Assembly (NCBI GenBank): GCA_007130045.1
Contig: SLTG01000044.1
Coordinates: 1 to 62,690, forward strand
Direction: 5' to 3'
Source of the DNA: Opitutales bacterium
GTDB lineage: Bacteria; Verrucomicrobiota; Verrucomicrobiia; Opitutales; T3Sed10-336
DNA: 62,690 bases
The translations under genes and the position numbers were made by a program. Position 1 is the first letter of the stretch. Each line of letters opens with the position of its first letter. A model generated the notes under the pieces. That model had not been told where the DNA came from. It worked only from the letters and a program-made list of their open reading frames with translations, and made no database searches. Shown here in pieces: positions 1 to 62,690 of the stretch.

Positions 1-147
1 CGCCGGAATTATCGAGGCATCTTTCCCGGTCGCACCCCGTACCGGGTCAGAACTCAGGCCCTGCAGAAAAGAGCCTCCGCCACGATCTACCTCTCGGAGA
101 AAGGGAGAAACTTGAAGAATCCGGAAAAATCGCCGATATTGATCCTC

Positions 148-342
148 ATGAACGCAGTAGAAGTCATCGAAGAGATCAAGCGCCTCCCCGAAGAGGAGCG
201 CGAAAAGGTCGTCGAGTTCGTTCGTCACCTGCCCAATGCGGAGACGATCGAAGCGATCAACGAACCGCTCGAAGGCTTGTCACGCTACAAGAGCATGAGC
301 GAAGTCCGGAAAGCGATTAAAGACCTCGTTGATGATGCTTGA
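148..342 (+). CDS. Antitoxin of a YafQ/RelE-type toxin-antitoxin pair
   Basis: A small acidic protein of 64 residues, mostly predicted helix, with a Glu-rich first half and a Lys/Asp-rich tail. I call it an antitoxin because it lies directly before, and overlaps by about 11 bases, a recognisable YafQ-type toxin gene. This is the usual order, with the antitoxin expected to bind and neutralise the toxin and repress the operon. The start is uncertain. The ATG at 148 gives the usual length for such proteins but has no clear ribosome site. A TTG at 112 has GGGAG four bases upstream and would add 12 residues. The reading frame stays open to the window edge. The function rests on context more than on sequence. 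Confidence 0.7.
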   Translation: MNAVEVIEEIKRLPEEEREKVVEFVRHLPNAETIEAINEPLEGLSRYKSMSEVRKAIKDLVDDA

Positions 343-604
343 CGTTGTCTTCAAGAGCCGGTTCAAAAAGGACTTGAAGAAGCTGAAATCCTCCAATCGC
401 AACGAGGAGGATCTTTTGGCGGTGATCGATCGGCTGGCCAATAACGAGCCGCTTGAGCCGAAGAATCGCGATCACAACCTGATCGGAGAGTATGCCGGTT
501 GCCGCGAGTGCCACATTAATCCCGATTGGTTGCTGGTTTACCGGAAGACCGAAACCGACCTGATCCTTGTGCGCACCGGCTCTCACAGCGAGCTGTTCCG
601 CTGA
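332..604 (+). CDS. YafQ-family mRNA interferase toxin (RelE/ParE superfamily)
   Basis: About 90 residues. Known role of the family: ribosome-associated cleavage of mRNA, released when the antitoxin is degraded. The sequence shows a basic helical N-terminus (FKSRFKKDLKKLK), then the family core with CHINPDWLLVYR and the C-terminal GSHSELF. This supplies the His, Asp and terminal His/Phe residues used by YafQ. It starts inside the antitoxin gene at ATG 332 or 335, so the two are probably translationally coupled. The length is normal and no residue looks damaged. Confidence 0.88.
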   Translation: MMLDVVFKSRFKKDLKKLKSSNRNEEDLLAVIDRLANNEPLEPKNRDHNLIGEYAGCRECHINPDWLLVYRKTETDLILVRTGSHSELFR

Positions 605-1010
605 TTTTACCTTTTTAGCCGCCTTCGGTTCCGGCTGAAAAAAGCTTGCCCCGCCCGGACCGCAAATCCCATGATTGCGGCGAACCTGTTATGGTCGCCT
701 TCGCCACAGAAGGGAGTTTATCCCGAAGCTTCGGGACCCCGCAAACCGAGGCTCCGGACGTGAAAAACCGCGCCTGCGGCTAATCCGTAAGGGTCAGCCC
801 TTAAATTAAAAGTTGACTTATAACCCCATAAATCGGATACGGATAGCATCGACAACGGTAGGCGGCACATCTACGGCGTGGCCCCCCCGGCGGTCAGAGG
901 CTCGCCACGAGTTCCACAAGACGTTATGATGAATCGTAGGATCACATGGGATTTGTCAGGTGGCGATGAGCGCCCAGGCCTGACGAGCGATAACACTCAT
1001 AAAACCTTTC
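605..1010. other. Non-coding stretch upstream of an IS110-like remnant
   Basis: No convincing gene. A weak hairpin (AGCCG/CGGCT arms, about 616-637) follows the toxin gene but lacks a T-run. A motif GGGTCAGCCCTT at 791-802 recurs inverted at about 1932-1944 (TTAGGGCTGACCC), beyond the lipoprotein gene. The last 190 bases before position 1011 would correspond to the leader of the transposase remnant, where the IS110 group of elements carries a non-coding end. Whether an element end or bridge-RNA fossil remains here cannot be judged by eye. Confidence 0.4.
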
Positions 1011-1200
1011 ATGCCATCCAAACGGAACGTTAACGATCAGGGCGAAGTGATCAAGCTTGGCCTCGAGATCCACACGAACAAATACGTTGTGGCCCGCCAG
1101 ATCGACGGCTGCTCACCACAATCGCCGAAACGTTTCCATCCCGAGGAGTTCCTCGTCTGGGAGACGGGGCACAAGCGAAGAAAGAAATCGAGCGAAGCGC
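1011..1200 (+). pseudogene. 5' remnant of an IS110-family transposase
   Basis: The first 50 or so codons read like the start of IS110-type transposases: IKLGLEIHTNKYVVARQIDG, a Pro/Gln segment, then RFHPEEFLVW. After about position 1160 the similarity is lost and the frame runs into the neighbouring lipoprotein gene on the other strand. At least 80 percent of the gene, including the rest of the DEDD domain and the Ser-containing domain, is missing. The first catalytic acidic position is Glu (residue 19, LGLEIH) where the family has Asp, which also suggests decay. Start codon and upstream DNA remain, so the deletion removed the 3' part. Confidence 0.7.
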
Positions 1201-1203
1201 CTT

Positions 1204-1653
1204 CTATTCCCCCTCCAATGCTTCGCGCGCATCCTCAACAGCGTCGCCGACAGCGTCCGCCGCATCGGAAAGACTCCGCCTGAGCGCGCCCCATTGATCG
1301 GCGCCGGAATCGCGAGCCTCCTCAAGAGTTTCGGACAAAGCCTCACGCGCCTCCTCGAGTTCCTGCTTCGCCGCCTCGTACGCCTCCGCAGCTTCGTCTT
1401 CGGCATCCTCCGCCCTCGCGGACAGCTCTTCGATCTCTTCATCGTACCGGGCCTTCATCTCCTCCATTTCCCGGACGAAAGAGTCGCGGCCCTCCTCGGT
1501 AAATTCTCCCGCGTCCTCAATCCTTTCCTCCATACCTTCACGAAGATCATCCATTCCCGCGCCGGGTTGCGGCTCCTCATCATTCCCGCACCCACCCGCG
1601 ATAAGACCCGCAGCGAGCACTGCCAAACTAACAATATGAAAACGTGAATTCAT
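1204..1653 (-). CDS. Small acidic lipoprotein with a long coiled coil
   Basis: 149 residues. The N-terminus is a short basic segment, a hydrophobic stretch and LIAGGC, which fits a lipoprotein signal with lipidation of Cys22. The -3 residue is Ala rather than the usual Leu, so the lipobox is imperfect. The rest is almost entirely Glu/Ala/Arg/Asp with heptad-like spacing (about 60-130), predicting an extended helix in the periplasm or cell surface. I do not recognise a family. It ends right at the IS110 remnant, so the insertion or its deletion reached its 3' side. The promoter was not identified. Confidence 0.7.
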   Translation of the reverse strand: MNSRFHIVSLAVLAAGLIAGGCGNDEEPQPGAGMDDLREGMEERIEDAGEFTEEGRDSFVREMEEMKARYDEEIEELSARAEDAEDEAAEAYEAAKQELEEAREALSETLEEARDSGADQWGALRRSLSDAADAVGDAVEDAREALEGE

Positions 1654-1973
1654 CTTACTCTTCTCCTTTCGCTATTCCTCTTTCAGTTCCAAAAACACCT
1701 CATTCTATCCCGAATCGGCGAATTCGTCGATTCATTAAGTGAGAAATTCGCATCGGCCCGGAAGGCCGGCAGATTGAAGGAGGTCACCCGCCAACCGCGA
1801 GGGAAAACCGTGAGGGCTCAGACCCAAGCAACCTTGTCCCAATCAACCGCCTCTTCCTTCCACCTCAAACAAGAACCGACCGCCAAGGGGTGGTCGCGCA
1901 AACACTTACCGCTTTCACGAGTAAAAAACAGTTAGGGCTGACCCGAATGGCACTGGCGTCTGCCACGCGGGGG
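1654..1973. other. Intergenic region between lipoprotein and VapBC
   Basis: No gene seen. It must hold the lipoprotein promoter (minus strand). At 1932-1944 lies TTAGGGCTGACCC, an inverted match to 791-802. A looser relative, GAGGGCTCAGACCC, sits near 1812-1825. These three may be decayed copies of one palindromic repeat around the IS remnant. Confidence 0.35.
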
Positions 1974-2002
1974 TTGACAGGTTCCCCAAATGGATCCATT
2001 TT
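1974..2002 (+). promoter_or_regulatory. VapBC promoter with a 14-bp palindromic operator
   Basis: TTGACA at 1974-1979 is a consensus -35. At 1988-2001 lies AAATGGATCCATTT, a perfect 14-base palindrome filling the spacer and -10 area and ending 10 bases before the antitoxin ATG. FitA/VapB ribbon-helix-helix antitoxins repress their own operons by binding such palindromes, so this is the likely operator. The -10 (CATTTT at 1997-2002) is weak. The transcript would start within a few bases of the ATG. Confidence 0.6.
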
Positions 2003-2011
2003 GCTACTTGT

Positions 2012-2245
2012 ATGAAATCGCTGCACATCCGGGATCTGCCGGAGGATACGCTTGCCGGATTGAAGCGGCGGGCCGAGCGGCACCGTCGCTCCCTCCAAAA
2101 GGAACTGCGACTGTTGTTGGAGGAGGCGGCACGCATGGAGCCGACCGATTTGAAAGAACCTGCGCGCCTGAGCTTGCGCAAGGTGAAGACCGGAGCGAAG
2201 GGGACCTGGCGCAGGAAGGAGATTTATGGTGACGAAGGTCGCTGA
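2012..2245 (+). CDS. vapB: FitA/VapB-type ribbon-helix-helix antitoxin
   Basis: 77 residues. The N-terminus, MKSLHIRDLPEDTLAGLKRR, is the typical ribbon-helix-helix start: a beta strand that reads DNA, then helix 1. It is followed by AERHRRSLQKELRLLLEEA (helix 2). The C-terminal 30 residues are basic and would wrap the toxin. It overlaps the downstream PIN toxin by 20 bases, the usual antitoxin-first arrangement. Expected roles are blocking of the toxin and repression of this operon through the palindrome just upstream. There is no Shine-Dalgarno sequence before the ATG. Confidence 0.85.
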   Translation: MKSLHIRDLPEDTLAGLKRRAERHRRSLQKELRLLLEEAARMEPTDLKEPARLSLRKVKTGAKGTWRRKEIYGDEGR

Positions 2246-2672
2246 GGAGTGCTTTGTCGATTCGAATGTGCTTCTGGCCGGGTGCGACGAAAGCCGGGAT
2301 TTTCACTCCAGGGCGGTGCGGTTGCTGGAGGAGGGTCTTTCAGGCAAACGAAGCTTGTTTGCGAGCGGCCAGGTCGTCCGCGAGTTTCTGGTGGTCGCCA
2401 CCCGTCCCGTCGAAGCAAACGGGCTGGGAATGGGCCCAGGTGACGCCCTGAGCAATGTGGCCGAGTTTTCGCGTTGCGTCCGGTTGTTGGAGGAGGGCGA
2501 TGCGGTAAACCAACGCCTCCGGGAACTCGTTCGCAAGCACCGTTTGCGGGGAAAGCGAATTCACGATGCGAACATTGTCGCCACCATGGTCGCCCACGGC
2601 CTCACCCGCCTGGCGACCGCCAACGAAGCGGATTTCAAGACGTTCCGGGATGTCATCGAGGTTTTCGATTGA
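2226..2672 (+). CDS. vapC: VapC-type PIN-domain ribonuclease toxin
   Basis: 148 residues, a complete PIN domain. Acidic metal-binding residues are visible: Asp12 (FVDSN), Glu53 (VVREF), Asp114 (HDANI) and Asp136 in TANEADF. The family cleaves RNA, often tRNA or rRNA, with Mg2+, and is held off by the partner encoded immediately upstream. After the stop, a hairpin without a T-run (CGGGCAG 2682-2688 with CTGCCCG 2703-2709) occupies the short gap before the convergent antiporter operon and may act as a weak terminator. Confidence 0.88.
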   Translation: MVTKVAEECFVDSNVLLAGCDESRDFHSRAVRLLEEGLSGKRSLFASGQVVREFLVVATRPVEANGLGMGPGDALSNVAEFSRCVRLLEEGDAVNQRLRELVRKHRLRGKRIHDANIVATMVAHGLTRLATANEADFKTFRDVIEVFD

Positions 2673-2713
2673 TCGTATTGGCGGGCAGGGAGAAGGGAGG
2701 GACTGCCCGGAGG

Positions 2714-4432
2714 TCAGAGGCTCGCGAAAACAACCACGACGATGACGAGGAGGGTCAAACCCACGCTCGTTCCGAGCGGGAAGCGGTCGGCTTCGGGATG
2801 GAAATATTCGCCGCTGTTCCGGTTGATCCGCAGCGTCCTCAGGGGATTCCTGAATAATGGCACGATCCGGGAAATCAACCGGTCAAGGCCGGCTTCACAG
2901 GCGCTGAAGAAACGATTCACCCCGCCCAGAACCACCATTCCGACCCCGGGTGCCGGCGTCCTGTAGAGCCAATCCGTGTCGAGGACTATCTTCGCTTCGC
3001 CCAGGATCTTGTGACGCACAAACCAGAAGACAACAAATGTTCCCAACGGTAGCTGGAGCGCCTTGACGACCAATCCCGTCCGGTAGGCGAAGAAATCCTC
3101 CGGATAAGGCAATTGTGCGTACTGAAGATACGGGTACACACCGTACGCAACACACACAACCGCCAGGATCCCCATCGCGAGCACCATATTTCCCGGCGCC
3201 CTCCGTGTTGTTTCCGGTTCCCGCTGGGTATTTCTGTAAAACCAGGTGTAATAGGGCAGCTTGATGCCGACGCTGAGAAACGTTCCGACCGACGCCAGCG
3301 CCAAAAGGTAATACGCAAGCTCACGCCCGTACACGGCCTCCATCACCATGCTCTTGCTGACGAACCCGTTGAACAGCGGAAAACCGGAAATCGCCGCGGC
3401 TCCCACGAGGTACAGGACAACGACCCACGGCATGCGGCGGGCCAGCCCGCCCAGGTGAGTCAGGCGGGTCTCGTTCACCATGAACAAAACCGCCCCGGCG
3501 CCCATGAACATAAGGGTCTTGTAGAGAATATTATTGTACGCGTGAGCTGCGGCCGCGTTCAGGGCAAACTCCCCGCCGATCCCGATCGCCGCCACCATGT
3601 ACCCCACCTGGCTGATGATGTGGTAGGCGAGGATCAGGCGTATGTCGTTCGCCATGACGGCGTAGGAAACCGCGTAAAGGGCCATGATCAGGCCACAAAC
3701 CACCAGGACTTCCCAGCCCGGAAAGCATACCGCCAGCATGTAAACGGCGGTCTTTGTCGTAAAGGCATTGAGGAATATACTTCCGGTGACGGTGGACTTA
3801 GGATAACTGTCGGGAAGCCATGCGTGCAGGCCGGGCATCCCGGCGTTCACCAGAGCGCCGAGCAGAATGAGTATTTTTCCGGCCGATACGTCTTCAGAGA
3901 ACGCCCGAACGGTCAGGTCTCCCGTCGCGTAAAATTCCATGACGATGCCCGCAAGCAACAGGCTGCCGCCAAGAAGGTGAAAAATCAGATACCGGAAGCC
4001 GGCCATGCCCGCCTCCCGGGTGCCGCCCGCCCAAACCAGAAAAGCGGATGCCACCGCCATCAGCTCCCAGAAGACGAGAACCGTGAAGAAGTCGCCCGCA
4101 AAGACCACGCCAAGCGCGCCACCCGCATACAGCATTGCCGCGAGTTGTTGTTTCAACTCCCGCATATGCCACGCGTAAACCCCCGCGACCGACGCGACCA
4201 GAGTAAAGGCAATCCCGAAAACTTTCCCCATGCCGGTCTCCCGGAGCAGGAGCAACTCGTAACTCAAAAACGAAATCCGGAGTTCGGCCCCCTCGGGAAG
4301 CATCGAAATATGCGCAAAAGCCAACGCGGGAAAAAGCACACAGGCACCCGCCCGCCAGGAAGCCGGCAGGATCGGCAGAAGCGCGGCCCCCAGGAGGAAG
4401 AACAGGACAGGAGGAAACTCAAGTCCGTTCAT
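2714..4432 (-). CDS. Mrp/Mnh antiporter-like subunit D, third copy (NuoL/M/N family)
   Basis: 572 residues with some 14 membrane helices, a proton-conducting antiporter-type subunit related to MrpD and complex I NuoL/M/N. Ion-path residues are visible: the Glu in VFWELMAVAS (TM5) and the Lys in NAFTTKTAVYML (TM7-8), with LHAWLPDSYP between them. The C-terminus carries an extra soluble stretch and a last hydrophobic helix, making it longer than the other two copies. It is the last gene of the operon and overlaps the 65-residue gene upstream by 14 bases. Exact ion specificity cannot be read from the sequence. Confidence 0.88.
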   Translation of the reverse strand: MNGLEFPPVLFFLLGAALLPILPASWRAGACVLFPALAFAHISMLPEGAELRISFLSYELLLLRETGMGKVFGIAFTLVASVAGVYAWHMRELKQQLAAMLYAGGALGVVFAGDFFTVLVFWELMAVASAFLVWAGGTREAGMAGFRYLIFHLLGGSLLLAGIVMEFYATGDLTVRAFSEDVSAGKILILLGALVNAGMPGLHAWLPDSYPKSTVTGSIFLNAFTTKTAVYMLAVCFPGWEVLVVCGLIMALYAVSYAVMANDIRLILAYHIISQVGYMVAAIGIGGEFALNAAAAHAYNNILYKTLMFMGAGAVLFMVNETRLTHLGGLARRMPWVVVLYLVGAAAISGFPLFNGFVSKSMVMEAVYGRELAYYLLALASVGTFLSVGIKLPYYTWFYRNTQREPETTRRAPGNMVLAMGILAVVCVAYGVYPYLQYAQLPYPEDFFAYRTGLVVKALQLPLGTFVVFWFVRHKILGEAKIVLDTDWLYRTPAPGVGMVVLGGVNRFFSACEAGLDRLISRIVPLFRNPLRTLRINRNSGEYFHPEADRFPLGTSVGLTLLVIVVVVFASL

Positions 4433-4616
4433 AGTAGTCCTCCTTTCTTGAAAGTGTCTTTTTCGCCACGACCTTCGTTACGAACAGCATCAGCAAACAA
4501 CCCGCAACGCCGAACGCGAAATAGAATGCGGGAAACGCCTCCGAATCGTACCGGAAATGCGCCGCCGATGTAACGACCAAAACAGATGCCAACAGAGTCC
4601 AGGATTTCCAGTTCAT
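4419..4616 (-). CDS. Small two-helix membrane protein of the antiporter operon
   Basis: 65 residues. Helix one is WTLLASVLVVTSAA, then a short loop HFRYDSEAFP, helix two YFAFGVAGCLLMLFVTKVV, and a charged tail with LSRKEDYYE. It sits between two antiporter-like subunits and overlaps the downstream one by 14 bases, so it is translated with the complex. I believe similar short genes accompany other clusters of this type, but I know no assigned function. A structural helix pair linking two antiporter subunits is a reasonable guess. Confidence 0.75.
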   Translation of the reverse strand: MNWKSWTLLASVLVVTSAAHFRYDSEAFPAFYFAFGVAGCLLMLFVTKVVAKKTLSRKEDYYERT

Positions 4617-4643
4617 GACGTATTAAAAGTCTCCGGCATATCG

Positions 4644-6134
4644 TCACCTCAATACCGCGTCCACCGTCGCGGTCGCCAGATCGAACAAACCGAAAAACAG
4701 GTTTGGGAAAAGGCAGAAAACAACGGACAGGGCCGCGGTAATACAGAGCGGAACCACCATGAAGGGGTTTGCCTCCCCCAGCCCCTCGAATTTTTCGGAA
4801 GTCCGGAAGAATCCCCGGTAAACCACGGGAAACAGATAAGCCGCGTTGAGCAGTCCGCTGGTCAGGAACACACAGAGAACAATGATTTGACCGGCATCCA
4901 GGCTCCCCATGCAGAGAAACCATTTGCTCAGGAAGCCGTTGACGGGGGGCAACCCCGTCAGACCCATCGCCCCGATTGTAAACGCGCCAAAAGTCCACGG
5001 CATGGCGCGGCCCAGCCCGTCGAGATCGGACACATTCTCCCTGTGGGCGTGAACGATAATCGCGCCGGCGCAGAAAAAAAGCGTGATCTTCATCGTCGCA
5101 TGCGTCGAAATATGGAGAATGCCCCCGGTGAACCCGTCGGCGTTGAGCAGCGCGGCTCCCATGGCGATATAGGAAAGGTGGGCCACCGTGGAATACGCCA
5201 GTCGGCGTTTCAGATTGTTCTGCCTCAGTGCAATCACCGAGGCCAGGATGATGGTCGCCCCGGCAAACACCGCAAGGATCGTATTCAGATCGTACGCGAC
5301 CATCACGTCGGGCCCGAACACGAAACCGACCATCCGCACGACCCCGAAAACACCGGACTTCACGACGGCCACGGCGTGCAACAGGGCGCTGACCGGCGTC
5401 GGCGCCACCATTGCGTTCGGCAGCCAACTGTGCAGGGGCATGATCCCGCCTTTGACACCGACGCCGATCAGCAGCATAAAAAACAACACCCGCATCCCGC
5501 CGGCGCCCAACATTCCCTCTTCGAGTATACCACTTGGCTCGAAATCGATCGATCCGGTCAACATGTATATCAGACCGCTCCCTGCAACCATCAGCAATCC
5601 AGCCGTCAGCGCGTAAGCGAGGTACTGCCGGCCCGCGCGAATCGCCTTCCTGTTCTCGGAATGGATTACCAGCGGGTAGGTCGCCAGGGTAAGCATCTCG
5701 TAAAACACGATAAAAGTGAGGAGATTTCCGGCAAAGGCGATGCCGATGGTCGCCGAAAGGCTGACGGCAAAACTGGCGAAATAGCGGGTCTGCTTCTTCT
5801 CGTGGTGGCCCCGCATATAGCCAATGGAGTAAAACGACGTCAGTATCCACAATCCCGACGCAATCAGCGCGAAGTACATCCCGAATGAATCCGCGCGAAG
5901 GGACAGCTCGATCCCCTCCGCGATCTCCAGGAGCACAAACTCGGCGACTTTTCCCTCAAGGGCGCCCGGCAGGAGGGTGAGGACGAGACCAAACTTGATC
6001 GCGGCAGCGAGAAGAGTCCAGAATTCCCTGAGGTTCGGTCGCTTCGACGACCACAGAATCAACGGCACCGCCAGGAGCGACACCAGCAGGGCCAGAAATG
6101 GAATGGAAGAACTGTAAGTTTCAGGCAATGACAC
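4644..6134 (-). CDS. Mrp/Mnh antiporter subunit D, second copy
   Basis: 496 residues, about 14 transmembrane helices, NuoL/M/N-type proton-conducting domain. The key Glu lies in IVFYEMLTLATYPLV and the key Lys in HAVAVVKSGVFG, preceded by MPLHSWLPNAMVAPTP. Both are the residues required for transport in MrpD. It is the second of three homologous antiporter modules in the operon, 50 bases after the first. The start has few upstream alternatives. It probably forms one of several parallel ion channels in the membrane arm. Confidence 0.9.
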   Translation of the reverse strand: MSLPETYSSSIPFLALLVSLLAVPLILWSSKRPNLREFWTLLAAAIKFGLVLTLLPGALEGKVAEFVLLEIAEGIELSLRADSFGMYFALIASGLWILTSFYSIGYMRGHHEKKQTRYFASFAVSLSATIGIAFAGNLLTFIVFYEMLTLATYPLVIHSENRKAIRAGRQYLAYALTAGLLMVAGSGLIYMLTGSIDFEPSGILEEGMLGAGGMRVLFFMLLIGVGVKGGIMPLHSWLPNAMVAPTPVSALLHAVAVVKSGVFGVVRMVGFVFGPDVMVAYDLNTILAVFAGATIILASVIALRQNNLKRRLAYSTVAHLSYIAMGAALLNADGFTGGILHISTHATMKITLFFCAGAIIVHAHRENVSDLDGLGRAMPWTFGAFTIGAMGLTGLPPVNGFLSKWFLCMGSLDAGQIIVLCVFLTSGLLNAAYLFPVVYRGFFRTSEKFEGLGEANPFMVVPLCITAALSVVFCLFPNLFFGLFDLATATVDAVLR

Positions 6135-6184
6135 GTTATTGACTCAGTGAAAGGCGGAAATCGGGTTCGGCATTTTCAATCGGT

Positions 6185-7693
6185 TCAAAGTCCGTCCGGA
6201 ATCATCGGGCGGATAAACGTAGTGACGATAAACGCGTTGGCGAGTCCGATGACCAGGAGACCGACCGCAAGAAACAGTACCGGGAACAGCATCGACCCGC
6301 GCGCCTCCTCCCGCTTCAAGGCAAGGTCCTCCTGTTCGTTCCGGTCATCGTACGGTTCGCCGTCGGTACGCAGGTAAACTTTCTCCAACACCCGGAAGAA
6401 GTAAACGATGTTCAGCAGGCTGCTGATCACTATCACGGCCAGGAAGAGGTAATTCGAGCGCTCCCACGAACCGAGGACAAGGTACCACTTGCTGAAGAAC
6501 CCCGCCGTGGGCGGAAGTCCGATCATCGAAATCGCCGAAACGGTAAAGGCGGCCATCGTCCAGGGCATTCGGATACGGTATGTCCGGTCGAACCGCGGAA
6601 TGTGCGTGTGCCGAAAACGCTCCAGGATGTTCGTGTTGACCAGGAAGAGGCACGCCTTCATCACCGCGTGGTTCAGCGTGTGCAGGACCGCCCCGATCAT
6701 TCCATAAGGCGAGGCCAGCCCCACGCCCAGGGCGATGTAGCCGACCTGCGAGATGCTGCTGTAGGCGAGCATGCGTTTCAGGTCCCTCTGGGCGATCGCA
6801 AGCACCGAGCCCCAGATGATTCCCGCGGCACCAAGGAAACCTATTATGGTGGTGAGCGGGATTTCGTTTCGCACGTACTCGGGATCGAACATGTAGAAGC
6901 ACGTCCGCAACAGAACGTAAGCGGCCACCTTGGTCCCGATCGGCGCGATTATCGCCGTGCTCGTGGACGTCGCATGGGTGTACGCGTCGGAAAGCCATCC
7001 GTGCATCGGGAAAAGTGCCATCTTCAGACCGATGCCGAATACGATCAGGATCAGCCCCGCCACCGTTGCTGGCGAATCGCCCGCGATCGGAATGATTTCG
7101 GCGACGTCCCGCATATTGAGCGAACCGGTCTCCATGAAAAGAAAAGCAACCCCGAGGAGATAAAAAGAAGCTCCGATGGTCCCGAGAATGAGGTACCGAA
7201 ACGCCGAAACAGGCGCCCGCTTGTCGCCGATCGCCACCAGCGCATAACCCGCAAGAGAGCTGATCTCCAGGAAAACGTAGAGGTTGAACAGGTCCCCTGT
7301 GAGAATGATGCCCAGCAGCCCTCCGATCAGGAGAAGCGCGGTGCTGTAGAATGGAATCACCTTCTCAGGCGTCTCCCGCTCGACAACCGTCTTGCCGTGG
7401 ATGAAGACGAAGGATGCCACTCCGGCGATCACCGCACAGAAGAACGCCGAGAGCGGATCCATCACCAGTTCGATTCCCATCGGCGGCTCCCATCCGCCCA
7501 AGTGGTAATGCACCGTTCCTTCGGTTACCGCATAGATCAACCCGGCCACGGACGCGAAGAAGGCTAACCCGCACGACACAACCGCGGCGATCCACGGCAG
7601 GTTTGTCCGCCGTGCCGGGAAGAGAACCGCCACCAGGGCGCCGAAAAACGGGGGCAGGAGAACAGCCACCGCAAGATGTACCCACGGATCCAT
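6185..7693 (-). CDS. mnhD: Mrp/Mnh antiporter subunit D, first copy
   Basis: 502 residues, NuoN/M-type, with Glu143 in NLYVFLEISSLAGYAL and the Lys in IIAPIGTKVAAYVLLR. The start is the ATG at 7693, which shares its first base with the TAA stop of mnhC (TAATG), so the two are coupled. A longer frame reaching 8035 only reads through mnhC in another frame. It follows MnhC directly, as in canonical Mrp and Mbh clusters, and is therefore the true MrpD/MbhH equivalent among the three copies. Confidence 0.92.
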   Translation of the reverse strand: MDPWVHLAVAVLLPPFFGALVAVLFPARRTNLPWIAAVVSCGLAFFASVAGLIYAVTEGTVHYHLGGWEPPMGIELVMDPLSAFFCAVIAGVASFVFIHGKTVVERETPEKVIPFYSTALLLIGGLLGIILTGDLFNLYVFLEISSLAGYALVAIGDKRAPVSAFRYLILGTIGASFYLLGVAFLFMETGSLNMRDVAEIIPIAGDSPATVAGLILIVFGIGLKMALFPMHGWLSDAYTHATSTSTAIIAPIGTKVAAYVLLRTCFYMFDPEYVRNEIPLTTIIGFLGAAGIIWGSVLAIAQRDLKRMLAYSSISQVGYIALGVGLASPYGMIGAVLHTLNHAVMKACLFLVNTNILERFRHTHIPRFDRTYRIRMPWTMAAFTVSAISMIGLPPTAGFFSKWYLVLGSWERSNYLFLAVIVISSLLNIVYFFRVLEKVYLRTDGEPYDDRNEQEDLALKREEARGSMLFPVLFLAVGLLVIGLANAFIVTTFIRPMIPDGL

Positions 7694-8067
7694 TATTCGC
7701 CCTTCATCCTTTCCGTCAGTTCGCCCTCTTCGAGGGTCCCGAAATTCCGGTAAATCGCGATGAGGAGCGCAAAGGCCACGCCGACGATCGCCACACCGAC
7801 CACGATCGCGGTCAGCATCAGCGCGTGCGGCAGCGGATTGAGATAGTTCGAAGAAACATCTCCCGGAATACCCTCCTTCAACACCGGCACCGTTGCGTCC
7901 CACTTGAAGGCGGCGGTGACAAACAGGAGTATGATGGAATTCTGAAATACGATCATACCGATCACCTTTTTCATCAGGTTCTTCTTCATCAGCATCCCGT
8001 AAAGTCCGACGACGAGAAGCAACATGATCGCCCAATAAGCGTAGTAATCGTGTATTAAATCAATCAT
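7693..8067 (-). CDS. mnhC: Na+/H+ antiporter subunit C (MrpC/NuoK-like)
   Basis: 124 residues with three hydrophobic helices (about 12-28, 37-55 and 82-108), the NuoK-like fold. The segment MKKNLMKKVIGMIVFQNSIILLFV matches the family core, in which Mrp C subunits contact D. The stop overlaps the next gene by one base. It lies between MnhB and MnhD in the usual order. The protein ends with an acidic cytoplasmic tail. Confidence 0.9.
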   Translation of the reverse strand: MIDLIHDYYAYWAIMLLLVVGLYGMLMKKNLMKKVIGMIVFQNSIILLFVTAAFKWDATVPVLKEGIPGDVSSNYLNPLPHALMLTAIVVGVAIVGVAFALLIAIYRNFGTLEEGELTERMKGE

Positions 8068-8122
8068 TACAGAAACGAATTGTCCGGTTTGCCGGGCCGA
8101 GCACCTCCTGGCTGTTTGACAT

Positions 8123-8611
8123 TCACGGCCTCTTTAAGTCCTCGGCGGGTTTCCCCGCATCGACGTCACCGTTTTCCGGAGACGGGTCGTCAAGCATGTC
8201 GTCGAAAATGGCCACCAGGGCGGTCATCACGGCAAGACCGATACCGAATTCCACCAGCAGGATGCCGTAATAGCGCACCATGGGTTCCTCAATGCCCGGG
8301 ACCGGAACGACGCCGTAGTCCATGTAATGGCCCCCGAACGCGAGCGTGACAAGACCGGTCCCCGCAAAAATGAGCGCCCCGATCGACGCGACAGGAATGG
8401 CCGCCTCGGTTGAAATCTCGCTCTGGGCCGCGCACCGCCCCTCGGTCATGCGAAGCAGAATAACGCCGGCGGCAAGGAGCGCGCCGCCTTGAAATCCGCC
8501 TCCAGGACTGTAGTGCCCATGGATGATCACGTAGATGCCGAAAAGCTGGATCAAGGGGGCGAGGGCACGGCCGGCGACAATGATAATCACGCTCTGGGAA
8601 GGACTAGTCAT
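8123..8611 (-). CDS. mnhB: Na+/H+ antiporter subunit B (MnhB domain)
   Basis: 162 residues. It has four helices with the MnhB hallmarks HGHYSPGGGFQGGALLAAGVIL near residues 32-53 and EFGIGLAVMTALVAIFD near the end. The C-terminal tail (DDPSPENGDVDAGKP) is acidic and soluble. It overlaps the MbhE-like gene upstream by eight bases, so translation is probably coupled. It would be equivalent to MbhF in the archaeal hydrogenase order. Confidence 0.9.
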   Translation of the reverse strand: MTSPSQSVIIIVAGRALAPLIQLFGIYVIIHGHYSPGGGFQGGALLAAGVILLRMTEGRCAAQSEISTEAAIPVASIGALIFAGTGLVTLAFGGHYMDYGVVPVPGIEEPMVRYYGILLVEFGIGLAVMTALVAIFDDMLDDPSPENGDVDAGKPAEDLKRP

Positions 8612-8906
8612 ACCGCCTCCTTCTTCTCAAAATCAGAAAACACGACACGCCGGCGGTGAACACGACAATCACTTCGCCGAGCGTATCCACGCTGCGGTAG
8701 TCGGCGAGGACTACGGTCACCATGTTGGGGGTGGCGGCGTCGCGGTAGGCGTTCCTGACGAAATAATCGCCGGCCACCAGTCCTCCGGCCCGGTTCCGTT
8801 CGCGGTGCATCGGCGCGTCCGGGTCGCCGCGCGCCGGCAGGTGCAGTGTCGCATGAATCAGCAGCCCCGCAAAAACCAGCAGCAATATGTAATTAAAGAT
8901 CTTAAT
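8604..8906 (-). CDS. MbhE-like subunit (MrpA C-terminal domain as a separate gene), probable ATT start
   Basis: About 100 residues: helix KIFNYILLLVFAGLLIHATL, then a periplasmic loop ending in MVTVVLADYRSVDTLGEVIVVFTAG, the signature of the MbhE domain that closes long MrpA proteins. No ATG or GTG fits. The longer ATG-initiated frame to 9005 overlaps 100 bases of mbhD and adds unrelated residues. An ATT at 8904-8906 overlaps the mbhD stop (GATTAA) and has CGGAGG seven bases upstream, so I choose it. TTG at 8883-8885 is the alternative. Function by family: lateral helix and loop joining antiporter modules. Confidence 0.8.
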   Translation of the reverse strand: MKIFNYILLLVFAGLLIHATLHLPARGDPDAPMHRERNRAGGLVAGDYFVRNAYRDAATPNMVTVVLADYRSVDTLGEVIVVFTAGVSCFLILRRRRRYD

Positions 8907-9147
8907 CCCGAGTCCTCCGTGAAGTTTGAGAAACGGCGGCGATGAAGTAGACCCCGACGATGCCCGCGCCGACCACCGCCTCGGTGAATCCGACATCGAT
9001 CGCACCCATTGAGATAAACAGCAGCGCCATGGTCAATGTGAACGCCGTTGCGGCCGCCGCGGCCGCCAGGAGGTCCTTCACGGACAACGCGAGAAATGCG
9101 GTCGTCAGCAGAAGCAGGTACAGCACTATTTCGATCAACCAGTTCAT
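8902..9147 (-). CDS. MbhD-like subunit (DUF4040, MrpA C-terminal domain as a separate gene)
   Basis: 81 residues with three short helices: VLYLLLLTTAFLALSV, AAAAATAFTLTMALLFISM, and FTEAVVGAGIVGVYFIAAV. The DVGFTEAVVGAG motif is typical of the MbhD domain, which in standard Mrp systems is part of the large MrpA subunit but stands alone in membrane-bound hydrogenases. It overlaps mnhG by four bases at its start. Its stop overlaps the ATT start proposed for the next gene. Confidence 0.88.
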   Translation of the reverse strand: MNWLIEIVLYLLLLTTAFLALSVKDLLAAAAAATAFTLTMALLFISMGAIDVGFTEAVVGAGIVGVYFIAAVSQTSRRTRD

Positions 9148-9473
9148 TTCCCATTCGTTTCAGCACGTTCTTCCTTCCGCCACGGACGATCACCTCGGAG
9201 CCAGGCGGCCCGCGCGAGCGCGTGTACCGCTACGGGGTTCGCCAGCATGATGAACGCAATGGCGATGAGCAGCTTGGCCATGGCCAGAGACACCCCTTCG
9301 ATGACCACCAGACCGAGCAAAAGGAAAATAATTCCTGTTGTGTCCACCTTGCTGGCGGCGTGGGTGCGGCTGAAGAAATCCGGCAGACGAAGGATGCCGA
9401 TGCTTCCCACCAGCATGATCAGCAATCCCACAACGATCAAGCCCACCGAAACGGCAATCTGCAACAGGCTCAT
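9144..9473 (-). CDS. mnhG: Na+/H+ antiporter subunit G
   Basis: 109 residues, three helices. The family core GSIGILRLPDFFSRTHAASK (about 26-45) is well kept and is followed by DTTGIIFLLLGLVVIEG. The start is the ATG at 9473, which overlaps the mnhF stop by four bases; the longer frame upstream is mnhF read out of frame. The C-terminal tail is charged. It is an accessory membrane subunit of the Mrp complex, homologous to MbhC. Confidence 0.92.
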   Translation of the reverse strand: MSLLQIAVSVGLIVVGLLIMLVGSIGILRLPDFFSRTHAASKVDTTGIIFLLLGLVVIEGVSLAMAKLLIAIAFIMLANPVAVHALARAAWLRGDRPWRKEERAETNGK

Positions 9474-9742
9474 GATGACGCCTCCCTTTCCCTGCGAAAG
9501 TACTTGGCGACTGCGATGCCCGCGATGAAGTTCAGCACGGCATAAGCGAGGGCGATATCCGCGAACATGTCGAATCTGCCGTAAAGGAATCCGAACATGC
9601 AAACCAGCCCGATGGTCTTTGCCCCCATCGCCCCGATCGCGAGCAACCGATCAAAAACGGTGGGGCCGCGAACCACCCGGTAAAACGGCAGGAGAATGAT
9701 TCCGACAAGCGCAATCGTAGCGACCGTAAAGAAGATCTCCAT
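9470..9742 (-). CDS. mnhF: Na+/H+ antiporter subunit F
   Basis: 90 residues with three hydrophobic helices. The signature FYRVVRGPTVFDRLLAIGAMG (about 20-40) is the MrpF hallmark. The sequence ends with a basic cytosolic tail KYFRREREASS. It lies two bases after mnhE and overlaps mnhG, matching the E-F-G order found in all Mrp and Mbh modules. Confidence 0.92.
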   Translation of the reverse strand: MEIFFTVATIALVGIILLPFYRVVRGPTVFDRLLAIGAMGAKTIGLVCMFGFLYGRFDMFADIALAYAVLNFIAGIAVAKYFRREREASS

Positions 9743-9744
9743 AT

Positions 9745-10326
9745 TTAATCGTCCTCGAATTCCGCAAGTCTCTTCCCGTCGTAGGCGGCCCGTTCGCCCG
9801 AAGCGCCGAACAACCGGGCAATGTGCCGAGCGATCGCCCCCTCCAGCAACTCGTCCGCATTGCGCCCGGTCAACGCATGCACCTGGTACCGGTCGCCGTC
9901 AACCTTCAGCGACAGCGTCCCGGGCGTCAGGGTAATGGAATTCGCAAGCGTCACACGGGCCACCGAATGAGGCTGGGCGCTCTTGAACTCCACCACGCAG
10001 GGATCGAGATTCATGCGGGGTGACAGCACGATAATCGTCACCTGCCAGGTTGCCTTGATCATCTGAACCGACAGCCACGGAATATAAAACGGAAAGCGGT
10101 GAAAATGCGCGAGCAGCGACTTGTCTTTCTTCTCCTCCGCGCTGCCCGGAGAACGGTATTGAAGCCACATCACAATTCCGACCGCAATCAGGCCGAACCC
10201 GATGTGGAGCGCGTCGTATTTTCCGCTCATAACCAGCCAGAATAGCAGCAGGATCGCCGCTTCGCCCCAAAAAAAGCCCCGGCTCACACTCGTTTTCGAT
10301 GAATTACCTGACGGATCGTTCGACAT
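9745..10326 (-). CDS. mnhE: Na+/H+ antiporter subunit E, first gene of the Mrp operon
   Basis: 193 residues. Two N-terminal helices (about 22-55) are followed by a cytosolic domain with SITLTPGTLSLKVDGDRYQVHALT, typical of MrpE. I chose ATG 10326 because GGAGG lies 11 bases upstream; the open frame to 10413 adds an unlikely leader. It heads an eleven-gene operon whose members are spaced by at most about 55 bases, most of them overlapping or nearly so. TTGACA occurs on this strand at 10421-10426, but I see no convincing -10 after it. Confidence 0.9.
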   Translation of the reverse strand: MSNDPSGNSSKTSVSRGFFWGEAAILLLFWLVMSGKYDALHIGFGLIAVGIVMWLQYRSPGSAEEKKDKSLLAHFHRFPFYIPWLSVQMIKATWQVTIIVLSPRMNLDPCVVEFKSAQPHSVARVTLANSITLTPGTLSLKVDGDRYQVHALTGRNADELLEGAIARHIARLFGASGERAAYDGKRLAEFEDD

Positions 10327-10538
10327 GACATTTACTTCCTCCCAATGCGGCGGAGCGTTTGAAAGTCCCCATCGCAGATCAAAGCTGTAAGGTTTCCGAG
10401 GATTTGCCTGCACAGGAGTTTGTCAACGCAAGTTCGCGCGACACGCTCGAACCCTGCCGCAAACCGACCGATTCGGGAAAATCTGTGGCTTCACGCCTGC
10501 GCGATTAACGGATCTTCGCCCGATGAATGAGACAGGCG

Positions 10539-13500
10539 TCAATTCCCGGCGAGCTCCGCCTCCTCCACTGGCACCGTTTCCGGCTGACGGTTCCGGTTGA
10601 AGAGCGTGTAAACGATCGGAATGACAAAGAGAGTGATCGCCGCGGAACTGATCAAACCGCCAATCACCGCGCGGGCGAGCGGCGCCTGAGCCTCGGCCCC
10701 TTCTCCGAGCCCCGCGGCCAGGGGGGTGAGCGCCAGAATAGTCGTCAGCGACGTCATCAGGATCGGACGCAGACGGCGGCGCCCCGCCTCGCGCGCGGCG
10801 TCTTCAGCGGACGCGCCGGCGACCTGGAGCCGGGACGCCTGGTCAACGATAAGGATGGCGTTGTTCACAACGATGCCTCCGAGCATGATCAGCCCGATGT
10901 AGGATTGCACGTTGAGGGTACTCCCGGTGAGGAAAAGCATCACGATCGCCCCGATCGCAGCCAGTGGCACGGAGAACATCACGACCAGGGGGTTGCGCAA
11001 CGATTCGTACAAGCACGCCATGACCATGTAAACGAGCAGGATTGAAAGAACGAGACTGAGCATCAACTCCCGGAAGGCTCTCTGCTGCTCCTCGTAGTCT
11101 CCACGGACGAAGATCTGGTAATTCGGCGGCAGCGGGATTCCCGAAACCGCCGCCATGATGTCTCGGCTGGCCGAGCCGAGGTCCCGGTCGGTAAAATTGA
11201 CCGCGACGTTTGCGACACGCTGCTGATTGCGCCGTTCGATCTGCGTCGGTCCGGGTTCCCGGTCGAACGTCACGAGACTCCGAAGAGCGATCTGTTCGCC
11301 GTTTTCGTTGGGAATCGTCAAATCGAGCACGTCCGTCAACTCCATGCGGTCGGCATCGCGCAGGCGCACAAGCATACGCACCTCGTCGCCGTTGTCGCGA
11401 AACTCCCCGGCCAATGTGCCGCCGATGGCGGTCCTCAGCATGCGAGCGATCCGGCCCGTTGTGAGCCCGAAATCGGCGGCCCGCTCGCGATCGATCCGCA
11501 CCAACTGGCGCGGCACGCCTTCCTGGCGGCTGATCGTGACGTCGGTCACTCCCTCGACGCCCTCGACCGCAAGGCTGACCTGTTCGGTCAGAGCGTCGAG
11601 CGTATTGAGATCGAACCCGGTTATCTCCACGCCGAGCCGGTCGGCATCGTCACCGCCTCCAGTAGCCATCCGTAGAAGGAAGAGCCCGCGCCCGGGACTG
11701 GTCCGGATATCCACACCCGCGATATCGCGCAGCTTCTCCCTGAGATCGTCGGCGATTTCTTCGCTGGAACGGGTGCGTTGCGAAAGAGGCACGAGATAGG
11801 CGCGGACATCGCCTCGCGCCTTCGAGGTCGGCCTCCACCAGGACGAACCGACCCTCACCTCGATATTATCGATCTCGGGCACGTTTTCCACAACGATGCG
11901 CTCGATCCGCACCATCATCGCATCCATGGTCTCAATACGCGTGCCCTCGCCCATTTCGGCGTTCACACGCACCTCGCCCTCGTCGGCCTCCGGCATAAAT
12001 TCGGTGCCCAGATGAGGAATCAGGGCAAAGGTTCCGGCGAACAGCAACGCGGCCCCGCCCAGGCAGGCGGTACGGTTTCGGAAGGCCGAATCGAGCAGTT
12101 TACGGTAGCCTTCCTCCATGCGCTTGAATTGGGCGCCCGCCCATGTCAGAATGCCCCTTCCTGTTTCCGCGATCCCGCTGCGCGGCGCATCCGTCGCGGG
12201 CGGCACCCGGGCGGCCAGCATCGGAACCAGGGTCAGCGCGACGATAAGGGAGCAAAGGAGCGTGAAGCTGATGACGTAGGCGAGTTGTCTGAACATTATC
12301 CCGCTCACGCCCTCGAGGAAAACGAGTGGCAGAAAAATCGCCATGGTCGTTAGGGTGCTGGCGACGATGGCGGCGGCGACTTCCGATGAGCCCTGGTGGG
12401 CGGCTTTGTGCGGAGGGCTCCCCTTTTCGCGCAGGCGGAATATGTTCTCCAGGACGACGATCGCGTTGTCCACCATCATGCCGACTCCCAGCGCGATGCC
12501 GCCGAGCGTCATCAGGTTGAGGGTCAACCCGAGGAAATACATCAGCGAAAACGCAGCGATGACGGAGATTGGAATGGCCGTGGCGATAATCGCCGTGCTG
12601 CGGACGCTTCGAAGAAAGAACAGCAGAACGACGATCGCAAGGATCCCGCCGTAGAGAATGGAACGCGTCACGTTGGCGATCGAACGCTCGATGTACTCCG
12701 ACGTGTCTCGAATCGAGGTGAGGTGAAGCTGGGCATAGTCGGCGTTGATCCGGTCCACTTCCCGGCGCACATCCCGCACGACCTGAACCGTGTTCGTTCC
12801 GGATTGTTTACGGATGGCAAGGAGGATGCCCGGTTCGCCGTTGATGCGCGTCACCCGGGTGACTTCTCGGTGAGTATCCTGCACTTCGGCCAGTTGCGCG
12901 AGGTAAACAGGCGCGCCGTCGCGCCTCGCCACCACGATATCGCGGAGCTCGTCGAGACTGGCAAGAAGGCCGGGCGTGCGTAGGGCAACCTGAAAACGCC
13001 CCTCTTCGATCTCGCCCGCCGGCACGACGATGTTTTCCTCCCGGATTCGCTCGACTATGCTCTCGAGCGATATGCCGAGAGCGCGAATCCGCTCGGGATC
13101 CACCGTTACCCGAATTTCCCGCTCCAAGCCGCCCCATACGTCCACCGCGCCCACACCGGGAACCCTGTCGAGCCGATTCCGGATCCGGTTGTCGAGCAAC
13201 GTTCGCAGATCGATCGGATCGAGCCGGCTCGACGCCCCGAGAATGATCACCGGAAACTGGTTCGGGTCGAATTTCCTGAGTTGCGGACGGTCGGCATCCT
13301 GCGGCAGGCGATTCAGAATTCGGTCCAGGCGGTCGCGAACGTCGTTCGATGCTTCGTCGAGGTTCGTTCCCCAGACAAACGAAAGGGTGACCTGACTGTT
13401 GCCTTCAAGGGAATTCGAGAAAATCTCCTCCACCCCCGGCACGGCCGCGACAGCCTCCTCCACCGGCCGGGTAATCAACTGTTCGATTTCCTCGGGGCTC

Positions 13501-13661
13501 GCGTTCTCGTAGCTCGTGGCCACGGTCAGGCGCGGAAACTCGACCTCCGGGATCAGGTCGATCGGAAGACGGGAAACCGAAATCGCACCGACAAGAATCA
13601 CGATCAGCGCGACCATGACGGTGAATACCGGCCGGTTGATACTGAAGGAGGACAGGTTCAT
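10539..13661 (-). CDS. RND efflux pump inner-membrane transporter (AcrB/HAE1-like)
   Basis: 1040 residues, the full RND length. The N-terminal helix [20 protein letters not shown], two large periplasmic loops and twelve helices are apparent. In TM4 the relay segment reads [14 protein letters not shown], with one Asp where AcrB has two, as in many HAE1-type pumps. It overlaps the adaptor gene by four bases and would form a tripartite pump with it and an outer-membrane channel encoded elsewhere. The C-terminus ends in a short charged cytosolic tail. Substrate cannot be predicted. Confidence 0.93.
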
Positions 13662-14899
13662 CGGACCTCCGCGCGCTCTTCGATCTCGACTTGCGTCAAA
13701 CCGGGATCACCGGATTCACGGGGTTCCCGGCGGCCAACGATGTTCACGCGGACCCCGTCGGTCAACTGGTCCTGACCCAGCACGACAACGTCCCCTTCGA
13801 GATGCGGCTCCAGGATCTGCACCAATTGGCCTTCGATAAAACCGGGCCGCACCGTGTAAAACCGAGCCGTTTCACCGTCTTCCCCGCCCTCGATAACAAA
13901 CAATCCCTGTTCGCCCTCCCGCCGCACGAGCGCGCTGCGCGGCGCAATGACCGCATTCTCCGCACGGTCGAGCTCCATCCGGACTCGGACGAATTGTCCC
14001 GGCATAAGGCGCTCATCGGGATTGGAAACGTCCAGCTCGACGCGCGCCTGCCTCGACGTTTCGCGGAATTGCGGCGCCCGCCGCATCACTCTCGCGTCGA
14101 ATGTTTCGCCCGTAAGGGAATCCGTGGCGACCAGGCCCGGCTGGTCGATCCGGATTCGCTCGTAATCCCGTTCGGTCACCTGGATCACCGCGCGCAACCG
14201 TTGAAGATCAACAAGCGAAATAATCCGGTCGCCGGGCGCCAGTGTGGTGCCTTCTTCGACGTAGCGTTCGCCGACGACGCGAATGTCCCCCTCCCCCTCC
14301 CAACGGGCGTCGACCTCGGTGTAGGACAAACGGAGTCGCGCGGCGCGCAGGCCGGCGTCGCGTTGCAGGATCGTCGCTTCGGCCACGCGAACACGCGAGC
14401 GCTCGGCCTGAACGGCGGCTTCGGACGCTTCAAGGTCGGACATGGACACCACCCGTCGCTCCCGCAGCGCTTCCACCCGGTCGCGCTCCCGTTCGGCCAA
14501 CTCCAGCGAACTTCGCGCCTCCTCCAGATTGGCGCGGGCGACTTCCAGCTCGGCTTCGGCCTGGGCCACGTCCTGAAGGAACTCCTCGTCGTCGATCCGC
14601 GCGATCACGTCCCCGCGTTCAACGACGTCACCGATGTCAACCGCCAAGCGGGAAAGCCGGCCTCCGACCTTCGCAACGACGTCGAAATTGGAACGTGAGG
14701 ACAACGACCCCGTAAAGGTCCGCAGGTCCCGGATGGCTCCCGTCTCAAGCGGTGCCACCTCAACCGCCACCACGCTTCCGCCCGTCCGCGGTCCCGAATC
14801 CATCCCGTCTTCGGTGAACCGATGGTAAAACAGAGCCGCGAGGGCGAGAGCGAGCGCCCCCCCGAAAACAATCATCAACATCCTCCGTGTCCGCTGCAT
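13658..14899 (-). CDS. RND efflux periplasmic adaptor (HlyD/AcrA family)
   Basis: 413 residues. An N-terminal membrane anchor (about 7-24) is followed by a lipoyl half-motif, an alpha-hairpin coiled coil (about 112-190, rich in EAELEVARANLEEA-type heptads), the second lipoyl half and a beta-barrel domain with LVRREGEQGLFVIEGG. It links the transporter encoded next to an outer-membrane duct. GGAAAGG five bases before the ATG is a good ribosome site. It starts an operon with the transporter; no regulator gene lies beside it. Confidence 0.92.
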   Translation of the reverse strand: MQRTRRMLMIVFGGALALALAALFYHRFTEDGMDSGPRTGGSVVAVEVAPLETGAIRDLRTFTGSLSSRSNFDVVAKVGGRLSRLAVDIGDVVERGDVIARIDDEEFLQDVAQAEAELEVARANLEEARSSLELAERERDRVEALRERRVVSMSDLEASEAAVQAERSRVRVAEATILQRDAGLRAARLRLSYTEVDARWEGEGDIRVVGERYVEEGTTLAPGDRIISLVDLQRLRAVIQVTERDYERIRIDQPGLVATDSLTGETFDARVMRRAPQFRETSRQARVELDVSNPDERLMPGQFVRVRMELDRAENAVIAPRSALVRREGEQGLFVIEGGEDGETARFYTVRPGFIEGQLVQILEPHLEGDVVVLGQDQLTDGVRVNIVGRREPRESGDPGLTQVEIEERAEVR

Positions 14900-15282
14900 A
14901 AATACCTTTCCGAACTCGCACCGCGCGAAAGAATCATCCTGTGCTCCGTCCGCTCAAGCCGGTTGTTCAACCGGAGAAAACGACGTACTAAAAAAGAATT
15001 CAATCACTGACCGGAGTGTTTTGCAAAAGTTTCATCATAAAATGCATCCCGCGTTCCGGATCAGCTGCGGCACCGGGACTTCACCGATGCCTCACGCGGA
15101 CATTGGAGGGCTCGGCCGGGTCGCTCCGGAAGGCGCCCGAAACACCTCCGGCAAACGCCTGAATCGACCGTTCTTTTACTCTGGCTCTTTCAGACAAAGA
15201 TGCTAGCCTCCGATCCGGATATCGTTGAATTCGACGTGTCCGCGACACCCAACCAACGAAAAACCATTAAACCGAAACCTCC
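14900..15282. promoter_or_regulatory. Divergent control region between the RND pump and lemA
   Basis: No gene seen in 383 bases. At 14959-14974 lies CCGGTTGTTCAACCGG, two perfect 7-base half-sites around TT, placed where an operator for the pump promoter would be. On the minus strand TTGAGC follows, with 17 bases to a poor ATTCTT. Closer to lemA, GTGTCCGCGACAC (15236-15248) is a second short dyad. The middle part shows nothing I recognise. Confidence 0.4.
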
Positions 15283-15882
15283 ATGGACTATTTGCCGATA
15301 ATCATTGTACTGGTCGCTGTCGTCGCACTGATTTTCTTTACCGTCAGCATATACAACCGGCTGGTGACGCTCAGAAATCGCTTCAAGAACGCCTTTTCCC
15401 AGATCGACGTGCAGTTGAAGCGCCGTTACGATCTCATCCCGAACCTGGTGGAAACGGCCAAGGCTTACCTCAGTCACGAGCGGGAAACCCTTGAGGCGGT
15501 CATCCAGGCCCGCAACACGGCCAGCCAGGCGAACGAGAAGGCGGCGGCGCACCCGGAGGACGCCTCGGCGATCAAGGGATTGATGGGAGCGGAAACCGCG
15601 CTTACGGGCGCGCTGGGCAAGCTTTTCGCGCTGTCCGAAGCATATCCCGACCTCAAGGCCAACCAGAACATGGCCCAGCTTTCCGAAGAATTGTCCTCGA
15701 CCGAGAACAAGATCGCGTTCGCGCGGCAAGCCTTCAACGACTCCGTCATGCGCTACAACACGGAACGCGAGAAATTCCCGAACAACATGATCGCCGGCCC
15801 CTTCAACTTCCAGGCCGCCCAGCTATTCGAAATCGAAAGCTCGGAACAGCGCGAGGCGCCGAAAGTGTCGTTCGGAAATTAG
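15283..15882 (+). CDS. lemA: LemA family protein
   Basis: 199 residues. An N-terminal membrane helix (about 4-24) is followed by YNRLVTLRNRFKNAFSQIDVQLKRRYDLIPNLVETAK, the conserved LemA core, and long helices to the end with NRLVTLRN-type and YNTEREKFPNNM motifs. The function of LemA proteins is not settled; they are anchored four-helix proteins commonly encoded next to M48 peptidases of the HtpX type, as here (84 bases downstream). The start has no Shine-Dalgarno sequence. Confidence 0.9.
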   Translation: MDYLPIIIVLVAVVALIFFTVSIYNRLVTLRNRFKNAFSQIDVQLKRRYDLIPNLVETAKAYLSHERETLEAVIQARNTASQANEKAAAHPEDASAIKGLMGAETALTGALGKLFALSEAYPDLKANQNMAQLSEELSSTENKIAFARQAFNDSVMRYNTEREKFPNNMIAGPFNFQAAQLFEIESSEQREAPKVSFGN

Positions 15883-15966
15883 GGGTGCTTGGTTTGTCAA
15901 CCCATCCCGGTCTCGCACGGAAACGACCCGCACGCATGATCCGCCGTTCATGTCTTACGAACCGCA

Positions 15967-17970
15967 ATGGACTTTTTTGAATCCCAGGACCGGGCGAAGC
16001 GAAAGACGTTCCTGCTTCTGCTGCTTTACTTCCTCGCCATCACCTCCATCATGATCGCGATATACGCGATCATCGTGACCGCCTTCTATTTCGCCGGCCA
16101 CGATCTTCGCATGGGACAGCGAATCGCCGATGAAGGAATCCTCCGATATTGGGATTGGCCGCTGTTCGGGTGGACCGCCGGCATCACGCTCCTGATCATC
16201 GGCGGAGGCAGCGCTTACCGCGTGATCGAACTGCGCGGCGACGGGGGCAAGGTTGCCACCCTGTTGGGCGGCGAGCCCGTCGATCCGTCAACGGAGGATC
16301 CGGCGGCACGGCGCCTGGTCAACGTCGTCGAAGAGATGTCCATCGCCTCGGGCACGCCGGTTCCCCGGATATTCGTCCTGGAGGCGGAAAAGGGAATCAA
16401 CGCCTTCGCCGCCGGAACGTCGCCCGACAACGCCGCGGTCGCGGTCACGCGCGGGGCTTTGGAGACGCTCAGCCGGGACGAGCTGCAGGGGGTGATCGCT
16501 CACGAGTTCAGCCACATCCTTAACGGTGACATGCGCCTCAACGTGCGCCTGATGGGGCTCCTTAACGGCATTCTCGTCATTCACCTGATCGGGCTGGTCG
16601 TCCTGCGCGGCCTGTTTGTCGGAAGTTCCACGCGACGAACGGGCGGATTTTCCTCAACCAGCCGGAGCCGGGGCCGGGGCGGAGGTCACCCTGCGATCCT
16701 CGCCGTGATCGCGGCGGCGATCGCCCTGACGATCGTCGGCTATCTCGGTGTGGTTTTTGCGAGGTTGATCCAAAGCGCGGTGTCCCGCCAGCGCGAGTAC
16801 CTGGCAGATGCGGCCGCCGTCCAGTTTACCCGCGACCCTTCCGGAATCGCCGGAGCCCTCAGGAAGATCGGGGGAATGGCCTTCAATGGGCAAGTCCGTT
16901 CGGCCCATTCGGTCGAGGCGGGCCATTTCTTTTTCGCGAACGCGCTGTCCCGGACCACCGCGAATCTGTTCGCCACCCACCCGCCGTTGAGAAAGCGCAT
17001 CCGGACGATCGATCCGTCCTTCGACGGAAAGTTTCCGGTCGTCAAAGCCCCGCGGCTCCGCGACCAACCACAACGGGAAGCCCATACCGCGCCGCGGCGG
17101 CGCCAACCGATCGGAGGCGCAAGCCCTCTGCCGGGCGGCGATTTTCTTCCCGTTCGGCCGGAAATCCTTCTGGCAAGCATCGGAACACTCGCCGGCGGCC
17201 ACCGCGAGCGCGCGGCACAGATCCTGGAATCGTTCCCCGCCACGGTCCGCGAGGCCTCCCGCGAGACGCTCGGCGCCAAAGCGATCGTGTACCTTCTTCT
17301 GATTTCGAAGGATGAATCGGTCCGGGAAAAACAACTCGCTCACCTGAAGGAGAAAGCGGACCCTCGGGTACTTTCCGAACTCGACAAACTTCGGCCCGAT
17401 ATGGACGGTCTGAAGCCCGAAGGACGCCTGCCTCTGCTCGACATCTCGATGCCCGCTCTCCGTCGGCTTTCTCTGGAACAGTACCACCACTTCAAAGACG
17501 TCGTCGGCGAGCTGATCGCCGCGGACGAGAAGATTTCCCTCTTTGAATTCTGCCTTGAAAAGATCCTCTTTCGTCACCTCGACGAAAACTTCGAGGAGAA
17601 GAAGGCGAAAATCGCTCAACTCCATTCCTTCCGGGCGGTGTCGAACGAAATATCGATCGTCCTCTCGGCCCTCTCCCATGCGGGGAAGAAGGATACGACC
17701 AAGGCCTTCGGAAGCGCGATCTCCCGGCTTTCCATGATCAGGGGCGACGTCCGGATCATTCCCGAAGAATCATGTACTCCCGAAGCGATCGGAAAAGCAC
17801 TGGACCGCCTGGCGGCAATCACTCCGCCGATGAAAAAGCGTCTCCTTGATGCCGCGTCGTTTTGCGTCGCCTCGGACGGCAAACTCGCGGTGGAGGAAGG
17901 CGAACTGCTGCGCGCAATCTCCGACGGATTGGGCTGCCCCATGCCGCCGATCATCGGTGGTGAGTCGTAG
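15967..17970 (+). CDS. Membrane M48 metallopeptidase with C-terminal TerB-like domain
   Basis: 667 residues. Two helices (about 12-40 and 58-80) precede an HtpX-type catalytic domain with the zinc motif HEFSH at 179-183 and a later Glu in QREYLADAAAVQF; further helices lie at about 195-265. Residues 380-667 form a soluble domain ending in FCVASDGKLAVEEGELLRAI, typical of the TerB-like fold. Expected role: turnover of damaged membrane proteins. It probably shares an operon with lemA. HtpX itself is about 290 residues, so the extension more than doubles the protein. Confidence 0.88.
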   Translation: MDFFESQDRAKRKTFLLLLLYFLAITSIMIAIYAIIVTAFYFAGHDLRMGQRIADEGILRYWDWPLFGWTAGITLLIIGGGSAYRVIELRGDGGKVATLLGGEPVDPSTEDPAARRLVNVVEEMSIASGTPVPRIFVLEAEKGINAFAAGTSPDNAAVAVTRGALETLSRDELQGVIAHEFSHILNGDMRLNVRLMGLLNGILVIHLIGLVVLRGLFVGSSTRRTGGFSSTSRSRGRGGGHPAILAVIAAAIALTIVGYLGVVFARLIQSAVSRQREYLADAAAVQFTRDPSGIAGALRKIGGMAFNGQVRSAHSVEAGHFFFANALSRTTANLFATHPPLRKRIRTIDPSFDGKFPVVKAPRLRDQPQREAHTAPRRRQPIGGASPLPGGDFLPVRPEILLASIGTLAGGHRERAAQILESFPATVREASRETLGAKAIVYLLLISKDESVREKQLAHLKEKADPRVLSELDKLRPDMDGLKPEGRLPLLDISMPALRRLSLEQYHHFKDVVGELIAADEKISLFEFCLEKILFRHLDENFEEKKAKIAQLHSFRAVSNEISIVLSALSHAGKKDTTKAFGSAISRLSMIRGDVRIIPEESCTPEAIGKALDRLAAITPPMKKRLLDAASFCVASDGKLAVEEGELLRAISDGLGCPMPPIIGGES

Positions 17971-18170
17971 GGGAGGAGAGCGCCGCGTCGCGCGGAACAG
18001 ATTCGAGTGCCGGACTTGTCACGTTTCACCTGTTCGCTCCCTTCTTGAGTGTTTCCCATCGATCACAGCACCCTGTGAACCTATTGCCTCTGCGTTTATC
18101 TGGGGAACACTTTTTCTTTTTCGCTTTCTCTTTCTTCTCAGTTGTTGCAATTTCCACCTTCTGAAAAACA

Positions 18171-18845
18171 ATGCAAGGAATGACTTTGTTTCTGATTCTC
18201 ATCGTCCCGACGATCATCCTGGGAATATACGCCCAACATAAGGTGTCTTCCACGTACAATAAGTGGGTGAAGATGCCTTCCCGTGGACGGATCACCGGGC
18301 GCGAAGCCGCCGATGCGGTCATGCGCAAGGCCGGAGTGACCGGTATCGAAATCACCGAAACAGGCGGCCATCTGACTGACCACTACGATCCGATCCGCAA
18401 ACGGCTCGTTCTGAGCAGCGAAAATTACCGGGGGACCAGCCTTGCCGCTCTCGGCGTGGCCGCTCATGAAGCCGGCCACGCGATTCAGCACAAAGTCGGC
18501 TACAAGGCATTGAAGCTCCGAATGGCTCTGATCCCGGTAACGAACATCGCCTCGCAAATGCTCCCGTTCGTCCTGATTGGCGGTTTTGTTTTCGGGATGC
18601 TCGGGCTCATTCAATTGGGGGTTCTGGTTTACTTGGTTCTGACCATTTTCCAACTCGTCACGCTTCCGGTGGAATTCGATGCGAGCCGCCGGGCCAAACA
18701 GGAACTATTGGCAATCGGCATCATCGACCGAGACGAAATGGTTGGCGTCAGCAAGACGCTCAATGCCGCCGCTCTCACCTACGTGGCCGCTTTCGTGGCG
18801 AGCCTGGCCAACCTGGCGTACCTGTTCCTGCTCAGCCGCCGGTAG
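18171..18845 (+). CDS. YugP-type neutral zinc metallopeptidase
   Basis: 224 residues with an N-terminal helix, the zinc motif HEAGH at 99-103 in VAAHEAGHAIQHKVGYKALKLR, and helices at about 118-160 and 195-220. This matches the Zn_peptidase_2 (YugP) family, membrane peptidases of unknown substrate. The segment VEFDASRRAKQEL supplies the conserved third zinc region. It follows the M48 gene by 200 bases on the same strand, so two unrelated membrane zinc peptidases stand together. The gap contains an unusual pyrimidine tract at about 18110-18140. Confidence 0.88.
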   Translation: MQGMTLFLILIVPTIILGIYAQHKVSSTYNKWVKMPSRGRITGREAADAVMRKAGVTGIEITETGGHLTDHYDPIRKRLVLSSENYRGTSLAALGVAAHEAGHAIQHKVGYKALKLRMALIPVTNIASQMLPFVLIGGFVFGMLGLIQLGVLVYLVLTIFQLVTLPVEFDASRRAKQELLAIGIIDRDEMVGVSKTLNAAALTYVAAFVASLANLAYLFLLSRR

Positions 18846-18903
18846 GCCCGAATGCTCATCGAGACCGCACCGCCATTGAGAGGGGAATAAACGAGAGTCC
18901 GCT

Positions 18904-21003
18904 CTAAAACGGAAACCCGATCGAGAGGTGCAGGGTTCCGGACGGGTCGCGTTCGCGCGGATTCAGGTTGTGGCCGTATTCGAGGCGTATCGGCCCGATG
19001 AATGTCTTGTACCGAATGCCCGCACCGATGGAATACAGTTCCTCGTCCGAAGGATAATCCTCAAAACGGCGCGCGATCGCCAGCGAATCGGAAAAGAGGA
19101 CCACCGACCAGTTGGGCGTGACCACCTGTTCGAATTCGAGATTGAGCAGCGCGAAGGTTTCCGATCCCGCCAGCCGTCCCGCCTCGTTCCTTGAACCCGC
19201 CTCCCCGAACTGGTAGCCGCGGATCGAGCTGTCGCCGCCGGGAAAGAATCGTTTGTTGAACGGGAGATTTTCGCCCACCACTCCTTCGGGGCGGACAACG
19301 CCATGGGTAAGCCCGACGTTGATGTAGGCCCCACGCCCGATCCCCTTGTGCCAGGACGCGCCCAATTCCAGTCGCTGGTAATTCGCTTCGCCCATGAAGT
19401 ATTCGGACGCCACCTCGGTAATCCCGAACAGGCTGTATCCGTCCCGCGGATAGATCGGGTTGTCGCGTTCGTCGTGGCGCAGGTCGAAGCCAAACGAGCC
19501 GACCTGCGCCCGTCCGATCCCGTCTTCCTCCACAAGCTCGAAGCGTCTGGATTCGAGCAACTGGTAGCTGTAGCGCAGGGTCACATCGCTCTGGATCCTG
19601 GAATAAAACGTCTGCACGCCCACCGTTCCACCGTATTCGGTCCGGATGAAATCGATCTCCTCGCGCCGGAGCGCGGTCGCGCGTCCGAAGGCGTTGATAT
19701 CCTCGCCGAAGATCTCCGGCATCGTGTAGAGGTAGTCCACGCTGGAAGCCTTGAAAGACTGAATCGCCATAAAACGGGACCGGTGGGCGCGCCCGAAAAT
19801 ATTGTACTGCTCGACCTCGATACCGCCCCTCAGCAATTCGTAGCTCCCGTATCCGAGAAGCAGGCTGATATCGACCTCCTTGCCTTCGGTCACGCGGAAA
19901 ACGACGTTCCTCGTTTCCTCGTCGATCTCCTCGTACTCGACCCGCACCCGGTCGAAAACCCCAAGCCGCGCCAGCCGGTAACGCGCCTGGTCCACTTCGA
20001 GCCGGTCGAGTTCGTCGCCGGACCTCGCGGCGACGCGCCGCCGAAGCACCGATTCGCGCGTCCGCTCCGCACCCTCGAAAACGATGTCGCCCACGTAAAC
20101 CTTGTTCCCCGTGCGCACCTCGAAAAGCAGGTCCACGTAAACCCGGTCCTCCGCTTCCTCGCGATCGACAGTGGTCACCTCAACCCGTGCATCCGGGTAT
20201 CCCTGCCGGTAGAAACTGCTTCTCAAATCGATAGTGCTGTCCTGCACCCACATGCGGCTGTAGGGCCTTCCCGGTTCGCGCTCAACCGTCTGCGAAGGTT
20301 CGTCCTCCCCCTCCACGTAAACCTTTTCACGCGACGACCGAATAATGGACTGTTTTCCCTCCTCGACGCGGATCGTCACGGATACCGCACCCGTTTCATC
20401 GTCTCGATCCATTTCTTCGAGCGTCACCCGCGCCGCCTCGTAGCCCCTTCCGACAAGGACTTCCCGAAGGTTGGAAATGCTGTTGTCCAGTCGTCTCGGA
20501 GTGAAGATCCGGGTGCCTTTAAGACGGATAAGGAAATCGGTCGGCGCAAAATACGTCACCGCCTCGCTCTCCGGAATCACGGTAAGCCCGTCAAACCGCA
20601 CGTCGTCATAGTAGAAAAGGACCCCCCTCTCGATTTGGAAGCGCACCGCCGTCGCGTTCATCGGACGCGGCAGAAGCTTGGTCAACCCATCCTCCCAGGT
20701 AAATGTCCTGACTTCGCCGTCGTCCAGCGTCACCCGTGCCGTGATTTCCGGCTTCAGGTAACCGTCATGCTGGAGGCGCGAAGTGAGGATGAATACGGCG
20801 TCCTCGATAAAGTTCGCATCGTAGTGCGAGCGCGCCTCCTCCGTATCGAGAAGCTCGATCGTTCTTCGAAGGTCGCGGTTGCCCCAAAATCCGTAGCCCC
20901 GAACCTTCAACTCCGCTTGGTCCTCGTCCGCGCCAAGCGTCGCCGGAAGAATCATCAACCCGCCGAAGAGAACGAGGAAGGATAGAGCGGCGACTTGTCT
21001 CAT
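18904..21003 (-). CDS. tamA: Omp85-family outer-membrane protein (TamA/BamA-like)
   Basis: 699 residues. A signal peptide (to about residue 25, ATLGA) precedes several POTRA-like repeats (about 30-330, for example KVYVGDIVFEGAERTRESVLRRR) and a C-terminal barrel with the GGDSSIRGYQFGE motif and a final Phe (SIGFPF). Its placement right after TamB supports TamA rather than BamA. The start at 21003 overlaps the tamB stop (TGATG), which argues for coupling; an ATG at 21024 would add seven residues. Expected role: inserting proteins or helping lipid transport at the outer membrane. Confidence 0.88.
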   Translation of the reverse strand: MRQVAALSFLVLFGGLMILPATLGADEDQAELKVRGYGFWGNRDLRRTIELLDTEEARSHYDANFIEDAVFILTSRLQHDGYLKPEITARVTLDDGEVRTFTWEDGLTKLLPRPMNATAVRFQIERGVLFYYDDVRFDGLTVIPESEAVTYFAPTDFLIRLKGTRIFTPRRLDNSISNLREVLVGRGYEAARVTLEEMDRDDETGAVSVTIRVEEGKQSIIRSSREKVYVEGEDEPSQTVEREPGRPYSRMWVQDSTIDLRSSFYRQGYPDARVEVTTVDREEAEDRVYVDLLFEVRTGNKVYVGDIVFEGAERTRESVLRRRVAARSGDELDRLEVDQARYRLARLGVFDRVRVEYEEIDEETRNVVFRVTEGKEVDISLLLGYGSYELLRGGIEVEQYNIFGRAHRSRFMAIQSFKASSVDYLYTMPEIFGEDINAFGRATALRREEIDFIRTEYGGTVGVQTFYSRIQSDVTLRYSYQLLESRRFELVEEDGIGRAQVGSFGFDLRHDERDNPIYPRDGYSLFGITEVASEYFMGEANYQRLELGASWHKGIGRGAYINVGLTHGVVRPEGVVGENLPFNKRFFPGGDSSIRGYQFGEAGSRNEAGRLAGSETFALLNLEFEQVVTPNWSVVLFSDSLAIARRFEDYPSDEELYSIGAGIRYKTFIGPIRLEYGHNLNPRERDPSGTLHLSIGFPF

Positions 21004-24000
21004 CAGCGACTGAAGAACTTCCATTTTATTCCCGCATTGAAGGCGTCAAACCGGTCGTACTCCCCGACCACGCCGACGCGCGGCCAGTGCATGTATTCAA
21101 CGTAAAACGTCTCTCGTCCCTGCTCGGAAATATTTTCCCCCGAGCGAATGGTGAGTTTTTCGGTCGCGTCGTCGTCGCCTCCGAACTCCAGGAAAAGGTT
21201 CTGGGCGATGTAGAGCGCCAGCTTGGTGGCTTTCTGCTGGCCGGTGAAGGTCAACTCCCCGCGCGGAAGTTCACCGGCTGTAATCATCAGCAAGATCGCC
21301 TCGGAACTGAGCGGGGGATGGGAAGAGAACTCCAGGACGGGGTCGTCGGCCGTCCCCCTCAGTTCCATCTGAATATCGTATCCGAATATTCGTGACGAAG
21401 CGAGGACGAACAGTTGCGGCCGGTACGGATTGTCCTGAGTCATCGAAACGCTTCCCTGGTCGATCCGAAGCGTCGCGAAAGGAAAACGGATCGCCCCGCC
21501 GTCTATCGTGACCTCGCCAATCGCCTGTGGCTCCAGGAGCGTTCCCCTCAGGTTGAAATAGGCGGACAAGCGGCCCCGAAACCCCGGCGCGCGAACCGAC
21601 AGGAATTGATCGCCCTGAATGTTCACATCCAAAATCCACGACGCCAACGGCTCCTGCTCGACGCTGAAAAACGGCGGACGGCGTTCGGGGGTAGCGACCG
21701 CCACCGGCGCCATCGCGCGCAATTCCGTTATCACAAGGCTCTCCCGCATATTAATGTCGCCGGTCACCGACGGAGTGACCTCGCCGGACCCTTGAATCCG
21801 AAGATCCACGTCCCCGCGTATCACCAGTCCGGGCTGCCGGGTGAGCGGGAGATTATCACCGCGGATCGCGATCTCGAAGTCCGGCTCCAGGCTGTCCGGC
21901 ACAGTCACCTGACCGGTCACCGTCATACGTTCTCCGCCCAATCTTCCCGAGAACTCTTCCAGGATAGCCGTACGGTCTTCAAAGAGAATCCGTGCTCGAA
22001 TGTCCTGGAGCGAACCAATTGGCATGAGCGGGCGGGTCGCCGCCCCCCTCAACACGATTTCGCCCCGCTCGAAGCGATCCCCCACGACCGCGAGATCGAC
22101 GCTCAACGTACCCTGGGGACTGAGAAGTTCAGGGGCGAATTGCACGAACGGCTCCAATTGCGCCTGGTCGATCACGAGGTTTGCTTCCACTCCCCTCCAT
22201 TCCGGAATCTCCCGGTCCTCGAGGAGAGCGACCCAAGCGTCCTCCCCCAGAGGCAGAGCGGCGTGCACGCGGACTTCCTGCCCTTCCAGCAGAAAACGCA
22301 GAACCTCCACGCGGGCCTCCGCGATGTCAAACACCGTTCGAAGTTCGACCTCCTCCACACGGGGCATCAGCACGTCGGCGTCGCGGGTGTACTCCACACG
22401 CTGAGTCCGGAATTCAATATTGCCCGTCGGGTTCGCCAAAGTGCCGGAAATATCCGCGGTCAGTTCCGGCGTTTCCAGATGGATTCCGGCAATATCGCTC
22501 AGCCGCGTCCACAGGACCGCCTCGGGATCGGAGGCGGCGGCGAACCGGAGATCGCGCTCGAAATCGATTTCGACCGGCTGCCGCACACGGCCCGGATAAA
22601 AAACAACCGGAACCGTTCCATTCGCAGTCAGGATCATGCTTTCCTCATCCCCGATCTCGATGGCCTCGATGCGAATTCCGTCACCGTCACCTTCAATCGC
22701 GACGACCGCATTCAATCTCTCACCCTCGATCACTTCGATCGTCGTCGCGTTGTCGAGCTTGAACGACAGGGGGCCTGTCTCATCCCACGATGATTCGAAC
22801 GCCAGATGCCCGACCTCCATATCGGGAATCCCGACAGTCAGGAAATGAGCCAAAAACGACGGATTAAAACCGGAAATATCCGCGGCAAGACGACCTTCAT
22901 TAGGCCAGTCAACGACGCCTTCGACAACGATCCTCTGATCGATACCTTCCAAAGCGAGCCGGTCGAGCATCACCCGCCATCCCTGAAGCGGAATCTCCGG
23001 CTCGTCTTCTCCCTCGCGCTCGCTTACCTCAAGGAGCATCGGCGAAATCAGTTCGAGAAACGTCTCGTCGCCGCGAGAAAACACCAGGGTTTCGAGATCC
23101 AGCACCGCCCGGTCGAGCGCGCCGCTGAACCTGCCGACCGCCTCGATCGACGCCTCGTCCTCATTGCTCCAGGACAGCCGCCACTCCTCGAATTCCAGAA
23201 AATCGCCTTTCCACGAAAGCCGCAGGTCACCCGGCTTGACCTCGGGCGTTCTCAGGGAATCCATGGCGAATTCCACCTCGTGAGCCACGCTGTCCACCGG
23301 CCCGGATACCCGGGCGGACAAACGGGCGCGTTCAAAGCCGATGCCCTCGGGAAGGAAATCGCGGACCACTTCCTCCTGAAGATCGAGAACCGCCTCGCCC
23401 CGGCCGATCCGGTTTTCGATAACATCGAAGTCGATAAACCCGTTGAGCGACGTGCCGTCGGCGAGCAAAGCCTCCAGAGTTCCGAGCGTCGCGACGGGCG
23501 GCACGAAATCCCCGTCCGCAACCAACGAATCCAGCACCCTGCCAAACGCGGCGATCCCGCTCGCGGTGATTTCGAATGTGGCATGGGGCAACGGAAAGCC
23601 GTCTTCCACATCGTCGAACGTCTCCTCGGTCCAATAGACCCGACCGTTCGCGCCCAATGATTCCCCGGTGACCTCGAATGCATCGAACTCTCTGCCTTCA
23701 ACATTAAAGACAAACTCCGGCATGTCGCGGGGCCCGGGGGCAATCCCGATCCGCGCCTCGAGAATACCCGATGCCTGGAAGAATTTCTGTTCGCTCAGGT
23801 CGACGGCCGCGAGCAGCGCCGACGGCTCGCCAAAAACGCGGCCACGGTAATCCAGCGACAAAGGCTCGGAAAGATCCGCATGCACCCAGGGCGTTCGAAG
23901 CGATGCCGACGCCACCCGCGCGCTTTCCAGATCTCCGTCGATCCGAAGCACCACATCCACGGGATCGTACGGAGAGTCCGCGCTTACCGGCTCCGCTGCA

Positions 24001-24860
24001 GCGCGCGCGTCGATCCTGTAACCCTCGTCCTCCCATATCGCGCGGAAGTCTCCGCTCAGCGCTTCGTATTGAGGCACTCCGAGCAGTTCCGAAGGGATCC
24101 GTATCGCGTCGGAGCCGAGGAGGGCTTCTGACGGAAGCACGTCCTCCCTCCCGAAACGAGCGGAGTAGGTCACCGCGTTGCCCTCCCAACTCCCGCCTCC
24201 GTCCACCGTCAACGCTTCTTCACTCCTGCTTGCGGACAGGTTCAGCGAAACGCTGTAGGGAAAGATCTCCATATCGATGGAAATCGCCAAGGGATCACGC
24301 AAATCCCCCGCGAGCCCGAGCTCGAAAAACTCTTTGCCAAGCTCCATCCCCGCGCGCGCCTCGATCATGCCGCGTTCCCAAGTCATCCCATCCACGACGA
24401 TTTCAACAGGATCGATCGCGACCGTCCCGTACCCGACCGACACACGGGGCACCCAGCGAATCACGTGGCCCAGGATTCCCTCCACCAACTCGAAGATCTC
24501 GTAGGCGAAAACATCCTCCGGCTCCTCGATTTCCACCTTTTCCGGCGGAGTCACCTCCACGCGCCAAGTCGCCAGCGAAAGGTAATCGCGCTCATCCCCG
24601 CTGCCGGTCAGCACGCGGCGCGCCCACGCCAACGGGAGAAATCCCTCAATACGTTCCGCCGAGAACGAGACGACTTCGTGCTCGAAGCCGACCTCGTTCA
24701 AAGCGAACCGGGCATAACCGATTCGCTCGTACTCCGAATATTCCAGCCCGAATTTACCTCCAACCGGCTTCAGGAGCCAAGGCAGCCACACTGGAAGCGC
24801 GACGATCCCAATAATCAGGATTAGAAACAGAAACGCAATGATGTAGGCGATTTTCTTCAT
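21003..24860 (-). CDS. tamB: TamB-like translocation and assembly module protein (DUF490)
   Basis: 1285 residues, with one N-terminal membrane helix (about 4-26) and then an almost uniform series of beta-strands, as in TamB and other AsmA-like bridges that span the periplasm. The last 330 residues hold the DUF490 region, with GTADDPVLEFSSHPPLSSEAILLMITAG near 1185-1212, a strong TamB hallmark. It overlaps the Omp85 gene by one base. Known partners form a bridge between the membranes for barrel assembly and phospholipid movement. Confidence 0.9.
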   Translation of the reverse strand: MKKIAYIIAFLFLILIIGIVALPVWLPWLLKPVGGKFGLEYSEYERIGYARFALNEVGFEHEVVSFSAERIEGFLPLAWARRVLTGSGDERDYLSLATWRVEVTPPEKVEIEEPEDVFAYEIFELVEGILGHVIRWVPRVSVGYGTVAIDPVEIVVDGMTWERGMIEARAGMELGKEFFELGLAGDLRDPLAISIDMEIFPYSVSLNLSASRSEEALTVDGGGSWEGNAVTYSARFGREDVLPSEALLGSDAIRIPSELLGVPQYEALSGDFRAIWEDEGYRIDARAAAEPVSADSPYDPVDVVLRIDGDLESARVASASLRTPWVHADLSEPLSLDYRGRVFGEPSALLAAVDLSEQKFFQASGILEARIGIAPGPRDMPEFVFNVEGREFDAFEVTGESLGANGRVYWTEETFDDVEDGFPLPHATFEITASGIAAFGRVLDSLVADGDFVPPVATLGTLEALLADGTSLNGFIDFDVIENRIGRGEAVLDLQEEVVRDFLPEGIGFERARLSARVSGPVDSVAHEVEFAMDSLRTPEVKPGDLRLSWKGDFLEFEEWRLSWSNEDEASIEAVGRFSGALDRAVLDLETLVFSRGDETFLELISPMLLEVSEREGEDEPEIPLQGWRVMLDRLALEGIDQRIVVEGVVDWPNEGRLAADISGFNPSFLAHFLTVGIPDMEVGHLAFESSWDETGPLSFKLDNATTIEVIEGERLNAVVAIEGDGDGIRIEAIEIGDEESMILTANGTVPVVFYPGRVRQPVEIDFERDLRFAAASDPEAVLWTRLSDIAGIHLETPELTADISGTLANPTGNIEFRTQRVEYTRDADVLMPRVEEVELRTVFDIAEARVEVLRFLLEGQEVRVHAALPLGEDAWVALLEDREIPEWRGVEANLVIDQAQLEPFVQFAPELLSPQGTLSVDLAVVGDRFERGEIVLRGAATRPLMPIGSLQDIRARILFEDRTAILEEFSGRLGGERMTVTGQVTVPDSLEPDFEIAIRGDNLPLTRQPGLVIRGDVDLRIQGSGEVTPSVTGDINMRESLVITELRAMAPVAVATPERRPPFFSVEQEPLASWILDVNIQGDQFLSVRAPGFRGRLSAYFNLRGTLLEPQAIGEVTIDGGAIRFPFATLRIDQGSVSMTQDNPYRPQLFVLASSRIFGYDIQMELRGTADDPVLEFSSHPPLSSEAILLMITAGELPRGELTFTGQQKATKLALYIAQNLFLEFGGDDDATEKLTIRSGENISEQGRETFYVEYMHWPRVGVVGEYDRFDAFNAGIKWKFFSR

Positions 24861-25000
24861 TGAACGGCATCCCGGCGGAGGCGGGGACGGAAACCTAGCT
24901 ATCCGGCATCCGAAGACAAGCCAATCCGTGAAATTCCGGTGTCCGCATCCGGCTGCCCCTCACGAATTCCGCCCAGGCGCCGCCGCTGCGGGGTGCGGGC

Positions 25001-27109
25001 TCATTCCCTGAGCAGGCCGCTCCGTTTGAGCAACGCCAGCAGATCCGGCTCCCGGCCCATAAAATCCACGTACAGTTTCAGCGGATCCGCGGCGTTGCCC
25101 CGGCTCAGGATTTTGTCCACGAACTCGCGTCCCACCTTCGGATTGAGCACCCCTTCGGTCTGGAATCGTGTAAACGCGTCCGCGTCGAGCACTTCCGCCC
25201 ATTTATAGGAATAGTATCCCGCCGCGTAGCCTGTGGGACTGGAGAACAGGTGTCCGAAACGGCGCAAGATCGTGGGCGGCACCGTTCGGGTCGGGGGCAG
25301 GTAGTCGTGCAGGATCGCGCGCATTGCGTTTTCAAGATCGCTCCCTGCATAGTTCGGGTAGTGCGCGTGCAGTTCCAGGTCCAAACGGGCAAAGCTCAAC
25401 TGCCGCATCATCGCGTTGGCCGAGCGGTAGTTGCGCGCGGCCACCATTTTCTCGAAAAGAGAGTCCGGGATGGGCGCCCCGGTCTCGTGATGACGCGCGA
25501 AAAAGTTAAGGCTCTCCCGATCCCAACACCAGTTCTCCATGATCTGAGACGGCAGTTCGACGAAATCCCAGGCGACGTTGACGCCGTTGAGTGACTTGAT
25601 TTCGATCTCGCCGAACAGGTGGTGCAGGAGGTGACCGAACTCGTGAAAGATCGTCTCCACCTCCCGGTGCGTCAATAACGCCGGCTTCCCGCCCACCGAA
25701 GGGGTCAGGTTGCCACAGATCAAACCGAGGTGCGGCGCGCGCTTTCCGTCGGGAGTCGTGCCGCCGGTTGAAAGGGCATTCATCCAGGCGCCGCCGCGCT
25801 TGGACTCCCGGGGATGCCAGTCGGCGTAAAACGACCCCAGATGGCGTCCCTCCTTGTCCTTCACCTCGTAATACCGGACTTCCGGGTGCCACACTTCGAT
25901 TCCGGCGCCGCCGTCGCCGGACTCTTCTTCGTGCTCCGGGAACCGGACGTCGTCCCGCTCTAAGATGCCGACCTCGAAGACGCGTTCGGCAATATCAAAC
26001 AACCCCTGAATCACCCGGTTGATCGGGAAATAGGGCCTGAGGTCTTCCTCATCGAAATCAAACTTCGCGCGCCGCTGCTTTTCGGCCCAATAAAGGATTT
26101 CCCACGGCTCCAACGGAAGGCTCGCCTCGTCGACCGACCCCGCCTTGAAATCCTCAAGCTCGCGATTCTCCATTCGGAATGCGTCAAGCGACCGGTGATG
26201 GAGATCCTCTCCGAACTCGAGGGCGCGTTGGGCGGACTTGGCCATGCGGCGCTCCAACACCAGTTCCGCAAAACTCTCCCTCCCGAGCAACCTGGCCTTC
26301 TCCTCGCGCAACGCGAGGATCTTGTCCACCAGTTCACTGTTGTCGTGCGGGTCCTTTGAGCCGACCGACGTCGACGCTTCCCACATCTGGCGGCGCAGCG
26401 AGGCGTCTTCGAGGTAGGTCATGAACGGTTCCATCGACGGCATGTGAAGGGTGAAGCGCCACTTGGGCCTTTCCTCGGTGCCGTGCCCCCTTGAAAGCGC
26501 GTTGTGACGCGCCGCTTCCTTCGCACTGTCCGGAAGCCCCGCCAGCCGGCTCTCGTCGTCGATGATCAGTTCCCAGGCATTGGTCCCATCGAGGACGTTC
26601 TCCGAAAACTTCTGCGTTATCGCCGAAAGCTCGCTTTGAATCCGTTCCAGCCGCTCCTTCTTCTCTGCGGGCAGGTCCGCACCCGCCTGCCGGAAATCCA
26701 AAACCGTCTCCTCCATGAACCGGCGGCGGACTCCCGTCAGGGTCTTCGCTTCCCCGGTCGCTTCATAATTCCTGATGACGCTCCAAAGTCTTTCGTTGAG
26801 CGGGATCCGGGCAAAGAACTCGGACACCTGGGGCAACATTTCGTTGTACGCCTCGCGCAGTCGCGGGCTGTCGCAGACGGAAGTCAAATGAGCGACCCTG
26901 CCCCACGCCTCGCCGAGCCGATCGGTGGCCTCGTCCAGGGCGAGCAGCGTATTTTCAAACGTCAGTTCGCTCCCGGAGCGTTCCGCCACGGCGTCCAGCC
27001 GTTCCTGCGCTTCGGCAAGCCCTTTCTCGATATCGGGCTTGACCCGGTCCGGTGTCAACCGGGACCAGGCGATCGGGAAGGATTCATCCAAGTATGGGTG
27101 TTCAGACAT
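25001..27109 (-). CDS. prlC: M3 family oligopeptidase (oligopeptidase A-like)
   Basis: 702 residues, the normal size for this family. The zinc motif FHEFGHLLHHL lies near residues 485-495, and the N-terminal half is the expected helical region. The C-terminal part contains FSSPTGYAAGYYSYKWAEVLDADAF, typical of oligopeptidase A and dipeptidyl carboxypeptidase. Role: cytosolic breakdown of short peptides, including cleaved signal peptides. It lies 66 bases after tatD on the same strand; a shared transcript is possible. Confidence 0.93.
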   Translation of the reverse strand: MSEHPYLDESFPIAWSRLTPDRVKPDIEKGLAEAQERLDAVAERSGSELTFENTLLALDEATDRLGEAWGRVAHLTSVCDSPRLREAYNEMLPQVSEFFARIPLNERLWSVIRNYEATGEAKTLTGVRRRFMEETVLDFRQAGADLPAEKKERLERIQSELSAITQKFSENVLDGTNAWELIIDDESRLAGLPDSAKEAARHNALSRGHGTEERPKWRFTLHMPSMEPFMTYLEDASLRRQMWEASTSVGSKDPHDNSELVDKILALREEKARLLGRESFAELVLERRMAKSAQRALEFGEDLHHRSLDAFRMENRELEDFKAGSVDEASLPLEPWEILYWAEKQRRAKFDFDEEDLRPYFPINRVIQGLFDIAERVFEVGILERDDVRFPEHEEESGDGGAGIEVWHPEVRYYEVKDKEGRHLGSFYADWHPRESKRGGAWMNALSTGGTTPDGKRAPHLGLICGNLTPSVGGKPALLTHREVETIFHEFGHLLHHLFGEIEIKSLNGVNVAWDFVELPSQIMENWCWDRESLNFFARHHETGAPIPDSLFEKMVAARNYRSANAMMRQLSFARLDLELHAHYPNYAGSDLENAMRAILHDYLPPTRTVPPTILRRFGHLFSSPTGYAAGYYSYKWAEVLDADAFTRFQTEGVLNPKVGREFVDKILSRGNAADPLKLYVDFMGREPDLLALLKRSGLLRE

Positions 27110-27175
27110 AAATTACCAATTGATTCAGATAAAACCCCCCATCATCCGATCACTCAACTCCTTTTCGTTGCCAAA

Positions 27176-27979
27176 TCAATCCTCCAGCCCGAAGAACCGC
27201 TTCGCGTTGGCCGATGTTGTCTCGGCCAACTCGGTCTCCTCGATGCCGAAGATTCGTGCCGCACAGGCGGCCGTGTGGCTAAGAAGGGCCGGTTCGTTGC
27301 GTTTGCCCCGCATGGGAACAGGCGCGAGGTAGGGGGCGTCGGTTTCCAGCATCAGGCAGCCGGTCCCCTGCTCCCTCATCGCCTCGCGAACCGCCTCCGC
27401 GCACTTATAGGTCACTATCCCCGTAAACGACGCCCGACCGCCGCGCCGATTCAACTCGGTCACTTCCTCCGGGCCGTCGGCGAAACAGTGAAACACCACA
27501 CGACTCCAGTCGAAACCCGCATCGTCAATCACACGCACGCAATCCCGGAACGCTCCGCGCGAATGCACCACCAGCGGCAAGTCGCACCCCTGGGCGATTT
27601 CAATCTGTGCGCGAAAAGCCGTCTCCTGCATCGCGAACCGCACGCCGGCGGCCTCCTCATCTTTTGGCAGGTGAAACCGGTCGAGCCCCGTCTCTCCGAT
27701 CGCGGACGGGCGCCTGCCCCCCTTCAGGAATCGTCGCAACGCTTCCAGCGCCTCCTCCCAATCGTTCTCCACGGAGCAGGGGTGAAGGCCGGCGGTAAAT
27801 GCGACGTACGGTGCGAATCCGTCGCAGATCTCCCGGTACAGGTCCCAGTCTCCGGGCGCCGTTCCGACCGTGATGATGCGCTCCACGCCGGCGCCGCGCG
27901 CCCGTGCGAAGACCCCATCCAACTCTCCCTTACGCGCAAAGGATTCCAGGTGCGCGTGACTGTCGATCCAACCGCCCAT
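27176..27979 (-). CDS. tatD: TatD family metal-dependent DNase
   Basis: 267 residues. The metal-binding set of the TIM-barrel is present: DSHAHLES at the start, GETGLDRF, VVHSRGAFRDC, VFHCFADGPEEV and LETDAPYLAPVP near residue 215. I take ATG 27979 as start; the open frame continues to 28492 only by running antisense through the next gene. TatD proteins are 3'-5' DNases or RNases linked to repair and RNA turnover. The order tatD-prlC on one strand is seen here. Confidence 0.92.
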   Translation of the reverse strand: MGGWIDSHAHLESFARKGELDGVFARARGAGVERIITVGTAPGDWDLYREICDGFAPYVAFTAGLHPCSVENDWEEALEALRRFLKGGRRPSAIGETGLDRFHLPKDEEAAGVRFAMQETAFRAQIEIAQGCDLPLVVHSRGAFRDCVRVIDDAGFDWSRVVFHCFADGPEEVTELNRRGGRASFTGIVTYKCAEAVREAMREQGTGCLMLETDAPYLAPVPMRGKRNEPALLSHTAACAARIFGIEETELAETTSANAKRFFGLED

Positions 27980-28138
27980 AAGTAATGATTGAACCCGACA
28001 TCGCGGTTCGTGTAAAGTGTGCGCTTCCTCGGAGTGTACCAGAAACCGATCTGCGACGTTCCGGGGTTGCGCGGATTCCTCCTGGAAAATGGACCAGGTC
28101 GCGCAGGAACTCGAACGTATCAACCCGTCCAATCTTAT

Positions 28139-28549
28139 ATGAAAATAGAAGCCTTTCTGCTGTGTGACGCCGCAACCAATCAACAGGGCAAGCTGAATGT
28201 TCTCGGGGCATTCGACAACATTTTCGCTCGGAAAACACCGGTGGTCCATTCCGCATGCGCGATCGCGTGCCGGGTGCGCTTCGAGAGGACCGAAGAGGGC
28301 GAACACAATATACGCATCGACGTGATCGACAGCGACGGAAAAAACGTCATGCCCCCAATGAACGGCAAGATCAATGTGCGCATCGGGAAGGACGTCGAGT
28401 CCAACGCCGTCAACCTCGTCCTCAACGTTCAGGGAATGCGGCTGGAAAAATTCGGCGAATACCAGATCGACCTTTCCATCGACAATCGCCACGAGGCCTC
28501 TCTGCCCTTCTACGTCCGCGAGGTACCGGAACGGCCGGCATCCCCTTAG
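28139..28549 (+). CDS. DUF6941 family protein
   Basis: 136 residues beginning MKIEAFLLCDAATNQQGKLN, with VLGAFDNIFARKTP and a beta-rich middle ending in YQIDLSIDNRHEASLPFYV. This fits the short DUF6941 proteins known mostly from Planctomycetota and Verrucomicrobiota, for which I know no function. The start at 28139 is preferred to the upstream TTG frame because the family begins here; no Shine-Dalgarno sequence is present. It stands alone, convergent with the next gene, with a hairpin repeat between them. Confidence 0.75.
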   Translation: MKIEAFLLCDAATNQQGKLNVLGAFDNIFARKTPVVHSACAIACRVRFERTEEGEHNIRIDVIDSDGKNVMPPMNGKINVRIGKDVESNAVNLVLNVQGMRLEKFGEYQIDLSIDNRHEASLPFYVREVPERPASP

Positions 28550-28567
28550 CCGAGCGTCATTCCTGCC

Positions 28568-28599
28568 AGGAGTTTGTCCGGCTTCGCCGACAGGCTGCT
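28568..28599. repeat. REP-like hairpin repeat, copy 1
   Basis: A 32-base palindromic element, 29 of 32 bases identical to the copy at 55139-55170. Its arms pair around GGCTTCGCC. It lies between two convergent genes and its edge provides the TAG stop of the minus-strand gene. It may serve as a two-way transcription end. Confidence 0.75.
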
Positions 28600-29545
28600 A
28601 GTCCTGAAAATACACCTGCAATGTATCCGGAAGGTGCGGGACCAGGTACCTGAAACGGCCAATCAGAGTATTCAAATCCTCCTCACGTCCCTCTTCGTCT
28701 TCGCCGCTCACCCGCATCTTCAGGCTCATGCTCGATGGCTCCCGTTCATCATCATCGAAAAACACAGGGTCGTGGTCGGAGAGTTCGATCTCCGCATAGT
28801 GCAGCCATGCCTCCGATTCGTGGAACGGTTCGTCGCCCGGCTCCTCGATAAAACGCAACTCCCCATCTTCTTCCGAAAGCGACGATAACGCCGTCCCATG
28901 AAGCGCAAACACCACTTCGCGATCGACCTGCCCGAAACTTCTCCACCAGTCTCGCCGCGCCCCGACTGAACCCTCAGCCGTCCTGTTCATCAGCTCCCAG
29001 AACAATTTTCCGTCAGCTTCGCCGAGTTCGGCAATCAGTCTTTCAAGAAGCGCCTCCCGGATACGCCCGCCTTCCTCCGGGAACGCCGGTATCAGAAAAA
29101 CCATTTCCTCATCGGTCCTGTGCAGGACCTCCAGGCGTTCGAGTTCGGCCGTCATGAGCGTTGCTTCCACCTCCTCGATGACCTCGTTCAACCGCTCCAC
29201 TTCCTGATCCGTAAACAGGAACAGCTCCCTGGCGACTTCATTGACTCTCCCGTAATGGTCCAGGGGATAGATCGCCAGATGGTCGAAAATGTCCTCCGGC
29301 ACAACCCGCATCCCCATGGCATCGAGTTCGTTCAGCCATCTTTCGAACGCGTCTTCATGAAACGCATCGATTCCGTTCGCATCAACTTCCGGAACCTTTC
29401 CAACCGCCGCGACCTCATTCGCTTCCGCCCCGATTCCCTTTCGAAACAATCCCTCTCCCCACCAACCGACGCCAATCCCGACCGCCAGGGCGATTATCCC
29501 CGCCACCAACAACTCTCTCATCGATTCCTGCGGATAATCAGTCAT
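28598..29545 (-). CDS. Membrane-anchored protein of unknown function, paralogue of its upstream neighbour
   Basis: 315 residues. One N-terminal helix (about 11-30, VAGIIALAVGIGVGWW) anchors an acidic soluble domain, probably periplasmic. The middle has GMRVVPEDIFDHL, then FTDQEVERLNEVIEEVEATL and a helical, charged region with EADGKLFWELMNR. The same layout recurs in the gene just upstream (29567-30451), so the two arose by duplication. I do not recognise a named family. The stop codon TAG is part of the hairpin repeat at 28568-28599. Confidence 0.75.
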   Translation of the reverse strand: MTDYPQESMRELLVAGIIALAVGIGVGWWGEGLFRKGIGAEANEVAAVGKVPEVDANGIDAFHEDAFERWLNELDAMGMRVVPEDIFDHLAIYPLDHYGRVNEVARELFLFTDQEVERLNEVIEEVEATLMTAELERLEVLHRTDEEMVFLIPAFPEEGGRIREALLERLIAELGEADGKLFWELMNRTAEGSVGARRDWWRSFGQVDREVVFALHGTALSSLSEEDGELRFIEEPGDEPFHESEAWLHYAEIELSDHDPVFFDDDEREPSSMSLKMRVSGEDEEGREEDLNTLIGRFRYLVPHLPDTLQVYFQD

Positions 29546-29566
29546 TCTTAACCTGCTTGCGAGACC

Positions 29567-30451
29567 TCATGGCTCAGGGTCGAAATACTGCCGCATTTCA
29601 TCGGGAAAAAACCGGAAAAGAAAGTCGTGCCGCCCCGCCAGGGTCGCCAGGCGCGGCTTCCCGTCGCCGGGCGGGATGGTCAAAGTCCGGAACTGCACGC
29701 GGTTGCCCCCTTCCGCCGATGCCCCGCCCGATTCGACCGGACCGTACGTAAAACTGAATTCCACGCGTTCGGTGCCGTCCAACTGCTCGATAACGGCTTT
29801 CTCGAAAACCACCATTGTTTCGTCCCGGCCGAATCCGCCCCAGTAATCCTTCTCCGAAGAGGTCTCGGCCCGTCCCACAAGGTCCCACAGAAAACTCCCG
29901 TCCCGTTCTCCAAGTTCCGAAAAAATCCTCCGTTGCAGGGCTCGGCGAAGGATTTCTCCCTGGCGTTCATAGGCGCCGATATGAAACACCACACGCCCGT
30001 TCGCGGCATGAACGATCCTCAAGTGCTCAAGCTCGATCTCCTCGAGTCGGTCCGCGGTCCGCCGGAACGCATGGTTCATCCGTTCGATCTCTTCCTCGCT
30101 TAGCAGGAGGGCGCTTGAAAGACGCTCGGAAATACGCCCGTCGCGCCCGATCACCGGTTCGTCCCAATTGCGGAGGACACGCCGGGGGACCACGCGCATT
30201 CCACGCGCCTCGATAGACTCAAGCATCGCGGAAAAATCGATGGGAACCTCTTCAAAATCATCATGTTCAGGGCTTACCGCACGAACGCCTTCGGGCACCT
30301 CGACGGCGCCCCATTCTTCCGAAGCAGGCCCACCGGCGCGATCGTCTCGAACGTAAGCACCTAATGACCAGCCCGTTGCTATACCGACACCGGTTGCGAC
30401 CGCAGCCACAAGCAACGGATACAATCGGAGCGATCCCAGTACGTCTTTCAT
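29567..30451 (-). CDS. Membrane-anchored protein of unknown function, paralogue of its downstream neighbour
   Basis: 294 residues from ATG 30451 (an upstream ATG at 30487 would add 12). An N-terminal helix (about 11-30) is followed by an acidic linker, GMRVVPRRVLRNW, LLSEEEIERMNHAFRRTADRL, and RDGSFLWDLVGRAE. These positions match the neighbouring protein 28598-29545, though overall identity is low. A possible promoter is TTGTGT-17-TTTATT about 26 bases upstream. Function unknown; the pair likely acts together in the envelope. Confidence 0.75.
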   Translation of the reverse strand: MKDVLGSLRLYPLLVAAVATGVGIATGWSLGAYVRDDRAGGPASEEWGAVEVPEGVRAVSPEHDDFEEVPIDFSAMLESIEARGMRVVPRRVLRNWDEPVIGRDGRISERLSSALLLSEEEIERMNHAFRRTADRLEEIELEHLRIVHAANGRVVFHIGAYERQGEILRRALQRRIFSELGERDGSFLWDLVGRAETSSEKDYWGGFGRDETMVVFEKAVIEQLDGTERVEFSFTYGPVESGGASAEGGNRVQFRTLTIPPGDGKPRLATLAGRHDFLFRFFPDEMRQYFDPEP

Positions 30452-30656
30452 GATCAATTCAACGCTTGCCAAAGAGAAATAAACCAAAGTCTTGCATTAA
30501 ACACAAGCGGCATCGACCGTGCCGGGCCTTCATGTGCCATTCGAAAAATCGTATCGCGTCTCGCCGCTTACTCCGCAAACATATACTTCGCAGGATCATT
30601 CTTCTCGCAGGAAAGTTTGATTAATTCGGCGTCGCCGATTATCTTTCCGACTAATA

Positions 30657-31472
30657 ATGCCCGTTATGAATTCAGAATTCGTTCAAGCAAGTCGACTTCA
30701 AGCAATCGCCGTTCGGCCGGCATTGGGTGGGAAGCGATTTATTCGACGCGCCCCGGTCGCACTCGTCCTGTTTCTGGCGCTGGTGTTATTCACCGAGCCC
30801 GTGTTTTCACAAAGTTCGAGGAGGAGCGCCGATCCCGACCAAAACCTGATCGAGAAGCTCGAGTTTCGAAGCATTCTCTCTTTTGGAGGTGACGTTCAGG
30901 TCAGTCTTAAGGATCCGGTGCGGGATATGAGCTTCTGGATCCGCCTCCACGAATCGCGTCACGGAATAACCCTGATCAATTACTTTCCCGAAAACGACCA
31001 GATTGAAGTGCGCTACGGAAATCATACACGCCGGATCGGTCTGAAGGATGCGGAGATTCTGCCGATAAGGAGCGAGGAGAATTCCCAGGTGGAATCGCAG
31101 GACGGAATCGCCGGCAACCAACGGAGCAGCCGGCATGACCGGCAGGAACAGGTGCGACACATGATCGAGACATGGGATGCCGAGGCCGAGGGAAACAGCC
31201 GCCTGCGCGCCATTGACGAACATCTCAACGAATACTACCGGGAGTTCGACGCACTTCGGCAGCGCATGTGGGCCACGACCGATCACGAATCGGCTGAATT
31301 CCAGGAACTGCGCGCGAGGCGCCAGGAACTCCGGGAGGAAATCCAGGTGCTGAACAACTTGACCCTCGCGGAGATCGAGAACAACCCGAGTTTCGAGGAT
31401 ATCGACCACGGCTCATTAATGGCCACCCTGCGGTTGCGACATTTGGATGCTCAGTCGGATTCCGGCAACTGA
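30657..31472 (+). CDS. Secreted protein of unknown function with a C-terminal coiled coil
   Basis: 271 residues. A basic leader and hydrophobic core (about 33-49) end in VFSQSS, a plausible signal-peptidase site; ATG 30666 is an alternative start. The first half is beta-rich (FRSILSFGGDVQVSLKDP); residues 165-240 are charged helix with repeated REL/REEI patterns. It is divergent from the paralogous pair. Between them, at 30610-30648, GGAAAG and CTTTCC enclose an inner stem CGGCG/CGCCG, a possible 5' leader hairpin. I do not recognise a family. Confidence 0.65.
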   Translation: MPVMNSEFVQASRLQAIAVRPALGGKRFIRRAPVALVLFLALVLFTEPVFSQSSRRSADPDQNLIEKLEFRSILSFGGDVQVSLKDPVRDMSFWIRLHESRHGITLINYFPENDQIEVRYGNHTRRIGLKDAEILPIRSEENSQVESQDGIAGNQRSSRHDRQEQVRHMIETWDAEAEGNSRLRAIDEHLNEYYREFDALRQRMWATTDHESAEFQELRARRQELREEIQVLNNLTLAEIENNPSFEDIDHGSLMATLRLRHLDAQSDSGN

Positions 31473-31571
31473 CGCGCAGCACGGAAAGCTCCGTCGTTCG
31501 CGGGAGAATTCCGGGTCGGATCGTCGCCGCCGGATTCAGCCTCGCCAGATCGGCGAAACGGTTTGACGCTT

Positions 31572-31587
31572 AGAGACGGCCGTCTCT
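31572..31587 (+). promoter_or_regulatory. 16-bp perfect palindrome upstream of the DUF2071 gene
   Basis: AGAGACGGCCGTCTCT is a perfect 16-base palindrome. TTGACG lies just before it (31563-31568), so the dyad would fill a promoter spacer, a placement seen with repressors or MerR-type activators. The downstream gene starts at 31619. No -10 stands out. Confidence 0.45.
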
Positions 31588-31618
31588 CAAACTATTACGG
31601 ATAAAGGGAATCGTTCAA

Positions 31619-32419
31619 ATGGACCGGCTCAGCATCATGCAACGTCCGCGCGGGTACCCGGTGATCCGCCAGCACTGGGACAAACTGCTTTTCTTGCACT
31701 GGCCGATTCCACTCCGGGTCATCCGTCCGCTCGTACCGGCGTCTCTGGAAATCGACACATGGAACGGTACGGCGTGGATCGGGTTGATCCCGTTTACGAT
31801 GTGGGGTGTCCGTACGAGCTTTGCCCCGCCGCTGCCCGGTTTGAGTGCGTTTCACGAATTGAATGTGCGCACCTACGTACACCGGCAAGACGTTCCCGGC
31901 GTCTATTTTCTCTCCCTCGATGCTTCCCTTGCCCTCGCCGTCCGCGCCGCCCGTCGTTTCTACCACCTCCCGTACTACATGGCGGAAATGTCTCTGCACG
32001 AAACAAACGGCGAGATTTCATATCATTCCCGCCGGATCCACAAGAACGCCCCGCCGGCGGAATTCTTCGCAAAATGGCGGCCCGGAAAACCATTGCCGCA
32101 GGCGAAGCCCGACTCCCTCGCTTTCTTCCTTACCGAGCGCTACTGCTTCTTCACCGAACATAGACAGCGCCTCTACCGCTGCCGCATCAACCACCGCTCG
32201 TGGTCGCTCCACGAGGCCCGACTCACCGCCTTCGAGTCCACTGTCCTTCAGTCTCACAAGATTCCTTCGCCCGGCACCCAGCCTGTCCTCCATCACGCCG
32301 GGGAACTGTCGGTGGACATCTGGCCCCTCACCCCGGTCGAAGCCTTCTCCAGAACGAAGGCCGCACTGAAGCGCATCACTCCCGAGGTCGCGCCCGAGCC
32401 CGGAAGGACGCCGATTTAG
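31619..32419 (+). CDS. DUF2071 family protein (YqjF-like)
   Basis: 266 residues. Hallmarks of the family are present: HWPIPLRVIRPLVPASLEID at the start, TAWIGLIPFTMWGVR, FHELNVRTYV and GVYFLSLDASLALAVRAARRFYHLPYY. These proteins are soluble and of about this length; their function is not established. No signal or membrane segment is clear. It stands alone, convergent with the helicase gene. A palindromic operator-like site lies 32 bases upstream. Confidence 0.88.
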   Translation: MDRLSIMQRPRGYPVIRQHWDKLLFLHWPIPLRVIRPLVPASLEIDTWNGTAWIGLIPFTMWGVRTSFAPPLPGLSAFHELNVRTYVHRQDVPGVYFLSLDASLALAVRAARRFYHLPYYMAEMSLHETNGEISYHSRRIHKNAPPAEFFAKWRPGKPLPQAKPDSLAFFLTERYCFFTEHRQRLYRCRINHRSWSLHEARLTAFESTVLQSHKIPSPGTQPVLHHAGELSVDIWPLTPVEAFSRTKAALKRITPEVAPEPGRTPI

Positions 32420-32469
32420 CCCGACTCACAAGTTGGGACGCCCGGCCGCATGGCGGGCAGGATCGGCGC

Positions 32470-33654
32470 CTACCTCCCCCGGCGTCCTTGGGCCGCGCCC
32501 GCCTGTTGTGTCCAGGGTATGGTGACCTCTCCAAAGTCGAACCTCTCAATCGCACGCTGAAGGTGGGCTTCGATCTTGTTAAAGGTCAGCAGGTCCCCCG
32601 GGGTGACAAAAGAGAGCGCCTCGCCGTCGGCCTCGGCGCGCGCCGTCCTTCCCACGCGGTGCACGTAATCTTCGAAATTGTTCGGCAGGTCGTAATTGAT
32701 CACGTGCGTCACGTCCTTGATATCCAATCCTCGCGCGGCAATGTCCGTCGCAATCAGGATCGAATACTTCCCCTCGCGAAACGCCTGCAATGCTCGGGTC
32801 CGTTCCTTCTGGTCGCGGTCGCTGTGCAGAACGCCCACATTGAACCCGTCGCCCGAGATCACCTCGTAAATAAAGTCCGCCTCGACCTTCATCCCGCAGA
32901 AAACCATAACCGACGTCATATTCGGAAGGGCGAGCAATTCCCTCAGCAGTCGGGGCTTGCGCATTTTCTCAACGTAAAAGGCGCCCTGCCGGATTTTTTC
33001 CGGGGTTCGCACCGGAGGGGTGACATCGACCGACACGGGGTCCTTCATCAGGCGCGAGGCGAGTCGCGCGATCGGTTCGGGAAAGGTCGCCGAAAACATC
33101 AGAGTCTGGCGCGGTCCTTTGCCGAGCAAGCCGATTATCTGCCTGATCGCGGGCATGAATCCCATATCGAGCATCCTGTCGCCTTCATCGAGGATGAAGA
33201 CGTCCACTGCCTGCAAATGCGTGTTCCGCTTCTGCACGTGGTCGATCAGGCGTCCCGGAGTCGCCACGATGACCTCCGGATCGTCCTGAAGCGCCTTCAC
33301 CTGCTTTCCGTAAGGTACGCCTCCAAGCAAGAGTGCGACCCGAAACTCGGCGTATTTGGCCAGTTCCTCGATGCTTTCCTTTACCTGGGCGGCCAGTTCG
33401 CGGGTCGGACTCAGGATCAGCACACGCGGGCCCGTGTACGCCTCACCGGGGTCGCGCAGGAGGTAGCGCTGCAGCGAAGGCAGCACGAAAGCCGCCGTCT
33501 TGCCGGTGCCGGTCTGGGCGATACCGATCAGATCGCGTCCTTCAATAATCGGCATGAAAGTTCGGCTTTGAATCGACGTGGGCCGGGTATATCCCAGGTC
33601 GTCGATGGCCTTGCGGATTCGTTCATCAAACGGGTATTCGGAAAATGAATTCAT
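32470..33654 (-). CDS. DEAD-box-type RNA helicase with DEGD in motif II
   Basis: 394 residues. The helicase motifs are in order: the Q motif TSIQ near 27, AQTGTGKT (47-53), PTRELAAQ (83-90), TPGR, then DEGD at 156-159, SAT, ATDIAARGLDI and HRVGRTAR. Motif II has Gly in place of Ala (codon GGC for GCC). Both catalytic acidic residues remain, so ATPase activity is likely kept. The C-terminal tail is short and basic. Such helicases remodel RNA in ribosome assembly or decay. It lies 60 bases after an exbD gene. Confidence 0.92.
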   Translation of the reverse strand: MNSFSEYPFDERIRKAIDDLGYTRPTSIQSRTFMPIIEGRDLIGIAQTGTGKTAAFVLPSLQRYLLRDPGEAYTGPRVLILSPTRELAAQVKESIEELAKYAEFRVALLLGGVPYGKQVKALQDDPEVIVATPGRLIDHVQKRNTHLQAVDVFILDEGDRMLDMGFMPAIRQIIGLLGKGPRQTLMFSATFPEPIARLASRLMKDPVSVDVTPPVRTPEKIRQGAFYVEKMRKPRLLRELLALPNMTSVMVFCGMKVEADFIYEVISGDGFNVGVLHSDRDQKERTRALQAFREGKYSILIATDIAARGLDIKDVTHVINYDLPNNFEDYVHRVGRTARAEADGEALSFVTPGDLLTFNKIEAHLQRAIERFDFGEVTIPWTQQAGAAQGRRGR

Positions 33655-33714
33655 GTCTGTTGTCTGTCTGTAGATTCTTGTTTGTCGTTGCCGCGCGGTC
33701 GAGGGGGCCGTCCC

Positions 33715-34107
33715 TCATCTTGATTGCAGGCGGATGTGGTCGATGCCCGAACCGCGCACCCTGTCCATGACAAAGGTCACCTCTTTGAGGGGTGTGTTTT
33801 CGTCGGCCATAAGCAGAACGGTAAGGTCCCGCGCAATCGGCTTCAGTTCCTCGAGAAGACCCACCAGTTCCTCCCGCTCGATCCTGTTGTAGTCCACGAA
33901 GAACCTTCCCTCGGCGTCGATCCCGATGACAAGGGAATCCTCGACCGACCCCGCCCCGGCCGTTTCGATTTCCGGGAGGGTCAGATTGAGCGCCTGAAGT
34001 TCCCGGAACTGCATGGTCATCAAAAAAAAGAAAATTAGTATCGTCAGAACATCGATGAGGGGAACGATATTGATCTCCGGACGGCGGCGTTTGGGTTTCA
34101 GGGTCAT
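33715..34107 (-). CDS. exbD: ExbD/TolR-type biopolymer transport protein (first set)
   Basis: 130 residues. The single helix INIVPLIDVLTILIFFFLMTM holds the Asp needed for proton use (PLIDVLTI, about residue 18). A periplasmic domain follows. Its start overlaps the exbB stop by one base. With ExbB it should form a proton-driven motor for a TonB- or TolA-like partner; no such partner is adjacent to this set, unlike the second set at 41552-43457. Confidence 0.9.
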   Translation of the reverse strand: MTLKPKRRRPEINIVPLIDVLTILIFFFLMTMQFRELQALNLTLPEIETAGAGSVEDSLVIGIDAEGRFFVDYNRIEREELVGLLEELKPIARDLTVLLMADENTPLKEVTFVMDRVRGSGIDHIRLQSR

Positions 34108-34667
34108 TATTCCTCATCCACTCCGTACATCAGGTCGATCAGCGACTCAATCTGAACCGCATAAGTTTCCACACGCCGCTGAAGATAGCCGTTCGCAATC
34201 AGGGAGGGAATCGCGATTGATAGCCCGATCACCGTCGTAGTCAACGCCATTGCGACGCCCTCGACAAAGGCCTGCGGTTCCGGAAGGCCCGTGACCCCCG
34301 AAATATTCGCGAAGACCCGGATCAGGCCCGTAACCGTCCCAAGAAGCCCGAGCAACGGCGCCGCCCCGATCACCATTTCCAGCAGCACCAGGCCGCGCTC
34401 CAGTCGATTGACCTCCACCCGCGCCACCGCCTTGACCGCGCTCTTGTCGGCGCCGTTCTGACGGGAAAAACGCAATACGCGTCCCAACGCAGACCGCCCG
34501 TCAGGATCCACCGCCTCGCCTTCAGAAACCTTTCTCACCATTTCGGGCGGGCAGACGCGGTGCTTGAGGAGTCCGTAAAGACGCTCCACGATGATAAAGG
34601 CCGCCACCAAAGAGCAGACTCCCAGCGGGTAAATGAAGATGCCCGCGCCTTCGACCAGCTCTTTCAT
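34107..34667 (-). CDS. exbB: ExbB/TolQ/MotA-type proton channel (first set)
   Basis: 186 residues, three helices: about 8-26, then a cytosolic loop, then 95-125 and 135-165. The core APLLGLLGTVTGLIRVFANIS and ALTTTVIGLSIAIPSLIANGY is typical of ExbB/TolQ. It forms a pentameric channel around ExbD. It lies 89 bases after leuD on the same strand, but membership of the leu transcript is uncertain. Confidence 0.9.
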   Translation of the reverse strand: MKELVEGAGIFIYPLGVCSLVAAFIIVERLYGLLKHRVCPPEMVRKVSEGEAVDPDGRSALGRVLRFSRQNGADKSAVKAVARVEVNRLERGLVLLEMVIGAAPLLGLLGTVTGLIRVFANISGVTGLPEPQAFVEGVAMALTTTVIGLSIAIPSLIANGYLQRRVETYAVQIESLIDLMYGVDEE

Positions 34668-34756
34668 TCGAAACCGAAACTCTCTCTCATAACATCATCA
34701 ACTGAAAACGTCCTGCACACAGCGTTATCTTTACCGGTGACCGCCAGGCGAGCGCG

Positions 34757-35353
34757 TCAAACGTAATTCAGGCGCCTGGCCGTTTCCTCGACCTTTTCCA
34801 TTCCCTCCAGCAGTTCGGCGATCGGGTCCCATCGTCCGGCCAGAAGGCTGTTTCTCGCACTGTCCCGAAGCTCCGCCCGGTAAGCCTTGTCTCCGCACCT
34901 TATGGCCGGGGTCTCAACGTCGAGCTCCACGACAAGATCGGGATCGGCTTCCACCGCCGCGGCGATCTCCCGGATGTCCGGGCGGGCGGCCGAAAAACAG
35001 GGGATGCCCAGGGTCGTACTGTTCCCGAAAAAGATCTCCGCATAACTCTCCGCGACGATTCCCCGAAACCCGGCTTTGTGCAGGGCCTGCGGCGCGTGTT
35101 CGCGCGAGCTGCCGCAACCGAAGTTCGAGCCGGTCAGCAGAATGGTCGCGCCCGCGCGGCGGGGATCGTTCAACGGATGCGGCTTGTCACTGCCGTCGTC
35201 GTTTTTTCGAACATCGTAAAACGCGAATTCGCCCAATCCGTCGAAGGTAATGCACTTCATAAAGCGCGCCGGAATGATGCGGTCGGTATCGATGTCGTCT
35301 CCCGGCACGTACACCGCCTTGCCTTCGACTTTCGTGATTTTTTCCAGTGCCAT
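34757..35353 (-). CDS. leuD: 3-isopropylmalate dehydratase small subunit
   Basis: 198 residues. The core is GDDIDTDRIIPARFMK near the start, GSNFGCGSSREHAP around residue 72, and GIVAESYAEIFFGNS. It joins LeuC to isomerise 2-isopropylmalate to 3-isopropylmalate in leucine synthesis. Start ATG 35353 is the family start; the frame to 35416 runs into leuC. It lies 13 bases after leuC. Confidence 0.95.
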   Translation of the reverse strand: MALEKITKVEGKAVYVPGDDIDTDRIIPARFMKCITFDGLGEFAFYDVRKNDDGSDKPHPLNDPRRAGATILLTGSNFGCGSSREHAPQALHKAGFRGIVAESYAEIFFGNSTTLGIPCFSAARPDIREIAAAVEADPDLVVELDVETPAIRCGDKAYRAELRDSARNSLLAGRWDPIAELLEGMEKVEETARRLNYV

Positions 35354-35366
35354 ATCTTCCCCTTTA

Positions 35367-36797
35367 TTATGCCGAAACGAGATTCGGGCTTTCGATGCCG
35401 AAGACTTCCCGGGCATCGCTGACTTCGCCGGTGACCGCCGCCGCCGCCACCATGAGCGGACTCATCAGGATGGTCCTGCCGATCGGACTGCCCTGGCGTC
35501 CCTTGAAATTACGGTTGCTGGAGCTCGCGCAGATCTGATCGCCGACCAGCTTGTCCGGATTCATCGCAAGACACATCGAACACCCGGCTCCCCGCCACTC
35601 GAATCCCGCTTCACGGAATACCTTGTCGATCCCGAGTTCCTCACAGATCACGCCGACAGCCATCGAGCCGGGAACCGCAATGGCCTTCACCCCCCGAGCC
35701 ACCTTGCGACCCTTGAGGTACCCGGCCACTTCCTGGAAGTCCGTCAACCTCGCGTTGGTGCAACTCCCGAGAAACGCCACATTGATCGGCGTCCCCTTGA
35801 TCGGCGCTCCCGGTTTGAGCTTCATGTGATCGAGCGCCTCGATGACCGAATCCCGCTGGGACTCGTCCACCTTGTCCGGATCGGGAATCGTCTCGTCGAT
35901 AAACACGCCTTGTCCCGGAGTGATGCCCCAGGTCACGCTCGGCATGATGTCCTCGGCGCGAAAATCGACGACGTCGTCGTACCCGCAGTCCGGATCCGAT
36001 GCGAGTTGCCTCCAGCGCTCCACGGCCTCATCCCAGGCTTTGCCCTTCGGGCAATAGGGGCGTCCTTTCAGGTACTCGAAAGTCTTTTCGTCCGGATTCA
36101 CGTACCCGACGCGGGCGCCGCCTTCGATCGACATGTTGCAGACGGTCATCCGCTCCTCCATGTTGAAGCGGTCGAAAACTTCGCCGCCGTATTCATAGGC
36201 GTATCCGGTTCCTCCCTTCACGCCGAGGCGGCGAATAATGTACAGAATGACGTCCTTTGCGTAAACACCCGGCGAAAGCTCTCCGTCGACGTTGATACGG
36301 CGCACTTTCGGCTTGTTCAGTGCCATGGTCTGGGTGGCCAGCACATCGCGAACCTGGCTCGTTCCGATTCCAAACGCGATCGCACCGAACGCGCCGTGAG
36401 TCGAGGTGTGGGAATCGCCGCAGGCAATGGTCGTTCCCGGCTGGGTAATGCCCTGCTCAGGTCCGACGACATGAACGATGCCCTGCCGGCCGGAAGCGAT
36501 GTCGAAATAGGTCACTCCGAACTCTTCGCAGTTGCGCCGGAGTTCCTTGATCATCGCGTCGGCAAGAGGATCGGAAAACGGTTCGGCACGCTCGTCGGTC
36601 GGAACTATGTGATCGACCGTCGCGAACGTCCTCTCGGGAAAACGTACTTTCAAGCCGAGCTCCCGGAGCATCCCGAACGCCTGCGGACTCGTCACTTCAT
36701 GAATCAGGTGCGCCCCGATCAGAAGCTGGGTCTGCCCCGAGGACAGGTCCCGAACCATATGGGACTCCCAAACTTTCTCAAACAAACTTCTTGGCAT
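35367..36797 (-). CDS. leuC: 3-isopropylmalate dehydratase large subunit
   Basis: 476 residues. The 4Fe-4S cysteines lie in [12 protein letters not shown] and [13 protein letters not shown]. The aconitase-type start [11 protein letters not shown] and [19 protein letters not shown] are intact. GGAAGGA about 10 bases before the ATG is a clear ribosome site and a good promoter lies upstream. It works with LeuD in the cytosol in branched-chain amino-acid synthesis. Confidence 0.95.
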
Positions 36798-36832
36798 ATA
36801 AACAGTATCCTTCCGTTCAGATCAAACTTGGC

Positions 36833-36861
36833 AGTTTAGCCGGTTTTCCAGACCCGCGCAA
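36833..36861 (-). promoter_or_regulatory. leuC promoter
   Basis: On the minus strand TTGCGC (36856-36861), a 17-base spacer and TAAACT (36833-36838). It predicts a leader of about 28 bases with a Shine-Dalgarno sequence. No leader peptide or T-box was seen. Confidence 0.55.
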
Positions 36862-37028
36862 CCGCTAATTTGATTCCAACGCGGCAGGCACGGCAGGTGC
36901 CACTCCAGCAAACAGGAAATGAAGAAACGATCGCAGGCCGGCAATCCCGTCAGCCGGGGGGACTTGCAGGCTGTTTCAAGGGATCGTTTTTCAATCGAAT
37001 CCCCATTCCGGCAGCGGCACGATCCGGA

Positions 37029-37280
37029 TCATTCCCGGGGACGTGCCATGTTGACGACCAGCTTCCGGCCCTCGAATTCCTTGCCGTCCAGGGTGTCGAT
37101 TCCCTTCCGCGCGTCCTCCTCCGAAGACATGGTCACGAAAGCGAATCCGCGCGATTTTCCGGTCATCTTATCCTTGATCAAGGCCACCTCATCGACCTTG
37201 CCTATATCGGAGAACAGCTCCTTGATGGTGTCTTCGGCTGAACCGAACGGCAGGTTGCCTACGTACAATTTCGCGCTCAT
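37029..37280 (-). CDS. Single-RRM RNA-binding protein
   Basis: 83 residues, one RNA recognition motif: RNP2 LYVGNL at 5-10 and RNP1 KSRGFAFV at 42-49 with both aromatic positions. This fits the small bacterial RRM proteins, often cold-induced in Cyanobacteria and found in many Verrucomicrobiota. Start ATG 37280 is the family start. The short C-terminal tail lacks the Gly-rich extension of the cyanobacterial members. It follows tatC by 187 bases on the same strand, probably with its own promoter. Confidence 0.93.
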   Translation of the reverse strand: MSAKLYVGNLPFGSAEDTIKELFSDIGKVDEVALIKDKMTGKSRGFAFVTMSSEEDARKGIDTLDGKEFEGRKLVVNMARPRE

Positions 37281-37467
37281 AATGTGTTTTCTTTCTTCTG
37301 AATCAAAAGGGCAAACCTCCCCCGAACGACATTCACTGAAACGCGGGCCATTTGAAAGACAGGGACTCCCGGTTGGTGAGAAGCCATCCGGCAACGGACA
37401 AGCCTTACCCCGCAGAGACATGATACCATATAAAGAAGCTCGAAGAGCAAACTTATTTTTCGCGAAT

Positions 37468-38313
37468 TCAATCCACCCGGGCCGATTCGTTCGCCTCCTC
37501 CTCCGCAAGCTCTTCCGCCCGCTTGCGTTCCATCCACTTCCCGACGATGATCGAAAGCTCGTACAGACCCCACATCGGGAGCGCCACCATCGTCTGGGTG
37601 ACCGGATCCCATGTCGCCGTCAGCGTCATTCCGGCAATAAAGAACAACACGATCGCGTAAGGTCTTCCGGACCGGAGCTTTTCAGTCGTCACCATCCCCA
37701 TATAAACCAGAAGGCAGATCACCATTGGAAACTGAAATGCCATACCGATGCCTATGGTCATCCACACCAGCATGCTATAGTAGCGGTCCGCCGACCATAG
37801 AAGCTGATAGCCAAGCATTTCGTTCAACGAAACCGAGAACCGGATCACGCCCGGAAGCAGCGCGAAATACGAGAAAAACGCCCCTCCCAGGAACAGCGCC
37901 AGACACCCGATGCACACCGGCTTCAAAAGCTTCAACTCCCGCTTCGTCAGTGCGGGAGCGACAAATCCGGCGATAAAATAAAGGATAAACGGCAGCGACA
38001 GCCCGAGACCGCCGAGAAAGCACAACTGGATCAGAACCGAGAAGACCGCCGTGGGCGATGTCGTCACCAATGTATCCGCCAAATCGGAGTCCACGCTCGC
38101 GGTCCGTAACGGCCAGTTCAGGAGCGTGGCGAAATTCGGCAGGAAAAACGCAACGAGCAATGCCGCGAGCACGAAGGCCGCCGCGCACTTCGCCAGCATC
38201 CAGCGCAGCTCGTCCAGGTGGTCGAGAAAGCCCATGGCCTTTCCCTTCCCGGAAAACTCTTCCTCCTCCTCTTCTTTTTCCAAAATCTTCACATCCTCCG
38301 GATCGTCATTCAT
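37468..38313 (-). CDS. tatC: Sec-independent (Tat) translocase subunit TatC
   Basis: 281 residues from ATG 38313. The N-terminal 25 residues are strongly acidic (a run of Glu), followed by FLDHLDELRWMLAKC, the TatC signature that binds the twin-arginine signal, and six helices. The segment FSVSLNEMLGYQLLWSADRYYSMLVWMTIGIGMAFQFP is also typical. Role: core receptor for export of folded proteins. TatA/B are not in the window. The Glu run before the signature is unusual in length. Confidence 0.93.
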   Translation of the reverse strand: MNDDPEDVKILEKEEEEEEFSGKGKAMGFLDHLDELRWMLAKCAAAFVLAALLVAFFLPNFATLLNWPLRTASVDSDLADTLVTTSPTAVFSVLIQLCFLGGLGLSLPFILYFIAGFVAPALTKRELKLLKPVCIGCLALFLGGAFFSYFALLPGVIRFSVSLNEMLGYQLLWSADRYYSMLVWMTIGIGMAFQFPMVICLLVYMGMVTTEKLRSGRPYAIVLFFIAGMTLTATWDPVTQTMVALPMWGLYELSIIVGKWMERKRAEELAEEEANESARVD

Positions 38314-38485
38314 CTTTGTTGAAAATTGGCCGCGACCACTGATTTTTGCAACCGGCAAGTTAAGTCTGATCGCGCCGCGGTTTCCCGGCACATTGAGGCC
38401 GCACCCGGAACCCACAGGCAACTCGTCCGTACCGCTTCAACATCCAAAAACCGTTCCTTATTTTCACCCCGCCACGGTTAAGTCA

Positions 38486-38515
38486 TTGACACCTAACAAA
38501 CGATCGGTTTTGAAC
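38486..38515 (+). promoter_or_regulatory. Possible ppdK promoter
   Basis: TTGACA (38486-38491) with an 18-base gap to TTGAAC (38510-38515), about 60 bases before the ppdK ATG. The -35 is consensus, the -10 weak. Confidence 0.35.
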
Positions 38516-38573
38516 TTGTTCTTTCACACATCGAATCGTGAAAACCGCACAAACATCAACACAGTAAGTTACG

Positions 38574-41342
<2,769 letters not shown>

Positions 41343-41370
41343 TCCCGTTCGTCGACGAACGCGTTAACCG

Positions 41371-41410
41371 GAATCCCTCCGCGCCTTCGAGGTACGGAGG
41401 GATTCTTTGT
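41371..41410 (+). terminator. Rho-independent terminator after ppdK
   Basis: Perfect 11-base arms GAATCCCTCCG (41371-41381) and CGGAGGGATTC (41395-41405), then TTTGT. The loop is 13 bases. The T-run is short, but the position 29 bases after the stop fits. Confidence 0.8.
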
Positions 41411-41551
41411 CCCCGATAAAGACACCCTCTCTGTTTCGAAGGAATAGAGAAGGGCGCCCGATCACTGAAGTCCACAGAGCTGCGAATCGATCGGGCTCAC
41501 GGGGCCGGACCGCCTGGAAACCCGGGGTTACGGGTCGCCCCCCGAAAGCCT

Positions 41552-42325
41552 TCACGGACCGATCTCAATCCGGTAATAACCGGCGTTCAGTCCTCCCGAT
41601 TCCCGGATCAACTCGGTCGCTTTCCTGCGGAAAAATCGATCGATGTCAGCGTTCCCCGAACTCTCGACCAAAAACCCCGGTCCAAGGATTCCCGTCGGAC
41701 TCACATGCACGGAGACCGCCATAGTTGGCGCGGAATATCGCCCGGTCTCGACTTCTTCCGGAAGGTCGCCTCGACCGACCTCGAATTGACGCACCGGCTC
41801 GCTCTGCCCATAAGCATACACCATCACCTGCGCAAATCGCTCCGGAAATCCGGGCGTAACGCGGTCCACCCGCCCAAAAGACGCGAATGGGAACCTTCCT
41901 CCGGCCAGCAAAGATTCGCGAGCGTCCATAATCGGTTCAAGGTTCAACGAAAGCTCGGCCGCCGCCGGCGAATCACCGAAGGATAACGCAGGAGAGTAAA
42001 GCCGGAACAAATCCGCGGGTTTGCGGCTGCGAATCGAATCAACATTCCGGCTTGTTGTATTCCACTGAGAGGGAAGAAAGAGCGGAGCGCTGTCCAACAA
42101 CTCGATCCCGTCAAACGACCCCCTGGAAAACTCGCCGAATTCCTCGCTCGTAAGAGATAGATATGACCGATCCTCAACCAACGGCATCCCTGGGACCGGT
42201 TCGACCTTGAACAGCGCCAAGCCGAGAAAATGAACGAGCACGGCAACTGCGATTCCCCGCCACAGAAACTTTCGTCTCGCCAGTAACTCCTTGTCCTTCT
42301 TTAAGACCATTCTCTCCGCGTTCAT
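41552..42325 (-). CDS. TonB-like energy-transducing protein
   Basis: 257 residues. One N-terminal helix (about 24-40, IAVAVLVHFLGLALF) preceded by basic residues fits a TonB/TolA anchor. The C-terminal 60 residues (YSAPTMAVSVHVSPTGILGPGFLVESSGN, then FFRRKATELI) resemble a TonB C-terminal domain with the strand-helix-strand pattern. There is no Pro-rich spacer. Its start overlaps exbD by four bases, which supports the role. A weak family match; the call relies partly on operon context. Confidence 0.6.
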   Translation of the reverse strand: MNAERMVLKKDKELLARRKFLWRGIAVAVLVHFLGLALFKVEPVPGMPLVEDRSYLSLTSEEFGEFSRGSFDGIELLDSAPLFLPSQWNTTSRNVDSIRSRKPADLFRLYSPALSFGDSPAAAELSLNLEPIMDARESLLAGGRFPFASFGRVDRVTPGFPERFAQVMVYAYGQSEPVRQFEVGRGDLPEEVETGRYSAPTMAVSVHVSPTGILGPGFLVESSGNADIDRFFRRKATELIRESGGLNAGYYRIEIGP

Positions 42326-42780
42326 CGACCGGTACCGAAAAAGGTCCGCTCGGCCTCCGTTCTCACGGGCGATGCCGCGACCTGAATCCGGGCAACCCCG
42401 GCAGATTGCGCCTTGTCCGCCAGTTCCATGAGTGTCTGTACCGATATACTCCTGTCCGCACGGATCAAAAGCGCGGCATCCGGACTTTCCCGAAAGTAAT
42501 CGCGCAAATGCGACTCAAAGTTGTCGAAATCGAGGATCGCTCCCTCGAAGAGCAGCATTTCGTTCGATCCGACCGTCAACACGGCGTCCGTCCGCACGCC
42601 AGCAAGATCCGCTCCCCCGATCCCCGGCAGATCAATCGTTATCCCCGGTGCGAAAATAAAGCGTGAACTCAAAAGAGTGAACCCAAGCGCAATCACCGCA
42701 ATATCGATCAGCGGGATGAAGTCAAACCGCCCCGACGGCTTCTTCAGCCTGGTCTGGAGGTTAAGTGGATTGGTGATCAT
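42322..42780 (-). CDS. exbD: ExbD/TolR-type protein (second set)
   Basis: 152 residues from ATG 42780. The helix FDFIPLIDIAVIALGFTLLSS contains the key Asp in PLID. The periplasmic part has AALLIRADRSISVQTLMELADKAQ, a typical ExbD segment. It lies between exbB and the TonB-like gene, overlapping the latter. The C-terminal tail is slightly longer than usual. Confidence 0.88.
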   Translation of the reverse strand: MITNPLNLQTRLKKPSGRFDFIPLIDIAVIALGFTLLSSRFIFAPGITIDLPGIGGADLAGVRTDAVLTVGSNEMLLFEGAILDFDNFESHLRDYFRESPDAALLIRADRSISVQTLMELADKAQSAGVARIQVAASPVRTEAERTFFGTGR

Positions 42781-42818
42781 TCTTGTTATCCAAAGATTTG
42801 AAAGCAATTCGCACAGCG

Positions 42819-43457
42819 CTACTTGCTCGTTTCACTCCGCAAATCTTTCAGCAGAAACTGCATAACGTCATTTCCCACCCATTCCATGTCGTGGACCAGC
42901 GCTCGCACACGTCCGTAGAGAAAATGCTGTCCCAGATAGGCGGGCACGGCGATCGCCAGGCCGGCCGCGGTCGTCAACAGCGCCTGCCAGACACCGCCGG
43001 CCAGGACCCCCGCGTGCGCGTACGCGCCTTCCGCCTGCACCAAATAAAACACATTAATCAATCCAAGAACAGTCCCCAGCAATCCGAGAAGCGGCGCGAC
43101 GTGGGCGATCGCGGTGATCGACCCGATTCTTCGTTCCATGACGGGAATCTCCACCAACGCAGCCTCCTGGATGGCGTAGCGCATTTTCTGCTCGTCGTCT
43201 TCGTAATGAAGCAGGCCGGCCTTGACAACGCTGGCGACCGGACCGGGCGTCTCCTCGCAAACTGTCAGAGCCTCGACCATTCGCCTCTTGCGCAGAATGT
43301 TCTTAATCCCGGACACAAACTCGGTCGAACGAATCTGGCTTCGGTGCAGGAAGAGCGTCCTCTCGATAAACAGCACCAGTCCGATAATGCTCAGTAAGAG
43401 CAGGAGCCACATGATCGGCCCGCCCTTCTCAAATAGACTCAGATCGAAAAGATTCAT
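42819..43457 (-). CDS. exbB: ExbB/TolQ/MotA-type proton channel (second set)
   Basis: 212 residues with three helices. The family core is HVAPLLGLLGTVLGLINVFYLVQ and WQALLTTAAGLAIAVPAYLG. The N-terminal helix reads IMWLLLLLSIIGLVLFIERTLFLHR. It is 33 bases after the TPR gene and 38 before exbD. The channel would power the TonB-like protein at the end of the operon. Confidence 0.9.
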   Translation of the reverse strand: MNLFDLSLFEKGGPIMWLLLLLSIIGLVLFIERTLFLHRSQIRSTEFVSGIKNILRKRRMVEALTVCEETPGPVASVVKAGLLHYEDDEQKMRYAIQEAALVEIPVMERRIGSITAIAHVAPLLGLLGTVLGLINVFYLVQAEGAYAHAGVLAGGVWQALLTTAAGLAIAVPAYLGQHFLYGRVRALVHDMEWVGNDVMQFLLKDLRSETSK

Positions 43458-43490
43458 ATTCGAATTTCAACTACAGCACCATCGTTCCCT

Positions 43491-46169
43491 TCATCGTGCC
43501 GTCAAGGGCGAAAGGCGCGAACGGGCGATATCCTCGCCCGGAAGCCGATGAATGGAGATCAGGGCATAGGCCTCCCGGGCCTCCCCCCATCGTCCCGTAT
43601 CCTCCAGAATCCGCCCGAGATGAAAGATCGATCGCGACACCCAGTACCGGCCATTGGACCCGACGCGTTTCAGGTTTTCCTCATTCTCGAGGATTCCCGC
43701 GATCACCAGCCAAAAAACTTCCTCGGCACGGTCCCTGTTGCCGACCTTCTCGTAGGCAAAGCCGTACTTGAAGCCGGCTTCCGCCCTCATGTCCGGCGTC
43801 AGATGCGGAAGGTCGTAAAGCCGCTCCAACGCGACAAGAGCGCGATCGTGGAACGCGGCGTCCCCCCGTTCTCCCTGGGCCAGCAGGGTGTCGGCCAGCG
43901 AGACCTTCACGCGAAACCAGTCGGGATGATCGGGATGCCGGTTTTCAAGCGACTCGTATATCTGCCGGGCCGTACCGAACCGGTTCATTTCCCGCAAAAT
44001 GTCCGCTTGCTTCAAACGTGCGTAGAAAGCGAGTTCGTGATTCGGATAACGTTCCACCAGCCTCTCGAGGCGGTTGATCGATCGCTCTTGGTATCCCTCG
44101 TCGAGACCTCCGCGCTCGGTGGTTATCGCCGCCTCGTACAACGCTATCGGAGCGTACGGACTCTCCGGATATTCATCGGCGAGGGCAAGAAGCAATCGTT
44201 GCGCTTCAACGGATTTTCCCATGTCGGATTGATACCGCGCTTCAGCGAGATAGGAATAAATGGCCGGTTCGCTGCCCTGGTGACTTTCCCGCAATTTCTG
44301 GAGCAGGGACACCGCTTCCTCGGACCGACCGGTCTCAAGCAGGGCCTGAGCCTGTATCAGCATCGCATATGCGCGTATCGACTCCCTCAGATTCTCCGGA
44401 AGGTCCGCTCGTTCTTCAACATGCATCAACTCAGCCAGCACAATGTCGACCAGGGAAAGAGTATCCTCCGGATGGCCCGTCTCGAACGACAGCTGCGCCT
44501 GCAACCAGAGAAAGCGGACCCGAAGTGACGCAGGGAGGGGGTAATCGTACCCGCTCTCGAGCAGTTCCGTCACCCTCCCGTACGCATCCCCTACGCGACC
44601 GCGCCGCTGCAATGTTTTTAGCAGATTCCATTCAGCCTGCCACAAGTAGTCCAGGTCCTCAATAGTTTGAAAGCCGGCGCCTTCGAGATGCTCAATGGCC
44701 CGCTCAAGACGTCCCCCGCGTAATTCCGCCTGAACCCGCTGAAATAAAAGAAGCCCCGCGGCTATCCTCTCGGGACGCTCACGCAAAACATTTCCGTACG
44801 CGTCCGCGGCGTTGTTGTAGTCCTCGGCCCGAAAATAACAGTCTGCGATAAGCACACCGAGTTCCGCACGCCGCTCTCCCTCCGGCGTCTCTTCGCGAAG
44901 ACGGGTGACAAAGTCGGCGGCGGTGCGGAATTTCTCTTCCTCCCAGGCAATATGCGCCAGCAGCCGAAGGCTGTCCTTCCGCAACCGGGAACCGGGATAT
45001 TGACTCAGCACTGTCTCCGCATCCTCCGATGCCTCCTCAAACTCCCGCTCGACAAAGGAAATGCGGGCACGGAACACCAGAATCTCATCAATGAGCGAAT
45101 GCGGGGGTTCCGTCTCGATCACATCGGTAAGAAGCTGCTTCAATCGCGCCAACTCCTCCCCCTCCGGCAAATCCCTTCCCAACTCGTACAGCGCCGCCCG
45201 CTGCAACCGCCGGGTGCTCCCGTTCCGTATAAGGGTCTCGAACGCCTCCCGTCCGTCCTCGGTATCCGCTCCCCGGATCAATCCGTCAAGCAGAAGAAAC
45301 CGATCCCGCAGTTCCCTCTCGACCTCGGGCACACGTTGTATATTCGCGGCGATCGAGGCAACCGCATCGTCCCGTCGTCCCACCATTTCGAGGGCGATCA
45401 CGTATTTCTGGGCAAATCGAAATCCGGCTTCGGTGCCCGCATGGACTTCCATCTGCGCTCTCAATCGCTCGACCATCCTCGCGTCGGGCTCCTCCGCAAA
45501 GAGACCCGAACGGTAGCGGGCAAGAACGAATTGCGCCTGCTGAACCTCGGAAACCGAGGCCTCTTCCGCCCGGCGGTACCACTCTTCAGCCAGGTCGACC
45601 GCCCCATCCACTTCACTCAAATGCCCGCGCAAAAAATAATACCATCCCAAATCTTTACCCGCCAACGCTCCCGGCGTGATTTCAATCAGCCGATACCGCA
45701 GTTCGTCCCAGCGTTGACCGTTCCACGACAGAATGGCCCTCCGCAGCAGAACCGCATCGTTCAATGCTCCACGGTACCCGTCCAACACTTCGGCCGCCGC
45801 ATCATACCTTCCCGTCGCCAGCAATGCCGTGGCCAGACCAATCTCCACTTCAGGATGCCGGTAGTCGTTCTCCGGAAGCGTTTCCGCGGCTCCCCGGTAA
45901 AGGCGCGCGGCAATTGACGGAAAACCCTGGAGCAATGCCTGGTCCGCCGCCTGGCGCTGCCATATAAAATAGGCGAGTCGATCGCTGCTCGCGGGCAGGT
46001 CGACGACCGTCAGGGGAGCCGGATCCTCCGCAATCACGGTTGCCGTCTCGGCTTCGACATGAACCGCCGCAGCCGAAACAACAAGCATCGTCAAAACACC
46101 CCAGACCCGGCCCGCGCCGGAACGAAAGGAATCAGCCGGCGCGCGAACCTGTAAAACGCTTTCCGTCAT
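43491..46169 (-). CDS. Large secreted TPR-repeat protein
   Basis: 892 residues. A hydrophobic stretch at about 22-38 ending VHVEAE suggests a signal peptide. Nearly all the rest is helical repeats of about 34-38 residues with TPR-type patterns (for example LGVLIADCYFRAEDYNNAADAYGNVLRERP). It heads the operon with exbB, exbD and the TonB-like gene, so it is probably a periplasmic scaffold for that motor. Its promoter lies nearly on the ATG. Substrate unknown. Confidence 0.85.
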   Translation of the reverse strand: MTESVLQVRAPADSFRSGAGRVWGVLTMLVVSAAAVHVEAETATVIAEDPAPLTVVDLPASSDRLAYFIWQRQAADQALLQGFPSIAARLYRGAAETLPENDYRHPEVEIGLATALLATGRYDAAAEVLDGYRGALNDAVLLRRAILSWNGQRWDELRYRLIEITPGALAGKDLGWYYFLRGHLSEVDGAVDLAEEWYRRAEEASVSEVQQAQFVLARYRSGLFAEEPDARMVERLRAQMEVHAGTEAGFRFAQKYVIALEMVGRRDDAVASIAANIQRVPEVERELRDRFLLLDGLIRGADTEDGREAFETLIRNGSTRRLQRAALYELGRDLPEGEELARLKQLLTDVIETEPPHSLIDEILVFRARISFVEREFEEASEDAETVLSQYPGSRLRKDSLRLLAHIAWEEEKFRTAADFVTRLREETPEGERRAELGVLIADCYFRAEDYNNAADAYGNVLRERPERIAAGLLLFQRVQAELRGGRLERAIEHLEGAGFQTIEDLDYLWQAEWNLLKTLQRRGRVGDAYGRVTELLESGYDYPLPASLRVRFLWLQAQLSFETGHPEDTLSLVDIVLAELMHVEERADLPENLRESIRAYAMLIQAQALLETGRSEEAVSLLQKLRESHQGSEPAIYSYLAEARYQSDMGKSVEAQRLLLALADEYPESPYAPIALYEAAITTERGGLDEGYQERSINRLERLVERYPNHELAFYARLKQADILREMNRFGTARQIYESLENRHPDHPDWFRVKVSLADTLLAQGERGDAAFHDRALVALERLYDLPHLTPDMRAEAGFKYGFAYEKVGNRDRAEEVFWLVIAGILENEENLKRVGSNGRYWVSRSIFHLGRILEDTGRWGEAREAYALISIHRLPGEDIARSRLSPLTAR

Positions 46170-46178
46170 TGATATGAA

Positions 46179-46206
46179 ATCCTAGCAAAATACCATCGAT
46201 TGACAA
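46179..46206 (-). promoter_or_regulatory. Promoter of the TPR-ExbB-ExbD-TonB operon
   Basis: On the minus strand TTGTCA (46201-46206), a 16-base spacer and TAGGAT (46179-46184), then only 9 bases to the ATG. Predicted transcription start is within about two bases of the start codon. Confidence 0.5.
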
Positions 46207-46257
46207 TGCGTAAACCTATGGACCGCGAAAAAGGCGCAGTGTTCACGGGAGCCCCCC

Positions 46258-46286
46258 TTTACCCTCGAAGCCAAATCTGCTATAGA
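46258..46286 (+). promoter_or_regulatory. Promoter of the PLP enzyme gene
   Basis: TTTACC (46258-46263), 17 bases and TATAGA (46281-46286), 16 bases before the ATG at 46303. The leader would be about 10 bases, without a Shine-Dalgarno sequence. Confidence 0.5.
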
Positions 46287-46302
46287 AATCCGTTTGACTC
46301 AT

Positions 46303-47808
46303 ATGAAACCGTTTCCGTCATATCCTGTGGGCGCCCGCGTCCCCGATACCCCTCATGCCGTCTGCTGCAGTCTCCCCACGATCCGCGACGTTATCGGCTA
46401 CGAAGAACATGATCCCGCAGTCCGTAAACACATCCTCTCGGGCTACCCGCGCTTCGTCGAACACATCTACCTCCGCAATCTGAGCCAACACATCGTCGCC
46501 GAACTGGGCTTGAACGATCGACACGTCAGTCTCACCCCGTCAAAACACAGTGCCGCCCGCCTCATCGAGTTTCTGAACTGCCCGGACGCCGCCGTTCACG
46601 AATGGAACGGAATCCACGCCGTTGCCCTGCCCGTTTCCGACGATCTTGCCCGCGACGCCCGCCTCTTCCTGCAGCACACCGGCTGCGGGCTTTCCTCCAG
46701 GCAGGCCGAAGATCTCCTTTACAATGCCGGACTGATCGAGGAACCGCGACTTGAATCGGCTGATGTCCCGAATCCGGAGAACGTCATTCAAAGGGCCTTG
46801 CTCGACTCCTGTCCCGCTGCCGACTCCGAATACCTTCTGCTCAGCCGAAGCGGCATGAACGCCTTCTACGCCACGTTCAGCGCCGCGCGCGAACTTCAAC
46901 GCCCCAGAGGAAAGACCGTCTGGGTTCAGCTTGGCTGGCTCTACCTCGATACGATCCGTATTCTGGAGAAGTTCCTCGGCCCGGATGAACGCTGCTTCAC
47001 CATCGCGGACGCCACAGACACTCGCGCCATCGAAGAGATCTTCTCACGCGAAGGCGCTCGCATCGCCGGGATTATCACCGAAACACCAACAAACCCCCTC
47101 CTCCAAACCGCCGACCTCGCCAGGACAAGGGACCTCTGCGACCGGAACGGTTCGCTCCTATTCGTCGATCCCACCCTTTCCAGTTTATACAATATCGACG
47201 TCTTCCCCTACGCCGACGTCACCCTTCACAGCCTCACCAAGTATTTCGGACACCGCGGCGACGTCATGATGGGGGTGGCCGCTTTCAATCCGGAACGCAA
47301 CCCGTTCGCCGCCGAATGGTTCGAGCTCGCGCGTAAAATACACGAACCTCCTTATCATCGAGATGCGTTGAGGCTCGCGGTTCAGATTGGCGACACGCGC
47401 AAGACCGTCGAAACCATCAACCGGAATACCCTTGACGTCGCCGCGTTCCTGGAAAGGCATCCGCGCGTCAAACGCTTGCACTGGACCTACGGAGAGAACA
47501 CCCGCGACGGATACCGGAAGCTTGAGCGCGGCCCCGAACGTCCCGGCGGAATTATCACGATCGACCTGAATATGCCGCTTTCCGACTTCTACGACTCCGC
47601 GCCGTTCGTCAAGGGCCCGAGCTTTGGAACGACGTTTACAATGATGTGCCCGTTTATGTACCTAGCCCACTACGACCTCGTTTCGACCCCCGGCGGACGC
47701 CGACATCTCCTCGACCGGGGCATCAATCCGGACCTCGTCCGCGTCAGTATCGGGACCGAACCGTCCGGGGAAATCATCGCAGGATTCCGGCAGGCGCTGG
47801 GATCCTGA
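46303..47808 (+). CDS. PLP-dependent enzyme of the Cys/Met metabolism family
   Basis: 501 residues from ATG 46303. Residues about 180-500 match the cystathionine gamma-synthase fold type I group, with the PLP-binding Lys313 in LHSLTKYFGHRGDVMMG, the Asp in LLFVDPTLSS and ETPTNPLLQ. The first 170 residues are an extension not found in the short enzymes. The motif around the Lys (SLTKYFGHRGD) differs slightly from the common SATKY. Reaction not predictable; gamma- or beta-replacement or elimination with sulfur amino acids is likely. Confidence 0.82.
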   Translation: MKPFPSYPVGARVPDTPHAVCCSLPTIRDVIGYEEHDPAVRKHILSGYPRFVEHIYLRNLSQHIVAELGLNDRHVSLTPSKHSAARLIEFLNCPDAAVHEWNGIHAVALPVSDDLARDARLFLQHTGCGLSSRQAEDLLYNAGLIEEPRLESADVPNPENVIQRALLDSCPAADSEYLLLSRSGMNAFYATFSAARELQRPRGKTVWVQLGWLYLDTIRILEKFLGPDERCFTIADATDTRAIEEIFSREGARIAGIITETPTNPLLQTADLARTRDLCDRNGSLLFVDPTLSSLYNIDVFPYADVTLHSLTKYFGHRGDVMMGVAAFNPERNPFAAEWFELARKIHEPPYHRDALRLAVQIGDTRKTVETINRNTLDVAAFLERHPRVKRLHWTYGENTRDGYRKLERGPERPGGIITIDLNMPLSDFYDSAPFVKGPSFGTTFTMMCPFMYLAHYDLVSTPGGRRHLLDRGINPDLVRVSIGTEPSGEIIAGFRQALGS

Positions 47809-47925
47809 ATTATCGATCCGCCCGCATGCCCGGAATTCCGCCATCGATCATTCGTCGCGCGGGTTTGGCTCGAACCGCCGACCGGTTTGGTTTAGCATTC
47901 AAATCAATCTTTACTTTTTAGACCA

Positions 47926-48840
47926 GTGAATATAAATCTGATCAAGCGATCCCGGTTTTGGGGCCGCGTCGCCCTGGACGCCGCCAAGGGTTGGTCCACG
48001 CACAACGCCTTTCAGCACGCGGCCGCTCTGGCGTTTTACACCCTCTTCTCCATGGCCCCGATCCTGATTATCACCGTTGCCGTGACCGGAATTATCTTCG
48101 GAGAAAGGGCGGCTCAGGGAGAAATCGTGGAGCAGCTCGAAGACTTCATGGGCGAAGAGAGCGCGGGAGCGCTTCAGACCGCGATCGCTCAATCGAGCAT
48201 GGACGACACCGGATACTTTTCCACCGCGGTGGGCATCGCGCTCCTCATCATCGGCGCAACGACAGTATTCGGCCAGCTTCAGGTCTCGCTGAACCAGGTA
48301 TGGAACGTAACCGCAAAACCCACCCGCAGCAGCATTGCCGAGTTTGTCAAGACACGCCTTCTCTCCTTTGCGCTTGTATTGACGATCGGCTTTCTGCTGC
48401 TGGTCTCGCTACTGCTGTCCACCTTTGTTTCAGCGGTGATCCGGTTCGCGGACAACATCATCGCCATTCCGCCGTCTCTCCTCGGTGGAGCGGATCTCTT
48501 GGTGTCGTTCGTTGTCATCACCTTTCTTTTCGGCATGATTTTCATCGTCCTGCCGGACGTCAGGCTGACGTGGGCCGACGTCGCCCGCGGGGCGGCGGTC
48601 ACCGCCCTGCTTTTCATCATCGGCAAATTCCTGATCTCGTTCTACCTCACCCACACCGGAACCGCCTCAACCTACGGAGCGGCGGGCTCGCTGGTGGCCG
48701 TCCTCCTGTGGGTTTACTATTCGTCCCTCATCCTTCTGTACGGCGCGGAGTTCACACGCGCCTATATCGAAACGTGCGGGCGGACGGCTCCCCCGAAAAA
48801 GAACGCCGTGAAGATCCGTCAGCAGATCGTGGAAGGGTAA
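47926..48840 (+). CDS. YihY/virulence factor BrkB family membrane protein
   Basis: 304 residues with about six helices. The family start HNAFQHAAALAFYTLFSMAPILIITVAV and the late segment GTASTYGAAGSLVAVLLWVYYSSLILLYGAEFTRAY are well conserved. The start codon is GTG. Once called RNase BN by mistake, the family has no agreed function. It lies convergent to rarA with only 26 bases between the stops. Confidence 0.92.
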   Translation: MNINLIKRSRFWGRVALDAAKGWSTHNAFQHAAALAFYTLFSMAPILIITVAVTGIIFGERAAQGEIVEQLEDFMGEESAGALQTAIAQSSMDDTGYFSTAVGIALLIIGATTVFGQLQVSLNQVWNVTAKPTRSSIAEFVKTRLLSFALVLTIGFLLLVSLLLSTFVSAVIRFADNIIAIPPSLLGGADLLVSFVVITFLFGMIFIVLPDVRLTWADVARGAAVTALLFIIGKFLISFYLTHTGTASTYGAAGSLVAVLLWVYYSSLILLYGAEFTRAYIETCGRTAPPKKNAVKIRQQIVEG

Positions 48841-48866
48841 CGGCCGATCCGCGACCCGCCTCGCGC

Positions 48867-50234
48867 CTATTCCGGCGCTGAATCGGCGAGCCCGGACTTC
48901 AGCCGCTTCCAACGCTTCAGTCGCTCTGCGATCAACTTCTCTTCTCCCGCCTCGCCGGGCCGGTAAAGATCGAGCGGTGCTTCCATATAGTCCTGTCCGG
49001 AAACGGCCTCCGGATAATCATGACTGTACCGGTATCCCTTGCCGTGGACCATGCGCCTGGACGCCTGACCTCCCTTGTCGCGGAGGTGCTGCGGAACCGG
49101 TTGCACGGGATGCTCGCTGAGCGCCTTCTTCGCCGCAAGCAGTCCTTCGTAGGCGCGGTTGCTCTTCGGGGCGGTCGCCATGTAAACCGTCGCATGCGCC
49201 AGATTCAGTTCGCACTCCGGCTGCCCCACAAAGTCGCACGCATGATGCGCCGCCGTCGCCAGCGGCAACGCCCCGGAATCCGCCATGCCGACGTCCTCGG
49301 AGGCAAAAATCACCAGCCGGCGCGCAATGAATCGCGGATCTTCGCCGCCTGCCAGCATCTTGGCCAGCCAGTAAAGCGCCGCATCGGGATCTCCTCCGCG
49401 CATGCTCTTGATAAATGCCGAAATGGTGTCGTAGTGCTCGTCCTCGTCGGCATCGTAACGGATTCGCCGCTCCCTGGCGAAGGTCTCAATGTGAGCCGGT
49501 TCCAGCTCGCCGCCTTCCGGAAGACTCATCACCAACACTTCGAGGGCGTTCAGCGCCCGGCGCAGATCCCCGTCGCACAACCCCGCCAGCCCGGCAAGGA
49601 CCCCTTCGGCGGCCCGGCACTCCCGGCCCCCGAGACCGCGCTCGCCGTCCTCCATGGCGCGCCGGAGGATCGTCACTACGTCTCCGGCACTCAGCGGATC
49701 GAGCCGGAACAGATGACTGCGGCTGAGCAGGGGCGGATTGACGTAAAATCCGGGATTGTGAGTGGTGGCCCCGATCAGCCGCACCGCCCCTTCTTCGACG
49801 TCGGGAAGCAGCAGATCCTGCTGCGCCTTGTTGAACCGGTGCAGCTCGTCGATGAAAAGGATCGTTCCCGTCTCCGGTCGGCGCCGTGCCGTCTCCAGGA
49901 TCTGACGCAATTCGGCCACATTCGACTGGACTGCGTTCACGCGAACGAATCGTCCCCCCGTCTCGTTGGCAATGACTTCGGCCAGGGTCGTTTTGCCGGT
50001 TCCGGGAGGGCCGTAGAATAGGAGACTGCCAAACCTGTTCGTCCGGATGAGCCGCGGAAGAAGCGCGTCCTTCCGCAAAAGGTGTTCCTGTCCGATGATC
50101 TCATCAAGCGACCGGGGACGCATTCGCGCGGCCAACGGACGGTGCGCCGAATATTCCGGCGCTCCCGCCGCTTTTTCGACCGAAGACGCCGCTTCCTCAT
50201 CCGAAAATAGGTCGAACTGCCCCGAATTTTTCAT
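48867..50234 (-). CDS. rarA: Replication-associated recombination protein A (MgsA/RarA AAA+ ATPase)
   Basis: 455 residues. Walker A GPPGTGKTTLAEVIA (about 74-88), Walker B TILFIDELHRF, sensor 1 IGATTHNP and the sensor 2 region are clear. The C-terminal MgsA domain contains YRYSHDYPEAVSGQDYMEAPL. RarA acts at stalled replication forks. It is the third gene of a minus-strand group behind two RNase H genes. Confidence 0.95.
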   Translation of the reverse strand: MKNSGQFDLFSDEEAASSVEKAAGAPEYSAHRPLAARMRPRSLDEIIGQEHLLRKDALLPRLIRTNRFGSLLFYGPPGTGKTTLAEVIANETGGRFVRVNAVQSNVAELRQILETARRRPETGTILFIDELHRFNKAQQDLLLPDVEEGAVRLIGATTHNPGFYVNPPLLSRSHLFRLDPLSAGDVVTILRRAMEDGERGLGGRECRAAEGVLAGLAGLCDGDLRRALNALEVLVMSLPEGGELEPAHIETFARERRIRYDADEDEHYDTISAFIKSMRGGDPDAALYWLAKMLAGGEDPRFIARRLVIFASEDVGMADSGALPLATAAHHACDFVGQPECELNLAHATVYMATAPKSNRAYEGLLAAKKALSEHPVQPVPQHLRDKGGQASRRMVHGKGYRYSHDYPEAVSGQDYMEAPLDLYRPGEAGEEKLIAERLKRWKRLKSGLADSAPE

Positions 50235-50303
50235 GGCAAATAGGCGTTCAATTCAATCACACCCCGACCGCCTCCGCAAGCGGCAAGAAACAATCGCCGC
50301 ACC

Positions 50304-51095
50304 TCAGGGCACAGGTCGCGAGGATTCGTCCATCGTCAGGCAGAATTTGCGCAAAAATCGTTCCCGATGATGGACGCAGGGACCGTGTTCGCGAAGAGCG
50401 TCCAAATGCCGCCGGGTCCCATACCCCTTGTGCCGCGCCAATCCGAATACCGGATACTTCGCGTCCAGTTCCCTCATCATACGATCTCGTGTCACCTTCG
50501 CCAGAATCGACGCCATCGCGATCGCGAAAGACTTCCCGTCTCCTTTCACAATTCCGGTATGCGGATACAAAAACCGTTTCACCGGAAGTCCGTCGATCAC
50601 CAGCCTGATCCGGATCGCGGTTCCGTTCCCCTCCATTACACTCTGATCGGCTCGTTGGTGTTCAATAACCAAGGGAAATTCATCGGCATCCGTACAGAAC
50701 GCAACCGGTTCGGGCAGACCGCCGCCCTTCAGCACCGAATCCAGCGCCCGCCGCATGGCCAGGGACGTCGCCCCCAGAATATTCCTTTCAGCGATCTCCC
50801 CGACCGAGCCGCATCCGGTCGCAAACAGAACCGACCTGTTCTCACGCAGGTCAATGATCCGCTCGAACGCCGCTTCCCTCGCCGGCGGAGGGAGTTGTTT
50901 TGAATCGTTGATTGCCCCGAACAGCTCCCGGCACGCGTCGCTTTCGTAAAAATCCCGACGCAACAGGACCGCCGCCGCCACAACCGGCCCGGCAAGCGCT
51001 CCTCGCCCGGCCTCATCAATACCGCCCAGATAGTCCCAACCCCCTTCCTGGGCGCAATCGAAGGTGTGCAGCGGATTTTTCGGGTCTGACGGCAC
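50304..51095 (-). CDS. rnhB: Ribonuclease HII
   Basis: 263 residues, slightly long for RNase HII. The active-site start is GGIDEAGRGALAGPVVAAAV with Asp and Glu; the later core is AIAMASILAKVTRDRMMRELD and LARHKGYGTRRHLDALREHGP. It removes single ribonucleotides and RNA in DNA-RNA hybrids. It lies six bases after rnhC, indicating cotranscription. A short insertion (ADEFPLVIEHQRADQ) accounts for the extra length. Confidence 0.94.
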   Translation of the reverse strand: MPSDPKNPLHTFDCAQEGGWDYLGGIDEAGRGALAGPVVAAAVLLRRDFYESDACRELFGAINDSKQLPPPAREAAFERIIDLRENRSVLFATGCGSVGEIAERNILGATSLAMRRALDSVLKGGGLPEPVAFCTDADEFPLVIEHQRADQSVMEGNGTAIRIRLVIDGLPVKRFLYPHTGIVKGDGKSFAIAMASILAKVTRDRMMRELDAKYPVFGLARHKGYGTRRHLDALREHGPCVHHRERFLRKFCLTMDESSRPVP

Positions 51096-51101
51096 CGCGA
51101 A

Positions 51102-52106
51102 TCACTCCGGTTTCGAGCGTTGAAATACCGGCTTGAGCGGCGGGAGTTCGATCTGTCCCCGAACTCCTTCGGCATCCACCACTTCGTGAGCCGTGCGAAA
51201 ATGCAGTTTCGCATAATCCGCCAGCGCAGGCGCCCCGCACTTGCGGATGATCTTCCCCGCCTGCTCCTTCACTTTCGCGCTCGCTCCCTTCTGGAGCTTC
51301 TCCCCGAACCGTTCGGAAAGTTTGCCCATCTGCCGCACATATTCCGCGCGAGCGACAACCGATGCCGCCGCAACCATCGGATCATCCTCGGCCCTGGTCC
51401 GCATCCGCAGGTCGAATTCCCGCTCCTTGAAATAATTCTGGACCAACGGCTGCTTGCTGAACTGGTCGAGCAGACCCCAGGGGACCGGTTTATTTGCCAA
51501 CGCATTCTCCAACGCCTTGGCGTGCTGCCACGCCATCAGCCGGTTGACGTTCCCGCCCGGCCGCCCCATCAGCTCATTGTATTTCCTCATCCCGCAGAAA
51601 ATCGTCTCGACGACGACTCCATTCGTTTCGCGAATCATCTTGTCCAGCTTGAGGATCGGGCCGTCGGATATCTTCTTGCTGTCGCGAATGCCCGCCTTTA
51701 ACCATGCCTCCACCGCCGGCTTGTCTGCGATCACCGTCGCACAGACAATCGGGCCAAAAAAGTCGCCCTTTCCGCTTTCATCGAGTCCCGCATGCGGCTC
51801 GAACCACTCCGGGTGATGAATCTCATCGTACCCGAAACGGGCTTCGCCGGTAACTTCCGGCTCGAGGACATCGACGATAAAATCTTCCGTCCCCTTCCCC
51901 TGAATGACCACCTTCCCACTCTTGTAGCCGACGACATTGACCTTCGGTCCCCTGAATGCGAAACGCGCGTAATCCACGTCGTACCGCTCCCATAGCTTGG
52001 CCTCGCAGATTCCTTCAAGGGTCGTCATCCGCACGTCCTCGAGCTTCAGCGTGTACAAGGTTTTCTTCGGCTCTTCCTCGGGCTCCCGCGTCGTCTTTTT
52101 CTTCAT
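51102..52106 (-). CDS. rnhC: Ribonuclease HIII
   Basis: 334 residues from ATG 52106. The N-terminal substrate-binding domain (about 10-100, with VDYARFAFRGPKVNVVGYKSGKVVIQGKGTEDF) distinguishes HIII from HII. The catalytic start GLDESGKGDFFGPIV and SVVARAEYVRQM are intact. It cuts longer RNA stretches in hybrids. Many bacteria have HII with HI; HII with HIII together is less common and is known in Chlamydiae and Bacillus. Confidence 0.94.
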   Translation of the reverse strand: MKKKTTREPEEEPKKTLYTLKLEDVRMTTLEGICEAKLWERYDVDYARFAFRGPKVNVVGYKSGKVVIQGKGTEDFIVDVLEPEVTGEARFGYDEIHHPEWFEPHAGLDESGKGDFFGPIVCATVIADKPAVEAWLKAGIRDSKKISDGPILKLDKMIRETNGVVVETIFCGMRKYNELMGRPGGNVNRLMAWQHAKALENALANKPVPWGLLDQFSKQPLVQNYFKEREFDLRMRTRAEDDPMVAAASVVARAEYVRQMGKLSERFGEKLQKGASAKVKEQAGKIIRKCGAPALADYAKLHFRTAHEVVDAEGVRGQIELPPLKPVFQRSKPE

Positions 52107-52480
52107 TCTGCTGATCGTGTCTTGTTCGGCACCATCCCAAAACCTCACGTGTCCCCGGTGCGAGCCAAAAATGGTTGCCGCGCAGGATGCCGTTTTCGAC
52201 AATCGTCCGAATAACGCCAAATATGCCTGCCCTTTTCTTTTTGGAAAAGAAAATCCGTTCGGCATGCGCGCTCAAAAGGGCCGCGTGCAATCGTTGACCT
52301 CAGGTTTCTCACTCCACGGCGCCCTGACGCCGCATGCACGACAGGATTCCCGAATCTCAAAAGCGGCTCGACTTCCGCTGTGCCGGCGGATCCCGGAACG
52401 GGCCTGTCCCGCAATAATGTTTGCTCCATCCCCGGTTTCCCGATACCTTCCGCAAGACTTACATAACCATCTTATATCGC
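52107..52480. other. Divergent intergenic region between rnhC and the GNAT-nitrilase gene
   Basis: No gene found in 374 bases. At 52233-52253 TTTTCTTTT and AAAAGAAAA form 9-base arms around TGG, an A/T dyad in GC-rich surroundings. It could be a regulator site or part of a minus-strand promoter region. TTGACC occurs further on without a clear -10. Nothing else was recognised. Confidence 0.35.
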
Positions 52481-54052
52481 ATGCCCGAGCTCGACCTCGA
52501 TTCGATCCAAAAACACGTCAAAGTCCGCGAAATCACCCTGGATGATTTTCCGCAACTGGTGGAACTCCAGAAGCGTTGTTTTCCCGGCATGACGCCATGG
52601 AGTCGCTCCCACATTGAAAGCCAGATCGCCCATTTCCCGGAGGGTCAGATCTGCATTGAGTACGACGGCCGCCTTGTCGCCTCGTCCTCAAGCCTGATCA
52701 TCGACTTCGATCCGTCCACCGAACGTTTGAGCTGGGACGAGATCTGTGATCACGGCCACATCGGAAATCACAACCCCGACGGCGACACGCTTTACGGTAT
52801 CGAGATCATGGTCGATCCCGAGTTTCGCGGCATGAAACTCGCCCGTCGCCTATACGACCGACGCAAGGAACTGGTCGTCGAAAAGAACCTGATGCGCATC
52901 GTTATCGGCGGCCGTATCCCCGGGTACCGGGAGTATCAGAACGAAATGTCGGTGCACGAATACGTCGAGAAGGTCACCAGCAAGGCGCTGTACGATCCCG
53001 TGCTCACGACCCAGATAGCAAACGGTTTTGTACTGAAGCGCATCATCAGGAATTACATCGGCGAAGACAGGGAGTCCTCCGGATTCGCCGTTTTTCTCGA
53101 ATGGTCGAACCTCGACTACTCGCCCGACGCATCCAAACGTTACCTCCCAAGCAAACCCCTTCGCATCTGTTGCGTCCAATACCAGATGCGGCAGATTCCC
53201 GGCTTTTCGGATTTCGCCCAGCAATGCGAGTACTTCGTCGATGTCGCGTCGGACCGCAAGTGCGACTTCGCCCTTTTTCCCGAATTGGTCACCTCGCAGT
53301 TGCTTTCGTTTATCGTTGCGAAACGACCGGAAGAGGCCGCCCGCAAACTCGCCGGGTTCACCCCTCAATACCTTGAACTCTTTTCCGGACTCTCCATTCG
53401 TTACGACATCAACATTATCGCCGGATCAACCTTCGTCCAGGAAGAGGACTACCTCTATAACGTCGCCTTCCTGTTCAAACGGAACGGCGAGATCGAAAAA
53501 CAGTACAAAATTCACGTCACGCCAAACGAACGGGAATGGTGGGGCGTTACCCCGGGCAGTGATATCCAGGTTTTCGATACGGACCGGGGAAAGATCTCGA
53601 TTCAGCCCGGATACGACGTGGAATTCCCCGAACTCAGCCGGATCGCCGTCGAAAAGGGAGCTCGGATGATCTTCGTTCCGTTCTGTACGGACGAACGCCA
53701 TGACTACCTGCGCGTTCGCTACTGTGCCCAGGCACGTTGCGTCGAAAACCATGTGTACGTGGCCACAGCCGGAACGGTCGGCAATCTTCCGCATGTCAAG
53801 AATATGGACGTGCAATACGCTCAGTCCGCCATCCTGACCCCAACCGATTATGTCTTTGCCCGGGACGGCATCGCGGGCGAGTGCACGCCCGATGCCGAAA
53901 CGGTGCTCATCCACGACCTCGATCTCGAGATTCTCAACAGGCACCGCCTGAAAGGCACCACACGTAACTGGAATGATCGCCGCACCGACCTTTACCGGGT
54001 CGTCGATACCTCCAATCCCAACCGCTTCTCATGGGAACCGCCGCGAACGTAA
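52481..54052 (+). CDS. GNAT acetyltransferase fused to a nitrilase-family domain lacking the catalytic Cys
   Basis: 523 residues. Residues 15-210 form a GNAT domain ([38 protein letters not shown]). Residues 226-515 form a carbon-nitrogen hydrolase domain. Glu268 (FPEL) and Lys343 (YKIHVTPNE) of the triad are present, but where the Cys is expected the sequence reads [11 protein letters not shown], with Gly377. A Cys at 402 (PFCTDERH) is the nearest other. Such fusions are known as bifunctional proteins. The nitrilase half here may be inactive or altered. Start at 52481 is by family. Confidence 0.9.
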
Positions 54053-54200
54053 CCGGCGGCCGATATTCGCGATCGAAAGCCTGCACATTGAGATTGTCCG
54101 CCACCTGTCGGGACCGGCTCCTTTCCGTGAAGTCGCGCGGGCAATATGCGGCGGCGATTTTGCGGAGCCCCGCGGCCGGTCGAGCTCACCTTTTTCGCCA

Positions 54201-54230
54201 TTGCCGTCTGGATTGGAATCCCGATATACT
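54201..54230 (+). promoter_or_regulatory. Promoter of the MBL-fold gene, probably leaderless
   Basis: TTGCCG (54201-54206), 18 bases and TATACT (54225-54230), then 7 bases to the ATG at 54238. The transcript would begin at the start codon. Confidence 0.6.
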
Positions 54231-54237
54231 TTCGTCT

Positions 54238-55077
54238 ATGAGAGTGGCACTCGAAGACAATTGGGATGATATCGTCGGCAAAGCAACACGCGGATTGGGG
54301 AAGGATGTCGGCTCTCTTGCAGGTGAGACGGGGATACCCGGCCCGAGAATCGAGGCGCTGCTCAATGGAACACTGGATTCGGATGCTATTCAGGCGGTGG
54401 CCCCGGCGCTGAATCTCGATTCGGACACGCTTCTGGCGATCGCTCGAAACGGCTACCATCCGGATGTCGACGCGCCGGATGGGTTGATAGTATTCAGCTT
54501 TGCCTTCCCTGTCCCCGGGTACGCGGAGATGCGGGTCAACGCCTTTGTGGTGCGTGCGCGGGACGAGACTGCCGCACTCGTTTTCGACTGTGGCGGGCAG
54601 CCTGAAGAAATCGCGGGGGGGTTGCGGGAAAACGAACTCTCGGCTGCGGCGCTGTTTCTGACGCACACCCACCAGGATCATGTCGCCGGCATCGACGCGC
54701 TGAAATCGCACACCGGTGCTCCTCTTTACGCTCCCGCAAACGAATTATATCCCGAAGCGAATCCCGTTGCCAATGGCGATCGATTCGATTTCGGGCGACT
54801 AAGAGTGGTTGCGCGGGAGACCAACGGTCATTCTCCTGGCGGCACCACGTACGTCGTGGAAGGCGGCGCCAGTCCCATAGCGATTGTCGGCGACGCCCTG
54901 TTCGCCGGATCGGCAGGCGGGGCGCCGAGCGCCTGGGAGCATGCTTTGGAGCTAAATCGACGGCACATCCTTTCGCTCCCAGACGAAACCATCCTCTGTC
55001 CGGGGCACGGCCCGATCACTACGGTTCGGAAGGAGAAGGAAAACAATCCGTTGTTTCCCGAGTATAAACAACGATGA
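54238..55077 (+). CDS. MBL-fold hydrolase with an N-terminal HTH-like segment
   Basis: 279 residues from ATG 54238. Residues 1-65 look like a helix-turn-helix: LGKDVGSLAGETGIPGPRIEALLNG then DAIQAVAPALNLD. The rest is a metallo-beta-lactamase fold with THTHQDHVAG, NGHSPGGTTY, IVGDALFAGSAGG and CPGHGPITTVRKEKENNP, as in glyoxalase II relatives. Function is not known; the helical part could bind DNA or only pack on the enzyme. No neighbour explains its substrate. Confidence 0.85.
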   Translation: MRVALEDNWDDIVGKATRGLGKDVGSLAGETGIPGPRIEALLNGTLDSDAIQAVAPALNLDSDTLLAIARNGYHPDVDAPDGLIVFSFAFPVPGYAEMRVNAFVVRARDETAALVFDCGGQPEEIAGGLRENELSAAALFLTHTHQDHVAGIDALKSHTGAPLYAPANELYPEANPVANGDRFDFGRLRVVARETNGHSPGGTTYVVEGGASPIAIVGDALFAGSAGGAPSAWEHALELNRRHILSLPDETILCPGHGPITTVRKEKENNPLFPEYKQR

Positions 55078-55138
55078 CAGCATCTTTGTTTTCTTCTCGC
55101 TGATATTGCAGACGGATCCCTTCACCTGTTCAACCACG

Positions 55139-55170
55139 AGGAGTCTGTCCGGCTTCGCCGACAGACTCCT
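55139..55170. repeat. REP-like hairpin repeat, copy 2
   Basis: A 32-base palindrome with 14-base arms (one bulge) around TTC, nearly the same as 28568-28599. It fills the gap between convergent genes and ends in the TAG stop of the polymerase gene. Confidence 0.8.
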
Positions 55171-57379
55171 ACCACAATTCTCCCTGGCGTGCCTCGTCAC
55201 TCGGCGGCTCACTATCGAGAAACTCGCCATAACGTTTGAGCCAGTCGTCGAGTTTACGGGTGTAGTACTCGGGATCATAAGGGGCCGAATCCGGATCGTA
55301 GCACTCAACCGGTCGCGCCCGCTGCCAGTCGGGCAGGCGTTTCTTCTCCCCCGGCACGATGTAATAGGCAACGCGATCCCCCGATTTCGGAAGCGGCTCC
55401 AGTTGCAGCGCGGCCTCCATCGAGGCCCGGCGAGGCTTTTTTTTCCCTGCTTCCAGCCCCTTGACGTATGCCTCGGGACTCTGGCTCAGGATTTCAGAAC
55501 GAGCAATTTCGTCGATCGCAACTTCTCCGGCCTTAATCCTGCGCCTGTATTCTTCCACCTTCCTCGATGGAGTCTCATCGGTCGCTCCAAGGAGGTGCCG
55601 GATCAGCAAATCCGTAAGCTCTTTGAGATACGGCTCGATTCCGCGCGATCGGAGCGCCGAACCGCGAACCGTTATTTTCGTCCCGTCGTAAAGGGCGTAG
55701 TTTTTGGCTTTGTAGCTGAACATCGATTTGTAGGACCCATCGAACTCCAATTCGATTCCCTCGGGAAGGATCGGCCTGACCTGCTCCAACAGTTTTTCCG
55801 GCCGGTCGAAATAATCCTTTGAGGCAAGGTAAATCCCGTCTGTGTCGGCTTCCAGGATCGTACAGTCGAGTTCGCCGAATCTCCTGATCAAATCCCGCAG
55901 CAATTCCCGTCCCCGCGCGGTCACTTCCGCCGCAAGCTCTCCGTCTGCAAAACGCGCGTTCGGAAAACCGAGGTACCCGTAAAAGGAATTGATGATGATT
56001 TTGTATGCCGCCTGCCGTGCCTCGTATTCCATACGAAGTTCTTCCGTCTTCTCGTCACGCGCAAGAGTCTTGTACTTCAAACGGTACTCCCGCAATTTCC
56101 GCAGCAGGGGGATGAATACTCCGAGCGAATCACGTTTCGGATTCCGATTCATCGTCAGCAACAGGCTCGGATAAAGCGAGGTAACATCGAAGTGTAGAAT
56201 GTGGTGGAATACGCCGGCTTTATAGCTCTTCGTGAAGCCGCCTTCGTACGTCTTGACCTCCGCTCCCTCGGGCATGGCTTCCCGCGCATGAAAATATTCC
56301 TCCATGAAGAGCAGGTCGATCTTCCAGCTCGTTCCGCGCAACGTGATCTCTTGCAGCGTCATCGGGAAATTCCCTGCTTGAGCGAAATATGTCGGCAACA
56401 GAAGATCGGCAACGCCACCGGTCTCCCGAAGATCGTCGGCAAGGTACTTGCGAAACCGTTCCCGGTCGCCGTGAAAAATCTCTCCGATCCGGCTTCCCTC
56501 AATATAGGTACGCTCGCCGCCGTCCGGGGGTGTCACCCCCAACCGGATCGCCACTTCCTTCAACCCGTAACCCGGCAGATCCCGGTTCGTTATGTCATAA
56601 AGCAGAATCATCAGGTAAGTATCGATAACGGTACGTCCCGGGATGTCGCACCGGGGAAAGTCGATCCATCGCTCGGCGGCTTTCAACCGGCTCACTCGAA
56701 ACGCCGCATCCCGCCCAAACCGTCCCCACGCGCACGGGACCTTCAATCTGCGGGCCCGCAACCGCAGGTATTCCAGGTCGAATTTAAAAATATTGTGCCC
56801 CTCGAGCGTATCGGGATCCTGTTCGCGAATAAATGCCGCGAACGCCTCAAGCAGCCGTTTCTCAGCATCATCGGAATCATCCTCCAGCTCGATGAAATGC
56901 GTGTCGCCGTTTATTCGCAGACCGATCGCAAGCACCCGGTCGCCCGGACGGCGGGCGTCGCTGAATCCGTTCTCGACCTCACAGCCCGTTTCGATATCGA
57001 GCTGGCACCGCCTCAAATCGCCAAACCCCATTCCAGCGAACATGCGTTCCCTGCTGCGCAGGAGGTATTGACTTACCGGTGAGCGCACCCAATCCACCGT
57101 CCCGCGGTTCTCCGCCGCGCCAATCACTTCCCGGTACTTGTCGATGTTCTGAAAGCCCAACAGCCTCCGGTACACCCCCGGGCCCGACAACGCCTCGACG
57201 GTCACCCCTCCCGCGCTTTCGACATCCGAATCCTCTGTTGCCCACGCAAACGGAGCAAACGGGACGGAAGATTCCAGACGTCCGCCCTCCCCGCCCTTTC
57301 GAGACAGGAAAACCTTCCCTTCGGGCGAAACCCAGATGCCGCAGATCGGTTCCATCCCTTGGATCCTTGTTCGGAACAT
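55169..57379 (-). CDS. polB: Family-B DNA polymerase with 3'-5' exonuclease domain
   Basis: 736 residues from ATG 57379 (ATG 57355 would give 728). Exonuclease motifs: Asp128 and Glu130 (LDIETG), Asn196 to Asp201 (HNIFKFD), Tyr312/Asp316. Polymerase motifs: A FDVTSLYPS (397-405), B KIIINSFYG (460-468), C ADTDG (511-515). All catalytic residues are present. It is similar in layout to archaeal and Pol II enzymes and probably serves repair or translesion copying. It is shorter than E. coli Pol II. Its stop lies in a hairpin repeat. Confidence 0.92.
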   Translation of the reverse strand: MFRTRIQGMEPICGIWVSPEGKVFLSRKGGEGGRLESSVPFAPFAWATEDSDVESAGGVTVEALSGPGVYRRLLGFQNIDKYREVIGAAENRGTVDWVRSPVSQYLLRSRERMFAGMGFGDLRRCQLDIETGCEVENGFSDARRPGDRVLAIGLRINGDTHFIELEDDSDDAEKRLLEAFAAFIREQDPDTLEGHNIFKFDLEYLRLRARRLKVPCAWGRFGRDAAFRVSRLKAAERWIDFPRCDIPGRTVIDTYLMILLYDITNRDLPGYGLKEVAIRLGVTPPDGGERTYIEGSRIGEIFHGDRERFRKYLADDLRETGGVADLLLPTYFAQAGNFPMTLQEITLRGTSWKIDLLFMEEYFHAREAMPEGAEVKTYEGGFTKSYKAGVFHHILHFDVTSLYPSLLLTMNRNPKRDSLGVFIPLLRKLREYRLKYKTLARDEKTEELRMEYEARQAAYKIIINSFYGYLGFPNARFADGELAAEVTARGRELLRDLIRRFGELDCTILEADTDGIYLASKDYFDRPEKLLEQVRPILPEGIELEFDGSYKSMFSYKAKNYALYDGTKITVRGSALRSRGIEPYLKELTDLLIRHLLGATDETPSRKVEEYRRRIKAGEVAIDEIARSEILSQSPEAYVKGLEAGKKKPRRASMEAALQLEPLPKSGDRVAYYIVPGEKKRLPDWQRARPVECYDPDSAPYDPEYYTRKLDDWLKRYGEFLDSEPPSDEARQGELW

Positions 57380-57416
57380 AAAATGATCAAGGGTTTTACG
57401 CGGGCTTCGATCACAC

Positions 57417-57446
57417 TTGCGAACCCCCGTTACCTCGCTGTAATGT
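57417..57446 (+). promoter_or_regulatory. Promoter of the bifunctional nuclease gene, probably leaderless
   Basis: TTGCGA (57417-57422), 18 bases and TAATGT (57441-57446), 6 bases before the ATG at 57453. Confidence 0.5.
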
Positions 57447-57452
57447 ACAGGC

Positions 57453-57911
57453 ATGAAGAACGAGGTCGTCGAGGTGAACATCAAGGGGGTCATGCCGACC
57501 TCCAACGGGTGTGCCGTGTTTCTCGGGAACGGGGAAAAAACATTCGTTATCTACGTGGACTCGGGAATCGGAACGGCGATTTCGATGACGATCAACCACG
57601 TCAAGAAGGAACGCCCCCTGACCCACGATCTGATCGGCAATATTTTTCTCGGCCTCGGAGTCGAGCTGAAACGAGTGATAATCAACGACGTCCGCGACGG
57701 CACATTCTACGCCCGCATCATCCTCGAGATGAACAACGAGATCGGATCCAAGATCGTCGAAATCGACGCCCGCCCCAGCGATTCCATCGTTCTGGCCCTT
57801 CAACAGGAGAAATCGATCTATGTCGCCCAGGAAGTATTCGACAACATGGAGGACATGACCGAAATTCTCGAGCGCATCCTCAAACAGCAAAACGAGGAAA
57901 AGGACGACTGA
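57453..57911 (+). CDS. Bifunctional nuclease family protein (DUF151)
   Basis: 152 residues. The domain core is IYVDSGIGTAISMTI, RPLTHDLIGNIFLGLGVELKRVIINDV and ARPSDSIVLALQQEKSIYVAQEV, typical of BFN proteins, some of which have DNase and RNase activity. A C-terminal acidic/Lys helix follows. Its start is 73 bases from the divergent polB start. The dus gene follows 73 bases after its stop. Confidence 0.92.
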   Translation: MKNEVVEVNIKGVMPTSNGCAVFLGNGEKTFVIYVDSGIGTAISMTINHVKKERPLTHDLIGNIFLGLGVELKRVIINDVRDGTFYARIILEMNNEIGSKIVEIDARPSDSIVLALQQEKSIYVAQEVFDNMEDMTEILERILKQQNEEKDD

Positions 57912-57984
57912 TGCGCCGGGTACGATCGATTCGGCAAAACGCCGGTTGTGAGGCCCCGGCGTCCTTGATTTTTCCTCCACGGCC

Positions 57985-59049
57985 ATGAACCGGGAAGTTC
58001 CGCCACCCATCGGCCCGTACGGTTCGCTGACGGCGCTTGCACCCATGCAGGACGTGACGAATCTGCCGTTCATGCAGGTGATTCATCACTACGGGGATCC
58101 GGACTATTACTTCACCGAGTACTTCCGCGTCCACGCCCATTCCCGCCTGGATCCGCATATCCTGCGGTCAATCACCGAAAACGATACCGGACGACCCGTC
58201 TTCGCGCAAATGATCGGCGAATCGATCCCCGATCTCCTTCGCACCGCCCGGGCGCTGGGAGACTACCCCATCGCCGGAATCGACCTCAACATGGGATGCC
58301 CCGCCCCGAAGATTTACAAAAAAAACTGCGGGGGCGGTCTGCTAAGGGACGTCGCCAAGATCGATAACGTCCTTGGCGCCCTGAGAGAAAGCGTGCCCGG
58401 CCTCTTCACCGTCAAGATGCGCATCGGTTTCGATTCAACCGAAAATTTCGCCTCCATCCTCGGCCTTATCGACAAACACGAGGTCGATCTCCTGAGCCTG
58501 CACGCGCGCACCGTCCGCCAGGGTTACCGCGGCGAAGCCCATTACTCGTTCGTCAAGCAGGCGGTCGAATCCGTCCGCTGCCCCGTCCTGGCCAACGGCA
58601 ACATTCTCTCGGCCGGCCGCGCCGTTCGGGTCGCCGCCGACACCGGATGCCGCGGGCTCATGGTGGGACGCCACGCGATCCGCAACCCCTGGATCTTCCG
58701 CCAAATCCGCGAAGCGTTTGCCGGCATTCCCGTTTTCCGACCGACTCTCGGCGACGCGCGCGATTACATCGATCGTCTTTATCGCACCACCCGTACCGGC
58801 GAATGCCCTGAAGTCGCGCACGTCGGCAAGATGAAGAAGTACCTCAACTTCCTCGGACAGGGAGTCGATCCCGAAGGCCGGTTTCTCTTCGAGATGCGCC
58901 GCACCCGCACGGAAACCGAACTCTTTGCCGTCTGCGACCGGCACCTCCTCGCCGACCCCGGCGCCTTTTTCGCCGATGAGCCCTACGAAGGCGTTCTTGC
59001 ACGCCCGAACTGCGAAGGACCGGTCGCCGAAGGCGCCGTCAGGGCGTGA
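57985..59049 (+). CDS. dus: tRNA-dihydrouridine synthase
   Basis: 354 residues, a flavin TIM-barrel with LAPMQDVTNLPF near the start, DLNMGCPAPKIYKKNCGGG with the catalytic Cys105, and LHARTVRQGYRGEAHY and GLMVGRHAIRNPWIF for FMN binding. It reduces uridine in tRNA with NADPH. It belongs to the broad Dus family; whether A, B or C type is unclear. Probably cotranscribed with the nuclease-family gene. Confidence 0.94.
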   Translation: MNREVPPPIGPYGSLTALAPMQDVTNLPFMQVIHHYGDPDYYFTEYFRVHAHSRLDPHILRSITENDTGRPVFAQMIGESIPDLLRTARALGDYPIAGIDLNMGCPAPKIYKKNCGGGLLRDVAKIDNVLGALRESVPGLFTVKMRIGFDSTENFASILGLIDKHEVDLLSLHARTVRQGYRGEAHYSFVKQAVESVRCPVLANGNILSAGRAVRVAADTGCRGLMVGRHAIRNPWIFRQIREAFAGIPVFRPTLGDARDYIDRLYRTTRTGECPEVAHVGKMKKYLNFLGQGVDPEGRFLFEMRRTRTETELFAVCDRHLLADPGAFFADEPYEGVLARPNCEGPVAEGAVRA

Positions 59050-59094
59050 CCGTTGGCCATCGCGCCATTTTCGGCCCCGCTCCCGTTCGAACGA

Positions 59095-59661
59095 TCACCG
59101 ATTGCGCCAGATCCGGATCAGCCAATCGTTCTCGCTATTCCGCTCGGCGCGGTGAGAAAACCCTCGCTCGGTCAAAACGCGATAGAAACGCTCCGGCTCG
59201 CCGTCATCATGAACAAGAAGCACGTCGTCGTAGCGCATTCCATCCAAGGTCCTCAAGACCCGCTCGGTCTGTTCCGGGGGTTCCACTCCGCGGAGTTCGA
59301 TCTCAACAAGCCCTTCCTCCAAAGGTTCATCATCCCCGGTTGGTTCTGAATCGGCCTTGGATGAATCCATCGTCGCGTAGTTCCGACAAAAAAGCACCTC
59401 CCAGCAGTCTCCGCCTTTCTCATCGGTCGCCTTCCTGCTTTGGCGGACAAACCCCTTTCCGGCCATGACCGAATAAAGGGGAAGCGGTTCAAACGGCGCC
59501 CGCAAGAACAGAACCTGCCCGGGCTCCAACGTCTCGACCGCAGCCATGATCGCGGGGAAAGGCTCGCGGCCCGCTTCCAGGTGGGAACACACATCCAGAA
59601 GGACGACGTGTCCTTCGTTTTCATTCGGCCACTGGATCGGTTCGTATTCCACACTCATCAT
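59095..59661 (-). CDS. Tandem DUF2249 protein
   Basis: 188 residues with two DUF2249 domains: about 18-92 (LLDVCSHLEAGREPFPAIMAAVETLEPGQVLFLRAPFEPLPLY, cut here) and 117-187 (EIELRGVEPPEQTERVLRTL ... VHDDGEPERFYRVL). The two differ in sequence, so duplication is old. A linker at 96-116 is acidic. The family is found with hemerythrins and nitrogen-oxide metabolism and may share the TusA-like fold. A perfect FNR-type box lies 55-68 bases before its start. Confidence 0.8.
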   Translation of the reverse strand: MMSVEYEPIQWPNENEGHVVLLDVCSHLEAGREPFPAIMAAVETLEPGQVLFLRAPFEPLPLYSVMAGKGFVRQSRKATDEKGGDCWEVLFCRNYATMDSSKADSEPTGDDEPLEEGLVEIELRGVEPPEQTERVLRTLDGMRYDDVLLVHDDGEPERFYRVLTERGFSHRAERNSENDWLIRIWRNR

Positions 59662-59690
59662 AAATCCGTCTTCATCGGTTTTAAGGAGAG

Positions 59691-59729
59691 ATTATCACAT
59701 TCCGCCAATCCTGCTTTGATCCAGATCAA
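59691..59729 (-). promoter_or_regulatory. FNR/DNR box and -10 of the DUF2249 gene
   Basis: TTGATCCAGATCAA (59716-59729) is a perfect match to the FNR consensus TTGAT-N4-ATCAA. On the minus strand GATAAT follows (59691-59696) with a 19-base gap, near the class II layout of FNR-activated promoters (about 22). The DUF2249 ATG is at 59661. Confidence 0.75.
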
Positions 59730-59735
59730 TTCACG

Positions 59736-59765
59736 AAAAAAACCCCGCGCACATCGTGCACGGGG
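59736..59765 (-). terminator. Rho-independent terminator, minus strand
   Basis: On the minus strand CCCCGTGCAC and GTGCGCGGGG form a 10-pair stem with one G-T pair and a 3-base loop, then TTTTTTT (59736-59742). It lies upstream of the DUF2249 promoter, so it ends some other minus-strand transcript. Confidence 0.8.
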
Positions 59766-59773
59766 TCAAAAGT

Positions 59774-59872
59774 TTACTCGCCGCCATCAGAACTCCCGGA
59801 AAATCGTCGGCCGCAGCGGGCGCTGCAGTCCGCACTGCAGCACGCAATCGCCTGATGACCGGTCTTCGACAC
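59774..59872 (-). CDS. Possible 32-residue Cys-rich small protein
   Basis: A GTG-started frame of 32 codons ending nine bases before a strong terminator: MSKTGHQAIACCSADCSARC, then 12 residues. Four of its residues are Cys, spaced C-C-x3-C-x3-C. There is no ribosome site and only a weak promoter (TTGTCC-17-TCAATT). It may be chance, or the transcript may be a small RNA. Confidence 0.2.
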   Translation of the reverse strand: MSKTGHQAIACCSADCSARCGRRFSGSSDGGE

Positions 59873-59942
59873 CAAAATCGACGAAATCGAAAACCCTGCC
59901 GGGCCGCGGACGAACCTGCTATCCGCGTCTTCCGATCTTCAT

Positions 59943-59965
59943 TTCCCGGTCACCGGGAATTGACA
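59943..59965 (+). promoter_or_regulatory. Operator-like dyad and -35 of the Crp/Fnr gene
   Basis: TTCCCGGT-C-ACCGGGAA (59943-59959) is a 17-base dyad with perfect 8-base arms, directly followed by TTGACA (59960-59965). The Crp/Fnr start GTG is at 60004. No good -10 was seen; AAGCTT (59985-59990) is poor. Confidence 0.45.
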
Positions 59966-60003
59966 CGCAAGCCCAGGCCCGGACAAGCTTGCGTTCATCA
60001 CCC

Positions 60004-60705
60004 GTGAGCACTGTTTCACCGAAAATCGCCCAGATCCGAATCGTTCTGCAGATGTCGCCGATCTTCTCGGGAATCCCTGAAGTCGAACTCGACGCATTGG
60101 CCGCATTCTGCCAGTTGAAGCGACTGGAGAAAGGCGGAATTCTATTCCGCGAAAACGATCCATACCACGGGTTTTATATCGTGAGAAGCGGGGTTTTGAA
60201 GATCTTCCGGTCAAGTCCCGAGGGCAAGGAACAGGTCCTGCGCCTGGCGGGCGCCGGGGAATCCTTTGCGGAAGCACCCATGGGGGACAAACGCAGTTAT
60301 CCCGCCACGGTCCAGGCCGAGAAGCCGGCTGAAGTGGTGCTCGTTCCGGTGGACGCGTTCCGCAACCACATGATGCGCAATCCACAGCTCGCCCTGAGCA
60401 TCCTCGCGTCCATGTCCAACCAGCTCCACCACCTCGTCACCCTGATCGACGACCTCACCCTGAAGAACGTCGAAGCGCGATTCGCACTCTACCTGATCCG
60501 CCTCGGCGGAAAAGTCCCCCCCGACAAAGGCCAATCGCTGGAGATCCCGGTTACCTGGCAGGTACTGGCAAGCCACCTCGGCTGCACAGGTGAATCGCTT
60601 TCCCGCCTCCTCCGCCTCCTCAAGCACCGCGGCACCCTTCGCGTCGAAGGCCGCACAATCACCATCCTCGACCCCGAATCTCTCGTCGCCATGGGCGAGC
60701 TCTGA
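60004..60705 (+). CDS. Crp/Fnr family regulator, DNR/NnrR-like
   Basis: 233 residues from GTG 60004 (ATG 60052 would give 217). Residues 15-130 form the cyclic-nucleotide-type sensor domain; 131-160 the dimer helix; 183-206 the winged HTH. The recognition helix has ExxSR (Glu197, Ser200, Arg201), the FNR pattern that reads TTGAT. The N-terminal Cys cluster of FNR is missing, so the signal is not an Fe-S cluster; DNR-like heme or NO sensing is possible. It lies divergent to the DUF2249 gene, with an FNR box between them. Confidence 0.88.
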   Translation: MSTVSPKIAQIRIVLQMSPIFSGIPEVELDALAAFCQLKRLEKGGILFRENDPYHGFYIVRSGVLKIFRSSPEGKEQVLRLAGAGESFAEAPMGDKRSYPATVQAEKPAEVVLVPVDAFRNHMMRNPQLALSILASMSNQLHHLVTLIDDLTLKNVEARFALYLIRLGGKVPPDKGQSLEIPVTWQVLASHLGCTGESLSRLLRLLKHRGTLRVEGRTITILDPESLVAMGEL

Positions 60706-60787
60706 CGAGAATCCACGAACCCCGATTCTCCCCCGGGCGCGCAACGTTCGCCATCTTCCCCTTGCCAATCCGTTAATCACCGCTACA

Positions 60788-60817
60788 TTGACACGGATAT
60801 TTTCCAAAGACTCTAAC
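60788..60817 (+). promoter_or_regulatory. Promoter of the EpsI-type gene
   Basis: TTGACA (60788-60793), 18 bases and TCTAAC (60812-60817), about 38 bases before the ATG. No Shine-Dalgarno sequence in the leader. Confidence 0.5.
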
Positions 60818-60855
60818 CGCTACGCAAAACAGCGAACCGAATTACCGAAAACTTC

Positions 60856-61584
60856 ATGAAGAATCCGATCCTAATCGTCGTCGGCGCCATCTTTCTCGTG
60901 GCCGTGGCCATCCAAGCCTACCCGCTGTTCGTCACCAGCGAAATCACAAAACCCGACTCACTCGACAATCTGATTTCGCGCGATCTTCCAGGCTGGTCGG
61001 TAGAAGATTTGCCGTTGGCCGAAACCGAAGAACTGCGAAATGTTGTGGAGTCGAGATTGCGTTTTGATGACGCAATCTCCCGGATTTATCAGCAGGGAAA
61101 CACACAGGTCATCCTTTACGTCGCCTACTGGTCTCCCGGCAAAGAACCCATCCGCCTGGTCCAAAACCACACACCCGACCGCTGTTGGGTTAGCAACGGA
61201 TGGATATGCCTGGACGAAGAATATGCCGTTTCAAAAACGCTTCCCACCAGCGGCACCGCCCTGAAACCAGCTGAATGGAGGATTTTCGAACATGGGAATA
61301 ATAATACGGTTCAGCATGTGCTCTTTTGGCACATAGCGGGTGACGATGTCGTCATTTATCGCAGGCAAGAGGTAATGGATCGCACTGCAGCGCTGAAAGA
61401 TATATTTCGATTCGGTTTGAATCAGCGACGTGAACAATTCTTTGTGCGTCTTTCCAGCAACATGCCGATCGAACAGATATGGGATGACCCCGGAGTGCAA
61501 CAGATCATACGTGACTTGGCGGATCTTTGCCTCCAAACAGAAGAGGCCGCCTCAGATGTCACTTTGGAGTTAACTGCCAGGTAA
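60856..61584 (+). CDS. Exosortase-associated EpsI family protein
   Basis: 242 residues. An N-terminal helix (about 5-24) anchors an extracytoplasmic EpsI domain: LPGWSVEDLPLAETEELRNVV, FDDAISRIY, VILYVAYWSPGKEPIRLVQNHTPDRCWVSNGW and LKPAEWRIF. In exosortase systems EpsI is encoded with the XrtD-type protease and exopolysaccharide genes; neither is in this window, so it stands alone. Role: unclear. Confidence 0.82.
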   Translation: MKNPILIVVGAIFLVAVAIQAYPLFVTSEITKPDSLDNLISRDLPGWSVEDLPLAETEELRNVVESRLRFDDAISRIYQQGNTQVILYVAYWSPGKEPIRLVQNHTPDRCWVSNGWICLDEEYAVSKTLPTSGTALKPAEWRIFEHGNNNTVQHVLFWHIAGDDVVIYRRQEVMDRTAALKDIFRFGLNQRREQFFVRLSSNMPIEQIWDDPGVQQIIRDLADLCLQTEEAASDVTLELTAR

Positions 61585-61717
61585 CCGACCTCGCCTGATC
61601 GGCTCCCGATGACTCCGTCCTTGGGTAGAATCCCCTGGCGAAATTCGCTGCGTTCAATTCCGATCATCGCCAGGATGATCGACCCCGGCCCGTTCGCAAT
61701 CAATCGATTCGCCCGGT

Positions 61718-62104
61718 TCACCATATAACCTTCACCGGGTAATCCCGAAACACCGGATCCCCCGTAATTACCGGTACTCTCAGGATCCTGGCAGTGGAAA
61801 TCAATAGGCGATCGAAGGGGTCTCGGTGAACGTCGGGGAGGTCGAGCATACCGAATAGCGCCCGGTCGGATATTGGCTCGTATTCAAAGTCTGTCCTCCG
61901 AATACGCGTGGGCAGATACGCTCCAGGCTGTTCCGGCAAGGGAAGTTTGCCCAGCGAATACTTTATGACGACTTCCCAGGTTGACGCCTGACTGAAGTAC
62001 AGTCGATTGTTCCTGTCCTCGATAACCTTTCGCGCGGAATCCGACAAGCGTTCGGGCTCCACCCAGAAGTAAAGTGCCGCCTGCGTATCCAGAAGCGCCT
62101 TCAT
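61718..62104 (-). CDS. vapC: VapC-type PIN-domain toxin (second pair)
   Basis: 128 residues. The PIN residues are Asp6 (LLDTQAA), Glu44 (STWEVVIK), Asp95 and Asp98 (HRDPFDR) and Asp116 (ITGDPVF). It overlaps the antitoxin by four bases (ATGA). This subgroup (DTQ... HRDPFDR) differs from the first toxin at 2226-2672, so the two pairs were not copied from each other. Predicted activity is RNA cleavage. Confidence 0.92.
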   Translation of the reverse strand: MKALLDTQAALYFWVEPERLSDSARKVIEDRNNRLYFSQASTWEVVIKYSLGKLPLPEQPGAYLPTRIRRTDFEYEPISDRALFGMLDLPDVHRDPFDRLLISTARILRVPVITGDPVFRDYPVKVIW

Positions 62105-62364
62105 TTGTCCTTCTCGAACATCTTTCGAATCGCCTCATTTGTTTCCGGAGAATCCCAATCCGCCGGAAGGGAAAACCGGCCGCGATCGATTTCCAACGGA
62201 CGCCGGCTCTCGCTTGCTTCCGCTTCAATCACATCGGGCGCCAACGGACGAATTTCAGCAAAGGGTTTATTTCGCTCACAAAGCCAGATTGTCTCCCCGG
62301 CCTTCACCCGCTTCGCATACTTGGAAAGCTGCGTCTTCGCCTCATGAATGTTGATCTTAAGCAT
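62101..62364 (-). CDS. Phd/YefM-type antitoxin (second pair)
   Basis: 87 residues from ATG 62364: INIHEAKTQLSKYAKRVKAGETIWL is the Phd/YefM DNA-binding start, with ERNKPFAEIRPL. The C-terminal half is acidic and would block the toxin. It is typical for this toxin subgroup. The upstream frame to 62439 adds unrelated residues. The promoter lies seven bases before the ATG, so the mRNA probably has no leader. Confidence 0.9.
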   Translation of the reverse strand: MLKINIHEAKTQLSKYAKRVKAGETIWLCERNKPFAEIRPLAPDVIEAEASESRRPLEIDRGRFSLPADWDSPETNEAIRKMFEKDK

Positions 62365-62371
62365 ACAGGCA

Positions 62372-62400
62372 AACTTAGTCCGGTTTTCATACTGAGTCAA
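62372..62400 (-). promoter_or_regulatory. Promoter of the second toxin-antitoxin pair, probably leaderless
   Basis: On the minus strand TTGACT (62395-62400), 17 bases and TAAGTT (62372-62377), then 7 bases to the ATG at 62364. Confidence 0.5.
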
Positions 62401-62552
62401 CCCTGGCGTTGCATAGACGGCGGAACCTCGATTAAGCACTGGATCACGCTTCCATCGTGTGGTCTCAGGCCTCTGCTGAGCATTATGCGAAGTCCCGTGC
62501 CTGCCGGGAGAAGCCTAATCTCCTTCAAGCCGGCGCCGTAACCGTGCCATTC

Positions 62553-62690
62553 TCACATTGGCTCCATTCGAACTTTCTTGAAATTCTCGCCTGTCTTCAA
62601 CCGCTCCATCCGATATACCTTGACGGGGATCTTGAATGCTTCGAGGCGTGTGCGGCAGAGGCGGCGTATCGCCTTTTTCAATTCCCGAAC
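62553..62690 (-). CDS. C-terminal fragment, possibly of an AMP-dependent acyl-CoA ligase (partial)
   Basis: Open from the window edge to TGA at 62553-62555, 45 codons. The sequence (RRLCRTRLEAFKIPVKVYRME, then NFKKVRMEP) resembles the last part of AMP-binding ligases, in which a helix ending in FKVPVKV is followed by the end of the protein. The gene begins outside the window, so neither the length nor the substrate can be judged. The stretch 62440-62552 between it and the antitoxin shows nothing else. Confidence 0.45.
   Translation of the reverse strand, partial: VRELKKAIRRLCRTRLEAFKIPVKVYRMERLKTGENFKKVRMEPM

Follow-up and report, generated by a model that had tools for sequence, protein, structure and literature searches.

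The ATT at the start of mbhE in an Opitutales Mrp-type antiporter cluster is very probably what remains of a TTG start after the loss of one base

The window, by which we mean the whole 62,690-nucleotide stretch of Opitutales DNA analysed here, comes from a genome assembly of 146 contigs and 3.41 Mb. Its closest named records in a genome-contig scan were Opitutales, Opitutia and Verrucomicrobia MAGs. The minus strand carries an Mrp-type cluster in the order mrpE, mrpF, mrpG, mbhD, mbhE, mbhF (MnhB) and mrpC, followed by three large antiporter-like subunits (Table 1). Several neighbouring genes overlap. The mrpG ATG at 9473 overlaps the mrpF stop and the mrpG stop overlaps the mbhD start, in both cases as ATGA, whereas mbhF starts 8 bases before the end of mbhE and the ATG at 7693 of the adjoining large subunit overlaps the mrpC stop (TAATG). 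MbhD and MbhE of the window fall into the same families, PF13244 and PF20501, as those of Mrp-type antiporters and of the MBH hydrogenase. A 65-residue ORF between two of the antiporter-like subunits (4419-4616, minus strand) has no Pfam match, but five relatives have ORFs that share 44-64% identity with it; it is perhaps an undescribed small subunit. Directly upstream of the cluster lie an RND efflux pump of the AcrB family and an HlyD-like adaptor (10539-14899, minus strand), and similar pump and adaptor ORFs occupy the same position in G001 and G002, two genomes of the same genus.

Table 1. Genes of the Mrp-type cluster and elements of the mbhD/mbhE junction, in window coordinates.
Feature	Position	Strand	Remarks
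Antiporter-like large subunit	2714..4432	-	PF00361, E 2.2e-37
Antiporter-like large subunit	4644..6134	-	PF00361/PF00662, E 3.8e-60
Antiporter-like large subunit	6185..7693	-	PF00361, E 2.3e-59 (scan from 7690, leaving out the ATG)
mrpC (NuoK-like)	7693..8067	-	PF00420, E 3.2e-20
mbhF/mnhB, ATG start	8123..8611	-	PF04039, E 2.3e-25; GGAGG 4 bases upstream
mbhE, 100 codons from ATT plus stop	8604..8906	-	PF20501, E 7.9e-12; D74 and E78 kept
Next in-frame standard start, TTG	8883-8885	-	A start here would give 7 residues fewer
TAA, mbhD stop	8902-8904	-	Shares one T with ATT, giving the 5-base overlap ATTAA; TGA in close relatives
Site of the G missing relative to close relatives	between 8903 and 8904	-	MAFFT alignment with L002-L005 and L031
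ATT, presumed mbhE start codon	8904-8906	-	TTG in close relatives
Shine-Dalgarno sequence GGAGG	8914-8918	-	7 bases to ATT; 8 to TTG in L003 and L005
mbhD (MbhD family)	8902..9147	-	ORF of 81 aa; PF13244, E 1.9e-12
mrpG	9144..9473	-	PF03334, E 8.6e-25 (scan from 9470, leaving out the ATG)
mrpF	9470..9742	-	PF04066, E 1.2e-12
mrpE	9745..10413	-	PF01899, E 1.8e-28; start from the ORF list, the true one may be further in

The assignment of MbhE rests on a PF20501 match of 45.5 bits against a cut-off of 27. Because this match spans only residues 46-97 of 100, the start of the gene was placed by its relatives and not by Pfam. The MbhE profile aligned to residues 763-809 of 6z16_A, and counting along the alignment puts D74 and E78 on D792 and E796 of MrpA, two carboxylates that are called essential for activity in PMC7419157. 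Both residues are invariant in 18 alignment rows. The dN/dS of mbhE ranges from 0.080 to 0.126 between the window and four relatives and from 0.081 to 0.190 among those relatives, ratios in which a recent change would not show, dS being near saturation. MbhE thus appears free of decay and under normal purifying selection.

On the minus strand, mbhD ends with CGG GAT TAA, and the ATT that shares its T with this stop opens the mbhE frame. What a sequence-only reading of the junction had described held in every detail checked: an ATT overlapping the mbhD stop, a Shine-Dalgarno sequence seven bases upstream and no ATG or GTG where the family begins. Upstream of the ATT, the mbhE frame extends without a stop to a GTG at 9005; both this GTG and an ATG at 8996-8994 lie within mbhD. 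Between that ATG and the TTG at 8885-8883, the frame contains no ATG, GTG, TTG or CTG. In the four relatives checked, the counterpart of the part reaching up to GTG 9005 is read out of frame; therefore, a 133-residue MbhE called from this GTG is probably wrong.

Junctions for comparison were taken from homologues, found by searching the genomes of relatives, and from related loci in genome contigs. Seven relatives at genus or family level were searched; six of them contained mbhE, and the seventh (G006, 67% complete) gave no match. In two genomes of the same genus (G001, G002) and two of the same family (G003, G004), mbhD ends with GAT TGA and TTG is the first codon of the mbhE frame. TTG also stands at the junction of G005 and G007, where an ATG comes immediately after it. 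When the DNA of the window was aligned by MAFFT with L002-L005 and L031, a single gap appeared in the window, exactly at the junction, and no other through mbhD and most of mbhE. The window reads GATT-AAG as compared to GATTGAAA, GATTGAGG, GATTGAAA and GATTGAGA, and the four closest sequences (G001-G004) have ATTGA where it reads ATT-A. A single change, one missing base, thus separates the start region of the window from that of its relatives, and we found no evidence against this difference itself. The genome-contig scan, used to look for a second source of the same species, yielded relatives, none of them with the junction of the window; no relative was found in the viral-contig scan, and neither scan gave an independent sequence of the species. 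The stop/start overlap and the Shine-Dalgarno sequence are common to the window and its close relatives, but the ATT is not. Since the close relatives have both, the combination of overlap and Shine-Dalgarno sequence appears to be more than chance.

The wider survey drew on 73 sequences (the window and L001-L073 without L043), 50 of which had a match to mbhD. After removal of 8 duplicates, 42 distinct junctions remained: that of the window, four in which MbhD runs on as a fusion or similar (L036, L037, L042, L051) and 37 others. The 23 sequences without a match to the MbhD of the window were left out (18 in open frames of at least 750 codons; L052, L055, L057, L064 and L068 in shorter ones), so that these counts may lack a small number of unfused, more divergent junctions. 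Conservation of the ATT in relatives, which the sequence-only reading had named as a check, was not borne out: none of the 37 other unfused junctions depends on ATT and none lacks a standard start. TTG in the four-base overlap TTGA is found in 25 of them, including all six genus or family relatives with mbhE, and ATG in the remaining 12, where it lies in an ATGA overlap (3), in a one-base overlap (7) or after the stop (2). Four of the TTG junctions (L006, L007, L018, L035) have an ATG one to three codons further on that may be the true start, and four of the ATG junctions (L015, L016, L058, L066) also have a CTG one codon earlier. From its position we infer that TTG is the start used by the relatives.

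The frequency of TTG follows from the neighbouring gene. At 29 of the 37 other unfused junctions, the last residue of MbhD is Asp. As the last base of the final mbhD codon is the first base of the mbhE start in a four-base overlap, a terminal GAT forces TTG. Accordingly, all 25 of the 28 four-base overlaps with terminal GAT have TTG, and the three with another terminal residue have ATG. Within such overlaps, the mbhE start codon is therefore fixed by a simple rule, namely the last residue of the neighbour.

The relatives' TTGA is an ordinary four-base overlap, comparable to the ATGA at mrpF/mrpG and mrpG/mbhD of the window. As is typical of stop/start overlaps (ATGA, TGATG), the neighbours encode two subunits of one complex. 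It is in this start/stop junction that mbhD/mbhE of the window differs from its close relatives, as its ATTAA is a five-base overlap. According to PMC10666635, overlaps of five bases are more than 1000-fold rarer than those of four. They seem to be ruled out by start codons ending in G, ATTAA being one of three forms that ATT permits, and are attributed to misannotation and/or rare non-canonical start codons (PMC10666635). Among the papers listed in searches on AUU starts, MbhD/MbhE and stop/start overlaps, none was seen to mention the mbhD/mbhE junction, which is not proof of absence.

Free energies of the Shine-Dalgarno duplex were calculated with an anti-Shine-Dalgarno tail whose sequence we presumed. 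The window and L003 share a value of −9.5 kcal/mol, and L002, L005 and L004 reach −10.9, −11.4 and −5.9 kcal/mol, respectively. Since no 16S rRNA gene was found in the assembly of the window itself (2 of the 12 genomes searched gave a match), the anti-Shine-Dalgarno sequence was read from L223, a genome of the same family, whose 16S tail contains CCTCC. No compensating strengthening of the Shine-Dalgarno sequence is visible in the window as compared to its relatives. As MbhE shows no decay and its Shine-Dalgarno sequence is no stronger than theirs, the loss should be either recent or a sequence error.

Taken together, the ATT is very probably the remnant of an ordinary TTG start after a one-base loss, be it real or an artefact. 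Because one base is missing inside the start codon relative to close relatives, the lost G in a conserved TTG would explain the ATT, through either recent mutation or an error in the sequence, and a purposeful ATT start finds no support. The ancestral junction most likely consisted of GGAGG, a spacer of 8 bases and a TTG in a four-base overlap with the mbhD stop TGA, an arrangement that would have coupled the synthesis of two subunits of one Mrp-type antiporter. Initiation would have taken place at UUG, aided by GGAGG and probably also by ribosomes terminating on mbhD. Loss of the G inside the start codon would have converted TGA into TAA, leaving MbhD unchanged, and TTG into ATT. With the A of GAT, the final mbhD codon, serving as the first base of the new start, the MbhE frame would have been preserved.

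Whether the base was lost in the cell or in the assembly was approached by screening the window genome for frameshifts against the ORFs of relatives. The comparison rested on a sample of the 3.41-Mb genome, namely 343 kb and the infC locus, of which 50.8 kb had a close match. At an identity of at least 65%, no frameshift was found in 50,837 compared bases, which sets an upper 95% bound of about 6-7e-5 per base; nor was one flagged in the 24,169 bases compared at another of the higher identity limits. In a control, 60 random positions were reduced to 21 with a spacing of at least 3 kb, and a deletion was counted as found if a flag appeared within 3 kb; 18 of the 21 simulated single-base deletions were detected, so some breaks are missed. 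A looser first pass gave two flags in the window, which we read as noise: their second matches are 42-45% identical and lie over the neighbouring gene in another frame. A list of the starts of further orthologues (114 positions, 21 of them non-standard) was set aside as evidence, being judged to include antisense and over-extended ORFs. The assembly is not rich in indels. In our judgement, a real deletion is mildly favoured over an error, since no frameshifts were found and the missing G lies outside any homopolymer.

A sequence or assembly error, with TTG and TGA present in the cell and the G missing only in the assembly, is nevertheless a serious possibility, although we lean somewhat against it. 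It is consistent with the presence of the G in close relatives, with the normal purifying selection on MbhE in the absence of a compensating change, and with the origin of the ATT form from one assembly of 146 contigs; the frameshift screen, its control and the sequence context of the missing base argue against it. In that case, the lesson of the junction would be that relatives deserve a look before an exotic start is proposed.

A real deletion, by contrast, would have to be recent, given the lack of decay or compensation, and would make the site a natural experiment on the extent to which coupled genes tolerate the loss of a start codon, as well as a rare case of the five-base overlap that, according to PMC10666635, standard codons exclude. 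AUU would then be the likeliest start, with reduced yield. The same Shine-Dalgarno sequence, now 7 instead of 8 bases away, would place AUU in the P site, and together with terminating ribosomes would set the initiator tRNA on it, so that a product beginning fMet-Lys-Ile-Phe... would be made at a rate far below the earlier one. Output of MbhE would fall, whereas mbhF may be less affected because it has its own GGAGG. Low initiation from AUU, as anticipated by the sequence-only reading, agrees with published work (PMC10666635, PMC13009471). The efficiency of ATT is given as about 0.3% of that of ATG, quoted from Hecht et al. 2017 (PMC10666635). Staphylococcus aureus reporters with AUU or AUA starts were expressed less than those with AUG; a figure of approximately 10%, perhaps for one of these reporters, is also given, and the AUA of ccpN reached up to 30% in rich medium (PMC13009471). 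IF3 discriminates against non-canonical codons, and its excess also lowers re-initiation without a Shine-Dalgarno sequence (PMC2268962). It is conceivable, though rather unlikely, that a deletion specific to this species converted a coupled UUG into an AUU start that works, within a five-base ATTAA overlap, rendering the subunit IF3-sensitive and limiting assembly of the complex. If so, the junction would be a rare natural example of the ATTAA overlap class.

That the AUU is instead a selected weak start, keeping MbhE low and IF3-sensitive, we regard as decidedly unlikely. Such starts are known from infC and pcnB of E. coli (PMC9410913) and cvfC1 of S. aureus (PMC13009471), and the window does carry ATT at the conserved start, 7 bases downstream of GGAGG. 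The AUU of cvfC1, however, is reported to be conserved among staphylococci together with a very strong, extended Shine-Dalgarno sequence (PMC13009471). In contrast, the ATT of mbhE occurs in one genome, recurs at none of the 37 other junctions and follows a Shine-Dalgarno sequence like those of its TTG relatives, no stronger than in L003. Moreover, making less of a single subunit would presumably bring no clear benefit when the complex is equimolar. Of the rare ATT start proposed from the sequence, the codon at a conserved site, the Shine-Dalgarno sequence and the overlap therefore stand, but not as a lasting feature of mbhE. ATG at this place in relatives had been named as a sign of sequence error; a standard start is indeed what relatives have, although in the closest ones it is TTG.

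Following a real deletion, MbhE might also restart by re-initiation at the TTG at 8885-8883, the first standard in-frame start downstream and 16 bases beyond the mbhD stop. This is very improbable, as the TTG has no Shine-Dalgarno sequence at a useful distance (the best reaches −4.1 kcal/mol at 18-19 bases), scanning by post-termination ribosomes is described as rare, if it occurs at all (PMC10666635), and the loss of seven residues would presumably shorten the first hydrophobic segment. A +1 frameshift at the overlap producing an MbhD-MbhE fusion has a negligible chance: MbhD and MbhE do share one frame in L036 and L037, MbhD runs on in L042 and L051, and Pyrococcus furiosus MrpB is described as homologous to such a fusion in PMC8415708, but a slip from GAT to ATT would find no good re-pairing in the codons CGG GAT TAA, and the 37 other junctions are separate genes with a standard start.

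Elsewhere in the window genome, a 4.4-kb stretch (L100 7076-11456; G002:C156) is 91% identical to G002, the other matches of at least 800 bases to G001 and G002 being 66-85% identical; this stretch may be recently shared or highly conserved. The infC gene was considered as a test of ATT use in the clade and rejected as having no bearing on mbhE, an ATG being present in all five sequences. It begins with ATT TTA ATG in the window genome (L043, G000:C37), L081, L082 and L084, and with ATA TTA ATG in L083. In L043, L081 and L082, a GAGG lies 11-12 bases from the ATT and 17-18 from the ATG, an arrangement in which ATT is a possible start for infC.
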